Source: Bacteroidota bacterium (GTDB lineage Bacteria; Bacteroidota; Bacteroidia; UKL13-3). Taken from it: a stretch of DNA of 64,000 nt. A program made the position numbers and the translations under genes. The stretch spans positions 25,310 through 89,309 of the forward strand of contig JAIXSO010000049.1 in NCBI GenBank assembly GCA_027484685.1. The letters run 5' to 3'. The notes below the pieces were generated by a model, which worked only from the letters and a program-made list of their open reading frames with translations, did no database searches and was not told the DNA's origin. Every line of letters begins with the position of its first letter. The stretch's first letter is position 1. Below are positions 1 through 64,000 of the stretch, piece by piece.

Positions 1-570
1 GTTGGTTAATTTTCGTTGTTCTAGCTGCTTTAAATCGTTGCTCGAAATAGCTAGTACCGCATTGGTTTTATGCAGTATTTTCTCATATTTTTTCAGTAAA
101 AACGCTTCTGTGTGGTAATATATTTTATTAAATAGATTATCTTCATTTTTACCTAAAGCTGCATAATAATCATGCTCAATATTATGCATCCGCACCAACT
201 TAACTCGCTTTCGTAATTTGGGATGATTTAAAAAATATGTAGTGTGCAATCCTTCAAATAATATAGGCGCATCATCGTGTAAAAGTTGATGCAACAGCAT
301 GCGGTGGTTGCGCGTAAATACTATAAAAGGCATGTAAAACTTTAATGGATTTACCAAAACAAAATTACGAGTGTAAGTATATATTCTAAAACAATACTTG
401 TTCAGTTCTTCGCTAATTTCTCTATCGTTGTATTCATAACAATGTAAAGTTATTTGATAACCCAATTCATACAAGCTTTTTACTTTGTAAAAAACATCAA
501 TTACACCACCATAATTAGGTGGCGAAGGAATATCGAATGAAACTATATGTATTTTTGGCGATTTGATAAT
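1..570 (-). CDS. Glycosyltransferase, N-terminal part (3' end runs off the window)
   Basis: Open minus frame reading KIHIVSFDIPSPPNYGGVIDVFYKVKSLYELGYQITLHCYEYND...; typical GT-B N-terminus. No ATG/GTG/TTG between the upstream stop and the conserved start, so the start is uncertain. Confidence 0.6.
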   Translation of the reverse strand, partial: MIKSPKIHIVSFDIPSPPNYGGVIDVFYKVKSLYELGYQITLHCYEYNDREISEELNKYCFRIYTYTRNFVLVNPLKFYMPFIVFTRNHRMLLHQLLHDDAPILFEGLHTTYFLNHPKLRKRVKLVRMHNIEHDYYAALGKNEDNLFNKIYYHTEAFLLKKYEKILHKTNAVLAISSNDLKQLEQRKLTN

Positions 571-686
571 ATTAAAGATTTATTAGCCAAAAATATATAT
601 TTTAACCTAAAGTTTGTGCAAATAATATAAGCGGCAAAAAAATATTTTCAACAACAATGCTAAGTAATTAGCCACTAGCCATTAAC

Positions 687-1838
687 TTAAAGTATTTGTT
701 TATAATAATTTAACAATTTAGCCTCTTCTTTATCCCAATTAAAGTTTTGAGAAGCTAAAATGCAGTTTTTACTCAACTTTTGATAGGTATTTCTATTATT
801 CAGCAATTCATTGATTGCTTTGGCAATCTCGTTAACCTCACAATCAATTAAAACACTACAATTATACTTTTTGTGAACAGCCTGGTATTCAGGAAAATTA
901 GCACAAATACAAGGTACACCGGCCTGCATATAATCAAAAAATTTATTGGCTAACGAGTAATAATAACTCAAACCATTAGGTTCTAATAAATTCAAACCCA
1001 CTTTTGCATTTACTGTTAATTGTTTTAAATCCGCAGGTTGAACAAAACCTAAAAACTGTACTTTATTTTCTAACTTTTCTTTTACAACTAAATCGCGTAA
1101 TTCTCTACTCAAATCGCCTTCTCCAGCTATGAGTAACTTTATATTTTCAACCTGATGCATGGCCAAAATACTTTGCTCCAAACCCCGACTTTTATTTAAA
1201 GCACCTTGGTATAATATGTATCCATTATTTTCCCCATCAACTTCATTAACCTTATCAACCCTATTAACTTCATCAACTCCATCAACTTTATCAACCGCAT
1301 CAACCATAACAGGAACATTCATAATTACCTCAAAATGATTAACATACATATTGCTCAATAAATCAGCCAATTGTGGGCCAACAGTATAACACAACTTTGC
1401 TTTTGGTATAAATATTTTCCCAATCACATGCCAAATGGTTTTGGTAATTTTTCTATTAGTAACCTCTGGAACTTCGGTAAAATGCTCGTGTGCATCAAAA
1501 ATTAAAGTATTGTTATTTAAAGTAGCGGTAATACCACAAGCTAAAATTGTATCTAAATCTATGGCACAAATGGCATTGGTTTTTTGCCTTAACAAATACC
1601 ACAATAACCTCAAATTAAACTCTAAATAAAACAGCTTGCCTTTATTTATTTTACAAGTTAAACGTGTTTGATTAAAGTTAAAGTCTGTTTTTAATGGTTT
1701 GGAATGAGGCAATTTACGACCAACCAATTCCACCTCATAACCTGCATTGGCAAGGCTTGAGCAAATGCGCTGCATGCGTTGGTCGTAACTTAAGTCGTTG
1801 GTTACGGTAAATATTATTTTTTTATTTTTTAGCTGCAA
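687..1838 (-). CDS. Glycosyltransferase family 4 (GT-B)
   Basis: 383-aa ORF with C-terminal GT-B signatures (GYILYQGALNKSRGLE..., LLIAGEGDL, GLNLLEPNGLSYYYSLANKFFDYMQAGVPCI). Confidence 0.85.
   Translation of the reverse strand: MQLKNKKIIFTVTNDLSYDQRMQRICSSLANAGYEVELVGRKLPHSKPLKTDFNFNQTRLTCKINKGKLFYLEFNLRLLWYLLRQKTNAICAIDLDTILACGITATLNNNTLIFDAHEHFTEVPEVTNRKITKTIWHVIGKIFIPKAKLCYTVGPQLADLLSNMYVNHFEVIMNVPVMVDAVDKVDGVDEVNRVDKVNEVDGENNGYILYQGALNKSRGLEQSILAMHQVENIKLLIAGEGDLSRELRDLVVKEKLENKVQFLGFVQPADLKQLTVNAKVGLNLLEPNGLSYYYSLANKFFDYMQAGVPCICANFPEYQAVHKKYNCSVLIDCEVNEIAKAINELLNNRNTYQKLSKNCILASQNFNWDKEEAKLLNYYKQIL
1235..1306 (-). repeat. In-frame 9-bp degenerate tandem array (about 8 units, YATYAACNN on + strand)
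   Basis: catcaactt cattaacct tatcaaccc tattaactt catcaactc catcaactt tatcaaccg catcaacca; encodes VDAVDKVDGVDEVNRVDKVNEVDG. Confidence 0.9.
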
Positions 1839-3748
1839 TGTAATTGGTAAGCACTATCGTAGCGCAATTTATTATTATCTAACAAAAGCCTTAGTACAAT
1901 GGTAAAAACTTGCATATCTTGGGTAGATACTTTTTCGAATAAATCTACTGAATTAATAGGCCCTTGTTGTACTATGGTTAAAATTTCTTGTTCTATAATT
2001 TGTGTTAATTCCTTTTTCTCATTTAATTTTTTTCTATCAATACACACATCGCAATAGCCGCAATCATTGGCACTGTAATCGTTAAAGTATTCTAATAGCT
2101 GCCTACTTCTACATAAATCGCTTGGATTGGCATAAGCCATCATGGCTTGTATTTTTTCAATATAAGTTTGCTTACGTTCTGCTAAATATTTTTTGTTTAA
2201 AGTTAAGTATTTTATGTCTTGCCTTTCGGTTACAAAAGTAAGTTGCGATACTTCTTTGGTTTTGATATAATCTAAAATTTCTAACTGATGTAATCTTTCT
2301 AAATACTTATAAATACTGGCCACAGGCAGCTTTACCCTATTGGCAATTTCGAGTTCATTTATTCTTATATAATTATCAAATAAACCTCCATAACTACGCA
2401 ATAATAATTTGGTAAAAGCATCAAAAGTGGCATTCTCTACCTGAAACTTATACAAAGCTTCATGGCTACAAATTATTTTAATTTTTGATGGTTCGTAAAA
2501 TGCTTCTGATAATAAAATTAAGTTGGTTTGTTCTAATATTTTTAAACAACTATACGTTTTAAATGCTTCAAAATTATAGCGTTTTACAAACGATATAATA
2601 TCAAAATCAAAACTACGCTCAGGCTTCGCGTTTACTGGCACTTGCAGGTAATCGCAAATGGCTTGATAGGTTAAACTTATTTCGTTTACATCAGGATAAT
2701 TTACACCAATTTTTTTCTTAGCGTTTATATCATCGCTTGTATCGTGTAACAAAACACAAAATGCTGGTCGCTCGTCTCTCCCTGCCCTACCTGCTTCTTG
2801 GTAATAAGCCTCCAAACAATCAGGCATTTCAAAATGAACTACCAACCTACAATCTGGCTTATCTATTCCCATACCAAAAGCATTGGTACAAGCCATAATT
2901 CGTGTACGGTTATTAATCCACAAGTTTTGTTTATAGCTGCGCATTTCGCCACTTAAACCAGCATGGTAAAAATCGGCAGCAATGCCATTTTGATTTAAAA
3001 ATTTAGCAATATCTTCCGTTTGTTTTCTGTTTCTAACATATACCAATCCGCTTCCGTGGCTATTTTTTATAATAGCTAATAACTTTTCAGCTTTATTTTC
3101 GGTTTGCCTTACTATGTATTGTAAATTTTTTCGTTCAAAACTTTTAGCAAAAACTGCTGGAGTATTTAAAGCCAATTGAGTTTGAATATCTTCAACAACT
3201 TGTTTGGTAGCTGTAGCTGTAAGCGCAATGATATTGATGTTTGGTAAATGCTGGCGCAATTCAGCTATTTGTCGGTATTCAGGTCTAAAATCGTGCCCCC
3301 ACTGACTGATACAATGTGCCTCATCAATGGCAATTAAATTAATGGGTAAATAAGGTAATTTTTCAATGAATAAACTGGTATTTAAACGCTCTGGCGAAAC
3401 GTATAAAAACTTCAAATCTTCATCAACGCAAGCATTGTTAAGTATTAAATTTATTTCTCTGTAATTTAAACCGCTGTATATGGATTTGGCTTTGATGTTT
3501 CGTTTTTCCAAGTTTTCTACTTGGTCTTTCATTAAAGCTATTAAAGGCGAAATTACCAAACACAAACCTGGCTTAACCATAGCTGGAACCTGAAAACACA
3601 AGGATTTACCACCACCCGTTGGCAAAAGCGCAAGCGTATCTTTTCCATCTAAAACCGATTGAATGATATCGGCTTGCAATGGTCTAAATTGATTATAGCC
3701 CCAATAATTTTTAAGTATTTGCTGAGGTGTAACTTGGCTTTGCTCCAT
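1829..3748 (-). CDS. recQ: ATP-dependent DNA helicase RecQ family
   Basis: 639 aa with GYNQFRPLQ, LPTGGGKSLCFQVPA, DEAHCISQWGHDFRPEY, YYQEAGRAGRD, zinc-binding C-terminus (CGYCDVC). Confidence 0.95.
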   Translation of the reverse strand: MEQSQVTPQQILKNYWGYNQFRPLQADIIQSVLDGKDTLALLPTGGGKSLCFQVPAMVKPGLCLVISPLIALMKDQVENLEKRNIKAKSIYSGLNYREINLILNNACVDEDLKFLYVSPERLNTSLFIEKLPYLPINLIAIDEAHCISQWGHDFRPEYRQIAELRQHLPNINIIALTATATKQVVEDIQTQLALNTPAVFAKSFERKNLQYIVRQTENKAEKLLAIIKNSHGSGLVYVRNRKQTEDIAKFLNQNGIAADFYHAGLSGEMRSYKQNLWINNRTRIMACTNAFGMGIDKPDCRLVVHFEMPDCLEAYYQEAGRAGRDERPAFCVLLHDTSDDINAKKKIGVNYPDVNEISLTYQAICDYLQVPVNAKPERSFDFDIISFVKRYNFEAFKTYSCLKILEQTNLILLSEAFYEPSKIKIICSHEALYKFQVENATFDAFTKLLLRSYGGLFDNYIRINELEIANRVKLPVASIYKYLERLHQLEILDYIKTKEVSQLTFVTERQDIKYLTLNKKYLAERKQTYIEKIQAMMAYANPSDLCRSRQLLEYFNDYSANDCGYCDVCIDRKKLNEKKELTQIIEQEILTIVQQGPINSVDLFEKVSTQDMQVFTIVLRLLLDNNKLRYDSAYQLHCS

Positions 3749-3764
3749 TTTACAATAACAAAAA

Positions 3765-4415
3765 TTACAGAATTAAACCATCTTTCATGGTTAATTTTCT
3801 ATCGCAACGATTGGCTAACTCTTCGTTATGCGTAACAATAACTATGGTTTGATTGAATTTATCTCTTAAATCAAAAAACAAATCATGAAGCGATTGGGCA
3901 CTTGCCGAATCTAAATTTCCACTTGGTTCATCGGCCAATAAAACCGCTGGATTATTAATAATGGCTCGCGCCACAGCCACACGTTGCTGCTCGCCTCCAC
4001 TTAACTCACTTGGTTTATGAGTTGTTCTGTCTTTTATTCCTAAATAGTCAAATAATTCCAAAGCACGTTGTTTGGCTTGAGTTTTATTGGTTTTAGCTAT
4101 CCAAGCTGGAATCATTACATTTTCAAAAGCGGTAAACTCAGGCAGCAACTGATGAAACTGAAAAATAAAACCAATGTTTTTATTTCTAAAATCCGACAGT
4201 TTACTATCATTCAAACTATTCACCAATTGCTCGTTTAGTAGCAAAGTTCCAGTATCGGCTTTATCTAAAGTACCTAAAATTTGTAATAAAGTAGTTTTAC
4301 CAGCTCCACTTGCGCCCACTATAGCTACAATTTCGCCCTTGCCAATGTTTAAGTTAATTCCTTTTAACACCTGCAATTGGTTATAACTCTTACAAATATT
4401 TTCTGCTTTTATCAT
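3765..4415 (-). CDS. ABC transporter ATP-binding protein (LolD-like)
   Basis: Walker [10 protein letters not shown], signature [14 protein letters not shown], Walker [13 protein letters not shown]. The start is taken as [13 protein letters not shown] at 4415; the longer ORF reads through spacer repeats. Confidence 0.9.
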
Positions 4416-4433
4416 GAGAGGCAAATTTATATT

Positions 4434-4470
4434 AAATTTTGGATTTTGAATGTTGAATTTTGGATGAGTT
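4434..4470. repeat. Degenerate heptamer array (TTTGGAT/TTTGAAT/GTTGAAT)
   Basis: aaattttggattttgaatgttgaattttggatgag. Confidence 0.75.
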
Positions 4471-4481
4471 GGGACAATTGC

Positions 4482-4537
4482 GTAGAGACGTTGCACTGCA
4501 ACATCTTTTATATAAAGACGTAACATGTTACGTTTCT
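4482..4537. repeat. Palindromic intergenic repeat with two inverted repeats
   Basis: gttgcaCtgcaac followed by a perfect 16-bp palindrome acgtaacatgttacgt (4518-4533). Confidence 0.75.
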
Positions 4538-4555
4538 ACTTTTTCCCTCGCGGCT

Positions 4556-4640
4556 ATATTGATATGATTAGCGAAGCGTTATTGGGATTTGTTATGAAAT
4601 ATCGTGTCAGATAGTTACGAACAGCAACGCAATTGCTTAG
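4556..4640 (+). repeat. Degraded copy of dispersed multi-hairpin element ('TTAGCGAAGCG' family)
   Basis: ttagcgaagcgttattgggatttgttatgaaatatcgtgtcagata aligns with the copies at 50.07 and 63.3 kb. Confidence 0.6.
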
Positions 4641-4668
4641 CGAAAAAACTATAAATTGTTTGAAATTT

Positions 4669-5241
4669 TTACAATTTTACATTAACTAAATTCAATGTAT
4701 CATTACTTGTTGGAATAACAATTTGTAGCAATCCTTCTTTTAGTGTAAATAAATATCCTAGTGTAGTAGTAGAATTTTCAGGATTAATTTTTTTAACATT
4801 ATTATAGTAGTTTCCTTCTATTAACAAAGAATCAGAAGATGGTTGTTTTAAATAACCCGCATTTAATGATCTACTCTTGTTCTTGTAACTTATAATCATT
4901 GTTCTACTACCTGGTTTTAAAAAAGTATGTTGTATCGTAATTTTATCACTATTTTTAGTACAAATAAAAACTATGTACCTTCGTTGAAGATTATATGTTT
5001 GGGGGCAATATTCTTGGCTTGTATATTTACCCCAATCATATACATAACCTTGTCCAACAAATAAATTGGTATCTAGAGTAGTTTTATTAATAAAGGTTAG
5101 CTCAGAAAAGTCATTATAGGGTACCACTTTTAACTCTTCTATTGGCTGGTATTCATCACTACTTTGATGACCACAATCACTATCTTTTTTGCAAGAATTA
5201 TTCAATAGCAAGCTAATAATAAATATGAGTTTTAATTTCAT
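4669..5241 (-). CDS. Hypothetical lipoprotein
   Basis: MKLKLIFIISLLLNNSCKKDSDC: hydrophobic stretch followed by a Cys; no recognised domain. Confidence 0.6.
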   Translation of the reverse strand: MKLKLIFIISLLLNNSCKKDSDCGHQSSDEYQPIEELKVVPYNDFSELTFINKTTLDTNLFVGQGYVYDWGKYTSQEYCPQTYNLQRRYIVFICTKNSDKITIQHTFLKPGSRTMIISYKNKSRSLNAGYLKQPSSDSLLIEGNYYNNVKKINPENSTTTLGYLFTLKEGLLQIVIPTSNDTLNLVNVKL

Positions 5242-5418
5242 TATACTTGCTGATTTTAAAATTTCCATTCAATTTGTTTTAAATAAATTACTCAAACTTA
5301 AAGTGTTTTATCGGTAAAATAAAATTTTTGCCATTATAGCATTAAAACAAAACACCCACCAACTTATCAACCCATACTCAAAAAACAAAAAAATAGTTTT
5401 TCTTTGTACGTTCAAATC

Positions 5419-5880
5419 ATGAGTAAAGATAAAGCTTACAAGCGCATTAATATTGTAAATAAAAAAGCAAGTTTTGAGTTTCAACTATTAACCAAATACA
5501 CGGCCGGAATGGTATTAGGTGGTACTGAAGTAAAATCTATCAAAGCTGGAAATGCCTCTATTACAGAAGCTTTTTGTTATTTTAGAGATAATGAGCTTTA
5601 TGTTAGGAATATGAATATTGGTACTTTTAAACAAGGAACCATTTATAACCACGACCCACTTGCGGTACGTAAACTTCTTTTGAAAAAGGTAGAACTAAAA
5701 AAGCTGCAAAAACGTGGCGAAGAAAAAGGTTTTTCCATTGTTCCCCTTAAATTATTTGAAGCCGAAAATGGTTTTATAAAAATAGAAATTGCGCTTGCAC
5801 AAGGTAAAAAAGCCTTCGATAAACGCGAAACCATCAAAGAACGAGACATTGAACGAAATTTGAGACGAAAGGACGAGTAA
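5419..5880 (+). CDS. smpB: SsrA-binding protein SmpB
   Basis: NKKASFEFQLLTKYTAGMVLGGTEVKSIKAGNASITEAFCYF...KRETIKERDIERNLRR. Confidence 0.95.
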   Translation: MSKDKAYKRINIVNKKASFEFQLLTKYTAGMVLGGTEVKSIKAGNASITEAFCYFRDNELYVRNMNIGTFKQGTIYNHDPLAVRKLLLKKVELKKLQKRGEEKGFSIVPLKLFEAENGFIKIEIALAQGKKAFDKRETIKERDIERNLRRKDE

Positions 5881-5914
5881 TTGTGAGATGGGAAATGTGA
5901 GATGTGAAATGAGT
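5881..5914. repeat. Degenerate heptamer array (TGTGAGA/TGTGAAA)
   Basis: ttgtgagatgggaaatgtgagatgtgaaatgag directly after the smpB stop. Confidence 0.75.
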
Positions 5915-5985
5915 TCGATAAACTTATCTGCTAGAGACTAGAATCAATAGCCGTTCGGCTTTAGCCAACGGAAAAAAAGAAAAAA

Positions 5986-6774
5986 ATGAATATAGATTTA
6001 ACAAATAAAAATGCATTGGTTTGCGGTAGTACCAAAGGTATTGGTTATGCCATTGCTATGCAATTAGCAAAATGTGGAGCAAACGTTACTTTAATGGCCC
6101 GAAACGGTAATTTATTACAAAGTATTGTGCGCGATTTAGATACCAGTTTAGGACAAAAACATGATTTTTTAGTTGCCGATTTTAGTCAACCAAAACAAGT
6201 AAAAGAAGCCATAGAAGTACAAGCACAAAAACACCATATTTACCATATTTTGGTGAATAATAGCGGTGGCCCTGTGGCTGGTTTAGCCATTGATGCCAAA
6301 GAAGAAGATTTTTTAAATGCATTTAATGCACATGTTTTAAGTAGCCATCATTTGGTGCAAAGCGTTTTCCCAGGTATGAAACAAGCAGGCTACGGACGCA
6401 TTATAAATATTATTTCTACCAGTGTAAAAATTCCTTTAAAAGGTTTAGGAGTAAGCAATACAATTAGAGGTGCAATGGCTAATTACAGCAAAACATTGGC
6501 TAACGAATTAGCTCCTTTTAAAATTACAGTAAACAATATTTTACCTGGAGCAACAGCAACAGATAGGTTGAAACAAATTATAGACAACAAAGCTCAAAAA
6601 CAACAACACAGCACTGACGAAGTGAGTCAAGAAATGTTAAGCGAAATTCCTATGGGTCGTTTTGGCGAACCAAACGAAATAGCTTATGCAGCTACCTTTT
6701 TAGCTTCGGAATATGCATCGTACATTACTGGAATTAATGTTCCGGTAGATGGAGGAAGAACTGGAAATCTTTAG
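5986..6774 (+). CDS. SDR family oxidoreductase
   Basis: GSTKGIGYAIA, NNSGGP, C-terminal ASYITGINVPVDGGRTG. Confidence 0.9.
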   Translation: MNIDLTNKNALVCGSTKGIGYAIAMQLAKCGANVTLMARNGNLLQSIVRDLDTSLGQKHDFLVADFSQPKQVKEAIEVQAQKHHIYHILVNNSGGPVAGLAIDAKEEDFLNAFNAHVLSSHHLVQSVFPGMKQAGYGRIINIISTSVKIPLKGLGVSNTIRGAMANYSKTLANELAPFKITVNNILPGATATDRLKQIIDNKAQKQQHSTDEVSQEMLSEIPMGRFGEPNEIAYAATFLASEYASYITGINVPVDGGRTGNL

Positions 6775-6803
6775 TTGATGGTTGATAGTTGTCAGTTGAT
6801 AGA
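6772..6803. repeat. Degenerate heptamer array (AGTTGAT)
   Basis: agttgat ggttgat agttgtc agttgat immediately after the SDR stop. Confidence 0.8.
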
Positions 6804-6937
6804 GTAAGTTTCTTTCTGCTGGATTTTGGCATCAAGTTTCTAGTAAAAAACCACATAGAACATAAACACATAGCTAATAAACTATGCTTCTATATTCTAT
6901 GTGGTTAAATATTTATTTTAAAAAATCACTCAAAAAG

Positions 6938-8071
6938 TTATTCAAAATCCCACCAAATACTATCAGGATAGTTTTGGTTTATAATTACTGGTTGACCAAT
7001 TAACGGTGTGGTAGTTTTTACATTATTTTGTTTTGCAATGGTGGTTACTTGTTTAATCGGCTCGTTCCAAGGATGCAAAGCAAGGGTAAATTTACTCCAA
7101 TGAACCGGCATTAATACTTTGGTTTTTAAATCAATTGCAGCCTGAACTACTTGCTCTGGCATCATGTGTATATAACCCCACATTTTATTGTATTGCCCAC
7201 ATTCCAATAAAGCTAAATCGAATGGGCCATATTTATTACCAATTTCTTTAAAGTGCGTATCAAAACCGCTATCGCCACCTAAAAATATATTTTCGGTTGG
7301 TGTTTTTAAAATATACGATGCCCAAAGTGTTTGGTTACGCTTAAATTTCCTACCTGAAAAATGCCTTGCAGGAGCAGCTGTTAACTGAATATCATTGCTT
7401 ATTTTCAACGAATCCCACCAGTCAAATTCCGATATTTTATCATCGGTTATTCCCCAAGAATTTAAATGAGCACCAACTCCCAACGAGGTATAAAAATGTT
7501 TGGTTTTATGCTTTAATTTATCAATGGTTTTATAATCCAAATGATCATAATGATCGTGTGTGATTATTACCATATCTAATTCAGGAAAATCATCTACATT
7601 ATATTCATTAGCTCCATCATAGTTTTTAGCAAAAAAACTTACAGGAGAAGCATTTCCACTAAAAACTGGGTCAATCAATATATTCAAGCCATTGGTTTTA
7701 ATAAAATAAGAAGAATGACCAAACCAAATTATTTGAGTTTTAGAACTATCCAATGCTAATAAATTAGTTTTTACAGAAGGAATTTTTTGTTTTGGTTCAC
7801 TTAATTTAGTTTTATTTATATAGGCTTTTAAAATATCAAAATAGCTTGTTCCTTCGGCTAAATCAGGGGTAAAATGCTGGTTTTGGAAAGCTCCATCTCG
7901 GTAATTAGGCGATTTTTTTACTCGCTCTAGTCTATTTCCAGTTGGTACTTGACCAAATTGTTTTTGTTCTAAAAAAATATATCCACTGGTAGATAAACCC
8001 AATAAGATTGCAATAAATATAATCATTCGTTTTTTAAATTTTGATTGAAGTTTCATTTTTTGAAGGAGCAA
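6938..8071 (-). CDS. MBL-fold metal-dependent hydrolase (NAPE-PLD/UlaG-like)
   Basis: THDHYDHLD, GGDSGFDTHF, MPVHWSKF; N-terminal membrane anchor. Confidence 0.85.
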   Translation of the reverse strand: MLLQKMKLQSKFKKRMIIFIAILLGLSTSGYIFLEQKQFGQVPTGNRLERVKKSPNYRDGAFQNQHFTPDLAEGTSYFDILKAYINKTKLSEPKQKIPSVKTNLLALDSSKTQIIWFGHSSYFIKTNGLNILIDPVFSGNASPVSFFAKNYDGANEYNVDDFPELDMVIITHDHYDHLDYKTIDKLKHKTKHFYTSLGVGAHLNSWGITDDKISEFDWWDSLKISNDIQLTAAPARHFSGRKFKRNQTLWASYILKTPTENIFLGGDSGFDTHFKEIGNKYGPFDLALLECGQYNKMWGYIHMMPEQVVQAAIDLKTKVLMPVHWSKFTLALHPWNEPIKQVTTIAKQNNVKTTTPLIGQPVIINQNYPDSIWWDFE

Positions 8072-8139
8072 ATGAAACTAATAATTGCTTTCATTTCATA
8101 TAGATTTTTACTGGAAATGATAAAAGGTAAAAAAATAAA

Positions 8140-8170
8140 AAAGCCTCAACAAAATTAGTGTTGAGGCTTT
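8140..8170 (-). terminator. Rho-independent terminator for the minus-strand EPS operon
   Basis: AAAGCCTCAACA...TGTTGAGGCTTT perfect 12-bp stem, T-run on the minus strand. Confidence 0.9.
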
Positions 8171-8183
8171 AAGTATAATAAGC

Positions 8184-9347
8184 TTAAGCGCGTTTTGCTC
8201 TTTCCCACGATACCGATTGTTTGCCTTTTAAAAATCGGAACAAACCAAGGTAAACACATAAATTCATGATAAAGAAATAATAAGGCACAAATAATACTTT
8301 TACTTTTATTCGTTTGTTTTCGAAATACCAACCTAATAATGCCAAAGCATAAAAGGCAATTTGCATTACCAAAATAGTAGTGTAAAGTGTGTTGCCATCC
8401 AATGCCAAAAATACGTTAGCTATTAGTAAAATTAATAATGAAAATGGTGCTAAAGTCCAACGTAAAACACGGTGAGAAATAAAGGCAAAAAATAAATTGA
8501 AATTATGAAAAGGATTAAATGCTTTACCTAAACGCAACATGGATTGCCAAGCACCAGCACTAATTCTTATTTTACGTTTCAATTCTTCTTTTACATTGGC
8601 ACTTGCAGTTTCAGCAGCCCATGCATTTTTTTCGTAAATAACACGGTATCCATCAATAGCAATTTGCATAGATTGCATCAAATCATCTAATAATGAATCA
8701 GAAGGTAATTCCTTATACAAGCTCGTTCTGTAACTCATTAATTCGCCTGCTGCCCCTACTACACTGTAAAAATCAGAATCTAATTTTTTCAATAACGACT
8801 CATACTTCCAATAAATGCCTTCACCTGCTGTACTTGCGCCTTCTTTATTGGTTGAAATAATGCGTTTTTCTCCCGTCACTGCTCCTACTTTTTCGTCTTG
8901 ATAATGTTTTACCAATTCCTTAATTGCTTCTTTATTTAAGGTAGTATTGGCATCGCAAAAAACCACAATTGGAGTGGTAACAAATTTCATAGCACGGTTC
9001 ATAGCTGCTGCTTTTCCACTTCTTTTATCTTCGTGCAAAGCTATAACCGAATCGTATTTCTTTATTCGTTGAGGCGTATTATCAGAACTACCATCACTAA
9101 TAAAAATAAGCTTTAATTTATCTTTGGGATAATCTAACTCTAAACTATTCTGAATTTTTTCTTCAATGTATTCGGCTTCATTAAAACATGGAACTATTAA
9201 AGTTACCTCAGGTTCGAATGAAGCATCAAATTTCACTTTTGAAGTAATAGCATTTTTAATTTTTACAATTATATAAATTACAATACCATAGCCTATATAA
9301 CTATAGAATACAATAAAAATACAAATCCAAAATAATAGTTCTAACAT
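8184..9347 (-). CDS. Glycosyltransferase family 2, membrane-anchored
   Basis: VTLIVPCFNEAEYIEEKI, FISDGSSDNT, FCDANTTL, plus C-terminal TM segments. Confidence 0.85.
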   Translation of the reverse strand: MLELLFWICIFIVFYSYIGYGIVIYIIVKIKNAITSKVKFDASFEPEVTLIVPCFNEAEYIEEKIQNSLELDYPKDKLKLIFISDGSSDNTPQRIKKYDSVIALHEDKRSGKAAAMNRAMKFVTTPIVVFCDANTTLNKEAIKELVKHYQDEKVGAVTGEKRIISTNKEGASTAGEGIYWKYESLLKKLDSDFYSVVGAAGELMSYRTSLYKELPSDSLLDDLMQSMQIAIDGYRVIYEKNAWAAETASANVKEELKRKIRISAGAWQSMLRLGKAFNPFHNFNLFFAFISHRVLRWTLAPFSLLILLIANVFLALDGNTLYTTILVMQIAFYALALLGWYFENKRIKVKVLFVPYYFFIMNLCVYLGLFRFLKGKQSVSWERAKRA

Positions 9348-9374
9348 ATTTTATATAATTAATTAATTTTCAAA

Positions 9375-10508
9375 TTATTGCCCAGCAATATTTTTATACC
9401 ACTCTAAAGTTTGTTTGGCATTATTTTCCCAAGTAAAATTTTCTACTCTTTTAAAACCATTGGCTGCCAACTCTTTTTTCAAGTCATCGTTGCTTTGCAA
9501 TTTCATTATTGCATCGGCAATTTCGTTAGCGTTAAATGGATCAACAAATAAAGCTGCATCGTCAGCAATTTCGGGCATTGAAGATGTATTAGAAGTAATT
9601 AATGGAGCACCACAAGCCATGGCTTCTAACAATGGTATTCCAAAACTTTCGCGCAATGATGGATATAAAAATAAACTAGCTTGATTATAAATAGCAGGTA
9701 AATCTTTATTAGGTACATAACCACTAAAAACTATATCATCCATTAATGATTCATCATTAATTTGCTTCATTAGGTTTGATAAGTAATTTCTGTTAATATC
9801 TAACATCAATAACTTACTTTTTAATTGCCCTTTTCGCTTTAAAATGGATAATGCTTTAAGAACACCTATCACATTTTTTTTAGGATCGGTATTACCTAAA
9901 AAGAAAATATAATCGTCAGGTAAATGGTATAATTCTTTAATTCTAAGTAATTCTGCTTGATCAGTTATTGGCGCAAAATGTTTACCAACACCATTATAAG
10001 CAGTAGATACTTGGTTTTGATTGAACTTAAAATGCGATGTTATTCTATCACGCTCAAAATTAGAAACCGTTAAAATATGTTTAGCATTTTTAACTACAAT
10101 TGGCACATTCCACCTACGGTATAAATTACCAACTATTTGGTAGGAAGTTCCCTGTGTAAAATTCCATTTTTCTAGATAAATTATATCGTGAAGCGTTAAA
10201 ATTAGAGGAACATTTAAGCTAATAGGTGCTGTATTACTGGTGCAATGTAAAATATCAACTTGATGCTCTTTTACAGCTTTTGGTAAATGGTACTGCTCCC
10301 AAACTGGGTATGGTGATGGTTTAACTTGAACTATATTGAAATTACTTGTTTTGGGCAATACATCAATATCTTCAACATTATTTACAAAAATAAAATACTC
10401 GTTTACTTTATCTAAAATTTGTAATTGTTTAATAAGCTCCAAAGCAACCATGTCCATGCCATGTTTCTTTTTTCTAAATATCCTTTGGGCTTCAATACCA
10501 ATTCTCAT
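9375..10508 (-). CDS. Glycosyltransferase family 4 (GT-B)
   Basis: FFLGNTDPKKNVIGVLKA, LFLYPSLRESFGIPLLEAMACGAPLITSN. Confidence 0.9.
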   Translation of the reverse strand: MRIGIEAQRIFRKKKHGMDMVALELIKQLQILDKVNEYFIFVNNVEDIDVLPKTSNFNIVQVKPSPYPVWEQYHLPKAVKEHQVDILHCTSNTAPISLNVPLILTLHDIIYLEKWNFTQGTSYQIVGNLYRRWNVPIVVKNAKHILTVSNFERDRITSHFKFNQNQVSTAYNGVGKHFAPITDQAELLRIKELYHLPDDYIFFLGNTDPKKNVIGVLKALSILKRKGQLKSKLLMLDINRNYLSNLMKQINDESLMDDIVFSGYVPNKDLPAIYNQASLFLYPSLRESFGIPLLEAMACGAPLITSNTSSMPEIADDAALFVDPFNANEIADAIMKLQSNDDLKKELAANGFKRVENFTWENNAKQTLEWYKNIAGQ

Positions 10509-10513
10509 AAAAG

Positions 10514-11719
10514 TTATTCTCCTTCTTCTAAATTTTGATCAACACCATCTACAAATTCGTGTTTGGTATGTAAAAACTTTTTGCTTGCTGCTCCTTTACT
10601 GCGTAATAATGCAACCACCATTAATAAAATAGCTTTAGGCACAGATAGTGAAGCTTTAACAGTTTTAGCATTATAGTATTTAGGTGGTACACCTAAAAAG
10701 TACGATAAACAGCAAAAGAAAAATAAAATGACAAATAAATACTTAAAAACAAAAAAATTGAAGAATATAGTTAAAGTGCTTAACCCTGAAATACCTAATA
10801 ATAAAACCCTTGGCAAGAGTATTTTTTGCATTGCTTTATCAAAAAAATCGAAGTTTTTATTGACCACTAATTCTATAATGCCATCAAATAAAATTTTATT
10901 GAAATCAAAAAACTGAGAAGCAATCCAACGTCTGCGTTGGTTTACAAAAACGTCTGAAGAAGCTACTTTCTCGTCATAAACTAAAGCATCACTTTCGTAT
11001 AAAATTTTATATTTATCACGCAACAATAAAATTTCGAGTTCTTTATCTTCAACAGGGCTTTCAATGCCAAGCATAATATCTTTACAATACTTATACTTAA
11101 TAAAAAAACCACTACCAATTAAAGCCGATGAAACACCCAAGCCAATATGACCTTTTCTAAAAATATTGTTATTTATCTCCTCGCTTATCCCATCTAAAAC
11201 GGCAAAAGAAGTATTGGCATTTTTAGCTGTTCTGTGGGCTTGTAATACCATTTCATCGTTTTGAAGTCTAAAGTTAATTTTCTCTAAAAAATTATACTCC
11301 ATGATATTATCTACATCTAAAATACAGCAGTAATCATAAGCCTCTGGTAGTAATGCTAATGCAGTATTTAGTGATTTAGCTTTAGTACTAATTTCAAATT
11401 GAACAGGTATTAAGTTAATATCTAAATTAGCTAATTTTTCAAGAGTGGCTTCATGTAAACTATCTGCTATTACTACAATATCAAAGTACTTTTTATCATA
11501 ACTTTGTTTTAGAGATTCAATAGCTGTATTTAAAATAATTTCATCACTTTTATAGGCAGGAATTAAAACAGCAAACTTGTTGTACTTTTTTACATTTTTG
11601 CTAAATTTAGTTCTTTTATATAAAAAAGCACCAAATGAATAAATCGTAACATAAAATATGTTAAACGATAAATACACCAGTGCAATTATTTCGAGTATAA
11701 ATAGTAAATATCTTATCAT
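10514..11719 (-). CDS. Glycosyltransferase family 2
   Basis: FAVLIPAYKSDEIILNTA, CILDVDNIM, QRRRWIASQ; TM helices at both ends. Confidence 0.85.
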   Translation of the reverse strand: MIRYLLFILEIIALVYLSFNIFYVTIYSFGAFLYKRTKFSKNVKKYNKFAVLIPAYKSDEIILNTAIESLKQSYDKKYFDIVVIADSLHEATLEKLANLDINLIPVQFEISTKAKSLNTALALLPEAYDYCCILDVDNIMEYNFLEKINFRLQNDEMVLQAHRTAKNANTSFAVLDGISEEINNNIFRKGHIGLGVSSALIGSGFFIKYKYCKDIMLGIESPVEDKELEILLLRDKYKILYESDALVYDEKVASSDVFVNQRRRWIASQFFDFNKILFDGIIELVVNKNFDFFDKAMQKILLPRVLLLGISGLSTLTIFFNFFVFKYLFVILFFFCCLSYFLGVPPKYYNAKTVKASLSVPKAILLMVVALLRSKGAASKKFLHTKHEFVDGVDQNLEEGE

Positions 11720-11835
11720 TATTATCTGTTTACAATATTAAATATTATGAGGTTTTTTCATAATAATTTTTCATTATTTATTTATTGAAGTTTAAAAACT
11801 ACAAAAACCAACCCATGATGCTGATTATTAGTACT

Positions 11836-12762
11836 TTAAAAATCCTTATATATTGTTCCTTCGTTTTTATAAATATCAAATCCTTTAAAATTCCAAAATA
11901 CACCGCGAACAAAAGCGTTTAATAGTTTAAATTCTTTTTTCAGTATAAACTGTAAAATACCCTTAGGAAATGAAACTAACATAAAGAAAACAATACAAGC
12001 ATAGTGTTGAAATCCTGTTGTATTTCGCTTGGTATAAATCAATCTATTTCGAGTTAAATAATATGTTTTTAAAGGACTAGACTTACCTGTAGTAATTGAC
12101 TCTTTATGATACACAACTGATTGGCCACAATACCAAATTTGATAGCCTGCTTGCCTTATCCTTTCACAAAAATCAATCTCTTCGTAATACAAAAAGAATA
12201 ATTCTGCCATTAATCCAATTTTTTCAATGGCTTTTTTACTAATAAGCATTGCTGCTCCATGCCCCAATTGTGTTTGATACGATTTGTTGTATTGGCCATT
12301 ATCTTTTTCCATGTAACCAATTCCAAATCCTCTACCAGTATAAAAATTAATACCCGTATGTCCTGCATATTGAATGGTATCAGGCTCGCTAAAGTACAAA
12401 AGTTTTGAAGAGGCAATACCAATATTTTTATTACCCTCCATTAATTCAACTATTGGCTCTAAAAAATTAGGTGTAACCTCGGTATCATTATTTAATAAAA
12501 AACAATACTCACCTTTCGATGCTCTAATTGCTAAATTATTTCCTGCTGCAAACCCAACATTATCAGGGCTTTTAATCAAAATGATTTGAGGAAATTTTTC
12601 TTTTAAAATATCAGGTGAAGTTGTAGAAGCATTATCAACTACAAAAACTTCAATGTTTTTATAAGTGATTTCAAATATTGATTTTAAAAATAATTCCGTT
12701 ATTTCATTTCCATTATAATTAACAGTAATTATTGACACAAGAGGCATGTTTCCCATAATCAA
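11836..12762 (-). CDS. Glycosyltransferase family 2 (rhamnosyltransferase-like)
   Basis: VSIITVNYNGNEITELFLKSI, NVGFAAGNNLAIR, LNNDTEV, YYEEIDFCERIR. Confidence 0.9.
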   Translation of the reverse strand: MIMGNMPLVSIITVNYNGNEITELFLKSIFEITYKNIEVFVVDNASTTSPDILKEKFPQIILIKSPDNVGFAAGNNLAIRASKGEYCFLLNNDTEVTPNFLEPIVELMEGNKNIGIASSKLLYFSEPDTIQYAGHTGINFYTGRGFGIGYMEKDNGQYNKSYQTQLGHGAAMLISKKAIEKIGLMAELFFLYYEEIDFCERIRQAGYQIWYCGQSVVYHKESITTGKSSPLKTYYLTRNRLIYTKRNTTGFQHYACIVFFMLVSFPKGILQFILKKEFKLLNAFVRGVFWNFKGFDIYKNEGTIYKDF

Positions 12763-12766
12763 GTTC

Positions 12767-14224
12767 TTAAGTTAATTGTTTTAATGGTTCGGCTTCTTTT
12801 TCAAATTCAATATCTAATTTATCGGCAATAGCCAAATAAACCATCGATATATACATAATTGGCCCCATAGGTGATTGACCAAAAATTGGATTTGCCAAAC
12901 TTGCTATAATAATTCCCACAAAACCTCCATACAATGCAATCATTTTATAACGCAAATCTGCATTCTTGAGTCGGTAAATATTTTCGAAACCAACCACCAA
13001 CACATAAGCCAAACTAAATAAATGGAGAATTAAACCCACTATACCGCTTTGAGCCCAAATAGATACGAACCAACTATCAGTAGGTAAACTTGCCAAAATG
13101 GAACCTGGATAAAACCTTATACCAAAAACATCAGTACTACCAACCCCCGCTCCAAAGGGTTTATTTTGTAAATAATTACCAATTAATTCCTGATTTTTTA
13201 AACGAACCATCAACGATGCTTCTTTTGGATCCAGAGCCGTACGAATCCTAAACAACTGATAATTACTACTACCAATATTAGTAAACTTTAAAAATGAAAA
13301 AAGTATAATACCTATAATCAATCCATAAATTAACGTTGCAAATCGTTTAATCAAAATCAAATAGAATAAGAATCCGAAAATTAAGATAAATACAGGACCA
13401 CGTGAGCCAGAAATTGAAAAACCTAAGAAGGTAAAAAATGCGATGGCTAAAAAGGTAAATCTTCTTCTTTTACTGTATGGTCCAAATCCTAAAATGAATG
13501 TGATGAAAGAAACGAAAGCCATTGTTGCACCAAACTGTCCGGCATCAGAGTAAAATGAGAATGCACGTAACTGCCCATTTAAGATGTGAGTTACATTTCC
13601 ACCATCAGCTAGCCATTTTGTTTCAAAAGCATCAGTTCCCAAAATAATCTGTTTAAAGCCCCAAAGTGTACTTATAATAGACCATATTATGAGTATTTTC
13701 AAGAAGTTATTAAAATCTTTCTTACTGTCTAAATAAAGTAAAACCAACGGTATAACCTGAATAGAATACAACGAAATACCACGAATACCATAAATTAATG
13801 ATTGAATTTTACCTAACTCTGGATTTACTACTAAGAATACAGTATAAATAAACCATATTAATGTTACAAAAAACACCCCTTGTTTTAACTTGGCTAAGCT
13901 TTCCCACTTAATATTGATAAGCATAGAAAGTGTTGTTAAAAATAATATAAAGTCAATACCCAAACCTAACTGAATATTGGGAATATACCTAGCCAAACCA
14001 TTAGAAAAGAAACTATAATTTAAATATGCTAAAATACCATAGTATGGGTTAATGAAAACAATAATTATAAATCCAAAAATAAATGGAATTGCAATTGCAA
14101 TTGCACCAATAGTTGAATCGCCTGTTGATAACAACATGGCCAATAAAGCACCAACTACTAAAAGTATTATACCAATGCTGTAGTTGGCCACATTTGCATT
14201 TAAAGTATTAGTTTGAGGCCTCAT
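12767..14224 (-). CDS. O-antigen ligase/polymerase family membrane protein (Wzy-like)
   Basis: 485-aa polytopic protein with GSRGP and GAGVGSTDVFG motifs between GT and flippase genes. Confidence 0.75.
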   Translation of the reverse strand: MRPQTNTLNANVANYSIGIILLVVGALLAMLLSTGDSTIGAIAIAIPFIFGFIIIVFINPYYGILAYLNYSFFSNGLARYIPNIQLGLGIDFILFLTTLSMLINIKWESLAKLKQGVFFVTLIWFIYTVFLVVNPELGKIQSLIYGIRGISLYSIQVIPLVLLYLDSKKDFNNFLKILIIWSIISTLWGFKQIILGTDAFETKWLADGGNVTHILNGQLRAFSFYSDAGQFGATMAFVSFITFILGFGPYSKRRRFTFLAIAFFTFLGFSISGSRGPVFILIFGFLFYLILIKRFATLIYGLIIGIILFSFLKFTNIGSSNYQLFRIRTALDPKEASLMVRLKNQELIGNYLQNKPFGAGVGSTDVFGIRFYPGSILASLPTDSWFVSIWAQSGIVGLILHLFSLAYVLVVGFENIYRLKNADLRYKMIALYGGFVGIIIASLANPIFGQSPMGPIMYISMVYLAIADKLDIEFEKEAEPLKQLT

Positions 14225-15561
14225 TTTTGTAAATTTTTATGTGTTAACGTTTGGTATTTAAATACAAATTCTTGCATACCAAGTTTAAATATATTTAAAA
14301 AGCTTACGTCAATATGTTTATTAAGAAGGTAAATACCATAAATAACACCTGTAGCAAAAGTAAAAGTACTAACTATAGCTACCGATTGTAATGTTCCGAA
14401 AACGTATAAGCAAAATACATCTCCTATTACATTTACCGATAACATAAGAATTACTTTTATAAAGTTTAAATCTGGTTTATTTATAATATCTAGCATTACT
14501 CCACTTAATTTATCTATTGGAGTAAGGGCTGTATAAATTGAAAATAATTTTAGTAAAATAGCTGCATCTCTATATTGCTCTCCTGCCAAAATAATTACTA
14601 ACTCCTCGGCAAAAACAAAACTTATAATTGAAGCAGGAAATAATAATATGAATAAAAAACCTGTTTTACGTTCAAATTCTTTTTTCAAAAGTTTGTTATT
14701 TCCACTTGCATAAATAGCCGAAAGTGTAGGCATATTGGTTATTGCAAAACTTCTAATAACTAAGTCAAAAACATCAACCACGCGCGAAGGGACATTATAG
14801 GTTGCAACTCCGCCAGTTCCTAAAAATTTACCTATTAAAAATGAATCGGAACCTTTTAAAAGATTAGAACCTACTAAAGTTCCCATACTAAATTTGCCAA
14901 AATGAAATAACTTTTTTAAACCATCTTTGGTTTTAAGAGAATAGTATTCTAAACCTGTCCAACCTTTAAAATAACATATAACAGTAGTAACTAATTGAGC
15001 TAAAGTATAAGCCAATAAAATTAATGTAATTTTGCTTTGGGGTAAATAGTTTAAAAATAGAACAACTAATATTACAAAAATAAGCTGATTATATATTCTA
15101 CTCAAACTCATTTCTAAAATTTTCATTTGAGCATTTAAATACCAAGTGGCAAAATTAAATGGTAAAGAAAATAATGATATTAATACAAACCAAATAAAGT
15201 AAAACTGGTATTCAGGTAAGATATTAAATACATAGAATACGCCAAGTAAAAATAACATAGCAAGAATGTAAATAACATTTACATATATTGATAAATTCCA
15301 TGAAGAACCAATTACTTCTTGCCTTTCTAAATCGGTTTTTGATTGAGTATAATTACGAATAAGAGCGTTTAAAACCATTCCTGTTCTTAAGGTATCAAAA
15401 ATACCATAAGCAGTTAAGAACAATATCCAAATTCCAAACTCTTGTTTGTTGGTAAAACGGGCTAAAATAGCAAATGAAAGCAACCCAAGCAAAGCACTTA
15501 TACCATTGCCAAGCAACGATATAAAACTTTTACTTTTAAGTAAACTTACTAAACCTTTCAT
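14221..15561 (-). CDS. Polysaccharide biosynthesis flippase (Wzx/MATE-like)
   Basis: Polytopic; FAILARFTNKQEFGIWILFLTAYGIFD N-terminus typical of the family. Confidence 0.85.
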   Translation of the reverse strand: MKGLVSLLKSKSFISLLGNGISALLGLLSFAILARFTNKQEFGIWILFLTAYGIFDTLRTGMVLNALIRNYTQSKTDLERQEVIGSSWNLSIYVNVIYILAMLFLLGVFYVFNILPEYQFYFIWFVLISLFSLPFNFATWYLNAQMKILEMSLSRIYNQLIFVILVVLFLNYLPQSKITLILLAYTLAQLVTTVICYFKGWTGLEYYSLKTKDGLKKLFHFGKFSMGTLVGSNLLKGSDSFLIGKFLGTGGVATYNVPSRVVDVFDLVIRSFAITNMPTLSAIYASGNNKLLKKEFERKTGFLFILLFPASIISFVFAEELVIILAGEQYRDAAILLKLFSIYTALTPIDKLSGVMLDIINKPDLNFIKVILMLSVNVIGDVFCLYVFGTLQSVAIVSTFTFATGVIYGIYLLNKHIDVSFLNIFKLGMQEFVFKYQTLTHKNLQK

Positions 15562-15582
15562 CTGCTATTTTATTAATATACA

Positions 15583-17766
15583 TTATGCCTTAACTAAAGC
15601 ACTTTTAACGTTACCAACATTTTTACGAGGGGCCTCACCAACAATACTTACTAAGTTTTCAGGTGCTACATAGTTTAACCAAAGCATAATTTTATTAGTA
15701 TTATTGGTTGCCTTTTGGAATAAATTTAACATGTAATTATCTGAACTTGCCCAAGCTCTTCTACTATCAAGCATTAATAATGATAGTTTAGAATTTTTGA
15801 TTAATTGGTTAGGAATAGCATTAACACTAATTGCTGGAACCTCTAAAATAATAAAGTTGTAAGCTTCTTTGTTTACTCTTGAAAACTCAGGTAATAAACT
15901 TTGCTCTGATTTAGCACTGAATAATTTACTAGTTACATCATATCTAATGGCTCTAAATCTTCTGTCCTCAGTTTCTACATCATCCACTCTTTCGTCATTA
16001 GTTATAAACAATACAGAGTAATCTAAACTATATAATTTTTCGGCTAATTTATTAGCAGCATAAGTTTTACCTTCTTGCTCTCTATTACTAATTATGGTAA
16101 TTAAATAGTTATTCAATGATTCTGGACTGTTTTCTAGCTCAATTTTTAAGTTAGAAACAGCGTAATCTAATAAGGTATTTTCTAATCTAGCGCTGCTCAA
16201 ATCTCCATCATTGGTTATAGGTAAAGCACTAAATAATTTTAAGCCAGTTAACTCCTCAGCTTTAGCTGTATCTTTTATTGATGAATCTAACAACTCACGA
16301 GCCACAAAGTAGGTTAGTAATAAGAAGAAACCTGCTAAGAAAGAAACTATAATTAACAATAATCTTCTGCTTGGTAACGGCTTAGTAGGGAATGAAGGTG
16401 AATCCATTACTTGTAAACTATTACTCATTTCAATATTTTGTTGACGTAATTTAGCTAAGTGCAAACCATGTAAAATTTCTAGATATTGTTTTTCAGCTAC
16501 ATCAATCTCGCGCTCTAAGCGGCTCATTTGCATACCTAAAGGAGAAAATTCAGTATATTGACGGTCAAATTCTTTTCTTCTATCAACGTGAACTTTTAAA
16601 CGAGCTTCTGATTCATCAGCAGCTAAAGTTTCATTTAACCATTTGTTCAACATATTATCCTGTGGAACTGACTCAATAGTGGTATTTAAACTGTAAGAAG
16701 CTAAAACATACAATTGGATTTCCTTTTTCAATGAGTTTACTTTATTAAGCAAAGCAGCAACAGCATTAGTAGGATTACCGTAAATTTTGGCACGCTCTAA
16801 TTGTTCATTAGCTTCTCCTAATTGCTTACGTAATTTATTTAACTGTGCATTGTTTTTCAATAAAATTTCTCTGCTTTCTAATTTATCTTCTAAACGAGCA
16901 ATGGCTTTTTTACTAGCTTCATAGTTTGATAACTCTTTATAGTAATCAGTTTCATTGGTTTCTTTTTCTTCCGCTAAAAATTTGGTTTGCTCATTGTAAT
17001 TAATAATCTTATTTCTTACACCAAAGTCTTTTAATTTGTTTTCAGAGTTATTCAAATCAGCAGCTGCTTCTTTTAAACGAGCTTCAAACCATTTAACAAC
17101 ATTGATAGTTTCAGAACCTTTTAAGTATTTAAACTTAGAAATAAAGGTTTCAGATAAAAATTTAACAGTCCATACTGCTACACCAGGATCGTTTGATTTG
17201 AATGATAAATCAACGAAATCGGAAGCTTGTTTTCTTTCTACAGTTAAGTTAGCGTTTATAACTTCAATGCTATAAAAACCTTTATTATTATTGATTAACT
17301 GGGCAATGATATTATCTCCACTTGAATGAAGTTCTTTCATTATTTTTTCAGCTGTTTCAGCTTCGTTTTTACCAATTAATGCATTTCTTTCGTCATGAGG
17401 AATTTGTTTAGCTAAAACATCAAAACCTTCAGCTCCCATTGTTGAAAGTTCAGGCTCTTGCAACATTAAATGCTTAGCCAATAATTTCACTGCCACTTCT
17501 TCTAAAGTTTGGCGTGAACGTATGGTAACCATTAAGTTATCAAACGCATTATTAATAGCAAAATAATCGAAAGTTGACCCTGCACCTTCGCCTGTATTTG
17601 CTAAGTTAAAACCTGATGCAATACCAGTATAAACACTAGCGCCCGAAACATATTCTTTAGGCAATTTAGCAGTAAAGAAGTAAACTAATACTGCTATTAG
17701 TGAAGGAAACAAAATTAACCATTTTAATTTTTTTCCTATTATTCGTGTAAACTGTGAAAAATTCAT
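15583..17766 (-). CDS. Wzc-like polysaccharide co-polymerase with degenerate tyrosine-kinase domain
   Basis: N-terminal Wzz-type segment, long coiled coil, second TM, C-terminal P-loop-like region (ISNREQEGKTYAANKLAEKL). Confidence 0.85.
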   Translation of the reverse strand: MNFSQFTRIIGKKLKWLILFPSLIAVLVYFFTAKLPKEYVSGASVYTGIASGFNLANTGEGAGSTFDYFAINNAFDNLMVTIRSRQTLEEVAVKLLAKHLMLQEPELSTMGAEGFDVLAKQIPHDERNALIGKNEAETAEKIMKELHSSGDNIIAQLINNNKGFYSIEVINANLTVERKQASDFVDLSFKSNDPGVAVWTVKFLSETFISKFKYLKGSETINVVKWFEARLKEAAADLNNSENKLKDFGVRNKIINYNEQTKFLAEEKETNETDYYKELSNYEASKKAIARLEDKLESREILLKNNAQLNKLRKQLGEANEQLERAKIYGNPTNAVAALLNKVNSLKKEIQLYVLASYSLNTTIESVPQDNMLNKWLNETLAADESEARLKVHVDRRKEFDRQYTEFSPLGMQMSRLEREIDVAEKQYLEILHGLHLAKLRQQNIEMSNSLQVMDSPSFPTKPLPSRRLLLIIVSFLAGFFLLLTYFVARELLDSSIKDTAKAEELTGLKLFSALPITNDGDLSSARLENTLLDYAVSNLKIELENSPESLNNYLITIISNREQEGKTYAANKLAEKLYSLDYSVLFITNDERVDDVETEDRRFRAIRYDVTSKLFSAKSEQSLLPEFSRVNKEAYNFIILEVPAISVNAIPNQLIKNSKLSLLMLDSRRAWASSDNYMLNLFQKATNNTNKIMLWLNYVAPENLVSIVGEAPRKNVGNVKSALVKA

Positions 17767-17801
17767 ATTTTAAATTTTGTTATTAGCTCTTAATCTAGTA
17801 C

Positions 17802-18539
17802 TTATTTACGTTTTAAAGTATTTAACTTTACTCCTAAAATTACTTGAAGTCTTTCATAATAATTGGTGTATAATCTTCGCGCATCCTCTTGTGCAGCAAC
17901 AGCAATAGCCAAAACGTTCTTTTGACGCGCATACTCTGCAATTTTAATTACACCTTCTTTGTATTCTTTTTCAGCCACAGCACAAGCCACCTGCTGAACA
18001 AATAAATCCTCGTTACGAGCAGTAAAAATACGCTGAGCACCCACCAAGTTGGTATAATAATCGGCTACGTCTTTCTTGAAGTTAAATGCTTCTACATCTT
18101 TTTTATGCTTAGCTACTTCCCAAGCTTCGCGAGCCTGACCTACTCTACCTTTGTATCCTAAATAATCAAATAAATTCAACCTGATATCCACACCTACCCT
18201 GTAACCTTCTAACAAGGTAACATTTTGACCTTGGCTAGTTAATGGACCCGAGAAGAATGGTAAATTACCCCAAGAGTAGTTATAAAACACACCAATACCT
18301 TGAGTCCAAATTCTTTTTACATAATGCATATTCCAGTAATAAGAATTTGCCTGAGCTTGCTCTAATCTCTGTAAAGGATTGTTTTTTAATCCAATAATAA
18401 ACAATGAATCCAAAGGCGGTAAATACTCTTCAATATTCATTTTAGGATCAATAATGCTATCGTTTCCTTGCTGTGCAGCAACATCGTGTTGCAACGCAAA
18501 GAACAGAATTACACCCAAAAACTTAATTAACTTTCCCAT
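17802..18539 (-). CDS. Short TolC-like outer-membrane protein (about half length)
   Basis: Signal peptide ...ALQHDVAAQ, LDSLFIIGLKNNPLQRLEQAQANSYYWN, amphipathic helices; 245 aa. Confidence 0.65.
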   Translation of the reverse strand: MGKLIKFLGVILFFALQHDVAAQQGNDSIIDPKMNIEEYLPPLDSLFIIGLKNNPLQRLEQAQANSYYWNMHYVKRIWTQGIGVFYNYSWGNLPFFSGPLTSQGQNVTLLEGYRVGVDIRLNLFDYLGYKGRVGQAREAWEVAKHKKDVEAFNFKKDVADYYTNLVGAQRIFTARNEDLFVQQVACAVAEKEYKEGVIKIAEYARQKNVLAIAVAAQEDARRLYTNYYERLQVILGVKLNTLKRK

Positions 18540-18719
18540 CAGTTTGCTGATTTAATATTTTATAAAAATTACTTGGTTCAAATTAAACTTATTAATACCT
18601 ATAAATATTTTACAGTTATTTACACAAAATGTCGCTATGTCTATTTTTTTAAAACGTTGATTAAATTATATTTTATTTTCCAATTTGATTTTTAAACTTG
18701 TACCAAATAAAATACCCTT

Positions 18720-19922
18720 ATGACAATAGTTAAAGATAGAGACATAATAGTTGTTGGTTTACAACCTTGGGATGGAGAAATTGGTAGTAATTGTAAAAAT
18801 ATTGCTATTGAATTTGCTAAACACAATAGGGTTTTATACGTTAATTATCCACTAGATAGGATTAGTATAAAACGAGAAGCCAACAACCCGTTAATTGCAA
18901 AAAGGATTGATATTTTAACCAATAAAAAAGATAATTTATTGCAAATAAATAATACAACTTGGCAGCTATATCCTAGCTGTGTTTTAGAAAGTATAAACTG
19001 GCTTCCAAGTACTTTTTTATTTAAAATCATCAATAAAATTAACAATTGGAAGTTTGCTTCTGAAATAAAAAAAGCGGCAGATGCACTTAATTTTAAAAAC
19101 TATATTTTATTTAATGATAGTGATATGTTCAGGAGCTATCACTTACAAGAAATGCTTAAACCAGCTTTAAGTATGTACTACACTCGCGATAATATGATGA
19201 GTGTTCCTTATTGGTATAAACATGGACATATTTTAGAACCTGAATTAGTAGCCAAAAGTGATGTTATTACAGCTAACTCAACCTATTTGGCCGACATTGC
19301 AAAGCAACACAATCCTAAAAGTTATTACGTAGGCCAAGGATGCGAAACTGAAGCATTTGATTTAGAAAAAATAACATACACACCTAAAGATATTGAACAC
19401 ATTAAGGGGCCAATTATTGGCTATATTGGAGCTTTATATAAACTGCGCTTAGACCTTGATTTAATTGAACATATAGCTAATACAAAACCAGAATGGAGTG
19501 TAGTTTTAATTGGCCCGGAAGATGATGCTTTTAAACAATCGAATTTGCATCAATTAGCAAATGTTCATTTTCTTGGGTTAAAAGATACAACCGAACTACC
19601 TGCTTATTTAGCTAAGTTTGATGTAGCTATCAATCCACAAATTTTAAATGAGGTTACTATTGGTAACTATCCAAGAAAAATTGACGAATACTTAGCTATG
19701 GGAAAACCCACGGTAGCTACAGAAACTAAAGCTATGAGTATATTTAAAGATTACACCTATTTAGGGAAAACCAAAGAAGATTACATTATATTAATTGAAA
19801 AAGCTTTAGCTGAAAATACACTAGAAAAACAACAAGAACGAATTAAATATGCGCGTTCGCATACCTGGGAAAATAGCGTTGCTGAAATTTACAAAGCCAT
19901 GTTATCTACCAACAAACTTTAA
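18720..19922 (+). CDS. Glycosyltransferase (GT-B)
   Basis: YIGALYKLRLDLDLIEHIA, VLIGPEDD, VHFLGLKDTTELPAYLAKFDVAINP. Confidence 0.85.
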   Translation: MTIVKDRDIIVVGLQPWDGEIGSNCKNIAIEFAKHNRVLYVNYPLDRISIKREANNPLIAKRIDILTNKKDNLLQINNTTWQLYPSCVLESINWLPSTFLFKIINKINNWKFASEIKKAADALNFKNYILFNDSDMFRSYHLQEMLKPALSMYYTRDNMMSVPYWYKHGHILEPELVAKSDVITANSTYLADIAKQHNPKSYYVGQGCETEAFDLEKITYTPKDIEHIKGPIIGYIGALYKLRLDLDLIEHIANTKPEWSVVLIGPEDDAFKQSNLHQLANVHFLGLKDTTELPAYLAKFDVAINPQILNEVTIGNYPRKIDEYLAMGKPTVATETKAMSIFKDYTYLGKTKEDYIILIEKALAENTLEKQQERIKYARSHTWENSVAEIYKAMLSTNKL

Positions 19923-19954
19923 TTATACATATTAACCTTTAATACCCTATAAAA

Positions 19955-20569
19955 ATGTCAATAGTTGATACCATAAAAAGTAATCCAAATTTAAAAAAAT
20001 TTGTACATTGGACTTTAATTCCTAAAGGTCAAGCAAGGCCGCGTACTTGGGTAAAATGGTTTGTAAATCCTTTTATTCATAAAAAAGGAAAGGGCGCTAC
20101 CATTAGGCGAAGAACTCGTGTTGATGTACTGCCGTTTAATCCATTTGAACTTGGCGATAATTCTACCATTGAAGATTTTAGTACCATTAATAATGGTGTG
20201 GGAGCTGTAAAAATTGGTAATGGAGTGCGCATTGGAATGAGCAACGTGGTAATAGGCCCTGTAACCATTGGCAATAATGTAATATTTGCACAAAACATAG
20301 TTACTAGTGGCTTAAACCATGGATATGAAGATATTAATATTCCTATTTGTAAACAACCAACTACCACTGCTTTAATAACCGTAGAAGACGATTGTTGGAT
20401 TGGTGCAAATGCAGTATTAACAGCAGGTGTAACCATAGGTAAACATACGGTAATAGCTGCTGGAGCAGTAGTAACTAAAAGCATTCCTCCTTTTTCTATT
20501 GCAGTTGGAAACCCTGCAAAGGTTATTAAACAATATAACTTTGAAACTAAGCAATGGGCTAAGGTTTAG
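19955..20569 (+). CDS. Acyltransferase, left-handed beta-helix (hexapeptide) family
   Basis: Hexapeptide repeats (IGNGVRIGMSNVVIGPVTIGNNV), DDCWIGANAVLTAGVTIGKHTVIAAGAVVTKSIP. Confidence 0.9.
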   Translation: MSIVDTIKSNPNLKKFVHWTLIPKGQARPRTWVKWFVNPFIHKKGKGATIRRRTRVDVLPFNPFELGDNSTIEDFSTINNGVGAVKIGNGVRIGMSNVVIGPVTIGNNVIFAQNIVTSGLNHGYEDINIPICKQPTTTALITVEDDCWIGANAVLTAGVTIGKHTVIAAGAVVTKSIPPFSIAVGNPAKVIKQYNFETKQWAKV

Positions 20570-20661
20570 GCTGTGAATTATATTGTACATTTACTTGCCA
20601 AATATCATATTTCAGTCATATTATATAAAATATATTTGTGGGGTAATTAAAATTAATACAA

Positions 20662-21090
20662 ATGAAAAAAATAACGATAATACTAGCATTTGCTGCCATT
20701 TTTGTTGGAGCATGTTCATCAGGAAGTAATGAAAACAGTTCTTCGTCAAGCAATACACAAAGTACTACTAAAGAGCATCCAAGCACTGCACCTACCACTA
20801 GCGAAGCCACCGTTAGCTCTGATATGATTCAAGTTCCGGCAGACATTAATGAATTACTTAATAAAAATACTTGTTTAAGTTGTCACGATGCTAATGATAA
20901 AGTGGTAGGGCCTCCATACAAAGAAATAGCAAAACGTAACTACACTGCCAAAGAAATTGTGGAACTAATTTACAAACCAAAACCTAGCAACTGGCCTGAT
21001 TACCCATCGCCAATGATTGGTTTACCTAATGTACCTAAAGACGAAGCTTTAAAAATAGCGGAGTGGATAGTTTCATTAAACAAAAAATAA
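20662..21090 (+). CDS. c-type cytochrome, lipoprotein-anchored
   Basis: Lipobox FVGACSSG, Ser/Thr-rich linker, CLSCH haem motif, distal SPMIGLPNV methionine. Confidence 0.9.
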   Translation: MKKITIILAFAAIFVGACSSGSNENSSSSSNTQSTTKEHPSTAPTTSEATVSSDMIQVPADINELLNKNTCLSCHDANDKVVGPPYKEIAKRNYTAKEIVELIYKPKPSNWPDYPSPMIGLPNVPKDEALKIAEWIVSLNKK

Positions 21091-21101
21091 TTATTATTTT
21101 G

Positions 21102-21133
21102 AAAAGCAGCTGATAAATTCAACTGCTTTTTTT
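21102..21133 (+). terminator. Rho-independent terminator
   Basis: aaaagcag...ctgctttttttattt. Confidence 0.8.
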
Positions 21134-21192
21134 ATTTGGAAAAGCAATTACATTAAATTTTATTTTTCATAAAATAATTGCATCATTGTTTT

Positions 21193-22089
21193 ATGGAACA
21201 AAATAAAAGCATCTTATTTTTAATCAATCCTTTTTCGGGTAATGGAAACGGTTTAAAAACTGCCCAAATTGCTGTAAAAGAGGCTAAAAATAAAGGTTAT
21301 AAAACCATTGAGTTTGTTAGCAAATATGCTGGTCACTTAAGTGAATTTACCCAACTTTTTTCTGTAAACGAAATTGCTAAAATAGCAGTAATTGGTGGTG
21401 ATGGAAGCATGCACGAAGTAGTGAATGCCGCTGCCAATAATCCTATATGGTTGCAAGTGCCTTATGTATTATTTCCAAGCGGAACTGGCAATGCATTTAC
21501 TTACGATTTAAATTGTTTAACCACAACTCAAGCCATCAATTTACTGCTAAATGGAACCGAAACTTTAATTGATTTAGCCGAAGTAAAAAACCACCAAGGC
21601 AGCATTTGGTCGTTTAATATTATTGGCTGTGGTTTAGTGGCTGATATTAACCTTTCGGCCGAAAAAATGCGCTTATTCAAATCGGCTAGGTACAATATTG
21701 CTTCGCTACTTAATATTGTAAAAAACCCAACTATTAAAGCTAAAGTTACGGTTAATGATCAAGTTATTGATAGCGATTTTTGTTTTTTATTGGCTTGTAA
21801 CACACGTTATACAGGCAAGGCCATGAAAATGGCGCCATTAGCAAAACTAAACGATGGTTTAGTTGATTTTTTAATCGTAGAAAAAACATCTAGATTTAAG
21901 TTACTTAATTTGTTTCCAAAAGTATTTAGTGGTAAACATTTGGAAGCACCCATTTTAAAATATATTCAAACCAACTATATTAAAATAGAAACGCAACATG
22001 CTGGTTTGGTTAATATTGATGGGGAAATAAAAGGCAATACCCCAATGGAAATAATTATCCATAAGCAAAAGTTAAAGATTTTAAGTTAA
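21193..22089 (+). CDS. Diacylglycerol/lipid kinase family (YegS-like)
   Basis: FLINPFSGNGNG, IGGDGSMHEVVN, FPSGTGNAF. Confidence 0.9.
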   Translation: MEQNKSILFLINPFSGNGNGLKTAQIAVKEAKNKGYKTIEFVSKYAGHLSEFTQLFSVNEIAKIAVIGGDGSMHEVVNAAANNPIWLQVPYVLFPSGTGNAFTYDLNCLTTTQAINLLLNGTETLIDLAEVKNHQGSIWSFNIIGCGLVADINLSAEKMRLFKSARYNIASLLNIVKNPTIKAKVTVNDQVIDSDFCFLLACNTRYTGKAMKMAPLAKLNDGLVDFLIVEKTSRFKLLNLFPKVFSGKHLEAPILKYIQTNYIKIETQHAGLVNIDGEIKGNTPMEIIIHKQKLKILS

Positions 22090-22195
22090 CTAAATCCTTA
22101 ATAACAGCTATTTTAAGTTAAAAACTATCATTTTATTCACTTAAAGCAAAGTTTGCAAACATGCACTTTGTGGTATTACTTTGCAGCCTTAAATT

Positions 22196-23581
22196 ATGGC
22201 AAAAGAAAAACCAAGCATTCCTAAAGGTACCCGCGATTTTGGGCCACAAGAAGTAGCTAAACGAAAATATATTTTAAATACCATTGAAAAAGTTTTTATA
22301 AAATATGGCTTTATGCCTATAGAAACGCCCACCATGGAAAACCTAAGCACACTTACCGGCAAGTATGGCGATGAAGGTGATAAGTTGTTGTTTAAAATAT
22401 TGAATAGCGGTGAATATTTGAAGGAATTAACGCCTGAAATCCTATCAACTAACAACCATCAACTTTCAACTAAACTCATTTCAGAAAAAGGCCTTCGCTA
22501 CGATTTAACAGTTCCTTTTGCGCGCTATGTGGTAATGAATAGAAATGAAATTACTTTTCCGTTTAAGCGTTATCAAATGCAGCCTGTATGGCGCGCTGAT
22601 AAACCTCAAAAAGGGCGTTACCGTGAGTTTTGGCAATGCGATGCGGATGTGGTTGGAAGTGATAGTTTATTGCATGAATTAGATTTGATAAACATTTATA
22701 GTGAAGTTTTTAAGGGTTTAGGTATTGATGTTGAAATTAAAATAAATAACCGTAAAGTTTTAGCTGGAATAGCCGAAGTTGTTAAAGGAATTGAGCACTT
22801 AAACACCATTGCGGTAGCAATTGATAAACTAGATAAAATTGGCAAAGATGGGGTAAGCAAAGAATTATCAGAACTTGGTTTTTCTGATTTAGAAATTGAA
22901 AAACTTTTTGATATTATAACCATAAAAGGCAATGAATCAGAAATGCTTGAAACTTTGAAAATAAAATTACAAAGTTCACAAGAAGGTTTGAAAGGTATTG
23001 AAGAATTAGAATTTATTTTTAACCTAATCAACCAATCAATCAATGAACCTACTAACTTAAAAACCGACTTCTCACTAGCACGTGGCCTCTCCTACTACAC
23101 AGGTTGTATATTTGAAGTAGCTGCGGTGAAAGGTTCATTAAGAAGCAGCATTGGCGGAGGAGGCAGATATGATAACCTTACTGGAATTTTTGGATTAGAT
23201 GGTGTTTCGGGTGTTGGAATATCTTTTGGTTTGGATAGGATTTATGATGTATTAGAAGAATTGAAATTGTTCCCAGAAACATTATCTCAAGGTAGTAGCA
23301 AAGTATTAATTTGTGCAAGTAATTCTATTGAAAATATTGAGCTTGCACCTGTTTTGCAAATATTAGGCACTTTAAGAAATAACGGCATTGCATCGGAATT
23401 ATACACCGAAAAAATTAATGTTAAAAAACCTTTGGAAAAGCCTATTAAATATGCTAGCAGCAAAAAAATTCCTTACGCACTTATTTATACTGAAAACGAA
23501 CCTTTAAAACTAAAAAATTTAGAAACTGGTTTCCAGGAGGAGTTGAGTATGGAGGAAATTGTAGAGAAGTTGAAAGGTTGA
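22196..23581 (+). CDS. hisS: Histidyl-tRNA synthetase
   Basis: KPSIPKGTRDFGPQEVAKRKYI, RYDLTVPFARYV, QPVWRADKPQKGRYREFWQCDADVVG, GGGGRYD. Confidence 0.97.
   Translation: MAKEKPSIPKGTRDFGPQEVAKRKYILNTIEKVFIKYGFMPIETPTMENLSTLTGKYGDEGDKLLFKILNSGEYLKELTPEILSTNNHQLSTKLISEKGLRYDLTVPFARYVVMNRNEITFPFKRYQMQPVWRADKPQKGRYREFWQCDADVVGSDSLLHELDLINIYSEVFKGLGIDVEIKINNRKVLAGIAEVVKGIEHLNTIAVAIDKLDKIGKDGVSKELSELGFSDLEIEKLFDIITIKGNESEMLETLKIKLQSSQEGLKGIEELEFIFNLINQSINEPTNLKTDFSLARGLSYYTGCIFEVAAVKGSLRSSIGGGGRYDNLTGIFGLDGVSGVGISFGLDRIYDVLEELKLFPETLSQGSSKVLICASNSIENIELAPVLQILGTLRNNGIASELYTEKINVKKPLEKPIKYASSKKIPYALIYTENEPLKLKNLETGFQEELSMEEIVEKLKG
22442..22475. repeat. Heptamer array inside hisS (TATCAAC TAACAAC CATCAAC TTTCAAC)
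   Basis: In-frame; encodes LSTNNHQLSTKL between conserved blocks. Confidence 0.8.
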
Positions 23582-23661
23582 TAAGTTGACTAGTTAGTAA
23601 ATTAATTATTATAAATTTTAAAACAAACTGCTAGTTGCTAGAAGCCAGCTGCTAGTGGCCA
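23578..23661. repeat. Degenerate heptamer arrays (GTTGATA-like, then CTGCTAG/TTGCTAG)
   Basis: gttgataagttgactagttag after the hisS stop; actgcta gttgcta gaagcca gctgcta gtggcca before hutH. Confidence 0.8.
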
Positions 23662-23671
23662 AAAGAAAAAA

Positions 23672-25162
23672 ATGTACGAAATAAGCACCCAAATAAGCAT
23701 TGAAGAAATTCAAGATATCATTGCAAATAACAAGCAAATCAAATTAAGCGATGATGCTAAAGCTCGCATTGTAAAATGCAGAACTTATTTAGATGAAAAA
23801 TTAGCCAATAACGAAAAACCCATTTATGGGATAAACACTGGTTTTGGATCATTGCATAGCACCAAAATTAGCAACGAAAACTTAGTTCAATTACAAGAAA
23901 ATTTGTTGCTTAGTCATGCTTGCGGAACTGGCGATTTAGTGCCACACGAAATCATCAAAATTATGTTGTTGCTAAAAGTGCAATCATTGGCTTACGGCCA
24001 TTCAGCAGTACAATTAGAAACTGTTGAAAGATTGATTTATTTCTTTAACAATAATATTTTACCAGTAGTTTTTGAATTAGGTTCTTTAGGCGCCAGTGGC
24101 GATTTAGCTCCATTGGCACATTTAAGTTTACCATTGATTGGTGAAGGAAATGTTTACGTTTTAGAAAGTTCGAAGTTTGAAGTTCGAAGTTCGAAGTCAA
24201 TTTTGGAATCACATAAACTTAATCCAATAAAACTTAAATCGAAAGAAGGTTTAGCTTTAATCAATGGTACACAATTTATGAGTGCTTATGGTGTTTATTG
24301 CTTGATAAAAGCTAACCAACTTTTAACTAAAACCGATTTTATAGCAAGTATTTCTATTGATGCTTTTGATTGCAGATTGGAGCCTTTCCATCATTTATTG
24401 CATGATGTTCGTCCGCATAAAGGACAAATAAATACAGCCAAAAACATATTAGCCAATTTAGCAGATTCAGAAATTGCAAAACAACCAAAAGTACAAGTGC
24501 AAGATCAATATGCATTTAGATGTATTCCACAAGTACATGGTGCAAGCAAAGACGCCATTGAACACATCAATAAAATTTTTACAACCGAAATAAACTCAGT
24601 TACCGATAATCCAAATGTATTTGCCGATGAAGATTTAATCCTTTCTGGAGGTAACTTTCACGGACAAACTTTGGCCATTCATTTAGATTTTTTGGCCATT
24701 GCTTTGGCTGAATTAGGCAGTATTTCAGAAAGAAGAACTTATCAGTTAATATCTGGACAACGTAAATTGCCAGCGTTTTTGGTTAGCAATCCTGGTTTAA
24801 ACTCAGGCTTTATGATTCCGCAATACACAGCAGCAAGTATTGTTAGTCAAAACAAACAATTGTGTACACCAGCCTCTGTTGATTCTATTGTAAGTAGTAA
24901 TGGACAAGAAGACCATGTAAGTATGGGTGCAAATGCAGCTACCAAATGCTTGCGTGTAGTTAAAAATTTGGAAAGAATTGTGGCAATAGAATTGCTGAAT
25001 GCAAGCCAAGCTTTGGAATTCAGACGTCCGCTAAAAAGTGCTTCAAAAATTGAAAGGTATATAGCTGCATACCGCCAAAAAGTTCCATTTGTAACCAAGG
25101 ATAGATTTTTACATGATGATATTGAAAACAGTGTGTTGTTTTTGAATGAAACGGATGTATAA
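23672..25162 (+). CDS. hutH: Histidine ammonia-lyase
   Basis: MIO-forming LGASGDLAPLAHLSL, GINTGFG, SVTDNPNVF, QEDHVSMGANAA. Confidence 0.95.
   Translation: MYEISTQISIEEIQDIIANNKQIKLSDDAKARIVKCRTYLDEKLANNEKPIYGINTGFGSLHSTKISNENLVQLQENLLLSHACGTGDLVPHEIIKIMLLLKVQSLAYGHSAVQLETVERLIYFFNNNILPVVFELGSLGASGDLAPLAHLSLPLIGEGNVYVLESSKFEVRSSKSILESHKLNPIKLKSKEGLALINGTQFMSAYGVYCLIKANQLLTKTDFIASISIDAFDCRLEPFHHLLHDVRPHKGQINTAKNILANLADSEIAKQPKVQVQDQYAFRCIPQVHGASKDAIEHINKIFTTEINSVTDNPNVFADEDLILSGGNFHGQTLAIHLDFLAIALAELGSISERRTYQLISGQRKLPAFLVSNPGLNSGFMIPQYTAASIVSQNKQLCTPASVDSIVSSNGQEDHVSMGANAATKCLRVVKNLERIVAIELLNASQALEFRRPLKSASKIERYIAAYRQKVPFVTKDRFLHDDIENSVLFLNETDV
24166..24198. repeat. Heptamer array inside hutH (AAGTTCG)
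   Basis: aagttcg aagtttg aagttcg aagttcg aagtc, in frame (SSKFEVRSSKS). Confidence 0.85.
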
Positions 25163-25166
25163 ATAA

Positions 25167-25188
25167 TTGCAGGCAAGGATGCCTGCAA
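25167..25188 (+). terminator. 9-bp hairpin just after hutH (possible terminator or repeat)
   Basis: TTGCAGGCA-AGGA-TGCCTGCAA; no clear T-run. Confidence 0.4.
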
Positions 25189-25240
25189 TGGCTTATAATA
25201 AGAGCGATTATTACGAATAGAAAAGATCGTTTTTTTTATA

Positions 25241-25762
25241 TTAATTTAGTTTTACGTAACTTTTCAAATACTTTACATAATTTAAATTCTGTTCGGTAAA
25301 GTCTGTTAAAAAATATTTGTATTCATCACAATTTGTATTATTAAACTCTTTATCATTTGGAATTATTGACTGATAAGTTAAATATGGATCAGTATAACTT
25401 CTGAATTCAACATGTATAGAGCTTGCTTTAATATTTGGTATTAAAACCATACTACCGAAGACTTTATCTCCAAAATACTTACAAGCGTTTGGAATCAAAA
25501 TAGTATCAGAACAAAACTCAAAACTAATAGCAGTTAAAGTGTCAAGGTCAAAACTAAAATGATGTAATGTATCAGCTCTATTATTCTTCAAAATGCACTT
25601 TTTGTTTTTTAAAAGTTTGAACGAAAAAGGTTTATTGGAATCAATTGGATTTTCTGAATAATTTACTTTCAAACTTTTGACGAATATTAAAATAGTTTTC
25701 TGTCCAAATACATTATTAGAAAGAACAACTAGAATCATGATTAGACAAAATTTATTATTCAT
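25241..25762 (-). CDS. Hypothetical secreted protein
   Basis: Signal peptide MNNKFCLIMILVVLSNNVFGQ; no domain recognised. Confidence 0.55.
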   Translation of the reverse strand: MNNKFCLIMILVVLSNNVFGQKTILIFVKSLKVNYSENPIDSNKPFSFKLLKNKKCILKNNRADTLHHFSFDLDTLTAISFEFCSDTILIPNACKYFGDKVFGSMVLIPNIKASSIHVEFRSYTDPYLTYQSIIPNDKEFNNTNCDEYKYFLTDFTEQNLNYVKYLKSYVKLN

Positions 25763-25868
25763 AGTCTTTATGTATTTTTTTAAAATTACAAGTTAAACGA
25801 AAAGGTTTAATTAACAGTGTATTCTAATCAAAGAAGATTCCTACGGAATGACGACAGTTGTTTCGGAA

Positions 25869-25925
25869 ATTTCTGCGAAAATCAGCGAAATCTGCGGGAA
25901 ATATGGTTCGACAAGCTCACCATGA
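25869..25925. repeat. Bacteroidota-type intergenic repeats
   Basis: tctgcgaaaatcagcgaaatctgcgggaa and ggttcgacaagctcaccatgac. Confidence 0.55.
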
Positions 25926-25937
25926 CATAAAAAAACC

Positions 25938-26645
25938 TTAAAATTGATAAATAAATCCAGCTTGGTTGCTGCCAATAATTGGTAAAAAACCGCCTTTATT
26001 CATTTTCCATTTGTATTGGTGTGTGGCATAAACTAATTTAGTTGCAGCCATTCCAATTCCTGCGCCAACCATTACATCGGTAAACCAATGGCGGTTATTT
26101 AATATACGCATGGCACCAGCAGCGGTAGCAATGGTATAACCCGAAATATAAACAAAAGGTTTGTCCTTAAATTCCTGATGCAAAACCTCTGCTAAGGTAA
26201 ATGCAAAAGCGGTATGTCCACTTGGAAACGAGTTTTCTGTGGTATTATCCGGACGCATTACTTGGGTGCTGTACTTTAAAATATTTACAACACCTAAACT
26301 GAGTATAACACTTTTAGCAGTAATGGCCGATTGATTGGCAAAATTACTACTGCTTTTTACTTTAAATGCATCTAAACCAAGCACAATTAAACCAGGAGCA
26401 AATACTAAATAATCGTCTACCGAAGTATTGAAACTGGCAAAATTTTCGTTTCTAAAATCACTAACTGCTTTACTACTTGGGAAACCATTATTATCAAAAC
26501 TTGATAAACCATAAGCAATAAATACAACTGGAATAATATAACTTTTTACACCATATTTCTTGTTATAAAAAGCACTAGTATCGGCTTGCTGTGCTTGGGT
26601 TTTAAATAATAACAAACTAAATAAAACTGCTATTAAATATTTCAT
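25938..26645 (-). CDS. PAP2 family phosphatase
   Basis: SFPSGHTAFAF and NRHWFTDVMVGAGIG. Confidence 0.9.
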   Translation of the reverse strand: MKYLIAVLFSLLLFKTQAQQADTSAFYNKKYGVKSYIIPVVFIAYGLSSFDNNGFPSSKAVSDFRNENFASFNTSVDDYLVFAPGLIVLGLDAFKVKSSSNFANQSAITAKSVILSLGVVNILKYSTQVMRPDNTTENSFPSGHTAFAFTLAEVLHQEFKDKPFVYISGYTIATAAGAMRILNNRHWFTDVMVGAGIGMAATKLVYATHQYKWKMNKGGFLPIIGSNQAGFIYQF

Positions 26646-27349
26646 TTTTGCAAGGTATTATTAACTACAGCTGTGGCGTAAATGGCAGCAGTTTCGGTAC
26701 GTAAAATATTATTTCCTAACGATATGGTTTTAAAGTTTTTTGCTAAAGCCAATTGAGCTTCATGCTCAGTAAAATCGCCTTCAGGACCAATCAAAACTAA
26801 AGTTGGTTTTTGTTTGTCAATGGCCTCATTTAGCAATATGGTGTGTTCATTACACCAAGCCATCAAACAGTTGTAATTTTTTAAATAATCGTTACTCAAA
26901 AACTGTTTAAATGTAACTATATTATTGAGTTTAGGAAGCCAATATTGTTTGCTTTGCTTAATGGCTTGAATTAAAATTTTTTCGCAACGTTCCATATTCA
27001 CTTTGTTTCGTTCTGAATTTTCGGTTTCAATAAAAGTAATTTCAGTAACTCCAATTTCAGTACATTTTTCAAGCATCCAATCTATTCTATCAAAATTTTT
27101 GGTAGGCGCTATGGCTATGTGCAAACCAACCGACTTGTTTTCAAAAACCTGTATATCAACAATTTGAAGCTTGCATTTTTTTGGATTATCATCAATAATT
27201 TTACTAGTGGCTTGATGGCCTTTGCCATCAATTAAATAAATTTCGTCACCTATTTTTTTGCGAAGCACTCTTATACAATGTTTTGATTCATCTTCGGGAA
27301 GGTCAATAATTGCATCGTTTAATAAATTAGGAAAGTAAAAAAGTTGCAT
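26642..27349 (-). CDS. rsmE: 16S rRNA (uracil-1498-N3)-methyltransferase RsmE
   Basis: SKHCIRVLRKKIGDEIYLIDGKG, IGPEGDFTEHE, SLGNNILRTETAAI. Confidence 0.95.
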   Translation of the reverse strand: MQLFYFPNLLNDAIIDLPEDESKHCIRVLRKKIGDEIYLIDGKGHQATSKIIDDNPKKCKLQIVDIQVFENKSVGLHIAIAPTKNFDRIDWMLEKCTEIGVTEITFIETENSERNKVNMERCEKILIQAIKQSKQYWLPKLNNIVTFKQFLSNDYLKNYNCLMAWCNEHTILLNEAIDKQKPTLVLIGPEGDFTEHEAQLALAKNFKTISLGNNILRTETAAIYATAVVNNTLQK

Positions 27350-27364
27350 AAATAGTTTCAAAAA

Positions 27365-27390
27365 AAAAGACGTACCAAAATACGTCTTTT
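27365..27390 (-). terminator. Rho-independent terminator
   Basis: aaaagacgta-ccaaaa-tacgtctttt. Confidence 0.8.
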
Positions 27391-27411
27391 AGTTAAGTTT
27401 AAAATAAAAAA

Positions 27412-27825
27412 TTATTCACCTTTACTTGCACTTGGGGTTGATGGCTTTTGAGCACCATTTGATGATTTGCTGATGCCCATTTGGCTTTTGCCATTAAACT
27501 CAGCACCACTTTCAATAACCAATTTTTGTGAAGTAATATCGCCAACAACCTTGGCAGTAGCTTTAACCGATAGCAAATCGTCAATAAAAATATTGCCATT
27601 AACAGTTCCTTGCACATCGCAATTGGCTGCTTTTACATTTCCATCTACTTTGCTACTTGCACCTAAAACCAACTTAGTTTTTACCGTAATATTTCCTTTT
27701 ACAGAACCATCTATTCTTAAATCGCCTTCCGATGAAATATCACCAACAATGCTGGTTCCAGCATTGATAATATTAATTTCTTGGGGGTTAAATGTTTGTT
27801 TTTTATCGCTATTAAATATTGCCAT
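27412..27825 (-). CDS. Bactofilin family polymer-forming protein
   Basis: TSIVGDISSEGDLRIDGSVKGNITVKTKLVLGASSKVDGNVKA. Confidence 0.93.
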   Translation of the reverse strand: MAIFNSDKKQTFNPQEINIINAGTSIVGDISSEGDLRIDGSVKGNITVKTKLVLGASSKVDGNVKAANCDVQGTVNGNIFIDDLLSVKATAKVVGDITSQKLVIESGAEFNGKSQMGISKSSNGAQKPSTPSASKGE

Positions 27826-28093
27826 ATTTTTAAAGTTAAATAATGTTTATAACATCTGAATAAACAAAAGTAAGCGAATTATTTTGGTAAACAAAAGTTT
27901 ATGACATTATAATCCATTAATAAAAAAATAATATTTACCCTAATTAGCCCAAAAAGCTAAATAAATACTTAACAATAAACTTATCGAAAAAATATTTTTT
28001 AGTACTTGAAAAAAATACAAATATTATTTTGTACCCTTGTAATAATTAAAAGCCAAAAGGCTTAAAAAACTAACAATAAAATTTTATAATTAA

Positions 28094-28399
28094 ATGAACA
28101 TTTACGTTGCAAATTTAAATTACAGTGTTTCAAGTGAACAACTGCAACAATTATTCGAAGGCTTTGGTGAAGTATCGTCAGCTAAAGTTATTTTAGACCG
28201 TGAAACAGGCCGCTCACGTGGTTTTGGTTTTGTTGAAATGCCTAATGATGCTGAAGCTAATCAAGCTATTGAAAAACTTCATCAATCAGAACATGTAAAC
28301 AAAGTATTAAATGTAACTGAAGCTCGTCCTAAAGCTGAAGGTGCTGGAAACCGTGGTTTCGGTGGAAGAAGTAACGACAGAGGACCTCGTAGATATTAA
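28094..28399 (+). CDS. RRM RNA-binding protein
   Basis: RNP2 IYVANL, RNP1 RGFGFVEM, Gly/Arg-rich tail. Upstream tattattttg is TAnnTTTG-like. Confidence 0.93.
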   Translation: MNIYVANLNYSVSSEQLQQLFEGFGEVSSAKVILDRETGRSRGFGFVEMPNDAEANQAIEKLHQSEHVNKVLNVTEARPKAEGAGNRGFGGRSNDRGPRRY

Positions 28400-28420
28400 T
28401 ATTTACAGATATTTAAAGCT

Positions 28421-28451
28421 AAAAGCCAACCTTTAAAAGTTGGCTTTTTTT
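28421..28451 (+). terminator. Rho-independent terminator
   Basis: aaaagccaac-ctttaaaa-gttggctttttt. Confidence 0.85.
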
Positions 28452-28541
28452 ATGTGGTAAATTCACTGTTTTAAGTTTTAGTATATAACTTTAAACAACT
28501 CTATTTTTTACCTCAATAATTAATTGCACTTTTGCAGCCAA

Positions 28542-29144
28542 ATGGAAATAAAATCTGCTGAATTTAAAATGGCTGCCTCAAACCTTGCAGGCTGCCCAAA
28601 AGGCAACTTACCTGAGTTTGCCTTTATTGGCCGAAGTAATGTTGGAAAATCATCGTTAATAAATATGCTTGTGGAGCGCAAAGATTTAGCGCGTACATCG
28701 GCTACTCCTGGTAAAACTGTTAGTATTAATTTTTTTCTTATAAATGGCAAATGGCACTTGGTAGATTTACCTGGCTATGGTTATGCCAAACGTAGTAAAA
28801 CCTTACGCTCTCAATGGGAAACAGTATTGGTTGATTACTTAAAAAGTCGCGAAAATTTGCAATGCGTATTTGTATTGATTGATTGCCGCGTACCACCTCA
28901 AACCAGCGATATTTCATTTATAAATATGCTTGGTCAAATGGAGGTTCCTTTTGTAATTGTATTTACCAAATTAGATAAAATAAAAGCCATTGAATCGGCT
29001 GCTAATATTGAAAAATTTAAAGAAACACTTTTGCTTGATTGGTCGCATTTACCTGAATGTTTTGAAACTTCATCGGTTAAAGAAATTGGCCGTAAAGAAA
29101 TTTTAAAGTTTATTAGCAATGTAATTAATCCGCCTACAAACTAA
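28542..29144 (+). CDS. engB: Ribosome biogenesis GTP-binding protein EngB/YihA
   Basis: AFIGRSNVGKSSLIN, ARTSATPGKT, DLPGYGYAK, FTKLDK. Confidence 0.95.
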   Translation: MEIKSAEFKMAASNLAGCPKGNLPEFAFIGRSNVGKSSLINMLVERKDLARTSATPGKTVSINFFLINGKWHLVDLPGYGYAKRSKTLRSQWETVLVDYLKSRENLQCVFVLIDCRVPPQTSDISFINMLGQMEVPFVIVFTKLDKIKAIESAANIEKFKETLLLDWSHLPECFETSSVKEIGRKEILKFISNVINPPTN

Positions 29145-29145
29145 C

Positions 29146-29922
29146 ATGTTAGCTCCTGAAAAAATATTTGGATTAATTGGTGGAAGTCTAAAAAATACTT
29201 TTTCGAAGGATTATTTCACAAAAAAATTTGAGGAACAAAACTTACCTTGTGTTTACCAAAATTTTGAGCTAAAAAATATTGATGAATTACTTTCTTTAAT
29301 TAAAAATAATGAGCTTTTAAGCGGATTAAATGTAACCATTCCATTTAAAGAATCTGTAATTCCATTGCTAACCCAATTGCACGAAAGTGCCGCCAAAATT
29401 GGGGCTGTTAATTGTATAAAAATTAATAGAAGTGATGATAAAATAGAACTGATTGGCTACAATACTGATGCCTTTGGTTTTAAAACTTCGTTACAAAAAT
29501 TTATTCCAAAACATTTTAGCAGCAAAGCCCTCATTTTAGGCACAGGAGGAGCAAGTAAAGCCGTTCAATTTGTATGCAACCAATTGGCTATTGAATTTAC
29601 CTTAGTTACCTCACAAGAAAATAAAAACAATATTCAAGCAATCAATTATAAAAATATTGATAACAATTTAATGTTATCGCATCAATTAATCATAAATACC
29701 ACTCCGTTGGGCATGTTTCCTCATATTGATAGTATGCCTCCCATTAACTACCAAGCTATTTCGAGCAATCATTTCTGTTTTGATTTACTTTATTTACCAG
29801 CCGAAACTCAGTTTTTAAAACTAGCCCAAAATAATGGTGCTAAGGTAAAAAATGGCCTAGAAATGCTGCACGAACAGGCCAATAGCGCTTTTGATATTTT
29901 TACAAATTGGAATTTATCATAA
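29146..29922 (+). CDS. aroE: Shikimate dehydrogenase
   Basis: FGLIGGSLKNTFSKDYFTKKF, GLNVTIPFK, GYNTDAFGF, LGTGGASKAV. Confidence 0.93.
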   Translation: MLAPEKIFGLIGGSLKNTFSKDYFTKKFEEQNLPCVYQNFELKNIDELLSLIKNNELLSGLNVTIPFKESVIPLLTQLHESAAKIGAVNCIKINRSDDKIELIGYNTDAFGFKTSLQKFIPKHFSSKALILGTGGASKAVQFVCNQLAIEFTLVTSQENKNNIQAINYKNIDNNLMLSHQLIINTTPLGMFPHIDSMPPINYQAISSNHFCFDLLYLPAETQFLKLAQNNGAKVKNGLEMLHEQANSAFDIFTNWNLS

Positions 29923-30122
29923 ATTTTAATGCTTGCTATTACAATTATTTATAAATAGTTTATTACATTGCATCTTGATTATAAGTAAGTTTTGAATTTG
30001 ATGTATAAACTAAATTTTTGATTTTTAAATATATAGTAACTGCAAAACCTAATTAAAATAAAGGCTTAATAAACAAATAATTACATACAAATTAACTGTA
30101 GTTTGTATTTAACTTAAGTAAA

Positions 30123-32126
30123 ATGAAAACAAAAAATCTACTAATAGTAATGCTTGGATTGGCTACTTTCTCTTGCCAAAAAGTAACCAAAGATCCGGTA
30201 GAAACAGTAAATCCTACCGATATTAAAGACATAAACGAGTTGGTGGTTCCAAGTAATTTTGAATATAAAACATCAAATGAAATTGGTTTTAGCATTCAAT
30301 TACTAACCAATGATGATAAGCCTATAAAAAATGTTAGGGTTGATATTATGGATGCCGCATCTGACTTAAAAGGCAATGTTTTGTTTTCTGGTTCAACCGA
30401 TAATTTTGGTGTATTTTCGGTTAAAGCTGAAATACCAAGCCACATGAAACAAGTGGTGGTAAACACTGATTATATTGGCATTCCAAACGATGTAATTTTA
30501 GATTTAGTTATACCATCAACTAGTATAACTTTAGGAGGAAGTAATCCTTTAAAAATAACAACGGCACAAGGTAAATACATAACTGGAAATAACGTTGCAT
30601 TAGGTAAAGCAACAGATTTTTCATACAGGTTAGGTACTTGGGAATTAATTAATGGTAAACCAAATTATTTAGTAACTCCACGTGATGTAATTTCATCATC
30701 TTTTTTATCGGATGTAAATACTTCATTGCCAGAAAGAAGACCTGTTCCAATTTATAACCCAGCATATTTGTCAAATACAGCCGAACGAAATATAAAAATC
30801 AGTGCAATTTCTGATGTTTGGATAACATTTGTGCATGAAGGTGCAGGTTTTAGAAATACATTATTTTATTATGTGTACAATGTAAATAATCCACCTACTA
30901 CCAGAAACGATATTGATTCATTGATTGTAGTGTTTCCAAATGCTTCATATGCTGGTAGTGGAGGTAACTTAATAAGTGGCGATAAAGTATTAATTGGTCG
31001 TTTTGGAGCTGATACGGTTATTGGATTTGCAATTTCGGCAGATGGTTACAGAAGTTCAGGTATTCAAAATGGAACCCTTTATTTCTCCGACAAAACTTTA
31101 AATACCAACGAAAGCAATGCTGCTAAAAAAGAGCATTCAGTATTATTTTTCGATAATTCAACTGATAGATTTTTACTTGCTTTTGAAGATTTGAACCGCA
31201 CCAGTGGCAGTAGTGATGAAGACTTTAATGATGTGGTATTTTTTGCTAAAGCAAATCCTGTTACAGCCATTGACAAAACCAATGTGTTGCCAATAACTTC
31301 ATACAAAGACAGCGATAATGATGGAATAGCAGACAATTTAGAAGATTATCCTAACGATGCTACTAAGGCATTTAATAATTACTACCCATCGTTTAGTGCA
31401 ATGGCTACAGTGGCATTTGAAGACCAATGGCCAAGTAAAGGCGATTACGATTTGAATGATTTGGTAATAAATTACAGATACAATGTAATTACCAATGCAA
31501 GCAATAATGTAGTAAAAGTAGAGGGTAAGTTTAAACCACGAGCAGCTGGTGGGGTTTATAAAAACGCATTTGGGGTAGAGTTTCCAACTACTAGAGGCAA
31601 TGTTAAAAACATGACTGGAGCTAACTTAGAAACTGGACAAAGTAAAGCTGTGGCAATACTTTTTGAAAACTCAAGATTATTATTTAATAACCAATTTAAT
31701 ACCAATAGCACCGACCAATATCAAAATGTAGATACGATAAGTATTAGTTTTGAACTTAACACACCAATTTCTTTGAATACATTTTCAGTAGGTTCATACA
31801 ATCCATTTATTTATGTAAATGAAACAGGAAAAGGCAGAGGTTATGAAGTACATTTAGCAGGAAAAATGCCAACTAATTTAGCCAATACAAGCATTTTTGG
31901 AACATCGAGCGATGCAACAAACATTGGCAATGGAGAATATTACAAAACAAAAAACAATTTACCATTTGCCATAAATACGCCCCAATCGTTTAGTTACCCT
32001 AAAGAAAAAGTTCAAATTATTAATGCCTACAATTTCTTTTCAACATGGGCTGCATCAGGAGGAAGCACAAAAGCCGATTGGTATTTTAACAGTTCAGGAT
32101 ATAGAAACAACTCAAATATCTATTAA
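30123..32126 (+). CDS. LruC domain-containing lipoprotein with DUF4114-like segment
   Basis: Lipobox ATFSCQK; DEDFNDVVFFA; EDQWPSKGDYDLNDLVINYRYNVITNASNNVVKVEGKFKPRAAGGVYKNAFGVEFP. Confidence 0.85.
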   Translation: MKTKNLLIVMLGLATFSCQKVTKDPVETVNPTDIKDINELVVPSNFEYKTSNEIGFSIQLLTNDDKPIKNVRVDIMDAASDLKGNVLFSGSTDNFGVFSVKAEIPSHMKQVVVNTDYIGIPNDVILDLVIPSTSITLGGSNPLKITTAQGKYITGNNVALGKATDFSYRLGTWELINGKPNYLVTPRDVISSSFLSDVNTSLPERRPVPIYNPAYLSNTAERNIKISAISDVWITFVHEGAGFRNTLFYYVYNVNNPPTTRNDIDSLIVVFPNASYAGSGGNLISGDKVLIGRFGADTVIGFAISADGYRSSGIQNGTLYFSDKTLNTNESNAAKKEHSVLFFDNSTDRFLLAFEDLNRTSGSSDEDFNDVVFFAKANPVTAIDKTNVLPITSYKDSDNDGIADNLEDYPNDATKAFNNYYPSFSAMATVAFEDQWPSKGDYDLNDLVINYRYNVITNASNNVVKVEGKFKPRAAGGVYKNAFGVEFPTTRGNVKNMTGANLETGQSKAVAILFENSRLLFNNQFNTNSTDQYQNVDTISISFELNTPISLNTFSVGSYNPFIYVNETGKGRGYEVHLAGKMPTNLANTSIFGTSSDATNIGNGEYYKTKNNLPFAINTPQSFSYPKEKVQIINAYNFFSTWAASGGSTKADWYFNSSGYRNNSNIY

Positions 32127-32150
32127 ACAATATATTATATATTTTAGAAA

Positions 32151-32181
32151 GAAAGTTGCACATTTTTGCAACTTTTTTTTT
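32151..32181 (+). terminator. Rho-independent terminator
   Basis: aaagttgca-catt-tttgcaacttttttttt. Confidence 0.85.
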
Positions 32182-32367
32182 AGAAAATAAGTAAAAAATG
32201 TTATATTAAAATTATCAAAAAAACTATTTAAAAGAATTAATTTTCAATACAAAGTAACGTATTATCTATTTTAGTGGCGGTTTTTTAAACTATTTTACAT
32301 AACTTTGACAACTAGTTAAAATAAAATACAAACATTATCCGCTTAAATCAACCCAAAAAAATAAGCC

Positions 32368-32778
32368 ATGACAAAACTAAATAGTATTTGTATAATTGAT
32401 GACGATGACATTTATACGTTTTTGCTAAAAAAAACGCTTAAGAAAATAGATATCTGTAATGATATAAAAACATATATTAATGGCTCAGATGGCATACAAA
32501 AAATTAAGGCCTTAATTGAAAATAATGAACCTCTCCCCGATTTGATTTTACTTGATATAAATATGCCTATTTTGGATGGATGGGAGTTTTTAGATGAATT
32601 TGAAAAAATAAAAGATAAATGTAAAAATAAAATATCTATTTATGTAGTAAGTTCATCCATTTCGATAGCCGATATAAACAAAGCCAAACAACACAAAGAA
32701 GTAACAGATTTTTTGACCAAACCAATTGAAGCGGACACATTAATAAAAATTTGTGAACATCATAATCAAATACAGTAA
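32368..32778 (+). CDS. Response regulator (single REC domain)
   Basis: CIIDDDDIYTFLLKK, LILLDINMPILDGWEFL, FLTKPI. Confidence 0.93.
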   Translation: MTKLNSICIIDDDDIYTFLLKKTLKKIDICNDIKTYINGSDGIQKIKALIENNEPLPDLILLDINMPILDGWEFLDEFEKIKDKCKNKISIYVVSSSISIADINKAKQHKEVTDFLTKPIEADTLIKICEHHNQIQ

Positions 32779-32795
32779 ATAAATTCCCCATTTTA

Positions 32796-35700
32796 ATGAA
32801 TCATTTAGGTAATGAGTTTCAAAAACTAATATCGAATAATAGAGAACTAAGTAGTTTTATTGAAAACTCTTGTATTTGTGGATATTGGTTAATTGATGAA
32901 ACAACTCAAAACAATGTTTTTATAAGCAAAAGCTTTAGTGCTTTTTTAGGTTATGCACCAAACCAAGAAATAAATAATAGTGATAGAGATAAATTTTTGC
33001 AAATTCTTAAACAAAATAGTAATAATAATAGATATTCATTCCAACATAAATTAGGATATAATATAATTTTCGAAATTCAGAAATTTGCACATACCTCAAT
33101 TGTAAATCATACTTTGGTTGGATTTAATTTCATTGAATCTGAAACTCCATTATTTAACAATCCAAATATTGATTTAATGCAAAGTAAAGAAATGCTGGTT
33201 CAAGCAGCTGAGGTTTCAAAGGTTGGTGGCTGGGAAATTGATTTAAATACAAACCAATTGATTTGGACAGATATTACTAAAGTAATACATGAAGTATCGA
33301 TAGATTACCAACCCAATGTTGATAAAGCTATTGAATTTTATAAATCAGGATTTTATAGAGATAAAATTAAATTACTTGTAAATAATCTTATAGAAAATGG
33401 GATTCCATACGATGAGGAATTTATAATCTGTACCTCTTCAGGTGCAGAAAAATGGGTTAGAGCAATTGGCAAAGCAAAATTTATTGATAATAAATGTGAA
33501 AAAATATATGGTACTTTTCAAGACATAGACCATTTAAAAAAAATAGAAATTGAAAATAAACAAGTACTAAAACTTATTCAAAACTTAACAGAGGAATTGC
33601 CGGCAGGTTTGTATCAATTCCAAATGATGGATGATGGAACCATTTCATTTCCATATTTATCAAAGGGCTTTTTAAATTTATTTGAAGTAGCAGAGTTTGA
33701 GTTTAAGGAAAATCCTCATTTAGCATTTTCAATGATTTATGAAGAAGATTTAGAAATGGTTCATAAATCAATAGAACAATCTGCACAAAACTTAGAGAAA
33801 TGGTCGTTAAACTTTAGGGTAAGAACAAAAACAAAAGAATTGGTTTGGATAAAAGGCGAATCAAATCCTGAAAGAATTGAGCATGGGACCATTTGGCATG
33901 GTTATATGCTTGATACCACTATGCAAAAAAACACTGAAATTGCACTTCAAAATGCTATTGAAACTGCTAATTTAGCTAGTAAATCAAAGTCGGAATTTTT
34001 AGCCAATATGAGCCACGAAATTAGGACTCCTTTAAATGGGGTAATTGGCTTTATTGACTTATTAATGCAAACCAAGTTAGATACCATGCAACATCAATAC
34101 ATGGATACGGTTTTTAAATCGGCTAATACTTTACTTGAAATTATAAATGATATACTTGATTTTTCGAAAATAGAAGCCGGAAAATTAGAACTATCGGTTG
34201 AGGAAATTGATTTATTTGAACTAAGTAGCCAAGTTACAGATATTGTTAAATTTCAGGCACATGCAAAAAACTTAGAAATTCTTTTAAAAGTATCGCCTCG
34301 CGTTCCGCAATTTATTTTAGCTGATTCGATACGCCTAAGACAGATTTTAGTAAACCTAATGGGCAATGCCATTAAATTTACCGAAAAAGGCGAAATAGAA
34401 CTTAAAATAGAAGCATTAGGGACAACCGTTAATAGCGAAACACATTTTAGATTTTCTGTAAGAGATACTGGTGTAGGTATTGATAGTAAAAATTTATATA
34501 AAATTTTTGAAGCCTTTTCGCAAGAAGATGCTTCTACATCGCGCAAGTTTGGCGGCACTGGCTTGGGATTGACCATTTCGAACAAATTACTTTCGTTAAT
34601 GGGAAGTAAGCTAGAGCTTAAATCGGAAATTGGCATTGGTAGTGTTTTTTATTTTGATATTTTACTAAAATCAAAACAAGGCAATAATAACTTAGATTGG
34701 AAAAAACTAACCGACATAAACAAAGTATTGATTGTAGATGATAATGCCAATAACAGAATTATTTTGCAACAAATGTTTTCGTTAAGATATGTGCAAATTG
34801 ATACCGTAAAGAATGGTATTGAAGCCCTTGAAAAACTTAATGAAAATAACCGCTATGATGTAATTTTAATGGATTATAATATGCCTTATTTGGATGGTAT
34901 TGAAACCGTAAAAAATATTAGGTACAAGCTAAAATTATCTGACAATGAATTGCCCATTATTTTATTAAATAACTCAACCGAAGATGAGCAGTTAAACGCC
35001 ATTTGTGAAGAATTATCTATTCAACATAAACTAGTAAAGCCGGTAAAACTAAACCTACTTTACCACTGCTTATTACAAGTTCAAAACAAGGAACAAAAAG
35101 TTAAACTTCCTCCTGCTAAAGCTAAAAAACAAGAAATTAATAGGGATGAAATCAATATACTTATAGCCGATGACAATCAAATAAATATGATGCTTACTAA
35201 AAGCATATTTAAAAATATTTTACCTAATGCCATTATCCAAGAGGCACAAAACGGAATTGAGGCTGTATCAATATTTGTAAAACATAAACCTGATATCATT
35301 TTTATGGATATACAAATGCCTGAAATGAATGGCTACAAAGCGGCTATTGAAATAAGAAAATTTGAAACTGAAGGACATGTGCCAATAGTGGCTTTAACAG
35401 CAGGAACCGTAATTGGCGAAAAAGAAAGATGCCTAAGAGCAGGAATGGACGACTATATAAGCAAACCCGTAGTTACCGAAACAATAATAAATACAATAAA
35501 TAAGTGGCTCGATTATAGCAATGGAGTTTATAAAAAACGAGAAAATATGGAAACCAATGATTTAAATAAACATTTTGATTTTGAAAAACTGAAAGAACGT
35601 TTAGATCAAGATGAAGAATTAATAGACCAATTAATGGTAATGACCAAAGAATATTTAATTGATTTTATTCCAACTTTAGATAATTTAATTAACAAAAACG

Positions 35701-35897
35701 ATAAACCTGCAATAAAATCTCATGCACACAAAATGAAAGGAACTGCCCTTTCGGTATGCTTTAGCGAATTGGCATTACTAGCGCTTGAACTTGAAAAAAC
35801 GGATAGTTTTGACGATTATAACTTTGTAAGTTTTAAGGCAAATATTGTTAGAGAAATTAACTATTTAATTAACATGATAAACGAACGCACTAACTAG
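32796..35897 (+). CDS. PAS-containing hybrid histidine kinase, two REC domains plus Hpt
   Basis: FLANMSHEIRTPLNGVIGF, GTGLGLTIS, two REC domains (VLIVDDN...; ILIADDN...FMDIQMPEMNG), Hpt SHAHKMKGTALSV. Confidence 0.93.
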   Translation: MNHLGNEFQKLISNNRELSSFIENSCICGYWLIDETTQNNVFISKSFSAFLGYAPNQEINNSDRDKFLQILKQNSNNNRYSFQHKLGYNIIFEIQKFAHTSIVNHTLVGFNFIESETPLFNNPNIDLMQSKEMLVQAAEVSKVGGWEIDLNTNQLIWTDITKVIHEVSIDYQPNVDKAIEFYKSGFYRDKIKLLVNNLIENGIPYDEEFIICTSSGAEKWVRAIGKAKFIDNKCEKIYGTFQDIDHLKKIEIENKQVLKLIQNLTEELPAGLYQFQMMDDGTISFPYLSKGFLNLFEVAEFEFKENPHLAFSMIYEEDLEMVHKSIEQSAQNLEKWSLNFRVRTKTKELVWIKGESNPERIEHGTIWHGYMLDTTMQKNTEIALQNAIETANLASKSKSEFLANMSHEIRTPLNGVIGFIDLLMQTKLDTMQHQYMDTVFKSANTLLEIINDILDFSKIEAGKLELSVEEIDLFELSSQVTDIVKFQAHAKNLEILLKVSPRVPQFILADSIRLRQILVNLMGNAIKFTEKGEIELKIEALGTTVNSETHFRFSVRDTGVGIDSKNLYKIFEAFSQEDASTSRKFGGTGLGLTISNKLLSLMGSKLELKSEIGIGSVFYFDILLKSKQGNNNLDWKKLTDINKVLIVDDNANNRIILQQMFSLRYVQIDTVKNGIEALEKLNENNRYDVILMDYNMPYLDGIETVKNIRYKLKLSDNELPIILLNNSTEDEQLNAICEELSIQHKLVKPVKLNLLYHCLLQVQNKEQKVKLPPAKAKKQEINRDEINILIADDNQINMMLTKSIFKNILPNAIIQEAQNGIEAVSIFVKHKPDIIFMDIQMPEMNGYKAAIEIRKFETEGHVPIVALTAGTVIGEKERCLRAGMDDYISKPVVTETIINTINKWLDYSNGVYKKRENMETNDLNKHFDFEKLKERLDQDEELIDQLMVMTKEYLIDFIPTLDNLINKNDKPAIKSHAHKMKGTALSVCFSELALLALELEKTDSFDDYNFVSFKANIVREINYLINMINERTN

Positions 35898-36037
35898 TAT
35901 TTTTAAGCTTACTAGCTTTTTAAAAACGTCCATATTTTTATTTTTTTGCTTTATCAAATTTTGGTAAAAGAACTTTTACTGATAATTCTTCGTATTTACT
36001 TTTAAAACCAATACAATAAAATTGTGTTTAAAATTTT

Positions 36038-36850
36038 ATGACAAATTCGTATTTAACCAACCTAAAGGCCGAAATAGAACCATTAAGACAGGAACTAATA
36101 AATCATAGTTTATATAAAAACATAAAAACTATGGAGCATTTAAAGGTGTTTATGGAACACCATATTTATGCAGTTTGGGATTTCATGTCGTTATTAAAAT
36201 CGTTACAAAAACATTTAACCTGCGTACAAACTCCTTGGTACCCTGTAGGCACTGCCGATACTAGGTATTTAATTAATGAAATAGTATTAGGCGAAGAAAG
36301 TGATGTAGATGAAAAAGGTAAAAGAATAAGTCATTTTGAACTTTATTTACAAGCCATGCAGCAAGCTGATTGTAAAACAAATACCATCACCCATTTTATT
36401 AATAATATTAGCAAAGGTACTCATGTAAACGATGCATTGGTACTAGCCAATGTAAGTAATGGTGCAAGCTATTTTGTACAAAATACTTTTAAAACAATTG
36501 CTACGCAAAATCCTGCTGTGCTATCGGCAGTGTTTACTTTTGGAAGAGAAGATTTAATACCAGATATGTTTTTAAGTTTGATAAATGAGCTGAAAAAACA
36601 GTTTCCAAACAAACTTGATATTTTACAATATTATATTGAACGCCACATTGAGGTAGATGGTGGACACCATTCGCATTTGGCTTATCAAATGACCGAAAAC
36701 TTATGTGGAACTGACGCCACCAAATGGGCTGAGGCTACCTTGTATGTTAAAGAATCGTTGCAAGCGCGCATTAACCTCTGGAATGCCATTGAAGAAAGCA
36801 TAAAAAGCACTTCGGCAACTACAGTTAACCAAAACCAAGCAAGTAATTAA
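36038..36850 (+). CDS. DUF3050-type haem-oxygenase-fold protein
   Basis: [36 protein letters not shown]. Confidence 0.8.
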
Positions 36851-36861
36851 TTATAACAAAC

Positions 36862-37884
36862 ATGCTAATTGAATTTACCAATAAAGGCATGTTTGTTCCT
36901 ATTGCCAATGTATATATTGACCCATGGACCGCTGTGCCCAAAGCATTGATAACACATGCACACAGCGACCATGCAAGGTTTGGTAGCCAACAATATTTAT
37001 CACACCACCAAAGCATTCCTATTTTACAAAAACGTTTAGGACCTCAAAGTTTTACAGGCATAAATTATAATGAAACCATTAATATAAATGGTGTTAACTT
37101 TACATTTTATCCTGCTGGGCATGTATTGGGTTCTGCTCAAATTAAAGTAGAATACAAAGGTGAAATTTGGGTAGCCAGTGGAGATTATAAATTAGAAAAC
37201 GATGGTGTTTCAGCTCCTTTTGAATCGGTAAAATGTCATACATTTATAACAGAATCTACCTTTGGATTACCTGTTTATAAATGGCAATCGCAACAAGCAA
37301 TTTTTGATGAAATAAATAGTTGGTGGCAGCAAAATATAAACGAAGGAAAATGCTCTGTAATTTTAGCTTACTCACTTGGAAAAGCGCAACGCATTATGCA
37401 AAACATCAATACCAACTTAGGCCCTATTTTAGTGCATGGAGCAGTTGATGAAATGAATAAAGCACACGAGGAAGCAAATGTGCAATTAAACTACTCAAAA
37501 AAAATTACGCCAGAATTAAGCAAAGCTGATTATAAAAATGCTTTGGTAATTGCTCCACCAGCGGTGGAAGGAAGTGCTTGGTTAAAAAAAATGGAGCCTT
37601 ATAGTTTAGCAGTAGCCAGCGGTTGGATGGGTTTAAGAGGAGTTAGGCGCAGAATGAGCGCTGATAGAGGTTTTGTGTTAAGCGATCATGCAGATTGGCC
37701 TAGTTTGAACACAGCAGTTCAAAATACCGGTGCCGAGAATATTTTGGTTACACATGGTTTTACTTCCATTTTTGCCAAATGGCTTACTGATAAAGGCTAT
37801 AATGCAAGCGAAGTGAATACCAAATTTAATGGTGAAAGTTTAACCGAAACAGAAAATACAGATAGTAAATTAGAAACAGAATAA
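36862..37884 (+). CDS. MBL-fold exonuclease of the DNA-ligase-associated family
   Basis: ALITHAHSDHARFG, GHVLGSAQIKVEYKG, FITESTFGLPVYKW, GWMGLRGVRRRMSADRGFVLSDHADWPSL. Confidence 0.85.
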   Translation: MLIEFTNKGMFVPIANVYIDPWTAVPKALITHAHSDHARFGSQQYLSHHQSIPILQKRLGPQSFTGINYNETININGVNFTFYPAGHVLGSAQIKVEYKGEIWVASGDYKLENDGVSAPFESVKCHTFITESTFGLPVYKWQSQQAIFDEINSWWQQNINEGKCSVILAYSLGKAQRIMQNINTNLGPILVHGAVDEMNKAHEEANVQLNYSKKITPELSKADYKNALVIAPPAVEGSAWLKKMEPYSLAVASGWMGLRGVRRRMSADRGFVLSDHADWPSLNTAVQNTGAENILVTHGFTSIFAKWLTDKGYNASEVNTKFNGESLTETENTDSKLETE

Positions 37885-37886
37885 AA

Positions 37887-38786
37887 TTAATTAGCCTTTA
37901 CAGCTTCAGCTTTTTTAAAACTAGCTAAATAAACTCCGGCAAATACGATTAACATAAAAATTAGTTTTTCAAAACTCAATTCATCGGTAGCAAATACAAT
38001 AGCAATAATGGTAGCGCAAACTGGTTGCAAATAAATATAAGTGCCTACCAAACTGCTGCTAGCATGGCGCAAAGCATACGCATTTAATACATAGGTTAAA
38101 AAAGTAGAACCAACGGTAATAAAGCCTACAAATAGCCAAATTTTACTAGAAAAGGTACTCCATTCTATTTGTGTAAACTCGTTAAAACCAAAAGGAAGAA
38201 CCAATAAAGTGCCAAACAAAAAGCTGTACAAAGTAACTGTAAGTGGATGGTATTTATGAATTAACTGTTTGGCATATACCAAATAAAATGCATAAATAAT
38301 GGCATTGGCAGCCACCATAATATCGCCTAAAACCCTATCAGAATCAAACTGAAACTTACGTCCGCCAACTAGCATAATGGCTCCTAAACTGGCCAATAAA
38401 ACGCCTATCAGTTTACGAATTGTAATTTTTTCTTTGTTCCACCAAACAGAAATTACAATAACAAAAATGGGCGTATTCATCATCAATACAGAACCATTTA
38501 TGGGAGTGGTAATTGATAAACCTTTAAAAAACAAAAGCATATTAGCAGCCACACCAAATATGGCACAAACCACTAATTTTAATAAATCGGTTTTATCCTT
38601 AATTTTTTCTTTTATAAACGATTTATGGAACAAAAAAATTAATACACTTGCCACCGAAACCCTTAATAAAATAAAGGCAAAAGGCTTTATGTATACAGGC
38701 ATTACTTGTTTAGCAATACTAAAAGTAGCACCATAAATAATGGTAACTATCCAAAGTGCTAAATGTACTTTTACTTTTGTACTCAT
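37887..38786 (-). CDS. EamA/DMT family transporter
   Basis: 10-TM duplicated EamA pattern. Confidence 0.9.
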   Translation of the reverse strand: MSTKVKVHLALWIVTIIYGATFSIAKQVMPVYIKPFAFILLRVSVASVLIFLFHKSFIKEKIKDKTDLLKLVVCAIFGVAANMLLFFKGLSITTPINGSVLMMNTPIFVIVISVWWNKEKITIRKLIGVLLASLGAIMLVGGRKFQFDSDRVLGDIMVAANAIIYAFYLVYAKQLIHKYHPLTVTLYSFLFGTLLVLPFGFNEFTQIEWSTFSSKIWLFVGFITVGSTFLTYVLNAYALRHASSSLVGTYIYLQPVCATIIAIVFATDELSFEKLIFMLIVFAGVYLASFKKAEAVKAN

Positions 38787-38788
38787 GG

Positions 38789-40132
38789 TTAATTTAAATT
38801 CATGGTTTTAGCTTCTTTAACAAAACGAATGCATAACAAAACAGCCGAAAAAGTTAAACCAATACTAAGGCCATACCAAATGCCATACAAACCTAAATTT
38901 AACGAAAATGCCATGTAATAGCCCACAGGAATACCAATAACCCAATAAGCTATAATGGTAATAACTGTTGGTATTTTAGTATCAGATAAACCCCGCAAAG
39001 CACCTAAACTTACCGCTTGCACTCCATCACTTAATTGGAACATGGCAGCTATAAAAAGTAATCCAGCAGTAATTTGTTGTACTTCCACATCATTCACACT
39101 GGTTTCTACAATAAATTGGTTAAAAACAGTAAATAAAATAGCACAAAAACCCATAAATATACCTCCTAGCATAATTCCCGATTTTCCTGCAAATACCATA
39201 TCTATTCTATTTTTACGCCCAAAAGCATCGCCAACAGCTATGCCTGTTCCGGCCGAAATGCCCGTGGCTACCATATAAGTTAACGAAGCTAAGTTAATGG
39301 CCAAAGTATGCGCTGCTTGTTCGCTTTTACCAATCCAACCAATTATAATGGCCGCTGTAGCAAATGCACCTACTTCAAAAAAGTATTGAAAACCGCTTGG
39401 TAAACCTACCTTTAAAATAGCCACATATTGCGCTTTTATTTTAGCTTGGGTTTTAATTAAATAAGGTTTGTATTGCTTATGGGTAAGCACATAAATAAGC
39501 ATGGTAACAAACATAAATACACGTGCAATGATAGTGGCCCAACCAGCACCAACTAATCCTAAAGCAGGCATTCCCCAGTTTCCATAAATAAATGCGTAAT
39601 TAATTAAAATATTAATTGCCAAAGCTATAACGGTTATTACCGCTGCTGGTCTGGTTATGGAAAGTCCATCGCTGAACTGTTTAACGGCTAAGAACAATAA
39701 CAAAGGTAAAGTACTAAAATTGAGCAAAGTTAAAAACTCTTTGGCCAATGGTTTTACATTGTCATCTTGCTTAAACCAATCTAGGTTATTGCTCAAAACA
39801 TCGTTTACACCATAAATAAATACAAACAAAGTTAAAGCTACTAGAACTGCTGCTTTAAAATAGTTAATACATTCTTCTAAATTATTTTCAGCCTTAGCCT
39901 TTGCTATTAAAGGCGATACAGCCATTAAAGTACCTAAACCCAAAATGGTAATTAAGTAATAAATAGCATTAGCCAAACCAGCCGCAGCTAAATTAGTGGC
40001 ATCTATTTTACCAATCATTAAAGTATCGGCCACGCCCATTAAAACTATGCCTAATTGACCAATGATAATTGGCCAACTTAGCTCTAAAATACTCAGAAAA
40101 TATGGTTTATACTTATAATAAAATACCTGCAC
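38789..40132 (-). CDS. MATE family efflux transporter
   Basis: SWPIIIGQLGIVLMGVADTLMIGKIDATNLAAAGLANAIY. Confidence 0.93.
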   Translation of the reverse strand: MQVFYYKYKPYFLSILELSWPIIIGQLGIVLMGVADTLMIGKIDATNLAAAGLANAIYYLITILGLGTLMAVSPLIAKAKAENNLEECINYFKAAVLVALTLFVFIYGVNDVLSNNLDWFKQDDNVKPLAKEFLTLLNFSTLPLLLFLAVKQFSDGLSITRPAAVITVIALAINILINYAFIYGNWGMPALGLVGAGWATIIARVFMFVTMLIYVLTHKQYKPYLIKTQAKIKAQYVAILKVGLPSGFQYFFEVGAFATAAIIIGWIGKSEQAAHTLAINLASLTYMVATGISAGTGIAVGDAFGRKNRIDMVFAGKSGIMLGGIFMGFCAILFTVFNQFIVETSVNDVEVQQITAGLLFIAAMFQLSDGVQAVSLGALRGLSDTKIPTVITIIAYWVIGIPVGYYMAFSLNLGLYGIWYGLSIGLTFSAVLLCIRFVKEAKTMNLN

Positions 40133-40175
40133 TGCTTAAAAAATTAGGGTGCGAAAGTATGTAAAATTTATGAAG

Positions 40176-40246
40176 TATGGTTACTGAGCTTAAAGAAGTA
40201 TGGTTATTGAGCTTGTCGAAGTACGGTTGTTGAGATTATTGAAGTA
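40176..40246. repeat. Three copies of a 23-bp tandem repeat
   Basis: gaagtatggttactgagcttaaa / gaagtatggttattgagcttgtc / gaagtacggttgttgagattatt. Confidence 0.85.
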
Positions 40247-40310
40247 GTAAAACTATAAAGGTAAGCTACGTGTATTTATGACTCTTAAATTTAAAAATTC
40301 TTACAGAAAA

Positions 40311-40532
40311 ATATTGCGAAACCAAAAAGTTGCATATTTTCACAACCGATTAGTTTAGTAATAAAATAAATTAACACATAAGAAGGGATATTTTCAGGCA
40401 ATTGCAGATCCAACACGCAGGGCAATTATTGCTTTAATTGCTTTGCAAGCCATGACACCAGACTCGATAGCCGACAACTTCAATACCACCAAGCAAGCAG
40501 TATCAAAACACTTGCGCATTTTAACTGAATGC
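40311..40532 (+). pseudogene. Truncated ArsR-family regulator plus promoter (direct duplicate of 44783-45005)
   Basis: About 91% identical by eye to 44783-45005; start ATG->ATA, one T lost (frameshift), homology ends at ...AACTGAATGC. Confidence 0.85.
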
Positions 40533-41533
40533 CATTGGACTTTGTGTATTGCCTTTCTCAAATTTATCCATTTTGGAACCAAAGCGAAGCCAATACAAAA
40601 CCACCTAAAATTCTTTTTCAGCTTGCGGTTTTTGGTAACAAGTTCGACTCATATCCAACAACTGCCGCTCCTCCGAAACCAGTTTTAAAACCTTAAAATT
40701 TTTATTTGCACCAACTGCAAGACTTTTTGGTTACAAAAACTATAATGAAGAATATCGACCCAAATAAAAGTAATCCTACCCTTAACAAATATGGATTAAA
40801 CACCTTTAAAGAATTGAAGCAATTAATTTATTCTATTTTGCCAGCATCATAGGCAGCTTAATATCTATTTTAGCTATAGTTTAAAACAATTTCGAGGCTT
40901 GATTGTAACAATTTTATAAAAAATTAGAACCCCGTTTAATAATATAAGGTTGCTAATTGAATTAAGCTAGATAAAATATACTAAACAAGCAACTAAGGTA
41001 ATGAACATAAAGTAAAGGATAATTTAGTTTTAGTGCTTGTTGAAGAGAGTGCGCACACTATTATTAGCATGCAGCTCAATAGGCTTGGTGAGTCGCTTAA
41101 ATGAAAATTAATAAACTTAATGAATAAGTTGTAGACAACGATGCTATGGAAAAGTATTTTTTTACCCAAATTGGCATTTGACAACTAAACATTTAAGCCT
41201 ATTTTATTGGAAGTTCCATTGATTATCCTAGTGATAAAGGTTTTGTAATTACACCTTTAATAAAGGCCTGTTATATTAATTCAGTAGAAAAATACAAGGT
41301 ATTTAAATTTATATTACATTTCCATTACTTTATGTAATGGATAAGTAACTTACAAGAACGGAAAAGAAATAATACTATACAAAACCTGAGTTTTTAAAAA
41401 AGGTAAAGATGGTAAATTGAGAGTGATTGTTCACAAATAGTTACTTTCTTTATGTATAAATAAAATTATGGTACGGCTTTAAGTGTATTTTTGCCTTTCC
41501 TTATTTAAATTTTTAAATATTATAAATAAAAAA

Positions 41534-42187
41534 ATGATGATAAATAAATCAAGTATTTTCTTTGTGTTCTTAATGCTTATATTTCATAATATAAAAGGTC
41601 AAATACAAACAGATTCGACAACTATAAATAAAGAGTTTCTTAGTTTAGATGAAGCCCTAAAAAATCCTGAAAGTGTTTTTAGATTAAATTTGAGCAATCA
41701 GAATATTCAATTTTCTGATTCAATTTGGTCAAAGTTTCCTAATTTACAATATTTAAGTTTAAAAAACGACCATTTAAAAAAAATACCTGAGGGTATTGGC
41801 AATTTAAAGAATCTTAAAGTTCTTGATTTAAGCGGTAATGATTTTAAGTTATTACCGAATACTTTTAGCAGACTATCTAATTTACAAGAATTATATTTAA
41901 ATGACGATAAATATTTTCAATTAGATAAAAACATTTCAATTTTATCAAAGTTACCTAATTTAAAATCACTTCATCTAGAAAATGATGGTTTAAAAAAGTT
42001 ACCCAAAAACATATTTGAACTCAATAGAATAGAGGCATTATACCTCAATAATAATCAATTCAAATATTTACCGTTAGAAATAAAAGGGTTAAAAAATTTA
42101 AAATATTTAGATATTCACGACAATAAATTTAGACTTCCAAATAATATTAATGAACAACAAGGTTTTGGAATAGAAATTAGATTTTAA
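41534..42187 (+). CDS. Secreted leucine-rich-repeat protein
   Basis: Signal peptide; repeats NLQYLSLKNDHLKKIPEGIGNLKNLKVLDLSGNDFKLLP... Confidence 0.8.
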   Translation: MMINKSSIFFVFLMLIFHNIKGQIQTDSTTINKEFLSLDEALKNPESVFRLNLSNQNIQFSDSIWSKFPNLQYLSLKNDHLKKIPEGIGNLKNLKVLDLSGNDFKLLPNTFSRLSNLQELYLNDDKYFQLDKNISILSKLPNLKSLHLENDGLKKLPKNIFELNRIEALYLNNNQFKYLPLEIKGLKNLKYLDIHDNKFRLPNNINEQQGFGIEIRF

Positions 42188-42429
42188 AAAATAATGGATA
42201 AAAAAGTTAAAATTTATATGAAATAAACAAATGGCATGAAACTAGTATTTGATAAATAATTTAAATGTACTAATTTTTTTCAACTTATGATTTGTATTTA
42301 TAAAAGTGGGAACCAAAATACTATTCTAACACTTTAAAATTATTTTTTTCTTTGTTTTAAACATTAAACAATTGTCATTAAAAAGTCATAAATTTAAAAT
42401 CACAAACTTTTAAGTTTTTTAAAGGTTTA

Positions 42430-42717
42430 TTGGATAAGTTGAAAAATTTAATTATCATATGGTTATTGATTTATGGAACAAGCTTAGTTTGTATTAATAT
42501 TGTTTTGAACTTTAAGAAAGTTTATTTAACTACTATTTCAATAAAAACACCAACAGAAAATAATGAAAAAGACGATATAGATGAGGCTATTATTCATTAT
42601 TTTAAATTAATGCTTGACTCCTCACATAACAAAACCATTGATACATTTAAATTCAAATTGACTTACAACTTTATTTTACCAGAATTAAAACCTCCACGTA
42701 GAATTCTTTGCATTTAA
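42430..42717 (+). CDS. Short hypothetical membrane-anchored protein (TTG start)
   Basis: 95-aa ORF with one N-terminal TM; no recognised family. Confidence 0.35.
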   Translation: MDKLKNLIIIWLLIYGTSLVCINIVLNFKKVYLTTISIKTPTENNEKDDIDEAIIHYFKLMLDSSHNKTIDTFKFKLTYNFILPELKPPRRILCI

Positions 42718-42725
42718 TAAACTTA

Positions 42726-42755
42726 AGGAGTAGTTTAATTTTAAACTACTCCTAA
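42726..42755 (+). terminator. Strong hairpin, likely terminator
   Basis: aggagtagttta-att-ttaaactactcct. Confidence 0.65.
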
Positions 42756-42784
42756 ACTATTTTATTTTATTCGAAATTTATTCT

Positions 42785-43339
42785 ATGAAAAAAATTACGC
42801 TCACAATTATATTTTTGGTAATCCTGTATAATTCACAAGCTCAAATTCAATCAAAAGTTTCTGCTTTTTTACAATACCATAATATTGATAGCCAAACTTT
42901 TAAACACCGATCACGAGAAGCTATTATTAAAATGAATATGACTACTGGTGAAGTTAAGTTTAGTGCACCACTTCACTCATTTGCCCAAAACGATACTTCT
43001 TTAAACAAAGCCCTTGAGGAAACTCAATCTAACATGGAGTTATACTTTAGTGTTGATGGGGATCCTTTTATTCTTCATAATAGTCGAAAACAAGATGCAC
43101 TATATGATGTTCCTGGAATGCTTCATATCAATAATCATTTTCATCATGTTAAAGTACGTTTTTCAGTTTTTAAAAAAACGGTACAACCAAGTGCAGAAGA
43201 TTTATCTTATCTTATTTCTATTTCATTTACTTTTTTACCCAAGCATTATGAACTCAATAAACTGAAGGAACTGACAATACAACCTATTAAAATTTCACTC
43301 TACAAACAACCCTATTCTTTTGAACACAATACATTTTAG
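42785..43339 (+). CDS. Hypothetical secreted protein
   Basis: Signal peptide MKKITLTIIFLVILYNSQAQ; 184 aa. Confidence 0.55.
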   Translation: MKKITLTIIFLVILYNSQAQIQSKVSAFLQYHNIDSQTFKHRSREAIIKMNMTTGEVKFSAPLHSFAQNDTSLNKALEETQSNMELYFSVDGDPFILHNSRKQDALYDVPGMLHINNHFHHVKVRFSVFKKTVQPSAEDLSYLISISFTFLPKHYELNKLKELTIQPIKISLYKQPYSFEHNTF

Positions 43340-43745
43340 TATAATTTTTTTTTCAAGAAGGTATTCACTTAGGACAAAAGATTTATAAAGTGAATTTCAT
43401 TTTACTGATTTTTTGAATTTTAATTAACTTGTATGTTGGCTCTGTATTTTCAATACAAGTAACTTATTTGCATTGACAATTAAAATGAATGTGGCTGTAA
43501 CTTTAACACTTCAGAATTAGAAAACATATTATTAAAAATTAAAAAAAAAATCTAGCGTTTTCATTTTTTGTACGTTTAAAAATCGAAATCTGAACTGTTA
43601 ATTTATGATTATAAAGAGAGAAAAAAGTTTCTTTGAAAGTATATTTTATTCCACTAAAGAACCTGTTTTAATTTTTTCAAGATAGAGTATATAATTTTAA
43701 TGAAATCAATAAACAATGAATCAAGCAATTTTAAACAAAGAAACC

Positions 43746-44039
43746 ATGAAGCCTAATAACAAGATTATTATTTTCACAATGTTAGCAATGTTTTTATTTG
43801 CCTCTTGCGGCAACTTAAGCAGCGAAGTTGAAAACAAACTTAACGAATTAAAAAACAAGACAGAGTCTTTAGATTCTATTATTAACAAAGAAGTTGAAAA
43901 GGTTTTAACGCTTGATTCTCTTATTAACAAAGAAAGTGACAAGGTTAAAAAACTTGACACATTAATTAACAAATCGTCTTCTCAACTTGACTCTATCTCG
44001 AAAAGAGGAAGTAAGTTATTAGAAAAAATAACCAATTAA
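43746..44039 (+). CDS. Small coiled-coil lipoprotein
   Basis: Lipobox LFASCGN; repeats LDSIINKEVEKVLT / LDSLINKESDKVKK / LDTLINKSSSQ. Confidence 0.6.
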   Translation: MKPNNKIIIFTMLAMFLFASCGNLSSEVENKLNELKNKTESLDSIINKEVEKVLTLDSLINKESDKVKKLDTLINKSSSQLDSISKRGSKLLEKITN

Positions 44040-44050
44040 ATTTAATTTTT

Positions 44051-44299
44051 ATGAAATGCCCAAATTGTAATGTAAGCCTCGTAATGACAGACCGAAGCGG
44101 AATAGAAATAGACTACTGTCCAAATTGTCGCGGAGTATGGCTTGACCGAGGAGAGCTAGACAAAATCATCGAACGTTCATCACAAAATTTCAATAATGTT
44201 CCACAAGAAAAGTATGCTGATAAACATAGATATTTAACAGACAAAGAACATCAATACAAGAAGAAGAAAGGATTATTGGGGGAATTGTTCGATTTCTAA
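44051..44299 (+). CDS. TFIIB-type zinc-ribbon protein
   Basis: MKCPNCNVSLVMTDRSGIEIDYCPNCRGVWLDRGELDKII. Confidence 0.88.
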   Translation: MKCPNCNVSLVMTDRSGIEIDYCPNCRGVWLDRGELDKIIERSSQNFNNVPQEKYADKHRYLTDKEHQYKKKKGLLGELFDF

Positions 44300-44469
44300 A
44301 ATACTAAAAGCTAATATTAATGCAAGCTGTCCGTTGAGCTACGACAAAACCACCGACTATAACATATTAGTATTAAACGCGTGTAAAGCTGAGGAGCAGT
44401 GGTTTTAAATTTTAATTGTAAGTCGGTTTTTATAGTTTAATTCTATAACCCACAACTAGATTAACCACT

Positions 44470-44693
44470 ATCCATAGAGTTAGCAAAAGTTATATAGATT
44501 TAAATTAAAAGGTAGTGTAACTGGGAGTCAAATTCAGAAACTATTAGCTAATAAACCATAATGGTTAATGATTTTTTTGTATGTAAATGAGTTTACTTTC
44601 CAATAGGAATATGACTCTTTTTCATTGGCTAATTCGTAGTCAGATAGCTATCGGACATCCCTTCATATTCCATGCACACAAGACTACGAATAG
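44470..44693 (+). repeat. Dispersed multi-hairpin element, copy B
   Basis: ATCCATAGAGTTAGCAAAAGTTATATAGAT...TTCGTAGTC...AAGACTACGAATAGT. Confidence 0.75.
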
Positions 44694-44849
44694 TTGCCTC
44701 TAAAGAAGTAAGCGATACAAAAGAACTAATTCAATAAATAGCGTTGGCATAAGTATTTTAATTTTTAAAATATTTAAAAAAAATATTGCGAAACCAAAAA
44801 GTTGCATATATTCGCAACCGATTAGTTTCATAATAAAATAAATTAACAC

Positions 44850-45176
44850 ATGAGAAGGGATATTTTTCAAGCAATTGCCGACCCAACACGCAGGGCTATT
44901 ATTGCTTTAATTGCTTTGCAAGCCATGACACCAAACACTATAGCCGATAATTTTAACACCACCAGGCAAGCAGTATCGAAACACTTGCGCATTTTAACCG
45001 AATGCGAATTGGTAAAGCAAGAGCAAAAAGGCAGAGAAATTTATTACTCCCTACAAATTGAAAAAATGAAAGAAATAGATAAATGGCTTGAACAGTTCCG
45101 AAAAATATGGGAAACGCGTTTTAACCAATTGGACGATTTATTAGCAACAATTAAAAAACAACAAAATGAACAGTAA
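44850..45176 (+). CDS. ArsR-family transcriptional regulator
   Basis: [68 protein letters not shown]. Confidence 0.93.
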
Positions 45177-45669
45177 TTTATTATTTGATTTTACAATCAA
45201 CAAAGAAACACAAACCGTGCATGTAAAACGTGAGTTTAGTGCCGATTTACCTCTAGTTTGGGATGCTTGGACAAAAGCAGAATTATTAGACCAATGGTGG
45301 GCTCCAAAACCGTATCAAAACAAAACAAAATTGATGGAATTTAGAGAAGGTGGAACTTGGTTATACTGCATGGTTAGCCCACAAAATGAAATCCATTGGT
45401 GCAAAAACGATTATCTAAAAATTGAACCCCACGTAAGTTATACCGGTTTAGATGCCTTTTGCGATGAAAATGGCGTAAATAATTTGGAAATGCCAAGAAC
45501 AGAATGGACCAATACTTTTAGTGAGGAAAATGGAATAACTTTAGTTAGTATGGCAGCAAAGTATAATACCTTAGCCGATTTAGAAAAAGTAATTGAAATG
45601 GGCTTTAAAGAAGGATTTACGATGGGCTTAAATCAATTAGAAATATTATTATCAACCCTTAAAAAATAA
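45166..45669 (+). CDS. SRPBCC/AHSA1 domain protein
   Basis: [48 protein letters not shown]. Confidence 0.9.
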
Positions 45670-45672
45670 AAA

Positions 45673-46092
45673 ATGGCAAAACAAATATTTATAAATTTAG
45701 CAGTTAAAGATGTTCAAAAATCGATGGATTTTTATACTGCATTAGGATTTACAAACAATCCTCAGTTTTCTGACGAATCAGGCAAATGCATGGTTTGGAG
45801 CGAAAATATTTTTTTAATGATTATGACCCATGAAAAATTTGCAGGCTTCGCTACCAAACCTATTGCCGATACCAAAACAACTTTAGCTGGACTTTTCTCT
45901 TTATCGTTAGATAGTGTAGGTGAAGTTAACCAAATGATGGCTAATGGCTTAAATGCAGGAGGAATTGAACCAAGCGAAATGAAAGATTATGGCTTTATGC
46001 AACAACGCACCATAGAAGATTTTGATGGACACACTTGGGAAATTTTTTACATGGACATCACCAAATTTCCAACGGAACAACCAAACGCATAA
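45673..46092 (+). CDS. VOC (glyoxalase/bleomycin-resistance) family protein
   Basis: FINLAVKDVQKSMDFYTALGF, DFDGHTWEIFYMD. Confidence 0.92.
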   Translation: MAKQIFINLAVKDVQKSMDFYTALGFTNNPQFSDESGKCMVWSENIFLMIMTHEKFAGFATKPIADTKTTLAGLFSLSLDSVGEVNQMMANGLNAGGIEPSEMKDYGFMQQRTIEDFDGHTWEIFYMDITKFPTEQPNA

Positions 46093-46115
46093 AACGTATT
46101 GATTTAAATATTTAA

Positions 46116-46157
46116 AGTAAAAGCGGCTTTTGTTAAATACAAGAGCTGCTTTTTTTA
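46116..46157 (+). terminator. Rho-independent terminator
   Basis: aaagcggcttttgt-taaat-acaagagctgcttttttt. Confidence 0.8.
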
Positions 46158-46242
46158 TGTAAATTTATTCGTACTAAAGAGTTTAGGCAGACCTTAAAAA
46201 TGAAAGAGCCATTCATTAAAAAATTAATTATTATTTCAAAAC

Positions 46243-46294
46243 CAAATGAATATAATTGTATGAAAAAAAGCTTTAACTAGTTGCACATATCTGC
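46243..46294 (+). promoter_or_regulatory. Leader repeat shared with 47668-47720
   Basis: CAAATGAATATAATTGTA...AACTAGTTGC also occurs upstream of the next gene. Confidence 0.65.
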
Positions 46295-46360
46295 CCAAAA
46301 TGAGTATATTGAACAGATAAAATTAGTGGTAAATAAAAGTTGACCGTAAGTTAGAATAAC

Positions 46361-47509
46361 ATGACAAACAGTTTGAATTGGGAATATAAAAAACATGATT
46401 TTAGCGCTATCGAAGAGACGCTAATTAAATATTTCCCTGTTGCCAATCCCCACGACTTTAATGAAGAAAATATAAAGGATTTTAAAGGATTCTAAGATAT
46501 TGGAGAAATTTTGAATATAAATTTTGGTACGAACAAAAATTACAGAGCAAAATGGGGAAAATTTAAGAAGCATTTAAAAGAAGAGTTAAGAAGTCCAGTT
46601 CAGGAATCAATGGTTGCTTTTTATCCTTGTTATTCAGGCATTGTTACCCTCAAAAAAGAAAAGAATAATAACCTAACATATAGTAAGGAATTACATTTTT
46701 TCATAAGTTTATTAGGACCTTACTATAGTATTTTCGGAGTTGATAAATGTGAAATTATTCTAGAAGAATCAATGCCATGGATGAATATTAGTGAGGAAAT
46801 TCTAACTCGTACTTATAGTGCAAATCTTGCTATTACTGTTTCTCCATATCTTGAATTTCAAGAATCATTTCAGGATCTTCAGAATAAGATTTTAGATTAT
46901 TTTCCTTCTTTAAAATTTGTTCCATATAGCATCAATATGAGAAAAGAAGAAGGCATTTCTCTTCTCCGTCCTTGTAGAGATGAGAAAATCAATAATACCG
47001 TTTTTAGTGCTTTATTTAATCCAGATTTTTTTTTCAATTCAGAACCAAGGGGTGATACCTATTTTGGATTCAATGAATGGTTAAAAATAAAAAAGTTGAA
47101 CAAAAGTAGGATTGATAAAATTAAAGAGGATTTCTTATGCAGGTCATTAAAGATTGAACTATCTACAATTACAGTAAATAAAATATGGAAATTTAAAAAG
47201 GTGATTCGGCTAGAAAATTCTAAAGTGGGAAATTTCACATTTGGAATGGAGGCTATTCTAGCATTGGATTTATCGAATGAGAAATATGCAACAATTATGT
47301 CAGCTGAAGACGAAGAACCTATTATTTCAAAGTATTCAATAATAAAAAATAAAATAAAGATTGATCATTTCCAAAACAAGATGGAATTTCGGATAAAAGA
47401 ACTCCATGCTAATGAGCTAAAATTGATAATTGATATAGATTTTAAGCTTGATGACAAGATAGAAATTAAAGGAGATATTGTAGAAATGATTTTTGAAGTA
47501 TATAGATAA
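46361..47509 (+). pseudogene. Hypothetical protein with an in-frame TAA at codon 45 (shorter ORF from TTG at 46511)
   Basis: ATG 46361: MTNSLNWEYKKHDFSAIEETLIKYFPVANPHDFNEENIKDFKGF*DIGEILNINFGTNKNYRAKWGKFKKHL... all in one frame; stop at 46493-46495. Confidence 0.6.
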
Positions 47510-47532
47510 CAGAAACTACTGCCAAACCCACC

Positions 47533-47632
47533 ATCCGTATAGTTAGCAAAGCGCTCTAAGGGTTTATAATTAATGCATTTTCCCAAGGCATGAGCTAGTT
47601 AAGTAAAGTAACTTGTTGTTTGTTTAGCTGAG
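47533..47632 (+). repeat. Dispersed multi-hairpin element, copy C (partial)
   Basis: ATCCGTATAGTTAGCAAAGCGCTCTAAGGGTTTATAATTAATGC...GAGCTAGTTAAG. Confidence 0.65.
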
Positions 47633-47667
47633 CATCATCAACAAGAACAGTTGTAGTTTTTTTTAAA

Positions 47668-47720
47668 CAAATGAATATAATTGTAAGAGGAAAAACGCTA
47701 ACTAGTTGCTCATTTCTATA
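47668..47720 (+). promoter_or_regulatory. Leader repeat upstream of the Mrr/STAND gene
   Basis: CAAATGAATATAATTGTAAGAGGAAAAACGCTAACTAGTTGCTCATTTCT. Confidence 0.65.
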
Positions 47721-47771
47721 AGTTGTACGCAAGTGGTGGAAGAATGATTCAGACAATTTTAATTATTAAAC

Positions 47772-50051
47772 ATGGAATACTATCTCTCAAAATTAAATCC
47801 TAGGGAATTCGAATCTTTATCAAGCGATATTATATCGAAAACCTTAAATATATATGTTGAAAAATTTAAATCTGGAAAAGATGGTGGAGTTGATGGTCGG
47901 TTTTGGATAGGTAAAGGAGAAGGGATATTGCAATGTAAGCATTATTGGAAAACTGGATATAAAGGATTAATAAGTCAGTTAAAGAATGAAGAAGTTGGTA
48001 AAGTTAAAAAATTGAAGCCCAGTAGATACATTTTTATCACCTCTGTTTCCTTATCCAGAGAGAATAAAAAAGAGATTCTCAACATTTTTTCTCCATATAT
48101 AAAAACAGAAACAGACATTTGGGGCGAAGAAGATTTGAATTCTTTTTTATCAGATAAAGAAAACCAAGAAATAGTTGAAAAGAATTACAAGCTTTGGATT
48201 ACGAGCACCAAAGTGCTGGATATCCTATTTAATAATGCAATTAAAGGTAGAAGTGAAAGTACAATTAAGTTTATAGAAACTCAGGCAAAAAAATACATTA
48301 CAACTGAAAATCACGAAAAAGGGTTGGAAATATTAAAGGAAAACAATGTATTAATAATTTCTGGAGAACCTGGAATAGGAAAAACAACACTTGCTAATAA
48401 TATTGCATTGCTTTATACAGCAAATGGATTTGAGTTTTGCGATATTGAAGAGTCTATAAGTGAAGCAGAGAATATATTTAGAGAAAAAGAAAAGAAGAAA
48501 ATACTCTTCTACTGTGATGATTTTTTAGGTAGTAATATGTACGATGCTATTAGTAATAAGAGAGATTCTCACATCGTAAAATTCATTAATCGCGTAAAAT
48601 CAGATAAAACGAAGAAATTTATCTTAACATCTCGCACAAATATATTAACTAAGGCAATTAGACTCAGTCATCAATTTCAGAATAATGACATTAAAGAAAA
48701 TGAGTTATTATTAAAAATTGAGAATTTATCCGAATTAGATAAAGCAAAAATTCTTTATAACCATATTTATCATTCAAATATAGATGATACCTATATAGAC
48801 CAAATATACACTGACAAAAAATATAAAGAAATAATAAAGCACAAAAATTTTAATCCTCGGATTATTGAGTTTATAACTGATAACAAAAAAGTAGAAAATG
48901 TTAACCCTCAAGACTATTGGCAATTTATTAATAATAAACTTGAAAATCCTGAGGATATTTGGAGTGACTTTTTCCAAAATCAATTAGACGATTCTGTTAG
49001 AGTTCTTTCATTTCTTACCGTTTTTAACGGACAAGATATTAAAGAAAATGAATTAAATATTTCATATTCTAATTTTAAGAATAATTATGGAATATCGTAT
49101 ACAGATAACACAGATCATAGTTTTTCAGCGGTTATAAAGCTTGCAATTAGTTCATTACTCAACAGAAATCAACGTTCTGGTAATTCATTTGAATATTCAC
49201 TTTTTAATCCTTCTATTGGTGACTTTATATTAAATACATATCTTAAAGACATAGATTTAATCATATCAATTTTAAAATCGCTGGCAAATTGTTCATCATT
49301 GGAGTATTTGATTGGATTAAGTTTAAATAAAAAGATTCCTAAAAATGATATCAAACGAATACAATTTGAATTATTTACACAATTATATGACAGTAAAGTT
49401 ATTGAGCAAGAATGGGATTATTTGATTCTTTTATCCTATTTAGACCCTTTAAATTCAAAAGTAAGACATTTTATAAATAAATTCTTCTCTCATCTAATCG
49501 AACAAGATGATAGCTCTGGCAAAAAATTATATGAGCTCTTAGTCATATTAGATTGTTTTCAAACTGATATCGAACTAAAAAAATCTTCTTTCTTAAAAGG
49601 GTTTATAGAAGAAAAATACTTGGATAATGATGATATTGAAAAACTATTTAAATTCCTTAAAGTCTATAATATAAAAGATGAGTCAATAATCCTTCAAATT
49701 GAAGAAAAAGTTCATGAATATCTTGTTGACACCCTTAAAGACGAATCGGGTTCGGTTGAGATTAGCAAGCATTTTGTGAGAGGATACGAGGAGTTTGATT
49801 ATGACGTAGATCATTCTGGTATAGAGTCAGATTTAAGTTCATTATTGGATTCAATTATTTCAAATTTTAAGGCACCAAATTTCAATTTAATAAAAATTGA
49901 TGACTCAGAGATACTCTCAAATATTGATATTGATAGGATGGTTGAGAATTTTTACAATTCTTATGGAGGAGTCGAAGATAATTTTAGAGTTTCTAAGTAT
50001 TCTGATTCAAGTTTAGATAATGATATAGATGCTATTTTTGAGCGAAATTAG
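47772..50051 (+). CDS. Mrr-like restriction endonuclease fused to a STAND-type P-loop NTPase (anti-phage defence candidate)
   Basis: N-terminus FKSGKDGGVDGRFWIGKGEGILQCKHY (D...QxK nuclease core); Walker A ISGEPGIGKTTLANNIA; Walker B ILFYCDDFLG; KFILTSRTNIL. Confidence 0.85.
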   Translation: MEYYLSKLNPREFESLSSDIISKTLNIYVEKFKSGKDGGVDGRFWIGKGEGILQCKHYWKTGYKGLISQLKNEEVGKVKKLKPSRYIFITSVSLSRENKKEILNIFSPYIKTETDIWGEEDLNSFLSDKENQEIVEKNYKLWITSTKVLDILFNNAIKGRSESTIKFIETQAKKYITTENHEKGLEILKENNVLIISGEPGIGKTTLANNIALLYTANGFEFCDIEESISEAENIFREKEKKKILFYCDDFLGSNMYDAISNKRDSHIVKFINRVKSDKTKKFILTSRTNILTKAIRLSHQFQNNDIKENELLLKIENLSELDKAKILYNHIYHSNIDDTYIDQIYTDKKYKEIIKHKNFNPRIIEFITDNKKVENVNPQDYWQFINNKLENPEDIWSDFFQNQLDDSVRVLSFLTVFNGQDIKENELNISYSNFKNNYGISYTDNTDHSFSAVIKLAISSLLNRNQRSGNSFEYSLFNPSIGDFILNTYLKDIDLIISILKSLANCSSLEYLIGLSLNKKIPKNDIKRIQFELFTQLYDSKVIEQEWDYLILLSYLDPLNSKVRHFINKFFSHLIEQDDSSGKKLYELLVILDCFQTDIELKKSSFLKGFIEEKYLDNDDIEKLFKFLKVYNIKDESIILQIEEKVHEYLVDTLKDESGSVEISKHFVRGYEEFDYDVDHSGIESDLSSLLDSIISNFKAPNFNLIKIDDSEILSNIDIDRMVENFYNSYGGVEDNFRVSKYSDSSLDNDIDAIFERN

Positions 50052-50069
50052 CGCATAAGAGCACCTACT

Positions 50070-50205
50070 ATCCGTAGAGTTAGCGAAGCGCTTTACGGAT
50101 TTATAATGAATGTAGTGTCTCTGACATGGGCTAATTATAACGAGTTACAGTCCGAATGCTTTCGTACACCAACGCAATTGTACAGCTCTCAAGACTACGA
50201 ACAGT
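50070..50205 (+). repeat. Dispersed multi-hairpin element, copy D
   Basis: ATCCGTAGAG-TTAGCGAAGCG-CTTTACGGAT, GTGTC-TCT-GACAT, ...AAGACTACGAACAGT. Confidence 0.8.
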
Positions 50206-50220
50206 AGTTTTATAATTTTT

Positions 50221-50260
50221 AAAAAGCGGCCTTTGTATTTTACAAAGGCTGCTTTTTTTA
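50221..50260 (+). terminator. Rho-independent terminator
   Basis: aaaaagcggcctttgta-tttt-acaaaggctgcttttttt. Confidence 0.85.
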
Positions 50261-50660
50261 TGCTATATCCAAATTTAGCGCCTGCCTAAAATTTCTGTTT
50301 TACTTATAGTTAACCAATGAGTATCCCCTACTCTATTACTATTATTGGTTCCTAACTTTTCAACTTGGTAAAAATTTATTTAATACCGCTTTGAAGTATG
50401 ATTTAGTCCAATTTATTTTTAGCTCCCGAAAGCTTTCGGGAATAATACCATCTAAGATTTACCCCAAACCCATTGGCCTAATTTGTAAATCAAAATGGTA
50501 TAACCTAAAAAATACCAACAAGGCTTCTAAATAGCTCTTCATTTCAATGGCTGCCTTACATGTGATAAATACAATTCTATTCTTGTTTGATGTAAAATTT
50601 TAAAACGCCATTTCAAACACCTTTGTAGTGAATAATATTCAACCATTTTATTACCTCATT

Positions 50661-53600
50661 ATGAAAAACAAACTACTTCTTTTTACGGCCATTGTCCTGT
50701 TTTTTTTACCAAAAACAAATTACGGACAAGCACCTTCATTAGGCTCATCGGCTAACTTTGTATTGTTTACTTCGGTTGGCGCAGTTACCAATACTGGCAT
50801 TTCGCAAATAACCGGAAATATTGGCTCTAATGTAGGAACCTGCACCAATTTTGGAAATATTAATGGAACAATGCAATCGCAGAATTTAATTACTGCCGCT
50901 TGCTCCACTGATGTGCTTTCGGCTTATAATCAATTAAACGGAATGACTCCAACTAATTTCCCTGCCTCAACACTTGGTGGAGATACATTATTAGCAGGTG
51001 TTTACTCTATTACTGGAGCTTCTTCATTAAGTAATACACTTACTTTAAATGCACAAGGAAACCCCAATGCTGTTTTTATATTTAAATTACAAGGCGCTTT
51101 TTCAGTTGCAGCAAATGCCAAAGTAGTTTTAATGAATGGTGCTTTAGCAAGCAATGTGTTTTGGAAAATTGAAGGTTTAACTAGCTTGTCAACTGGAGTT
51201 ACCATGCGCGGAACCATTATAACCAACAATGGTGCTATTTCTATAAGTGCTGGCGATACACTAGAAGGAAGAGCTTTAACTACTGCTGGTGCCATATCAG
51301 TAGATGGTATATTGGCGTATATACCTTTGGGAAATGGCATCCCTTTATTAACAGGTCCAATAGCACCAACTTTAGGTGCTACCGCCAATTATGTTTTATT
51401 TTCTGGCATTGGCGCAGTTTCCAATTCAGGAGTTACACAAGCTAATGGCGATATTGGAACCAATAGCGGTTTAACTACAGGTTTTAATCCATTGCTTATT
51501 AATGGAGAAGTACATGCTGTTCCTGATGGTTCAACCAACCAATGCGCAACTGATTTGGCCACTGTTTACGCTTATTTAAATAGCTTATCAGCCGATATAG
51601 AATTACTTTATCCTGCTCAATTTGGAAATAACTTAACGTTAACTCCCCATACCTATTTATTAAATGCAGCCACTTCATTTACCGATACACTTTATTTAAA
51701 CGCACAAGGAAATCCCAATGCAGTTTTTGTAATTAAAATTTATGGTGCACTAACCACCAGCACTTATTCAAAAGTTTTATTAATAAATGGAACCCAAGCT
51801 CGGAATGTATATTGGCTAGTAAGCGGTGCTGTTAGTATTAATAACAATTCGGTTTTTGAAGGAACAATTATTTGTAATAATGGAGCCATTAACTTTGCTG
51901 CCAATTCCACTTTACATGGAAGGGCTTTAACCACAGTTGGAGCTGTAAGTGTTTCTACATTTACTGCGTTTGCGCCAAATGCACCTTATATTTCTTCTGT
52001 TGAACCTATCAATGCTTTGGTTGGTTCCACAGTAACAATTACTGGATTTAATTTTAGCCCAACAACAACCAATAATATGGTATTTTTTGGTGCAACTATG
52101 GCTACAGTTGTTACAGCTACTGCTAACAGCTTAACAGTAATAGTGCCAATAGGTGCTAACAATGCTTATGTTACTGAATTAAATTTAACCACAAATCTTT
52201 CTGCTTCAAGCTTACAAAGATTCAATCCTATTTATTCGCCAGTCAAAGAAGGAATTACCATCAATGATTTTATGGCTAAACAAGATTTTGCAAATGGTTC
52301 AGGTTCAAATCCACTTTCTATTGCTATTGGCGATTTAAATGCAGATGGTAAACCCGATTTAGCTGTTGCTAATTATGGCACAAGCGATATTTCTGTTTTT
52401 ATTAATACAGCAACAAGTGGCCAAATTAATTCGGGTAGTTTTGCAGCAAAACAAAATTATTCAGTTGGAGGACCAGCACAAGGAATTGCCATTGGCGATT
52501 TAGATGCAGATGGTAAACCCGATTTAGCCATTGCTTGTAATGGTTATGTGGTTTCTGTTCTCCGAAACACTTCTAGCAGTGGAACACTAAGCTTTGCATC
52601 CAAAGTTGATTTTACAACCAATCAAAATGCCACATCGGTTGTTATTGGCGATTTAGATGAAGACGGTAGGCCAGAAATGGTTGTAACCAATGCTACATCT
52701 AATAATATTTCTATATACCAAAATTTATCAACTATTGGAAATATTGCTTTTGCAAATAAAATAGATTTTGCCGTTGGCAATAATCCAAAATCGGTATGTA
52801 TTGGCGATATTGATGGCGATGGAAAGGTTGATATTACCGTTGCAAATACGGGTAGCAATAATGTTTCTGTGTTTTTAAATACTTCTAATACTGGCGGTAT
52901 TTCTTTAGTTTCAAAAGTTGATTTTACAACTGGTACAGCACCTAACTTTGTAACGCTTGGCGATTTTAATGGTGATACTAAACTTGATTTAGCCATCACC
53001 AATCAAAATGATAACTCGGTATCAATACTGAAAAATACTTCATCAGTAAGTTCAATTAGTTTTGCAACTAAAGTTGATTTTACAACTGGTACTACTCCTA
53101 CTTCTATTGCCTTAGGCGATTTAGATGGTGATTCAAAAGTTGATTTAGTTGTTTCAAATCAAGCTACAAATACAGTATCGGTTTTAAGAAACAACTCCAA
53201 TATAGACACCATTTCATTTAATACAAAAGTTGATTTTACCACAGGAAATGGCACAGCATCGGTTGCTGTTGGCGATTTAGATGGTGATGAAAAACCTGAT
53301 ATAGCAATAGCTAATTCCATTGCTAATAGCATTTCTATTTTAAGAAATGATGATATCAAAATTTATTACTCACAAAATTCGGGCAACCCTGCTATATTGA
53401 GTAATTGGAATAGCGAACCTAATGGCAGTGGTTATGCTCCTTCAAGCTTAACTATTTGCACAAGATATATTATACAAAGTTCTCATACTTTAACCACCAC
53501 TGGAAACTTATTATTTGGAACTTTAGGTTCAAAACTTGAAATACAAAATGGTGGAATATTAACCGCTAGTTTAGGCAATGCCATCACGTTTGCCAACGGC

Positions 53601-55448
53601 AGCACTTTACAAATAGAAGTTGGAGGATTGTTTAATTCAAATACCAATCAAACTGTAGGTAATTTAAACTTAGTAGGTGGTAAATTTAATATTGGAACCG
53701 AAACTACCCTTATTTTAAATAATATTGTAACAACAGCAGGTGTTTTAAGTGGTTCAGCCACTTCAAACCTAACCATAGGAGCCAGCGCAGGTACTTTACT
53801 TTTTAACCAAACCACACCAGGTGTTACCAATGTTATTCATCATTTAATAATTGGAACTGGCACTACAAGTAATATTGTTATTGGCAACGCTTTAAATATT
53901 GACCCAATAGGTAGTATTTCGTTCAATTCTTCAGGAACTAAATCATTAACCACTACCGGGCAAACCTTAACTTTATTATCTTCTGCTGCTGGTTCAGCCA
54001 TGATTGATAATACCAACAATGCAACCATTGTTGGAAACATTACAGTTCAAAACTATTTACCAGCAAATGGACGTCAATACCGCTTTTTATCTTCGCAAGT
54101 AATAGGTGGAACCACCTTACAATGGAGAGATAATGCAGCTAATACAAGTGGAGTTGGCATTGCCATTACTGGCCATATTGGTACTGTAGATGCTTCTATC
54201 ACCAATCAACCTTCGGCATTTTATTATGATGAAAACAATACCAACGAAGGAACCAATATTAATGGTGCAGGCAAATGGCCAAATATAGATGGCAATACAA
54301 CCTTAACCAACGGAAAAGGTTATCGTGTATTTGTAAGAGGAGATAGAACCATAAGTTTAACAACTGCTAATTCCATTAACAATGCTACCACCATTTGGAT
54401 ACAAGGAACTTATCCTAGCAATCCTGTTTCGCCAAACATTACTTATACACCCGCAGCAGCCAATGGTTGGAACTTAATTGGTAATCCATACCCATGTACC
54501 ATTGATTGGGGTGCTATTGCTGCAAGCGATAGAACTAATTTAGACAATGCCATTTATGTTTGGAACCCATCAAACACCAACAATTCAACGGGAGGATATG
54601 CCAGTTTTGTTAACGGAGTAGGAACTGGTACACCCAATGCTGGTAGTCAATATATTAGCAGCGGACAGGCATTTTTTGTAAAAGCCAATGCAAGTTCACC
54701 TGTTTTAAATTTTCGCGAAGTGCATAAACAAAGCAATCAGGCTGGAGGAAGAATGTTTAAATCAACAAGTGTTAAACCAAATAGTATTCGTTTAAAATTA
54801 TTTAAAAACAATACACCAATAGATGATGCTGTGCTCTATTTTCAAGAAGAAGCCACTCGCCATTTTGATAGTGAATTTGATGCTTATGATTTAACAAATA
54901 ATATTGGTTTTTTAACTGCTAATGGAAAAGATACATTAGCCATAAGCGGCAATCCAATATTTAAGGATAACGAAACTTATAAGATAAATGCCAACCTTAG
55001 CACAAGCAATTACCAATTTCAATTTACCGACCTAACCTCATTTACTAACTTACCTGAGGCTTATTTAATTGATAATTATTTAAACAAAAAAATCCTTTTA
55101 GCAGATTCGTTAATTTATGCTTTTTCGGTTATTGATAACAATCCATATACGTTTGGGAATAATCGTTTTGAATTGCAATTTGGAAAATCAACCACCTCAA
55201 TAACAAGTGATTTTATACCACCCACTAAATTATTGGTTTATCCTAATCCAGCTACTCATTTTTTAAACCTATCTACTTCTAATAACAAAACAATTGAAAC
55301 CATTAATATTTATAATGTTTCAGGAAAATTGATTTTACACTTCAATACCAACCTCAATCAAATAGACATAAGTCAACTCAATAGTGGTGTTTATTTTATT
55401 GAGGTATTTACCATAAATGAAAAACTAAGCAGCAAATTCATTAAATAA
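50661..55448 (+). CDS. Large secreted protein: two DUF3494 (ice-binding-like) domains, IPT/TIG-like domain, seven FG-GAP/VCBS-type repeats, T9SS type-A C-terminal signal
   Basis: Two copies of LGSSANFVLFTSVGAVTNTGISQITGNIGSNVG / LGATANYVLFSGIGAVSNSGVTQANGDIGTNSG; DLDADGKPDLAIA-type repeats; C-terminal LLVYPNPATHFLNLSTSN...GVYFIEVFTINEKLSSKFIK. Confidence 0.9.
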   Translation: MKNKLLLFTAIVLFFLPKTNYGQAPSLGSSANFVLFTSVGAVTNTGISQITGNIGSNVGTCTNFGNINGTMQSQNLITAACSTDVLSAYNQLNGMTPTNFPASTLGGDTLLAGVYSITGASSLSNTLTLNAQGNPNAVFIFKLQGAFSVAANAKVVLMNGALASNVFWKIEGLTSLSTGVTMRGTIITNNGAISISAGDTLEGRALTTAGAISVDGILAYIPLGNGIPLLTGPIAPTLGATANYVLFSGIGAVSNSGVTQANGDIGTNSGLTTGFNPLLINGEVHAVPDGSTNQCATDLATVYAYLNSLSADIELLYPAQFGNNLTLTPHTYLLNAATSFTDTLYLNAQGNPNAVFVIKIYGALTTSTYSKVLLINGTQARNVYWLVSGAVSINNNSVFEGTIICNNGAINFAANSTLHGRALTTVGAVSVSTFTAFAPNAPYISSVEPINALVGSTVTITGFNFSPTTTNNMVFFGATMATVVTATANSLTVIVPIGANNAYVTELNLTTNLSASSLQRFNPIYSPVKEGITINDFMAKQDFANGSGSNPLSIAIGDLNADGKPDLAVANYGTSDISVFINTATSGQINSGSFAAKQNYSVGGPAQGIAIGDLDADGKPDLAIACNGYVVSVLRNTSSSGTLSFASKVDFTTNQNATSVVIGDLDEDGRPEMVVTNATSNNISIYQNLSTIGNIAFANKIDFAVGNNPKSVCIGDIDGDGKVDITVANTGSNNVSVFLNTSNTGGISLVSKVDFTTGTAPNFVTLGDFNGDTKLDLAITNQNDNSVSILKNTSSVSSISFATKVDFTTGTTPTSIALGDLDGDSKVDLVVSNQATNTVSVLRNNSNIDTISFNTKVDFTTGNGTASVAVGDLDGDEKPDIAIANSIANSISILRNDDIKIYYSQNSGNPAILSNWNSEPNGSGYAPSSLTICTRYIIQSSHTLTTTGNLLFGTLGSKLEIQNGGILTASLGNAITFANGSTLQIEVGGLFNSNTNQTVGNLNLVGGKFNIGTETTLILNNIVTTAGVLSGSATSNLTIGASAGTLLFNQTTPGVTNVIHHLIIGTGTTSNIVIGNALNIDPIGSISFNSSGTKSLTTTGQTLTLLSSAAGSAMIDNTNNATIVGNITVQNYLPANGRQYRFLSSQVIGGTTLQWRDNAANTSGVGIAITGHIGTVDASITNQPSAFYYDENNTNEGTNINGAGKWPNIDGNTTLTNGKGYRVFVRGDRTISLTTANSINNATTIWIQGTYPSNPVSPNITYTPAAANGWNLIGNPYPCTIDWGAIAASDRTNLDNAIYVWNPSNTNNSTGGYASFVNGVGTGTPNAGSQYISSGQAFFVKANASSPVLNFREVHKQSNQAGGRMFKSTSVKPNSIRLKLFKNNTPIDDAVLYFQEEATRHFDSEFDAYDLTNNIGFLTANGKDTLAISGNPIFKDNETYKINANLSTSNYQFQFTDLTSFTNLPEAYLIDNYLNKKILLADSLIYAFSVIDNNPYTFGNNRFELQFGKSTTSITSDFIPPTKLLVYPNPATHFLNLSTSNNKTIETINIYNVSGKLILHFNTNLNQIDISQLNSGVYFIEVFTINEKLSSKFIK

Positions 55449-55496
55449 ATTAACGTTTAAAATTTACTGTAATCAACTAACATAAAAAATAATATC

Positions 55497-55694
55497 ATGA
55501 ACAACATAAAAAAAATACTTTCAACCATTATACTTTCATTCACTTTGACTTTGGCAATACATGCCCAACCAGGAAGCGATGGATTTGAAGATGAACCCGA
55601 AGATGTACCTTTAGATGGTGGCATACTTTTACTTGCCGCGGCTGGTACAGCTTATGGCTATAAAAAAATAGTAAAAAACAGTCCAAGTAAATAA
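55497..55694 (+). CDS. Small secreted protein with C-terminal PxDGG...GxxYGxKK-type tail (PID-CTERM-like)
   Basis: MNNIKKILSTIILSFTLTLAIHAQPGSDGFEDEPEDVPLDGGILLLAAAGTAYGYKKIVKNSPSK. Confidence 0.65.
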   Translation: MNNIKKILSTIILSFTLTLAIHAQPGSDGFEDEPEDVPLDGGILLLAAAGTAYGYKKIVKNSPSK

Positions 55695-55838
55695 ATCAAA
55701 ATAATTGTTTCGTAACGCAGAATGGCTTTGTAGTTATAATTAGTTAATAACTGCATTATTACCAATTAGTTATATTAATTAATCAGGTGAAAATAAAATA
55801 CACTAAAGACTTAGTTACTAAATACAAATCTACTTAAA

Positions 55839-58800
55839 ATGAAAAAGCAAATTTTATTAATTACCATCCTATTATTAACCAGCAGTTATTTTGTATTTGC
55901 ACAAGCTCCACCTCAAGCTTTCAAATACCAATCTATAGTTAGAAATGCCACTGGAAACCCAATGGTCAATGCCAGTATTCGTATAAAAGCAATCATTCAT
56001 GCAAACGCAATTACTGGTGCAATTTTATACCAAGAATCACATAACATAATTACCAATCAATATGGATTAATAAACCTTGAAATTGGAAATGGAACTGTGG
56101 AATTGGGCGCATTTTCGGCCATTTCATGGATAACAGGAACAAATTGGATAGAAATACAAGCCGACTTTGGAAACGGTTATGTTGTTATGGGAACTTCGCA
56201 ACTGCTAAGCGTACCTTATGCACTTAATTGTGGAAACGGAACTATAGGTCCAAAAGGAGATATTGGTTTAACAGGTCCACAAGGTTTAACCGGAACTACT
56301 GGAGCTAAAGGCGATTCTGGTGCAGTTGGTTCACAAGGGATCATTGGTCTTACTGGTTTAACTGGAGCCAATGGTGCAAAAGGTGATTCAGGGGCGATTG
56401 GTTCACAAGGTATCATTGGTCTAACTGGTTCACAAGGTAGCATTGGTTTGACTGGATTAACTGGAGCAAAAGGCGATTCAGGTGCAATTGGTCCTCAAGG
56501 TAATATTGGCTTAACAGGAACTCAAGGAAACATTGGTTTAACCGGAGCAATTGGAGCTAAAGGCGACTCAGGAGCGATTGGTCCGCGAGGAAATATCGGT
56601 TTAACTGGAGCCAATGGTGCAAAAGGTGATTCTGGTGCAACTGGGCCACAAGGTAACATTGGTCTTACAGGTTTAACTGGAGCACTTGGAGCAAAAGGTG
56701 ATTCTGGTGCAATTGGTCCACAAGGAAACATTGGATTGACTGGTTTAACTGGAGCTACTGGAGCAAAAGGAGATTCTGGTGCGATTGGTCCACAAGGTAA
56801 TATTGGCTTAACAGGAGCTCAAGGAAACATTGGTTTTACTGGTTCACAAGGTAGCATTGGCTTGACTGGTTTAACAGGAGCAATTGGAGCAAAAGGTGAT
56901 TCAGGTGCAATTGGTCCTCAAGGAAATATTGGTTTAACTGGTTTAACCGGAGCAATTGGTGTAAAAGGCGATTCAGGAGCGATTGGTCCACAAGGTAATA
57001 TCGGATTAACTGGCTCCCAAGGAATCATTGGTCTTACAGGTTTAACTGGATTAACTGGATCTAATGGCGCGAAAGGCGATTCAGGTGCAATTGGTCCTCA
57101 AGGTACTATTGGCTTAACAGGAACTCAAGGAAACATTGGTTTAACCGGATTAACCGGAGCAATTGGAGCTAAAGGCGATTCAGGTGCAATTGGTCCACAA
57201 GGAAATATTGGATTAACGGGTTTAACTGGATTAACTGGAGCAAAAGGTGATTCAGGTGCAATTGGTCCGCAAGGTAATATCGGATTAACTGGTTCACAAG
57301 GAAGCATTGGTCTTACTGGTGTTCAAGGTAACATTGGTCTTACAGGTTTAACTGGAGCAATTGGAGCAAAAGGTGATTCTGGTTTAGTTGGTCCACAAGG
57401 TAATATTGGATTAACTGGTTCTCAAGGAATCATTGGTTTGACTGGTTTAACTGGAGCCATTGGCTCAAAAGGTGATTCAGGTTCAGTTGGACCACAAGGA
57501 ATAATTGGTCTTACAGGTTTAACAGGAACTACTGGCGCAAAAGGCGATTCAGGTGCAGTTGGTTCACAAGGAATAATCGGTTTAACTGGTTTAACAGGAG
57601 CTAATGGCGCAAAAGGTGATTCAGGTTTAACTGGTCTTCAAGGCAATATTGGTTTAACTGGTTCACAAGGTAGCATTGGCTTGACTGGTTTAACCGGAGC
57701 TAAAGGCGATTCTGGTGCAATTGGTCCACAAGGAATCATCGGCTTAACTGGTTCTCAAGGAAACATCGGATTAACTGGTTCACAAGGAATCATTGGTCTT
57801 ACTGGAGCTAAAGGAGATTCTGGTTCAATCGGTCCACAAGGTAATATTGGATTAACTGGACTACAAGGAATAATTGGCTTGACAGGATTAGCTGGAGCAA
57901 AAGGCGATTCTGGTTCAATTGGTCCACAAGGTAATATTGGTTTAACTGGTTCACAAGGTAGCATTGGCTTGACTGGTTTAACAGGAGCAATTGGAGCTAA
58001 AGGCGACTCAGGAGCGATTGGTCCGCGAGGAAATATCGGTTTAACAGGAGCCAATGGTGCAAAAGGTGATTCTGGTGCAACTGGTCCACAAGGAAACATT
58101 GGATTAACTGGTTTAACTGGAGCAAAAGGAGATTCTGGTGCAATTGGACCGCAAGGAAATATTGGTTTAATTGGTTCGCAAGGTATCATTGGTTTGACAG
58201 GATTAACTGGAGCTAAAGGTGATTCAGGTGCAATTGGTCTTCAAGGTAATATTGGTTTAACGGGTTTAACAGGTTCTCAAGGTAATATTGGTTTGACTGG
58301 ATTAACTGGAGCAAAAGGTGATTCGGGTGCAGTTGGTTCGCAAGGAAACATTGGTTTAACTGGTCTTCAAGGTAGCATTGGTTTGACTGGATTAACCGGA
58401 GCTAAAGGTGATTCAGGTGCAATTGGTCCTCAAGGTAATATTGGATTAACTGGTTCGCAAGGAAATATTGGTTTAACTGGATTAACTGGAGCTAATGGTG
58501 CAAAAGGTGATTCGGGTTTAATTGGTTCTCAAGGAATCATTGGTTTAACTGGAGCTAAAGGCGATTCAGGTGTAATTGGGCCACAAGGTAATATTGGTTT
58601 AACTGGTCTTCAAGGTAGCATCGGTTTAACTGGCTTAACTGGTTCTCAAGGAAGCATTGGTTTAACTGGATTAACAGGAGCTAAAGGCGATTCAGGTGCA
58701 ATTGGTCAGCAAGGAAATATTGGATTAACGGGTTTAACTGGTTCTCAAGGTAATATTGGTTTAACTGGTTTAACTGGAGCCATTGGAGCTAAAGGTGATT

Positions 58801-59372
58801 CTGGTTCAATTGGTTCACAAGGTAGTATTGGTTTAACTGGAGCCAATGGCGCGAAAGGCGATTCAGGTGCAATTGGTGCTCAAGGACCAACAGGTGCCAC
58901 TGGTACTATTTTACAATTCGCTATGTTTTATGGCTTAACTGCCGGAACAGGAAATACCATTGCAACCGATTATGCAGCAACAATTGCTGTAAAAACCATT
59001 AATGGCAGCGGACGAGTTCCTTTTCCGCGTAATGGTCCTTCAGCAGGTATTTCTAGAGTTGATAATACTAGTTTTACATTAGCAAGCATAGGCACTTATG
59101 AAATAACTTTTAACGTTCATACTACCGAACCTGGACAATTACAACTTGAATTAAATAATATAGATTTACCAGAAACAATAGCTACCAATATGAATCCCAC
59201 AGCTGGTGGACATCCAATAATAGGTAATTTCTTTATTACCACAATTTCGGTAAATTCCATATTAGCATTGGTAAATCCTACAGGCAATACTCCAGCACTT
59301 ACCATTACACCAGCAAATGGAGCTAGCACGCATGCTAACTCGCAAACCATATCAATTAAAAAAATTTATTAG
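55839..59372 (+). CDS. Secreted collagen-like protein with long Gly-X-Y domain and C-terminal beta-sandwich (BclA/C1q-like)
   Basis: Signal peptide; N-terminal domain ending VPYALNCGN; GPKGDIGLTGPQG... to ...GPTGATGTI; C-terminal domain QFAMFYGLTAGTGNTIATDYAATIAVKTINGSGRVPFPRNGP. Confidence 0.9.
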   Translation: MKKQILLITILLLTSSYFVFAQAPPQAFKYQSIVRNATGNPMVNASIRIKAIIHANAITGAILYQESHNIITNQYGLINLEIGNGTVELGAFSAISWITGTNWIEIQADFGNGYVVMGTSQLLSVPYALNCGNGTIGPKGDIGLTGPQGLTGTTGAKGDSGAVGSQGIIGLTGLTGANGAKGDSGAIGSQGIIGLTGSQGSIGLTGLTGAKGDSGAIGPQGNIGLTGTQGNIGLTGAIGAKGDSGAIGPRGNIGLTGANGAKGDSGATGPQGNIGLTGLTGALGAKGDSGAIGPQGNIGLTGLTGATGAKGDSGAIGPQGNIGLTGAQGNIGFTGSQGSIGLTGLTGAIGAKGDSGAIGPQGNIGLTGLTGAIGVKGDSGAIGPQGNIGLTGSQGIIGLTGLTGLTGSNGAKGDSGAIGPQGTIGLTGTQGNIGLTGLTGAIGAKGDSGAIGPQGNIGLTGLTGLTGAKGDSGAIGPQGNIGLTGSQGSIGLTGVQGNIGLTGLTGAIGAKGDSGLVGPQGNIGLTGSQGIIGLTGLTGAIGSKGDSGSVGPQGIIGLTGLTGTTGAKGDSGAVGSQGIIGLTGLTGANGAKGDSGLTGLQGNIGLTGSQGSIGLTGLTGAKGDSGAIGPQGIIGLTGSQGNIGLTGSQGIIGLTGAKGDSGSIGPQGNIGLTGLQGIIGLTGLAGAKGDSGSIGPQGNIGLTGSQGSIGLTGLTGAIGAKGDSGAIGPRGNIGLTGANGAKGDSGATGPQGNIGLTGLTGAKGDSGAIGPQGNIGLIGSQGIIGLTGLTGAKGDSGAIGLQGNIGLTGLTGSQGNIGLTGLTGAKGDSGAVGSQGNIGLTGLQGSIGLTGLTGAKGDSGAIGPQGNIGLTGSQGNIGLTGLTGANGAKGDSGLIGSQGIIGLTGAKGDSGVIGPQGNIGLTGLQGSIGLTGLTGSQGSIGLTGLTGAKGDSGAIGQQGNIGLTGLTGSQGNIGLTGLTGAIGAKGDSGSIGSQGSIGLTGANGAKGDSGAIGAQGPTGATGTILQFAMFYGLTAGTGNTIATDYAATIAVKTINGSGRVPFPRNGPSAGISRVDNTSFTLASIGTYEITFNVHTTEPGQLQLELNNIDLPETIATNMNPTAGGHPIIGNFFITTISVNSILALVNPTGNTPALTITPANGASTHANSQTISIKKIY
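56238..58910 (+). repeat. Collagen-type Gly-X-Y repeat region (about 297 triplets)
   Basis: Frame-consistent Gly every third codon across about 2,673 bp; recurrent unit GAKGDSGAIGPQGNIGLTG(SQGxIGLTGLT). Confidence 0.88.
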
Positions 59373-59420
59373 TCATTTCCTTATTTCAAACCAATTGAAG
59401 TAATTAATTAAGTACAAAAT

Positions 59421-59942
59421 ATGAAAAAGTTTATTCTTTTATTCATGAGTATATTGTTTGCTTTTACCTTTCAAACTATAAAAGCCCAATCACTGGCTCG
59501 ACAAGTAATTGGTTCAGCAGGAACTTTTGCATCCTCTCCTTTTGGCTCTATGGAATGGACAATTGGAGAAGTAATTACCGAAACCTATGCAAATACTGGT
59601 TTTGTCTTTACCCAAGGATTTCATCAACCAAACCTATTAGAAGTTATTCCCAAACCTACTGATTTATTTATACCAGAAGGATTTTCACCCAATACGGATG
59701 GTATTAATGATGTATTTGTTATAAGAGGACTAGAAAATTTTCCTGCCAATAAAATAGAAATTTATAACAGATGGGGACAGAAAGTTTTTGAGGCCAGTCC
59801 CTACCTAAATAATTGGGATGGCCAATCGCAAACTGCAATAAGCATTGGAGGCAATCAATTACCAAATGGAACTTATTTTTATCTATTAAACTTAGGCAAT
59901 GGTTCACCCATCATTAAAGGAACCATTTACTTGCTAAAATAA
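59421..59942 (+). CDS. Secreted protein with T9SS type-B (gliding-motility-associated) C-terminal domain
   Basis: FIPEGFSPNTDGINDVFVIRGLENFPANKIEIYNRWGQKVFEASPYLNNWDGQ...LPNGTYFYLLNLG...IKGTIYLLK. Confidence 0.92.
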   Translation: MKKFILLFMSILFAFTFQTIKAQSLARQVIGSAGTFASSPFGSMEWTIGEVITETYANTGFVFTQGFHQPNLLEVIPKPTDLFIPEGFSPNTDGINDVFVIRGLENFPANKIEIYNRWGQKVFEASPYLNNWDGQSQTAISIGGNQLPNGTYFYLLNLGNGSPIIKGTIYLLK

Positions 59943-60065
59943 AAATATACTGCTTTTGGTTTTATATAAGCTAACTACTTAATCCAATAAAAAACTTTTA
60001 TCTATAACATTAGCAAAAATTAACTAAACTAGAAGTAAAAAAACTTCCTATTATATAATTTAAAT

Positions 60066-60090
60066 AAAAGCGGCCTTTGAGCCGCTTTTA
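60066..60090 (+). terminator. Rho-independent terminator
   Basis: aaaagcggc-ctttga-gccgctttt. Confidence 0.85.
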
Positions 60091-60233
60091 TTGTTTATGG
60101 CAAGCTACAAAAACTAAAATACAAAGGCCTTTTGATGATTTGGATATACTAACTAAAATAATAAATTTGTTAAAATAAGTATTATATTATCATCCTTAAA
60201 TACAAGTTTTAGCCAATCTTAAAAGATACGATA

Positions 60234-60767
60234 ATGTGGACAAACCTGCGAAAGGAAATTGAAAAAATATGTAAGGAATTGAGTATATCAAATTCCCAGT
60301 TTCAACCTTTAAGAATGAAAGAATGGGAAGAAATAGAAAATAAAATTTATCAGACTTTTTGCAAACTCACATATTATAAATCTCAGCCTGTTTGGCTTTG
60401 GAATCATTTTAAACTCAACACATTTTCAATTTCAACAGAAAAAAAATCTTACCATTATTTAAATCAACTCATTGACAACAATGAGTTTGTTTGGTTTTTC
60501 GTTAACGAAACAATAAATGAAACGTGCAAGTTTTGGTTTTATCAAGGACAAGTTAACACTATTCAAACAATTATTGCCGAATCCATTTACATAGATGAAG
60601 TGTATCTTGTTTCTAAAAAGTATGACTGGTTAATTTGTATCAATCATCATGATATATTAATTGCAACCGGAGATACAATGGCAGAAAAACTAAAACAGCT
60701 TAAAACTCCAAATAATACAAGCCTCGGTAACGTTATGCTAAATTATAATACCCACAATGATAATTGA
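60234..60767 (+). CDS. Hypothetical protein (possibly DUF6756/immunity-like)
   Basis: 177-aa ORF; TIIAESIYIDEVYLVSKKYDWLICINHHDILIATGD; family recalled from memory. Confidence 0.55.
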   Translation: MWTNLRKEIEKICKELSISNSQFQPLRMKEWEEIENKIYQTFCKLTYYKSQPVWLWNHFKLNTFSISTEKKSYHYLNQLIDNNEFVWFFVNETINETCKFWFYQGQVNTIQTIIAESIYIDEVYLVSKKYDWLICINHHDILIATGDTMAEKLKQLKTPNNTSLGNVMLNYNTHNDN

Positions 60768-61326
60768 AAATAAGGGACTAAATACAAACACTTTTTACAT
60801 ACCACCATTCGACTTGAATGTTGGAGAAATCGTTGTTTTAAATTTATTCAATGGAATACATTTCTACGAAACAGAAATGTTTCTTAAAGACATTTTTTGT
60901 GGTAAGACAAAAGACGAGAATGTTGTGGTGCATAAAAACTCTACATTTGTAGCGCATTTTATTGAACCGAATCTAAGACGGCTTTTTTATCCAATAACAG
61001 TTGGAGAATACTTAAAAAAGAATGCCAATTTAAACAGCCCATACGCGACAAAAATTCATGAAATTGATTGGATAAACAAAAAGACAAAAGTCAACACTCT
61101 AGCCGGAAATTCAAGACGTTTATTGTGTTTATATACCACACTTTCTAAGACAAACCATATTATTTTTGACTTAATAGGGCAGGACCCAAAAGGAGCAGAA
61201 GAAACTTATGAAATAGTTAAAAACATGGTAAAAAAAGGTGGGTCAGCAATTTTTCTTGACTATCTAGAAGAAATGAAATACGACCGCACAAAATATATAG
61301 AACTACAATGGAAAAACCAGCCTTAA
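60757..61326 (+). CDS. Hypothetical protein, translationally coupled to the previous ORF
   Basis: Overlaps the previous gene by 11 bp; IIFDLIGQDPKGAEETYEIVKNMVKKGGSAIFLDYLEEM resembles an ABC Walker-B/D-loop region without a visible Walker A. Confidence 0.5.
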   Translation: MIIENKGLNTNTFYIPPFDLNVGEIVVLNLFNGIHFYETEMFLKDIFCGKTKDENVVVHKNSTFVAHFIEPNLRRLFYPITVGEYLKKNANLNSPYATKIHEIDWINKKTKVNTLAGNSRRLLCLYTTLSKTNHIIFDLIGQDPKGAEETYEIVKNMVKKGGSAIFLDYLEEMKYDRTKYIELQWKNQP

Positions 61327-61365
61327 AGTTAGTGAAGCGCTCTAAACGTATAATTTAGAATATTT
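61321..61365 (+). repeat. Dispersed multi-hairpin element, short remnant (copy E)
   Basis: ccttaaagttagtgaagcgctctaaacgtataattta. Confidence 0.45.
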
Positions 61366-61419
61366 AAAAATCAGTTAGGATTTTAACCGCTCCAAACCAT
61401 TCACATTATCCAATTTTTT

Positions 61420-61472
61420 ACTTTGTTCTTTTATCTTTTATGAGCATGTTTACCAAAAGTTTATGATTAACC
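61420..61472 (+). promoter_or_regulatory. Leader repeat shared with 62320-62364
   Basis: tactttgttcttttatcttttatgagCATGTTTACCAAAAGTTTA. Confidence 0.6.
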
Positions 61473-61531
61473 AATAAATCATTAGAATCCATATATCAAC
61501 TTTATACGCTAGTTTTATAAACCATATTGAA

Positions 61532-62272
61532 ATGAACTTTATAAACCCATATATTGAATTCTATTTTGCTGATGATGAAATAAAGTCAGATAACAATATA
61601 AAATTCCATAAAGAAGTCAGCTGGACTTTTCTCAAAAATATAAACAATAGGTTAAAATTAAATAGACATAGGTTAAATATTGAATTTGTTAACGAAGAAC
61701 CTTTACGTGAAACCACAAAATTTGGAAGCATCTTCATATATCAACTAAAATTAGACAAGCCATTTAATGAAATTATTGAATCAGAAAAAAGAAGAAAACT
61801 TTTAGATATAATTTACACTGCATTTTTAAAACTAGGTGTAGTAAATAATTGGGATTTAGATATTATTGAAGATGCTTATTTAAAGTCGTTAGGACAAATT
61901 GAACATTTTGAATATTCAACAGAGAGTAAAATACAAAAGAGCAAGCAATATAATGCACAACTAAAATTAACTTTAGTGCATAATAAATTGACCTTTAACG
62001 CAGAAATTATTGACTTAACTAACTATTCAAATAAAATTTACAAACTGATTGAGACAAATGAAGACAACTTATCTTGGAATAAAATGTTTAAAGATTTTGG
62101 TTGGTTAGACAATGACAGATTTGGTTTGAAATTTTTAAATGGTGATTTATGGATTGTGATTAATATAATAAATGGACAAGTAGAAGAGTTAAAAAGACCA
62201 AAGAAATTTGACTTAAAAAAAATTGAAGAATTGTTGTTAGCAATAAAAAAGCCACCTTATAAACTTAACTAA
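61532..62272 (+). CDS. Hypothetical protein
   Basis: 246-aa ORF, no recognised domain. Confidence 0.55.
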   Translation: MNFINPYIEFYFADDEIKSDNNIKFHKEVSWTFLKNINNRLKLNRHRLNIEFVNEEPLRETTKFGSIFIYQLKLDKPFNEIIESEKRRKLLDIIYTAFLKLGVVNNWDLDIIEDAYLKSLGQIEHFEYSTESKIQKSKQYNAQLKLTLVHNKLTFNAEIIDLTNYSNKIYKLIETNEDNLSWNKMFKDFGWLDNDRFGLKFLNGDLWIVINIINGQVEELKRPKKFDLKKIEELLLAIKKPPYKLN

Positions 62273-62319
62273 ATCTTTTGTCCGCGGTTGAATTCTATAA
62301 CAAAATCACTTCAACATTT

Positions 62320-62364
62320 ACTTTGTTATTTTATCTATTTTTTTGCATGTTTACCAAAAGTTTA
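62320..62364 (+). promoter_or_regulatory. Leader repeat shared with 61420-61472
   Basis: tactttgttattttatctatttttttgCATGTTTACCAAAAGTTTA. Confidence 0.6.
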
Positions 62365-62391
62365 AATTTCTATCAAAACAAAGCAACTATT

Positions 62392-63048
62392 ATGGACAAA
62401 GAGAAATTTTTAAATGCCTATATTGAAATAGAAACAAAAACCTTTGTTAAGGCAGATAAGCATAAAAAGCTGGAAGCATTTTTTAAAGAAAATGAAACAG
62501 ATTTAACCAAACTTACTTGCACTGATATAATAGCTATAATTGATGAACTACAAAACAAGAAAATAACCATTCGCCAACCACTTTATAAACATTTAATTTA
62601 CCCAATACTTTTGGCACAAGTAGCCCAAAATAATATAGATGCCATCAAAACACTTTTAAAACTTGACGATCACCTTTTAAGCTACCAAGCCTATAGCCAT
62701 AATACCAAATTTTCTTGGGCAATGCTTTTAGAACAAGGACTAAACATAGCCCCTAACGACATTGAATTACTTAAACTATCAGAACAAACCACCAGAAACT
62801 ATTTAAATTACACACTTCACGAAATACCAATAGGCGTTATATATGGCGAAGATGGAGCAACCATAGCCGAGTGTGATGAACTGTTGGAAAAAGTTATTGA
62901 ATACGAAAAGTTATGTAACCAATTGCAGCTTGATGAAAAGGAACTGATTGAAAACTGTAAATTCTATTATACTGCCTACAAAGCTTATTTAGCAGTTTAC
63001 CCAAACTACCAAAACTTTGAAGATTATTTAAACAAAACCTACCAATAA
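62392..63048 (+). CDS. Hypothetical helical protein
   Basis: MDKEKFLNAYIEIETKTFVKADKHKKLEAFFKENETDLTKL...; start chosen at the internal ATG because the upstream part is the repeated leader. Confidence 0.55.
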   Translation: MDKEKFLNAYIEIETKTFVKADKHKKLEAFFKENETDLTKLTCTDIIAIIDELQNKKITIRQPLYKHLIYPILLAQVAQNNIDAIKTLLKLDDHLLSYQAYSHNTKFSWAMLLEQGLNIAPNDIELLKLSEQTTRNYLNYTLHEIPIGVIYGEDGATIAECDELLEKVIEYEKLCNQLQLDEKELIENCKFYYTAYKAYLAVYPNYQNFEDYLNKTYQ

Positions 63049-63175
63049 ATGGGGTAGTTGGGGTTGGTTTAGAAAAATTCAGCTAGTGGGTTTTCCTAAA
63101 TCAAACAAAAATCCCGTAGGGATTTACTTATGGTAGCAAATAATGAATTATCTACACCATTGCCTTGGAAGGCCC

Positions 63176-63324
63176 ACTGTTCGTAGTCTTGTGAGCAAGA
63201 CAGTGGGGTTGATGACTACGAATTAATAAATGAAAAATAGTTTGCAACTCGTTTTTAACTAACCCGTGTCGGAGACACTACATTTCATTACAAATCCTTA
63301 GAGCGCTTCGCTAACTCTAAGGAT
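63176..63324 (-). repeat. Dispersed multi-hairpin element, copy F (best preserved, inverted)
   Basis: Minus strand: ATCCTTAGAG-TTAGCGAAGCG-CTCTAAGGAT, GTGTC-TCC-GACAC, TTCGTAGTC...GACTACGAA. Confidence 0.85.
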
Positions 63325-63367
63325 ATTAATGTGTTTCGTTAACTTATAAAAAACAGTTGTGAGGTTT

Positions 63368-63817
63368 TTAAACGCCACTAATCCTAATATCAAATATTGA
63401 TTTATTGCTCACCTTTATTTTCAATTCCCAAAAAACACCGCACCCATCATTTCCACAAATAATGTCTTTACGCCAATTAAATGGTTTATATTCCAATTTT
63501 CCTTTTCGGATTAGTTTTTTTTCATATTTAGATGGCTCTAAATTACTCAATTTCATGATTATTGGAGCAAATGCATTAATCCAAATTACCTTTTCATCAT
63601 TGCTATCTTTTAATGAAATTTTTTGATAGTAATATTGATAATCGTGAATTTGCAATCCACATAAAAATAGTCCAGTTTTATGTGTATGCTCAATAACAAA
63701 AACATTCAAAATACTATCAATGATTAGTAAGTCGTTATTTATAAAAACACCTTGGGTATATCCATCTAGTTTCTTCGAACAGTAACTAGAGGTATCAACT
63801 TCTAATACTGCAAACAA
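63368..63817 (-). CDS. Hypothetical protein; probable signal-peptide segment upstream in frame
   Basis: ORF from TTG at 63817; the same frame upstream reads LRLILLFCTLLAKGQTGNYKILKSDT without an ATG. Confidence 0.5.
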   Translation of the reverse strand: MFAVLEVDTSSYCSKKLDGYTQGVFINNDLLIIDSILNVFVIEHTHKTGLFLCGLQIHDYQYYYQKISLKDSNDEKVIWINAFAPIIMKLSNLEPSKYEKKLIRKGKLEYKPFNWRKDIICGNDGCGVFWELKIKVSNKSIFDIRISGV

Positions 63818-64000
63818 AGTATCGCTTTTGAGAATTTTATAATTACCAGTTTGCCCTTTAGCTAATAAAGTGCAAAATAATAATATTAACCTTAGTTCGG
63901 GATAAGAATATGTTGATATTTTTGTTTATAAAAATCTGTAAATCAATTAAATAGTAGCATTGAAATTGTTAAATTTGTAGTGCAAACAATAAACAAAACA

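Follow-up and report, generated by a model that had tools for sequence, protein, structure and literature searches.

The dispersed hairpin elements in this stretch of 64,000 nucleotides (the window) are, with a probability that we put at about 0.9, non-autonomous miniature elements, comparable to MITEs and REPINs, of a transposon encoding a RAYT of subclass 2.6 (group 5), and they would be moved as single-stranded DNA hairpins. The parent element would consist of hairpins H1 and H2, a RAYT gene in antisense, and hairpins H3 and H4, bounded by ACTATCC...GGATAGT, and the miniature form would be this parent with the gene deleted and the gene's last bases around the stop codon kept. The best copy in the window is a complete RAYT-less element of 151 bp with four hairpins, which occupies the minus strand of 63176-63326 and is made up as follows:

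63176..63326, minus strand: complete RAYT-less element, scoring 161 bits with the covariance model (match extent 63176-63327)
63294..63324, minus strand: outer 5' hairpin H1, ATCCTTAGAG-TTAGCGAAGCG-CTCTAAGGAT, read from the sequence; 8 of 10 pairs show changes on both sides
63229..63289, minus strand: AATGAA (63284-63289) pairing with TTCATT (63229-63234), the inner portion of the terminal inverted repeat
63266..63278, minus strand: inner hairpin H2, GTGTC-TCC-GACAC, with GTA just before it; adjoins the RAYT stop codon in RAYT-bearing copies
63238..63250, minus strand: inner hairpin H3, GAGTT-GCA-AACT(A); on the RAYT start-codon side in RAYT-bearing copies
63180..63222, minus strand: outer 3' hairpin H4, TTCGTAGTC...GACTACGAA, read from the sequence; one pair covaries as T:A/C:G/G:C

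Read 5' to 3' on the minus strand, the order is H1, TTGTAATGAAATGTA, H2, GGGTTAGTTAAAAAC, H3 (GAGTTGCAAACT), a TTTTTCATT stretch and H4. The three stems given in the preliminary description, namely the perfect 10-bp ATCCTTAGAG/CTCTAAGGAT stem of H1, GTGTC-TCC-GACAC and TTCGTAGTC/GACTACGAA, are present in the sequence as described; the fourth hairpin (H3) and the AATGAA/TTCATT inverted repeat had been missed. The inverted-repeat ends of the family read ACTATCC(G/T)TAG…CTACGGATAGT, and in place of the true termini ACTATCC...GGATAGT the 63.2-kb copy has AATATCC...GAACAGT. Across copies the left end follows the pattern ACTATCCGTAG-loop-CTACGGATTT, then AATGAA, and the right end is the reverse complement of that pattern. 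The element is near-palindromic overall and both of its strands match the covariance model. The fold of the 63.2-kb element is better than that of 199 of 200 dinucleotide shuffles, with z-scores of -3.55 under DNA and -3.18 under RNA parameters, and a GC-GAA-GC tip can form inside the H1 loop.

A covariance model trained on 18 full-length copies was run on the window with filters off, and it recovered all six copies named in the preliminary description, the one at 61.3 kb only marginally. Besides the 63.2-kb element these are:

50067..50205, plus strand: RAYT-less copy with H1-H2 plus the 3' arm of H4, H3/H4 being partly rearranged; 89 bits
47530..47651, plus strand: degenerate copy, chiefly H1; 42.8 bits
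44467..44694, plus strand: degenerate copy with additional internal sequence; 36 bits for 44540-44694 and 45.4 bits over the whole
4555..4659, plus strand: degenerate copy; 25.5 bits
61316..61424, plus strand: marginal remnant, H1 loop region; 16.7 bits, E-value 0.03

The preliminary description had made its proposal depend on further copies in the genome, and such copies exist: there are 19 genome-wide matches by blastn and 41 by the model, the latter including opposite-strand echoes, and at least 20 distinct element places are listed in the source genome (G000). Extending the covariance-model search to relatives, as had also been suggested, recovered copies in every genus-mate searched and in G013 as well as in the genome itself. 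In DNA searches the element was present in 10 of 10 genus-mates tried and in G013, which belongs to another genus of the same family; the covariance model found no element in G011, and the DNA search of other genera gave nothing except one weak, probably chance match in G028. Most of the named relatives are metagenome-derived assemblies from Bacteroidota. Subfamilies with CCGAAG…CTTCGG, CCGTAG…CTACGG and CCTTAG…CTAAGG are common to several genomes.

Pairing is strongly conserved in this family. In an alignment of 40 distinct copies 90.7% of the pairing cells are paired, and 13 of 36 pairs show a two-sided change at least once. Two-sided changes amount to 57 cells as against 19.4 ± 4.6 in shuffled alignments, with 0 of 500 shuffles reaching 57, a result that is strong but, coming from related copies in an alignment fitted to the structure, falls short of a formal R-scape test. 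When the partner column is slid by 1-3 positions, paired cells fall to 36-44% and two-sided changes to 10-20 cells. The best covarying columns are T:A/G:C/A:T and T:A/A:T in H1, T:A/C:G in H3 and T:A/C:G/G:C in H4, and the covarying changes partly mark the subfamilies. Thus the covariation anticipated from the first six copies held with more of them. The pairs T:A, G:C and A:T reported earlier for stem position 5 in three of the copies are correct, with the qualification that the 44.47-kb stem among them is degenerate, having two mismatches and one G-T.

A stable fold with compensatory changes, together with the intergenic location of the confident window copies, could be taken to mean that scattered loci encode a structured non-coding RNA or riboregulator, one of the two readings offered in the preliminary description. 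We consider this very improbable. An Rfam scan of the window gave no match, and wobbles on the written strand show no strand-specific excess (31 G-T versus 38 A-C). Furthermore, the element is near-palindromic, so that both strands fit the model, copies sit in unrelated contexts and also inside another repeat, and in six genomes a transposase gene is enclosed by these hairpins. Nothing speaks for an RNA function in preference to transposon ends, and the data do not call for a structured RNA. The other reading in the preliminary description, that of a single-stranded DNA hairpin mobilized by a RAYT, is supported, given that a full-length copy holds a RAYT gene and that this arrangement recurs in five other genomes.

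That full-length copy lies outside the window, at C71:67146-67865 of the same genome, and is split between H2 and H3 by a gene for a 185-aa RAYT; the window itself contains no RAYT gene. Its layout is H1-H2-GGGCTAATTA, the RAYT gene on the minus strand, and AACGAGTT-H3-H4-GGATAGT, the gene thus running on the strand opposite to the element with its stop codon formed by the CTA of GGGCTA. The protein matches Pfam Y1_Tnp and, with 95.2 bits, passes the cut-off of 80 for the NF047646 REP_Tyr_transpos family, which supplies the RAYT gene that the preliminary description had proposed to look for. It fails the IS200 family NF033573 (28.7 bits, cut-off 55), on which ground membership in IS200/IS605 was rejected. 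While a phmmer search of PDB with the single RAYT sequence gave no match, the best solved relative in a profile search is the E. coli TnpAREP 4er8 (3e-7), and a fold search with the AlphaFold model (mean pLDDT 81) likewise ranks 4er8 first (3e-6), followed by IS200/IS605 enzymes. The conserved motifs are NHIH, FWQ, YLHxNP and SS (YSS); N60, H61, H63 and Y146 are invariant in 25 proteins, with 83 residues from H63 to Y146. RAYTs (TnpAREP) of subclass 2.6, which is group 5, are described as Bacteroidota proteins of about 179 aa with NH[LIV]H, WQ, YIH[QN]NP and SS motifs and about 82 aa between HuH and Y (PMC6006769), and the C71 protein, placed by its motifs and lineage, fits this subclass.

The source genome has other RAYT-like genes on C33, C22 and C62 (L029, L030 and L031; 52%, 44% and one broken), at least two of which are flanked by hairpins of other sequence, so that several RAYT families coexist in it. 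It also carries nine strong Y1_Tnp genes on contigs C12, C31, C66, C49, C1, C10, C28 and C71 (152-178 aa, 73-100 bits), which are probably ordinary IS200-type transposases alongside the RAYTs.

Orthologues of the C71 RAYT were found in G002 (98% identity), G007 (90%), G013 (85%), G003 (77%) and G005 (76%). In these five genomes the gene is enclosed by the hairpins known from C71, whose order and orientation are unchanged, with H1/H2-type hairpins on the stop side and H3/H4 on the start side, the exception being the RAYT-bearing copy of G002, which is without H1. G001, G004, G009 and G010, all draft assemblies, have many element copies and no close RAYT (best 30-50%); given these four genus-mates, the link between element and RAYT is not one-to-one. 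Among more distant RAYTs, with 46-72% identity, from Pedobacter, Parapedobacter, Fulvivirga, Segetibacter, Mangrovivirga and others, most are flanked by hairpins on both sides, often one outer and one inner per side, with sequences differing from those of the family studied here. At 17 of 28 loci the longest exact inverted repeat common to the two RAYT flanks exceeds that in every one of 40 shuffles; this measure does not register the diverged ends found in this genus and hence understates the pattern. In one genome three RAYT-bearing copies of about 770 bp (L114, L115 and L124) are 90-94% alike. They end just beyond the outer hairpins, their flanks are unrelated and no target duplication is visible, so that in this genome the RAYT-bearing unit has moved as a whole.

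The inverted-repeat ends and miniature size would also suit a MITE mobilized by an ordinary DDE transposase, in which case the RAYT would be a bystander. We find this hardly credible, since in several genomes the RAYT is found within the element at identical junctions and other RAYTs of the subclass share the layout with other sequences. Moreover, 0 of 40 copies have a target-site duplication of at least 3 nt directly at their ends, while DDE-type MITEs have duplications of fixed length, and membership in that class was rejected. The 3' flank of these 40 copies favors RGGG.

Several observations point to movement of the element within this genus. A REP-like repeat 3' of tatD is intact in G000 and G004, while its copy in G007 is interrupted by a full element. 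As judged from these sequences, the polymorphism between close relatives at the tatD repeat is insertion, the order of events in G007 being ambiguous: there the interrupted repeat copy follows a duplicated 330-bp tatD fragment between two same-orientation elements. This duplicate of the 3' part of tatD (L225:2700-3120, on contig C27 of G007) could possibly reflect mobilization of neighboring DNA. The repeat interrupted in G007 (GCAAGCGTCCGCTTG...; L012:3560-3670 and 5367-5480, and L226) is unrelated to the element and adjoins the RAYT-bearing copy. The RAYT-bearing copy occupies the tatD locus in G000 and G002 and an arsR-like locus in G007; the arsR-like site of G000 has the degenerate 44.47-kb copy, and the orthologous G007 site the RAYT-bearing form. 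In G002 a RAYT-less copy adjoins the RAYT-bearing one, with the same palindrome insert in H2 and nearly the whole of H4 in common; it is 94.9% identical to the right arm of its RAYT-bearing neighbor, and that arm is 92.9% identical to the G000 arm. Of 12 RAYT-side arms, 6 (one of them a tie) have their best RAYT-less match within their own genome. Gene-less copies retain bases of the 3' end of the gene around the stop codon (CTAATTA), which suggests that they arose through internal deletion of the parent element.

Copies neighboring each other within 6 kb have the same orientation in 25 of 25 pairs, which are incompletely independent and could alternatively owe this to local tandem duplication. 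Copy orientation agreed with GC skew in 21 of 36 regions, giving no signal of lagging-strand targeting. The C58, C4 and C46 loci, searched for empty sites, were rearranged or already occupied, with no clean empty site, and at the 63.2-kb site G002 and G004 diverge at about 63080-63094, around 80-100 bp before the element, and are hence uninformative.

Several window copies (50067, 47530 and 61316) lie close downstream of stop codons and many copies are degenerate, as might be expected if they were immobile RAYT-derived hairpins that the host had retained or put to new use as terminators or mRNA stabilizers. As the sole account of the family this exaptation is very unlikely, given that near-intact copies and insertion polymorphism in close relatives, and closely matched RAYT-bearing and RAYT-less copies in one genome, point to recent activity. 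It is nevertheless compatible with the transposon explanation, and old copies may serve the host as terminators or mRNA ends.

For a RAYT-mobilized element, we envisage that single-stranded ends would fold into hairpins, that the RAYT would recognize H1/H4, and perhaps H2/H3, in single-stranded DNA and cut one strand through the tyrosine Y146, as TnpAREP and the IS608 and ISDra2 enzymes do, and that the excised or copied strand would be reinserted without target-site duplication. The hairpin bound, the position of the cut and a RAYT that is still working are inferred. E. coli TnpAREP requires a bulge (PMC8266576), and the GAA tip of H1 with its unpaired TTA may recall this bulge, as a resemblance only.

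An element of this kind has been published, in that subclass 2.6 genes are described as flanked by loosely defined 'atypical secondary structures' (PMC6006769), and related structures may be among those of the survey itself. The likeness to the account of the subclass given there extends to the presence in Bacteroidota, a protein of about 180 aa, the matching motifs and flanking hairpins with copies elsewhere in the genome. Unlike in that account, each flank here resolves to two hairpins, the two sides together making up terminal inverted repeats, and what is dispersed is the entire element with its four hairpins; the motifs of the subclass are said there to lack a GT[AG]G consensus, while GTAG here occurs inside the H1/H4 stems or directly before H2. 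What is added here is the full anatomy, the matched RAYT-bearing and RAYT-less copies and the insertion polymorphism. Like REPINs or BIMEs, which are paired inverted REPs, this is a short non-autonomous repeat with two inverted hairpin ends and a link to a RAYT, but it has two hairpins per end rather than one REP of 20-40 bp, and tens rather than hundreds of copies per genome (PMC3116915). The external 5'-GTAG foot of classical REPs was not found on the elements, and in contrast to the 20-40 bp hairpin of those REPs the unit here is a 150-bp one with four hairpins; it has the inverted hairpin ends and RAYT link of REPINs, but its units are not classical REPs. TIRtrons or TIRYTs similarly have a RAYT-like gene in long terminal inverted repeats, which are in some cases self-complementary and also occur as repeat families; in the accessible part of that survey Bacteroidetes figure only for CGTC repeats, which had no known transposase (PMC3733652). 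IS200/IS605 elements share the Y1/HUH enzyme, the subterminal hairpins and the lack of target-site duplication, and differ in that the protein here scores below the IS200 and above the RAYT NCBIfam cut-off and that the element is without TnpB.

RAYTs are commonly regarded as the first bacterial transposases to have been domesticated, housekeeping-like, with REPs as possible passengers (PMC8266576). We tentatively entertain the different and rather less than even prospect that the group-5 RAYTs of Bacteroidota are live single-strand transposons, in which the gene would travel within its four-hairpin element and give rise to spreading copies without the gene, and might take along neighboring host DNA or accessory genes flanked by same-orientation copies, such as the candidate defense gene between the 47.5- and 50.1-kb copies. 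Since a single genus displays the ends, both forms (with and without the RAYT) and the insertion polymorphism, substrate recognition and movement by group-5 RAYTs are directly testable.

The candidate defense gene (47772-50051, plus strand) encodes a 759-aa protein with Mrr_cat and nSTAND3 domains that matches the PADLOC candidate defense family PDC-S73 (E-value 6e-246). It lies between the same-orientation copies 47530-47651 and 50067-50205 and no DNA match listed for the relatives extends over it. A perfect 16-bp palindrome, TCCGAWAGCTWTCGGA (with center variants TA/TA and AA/TT), occurs 18 times in the genome versus 0 for a reversed control pattern (for example at L004:1703-1718, at L239 and at window positions 50426-50439); it is often in the loops of element hairpins (H2, H3 or H4) and also elsewhere, often extending another palindrome. 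Finally, a moderately repeated sequence, L010:4264-4524 on contig C4 of the source genome, begins 2 bp past the end of an element and recurs in relatives.
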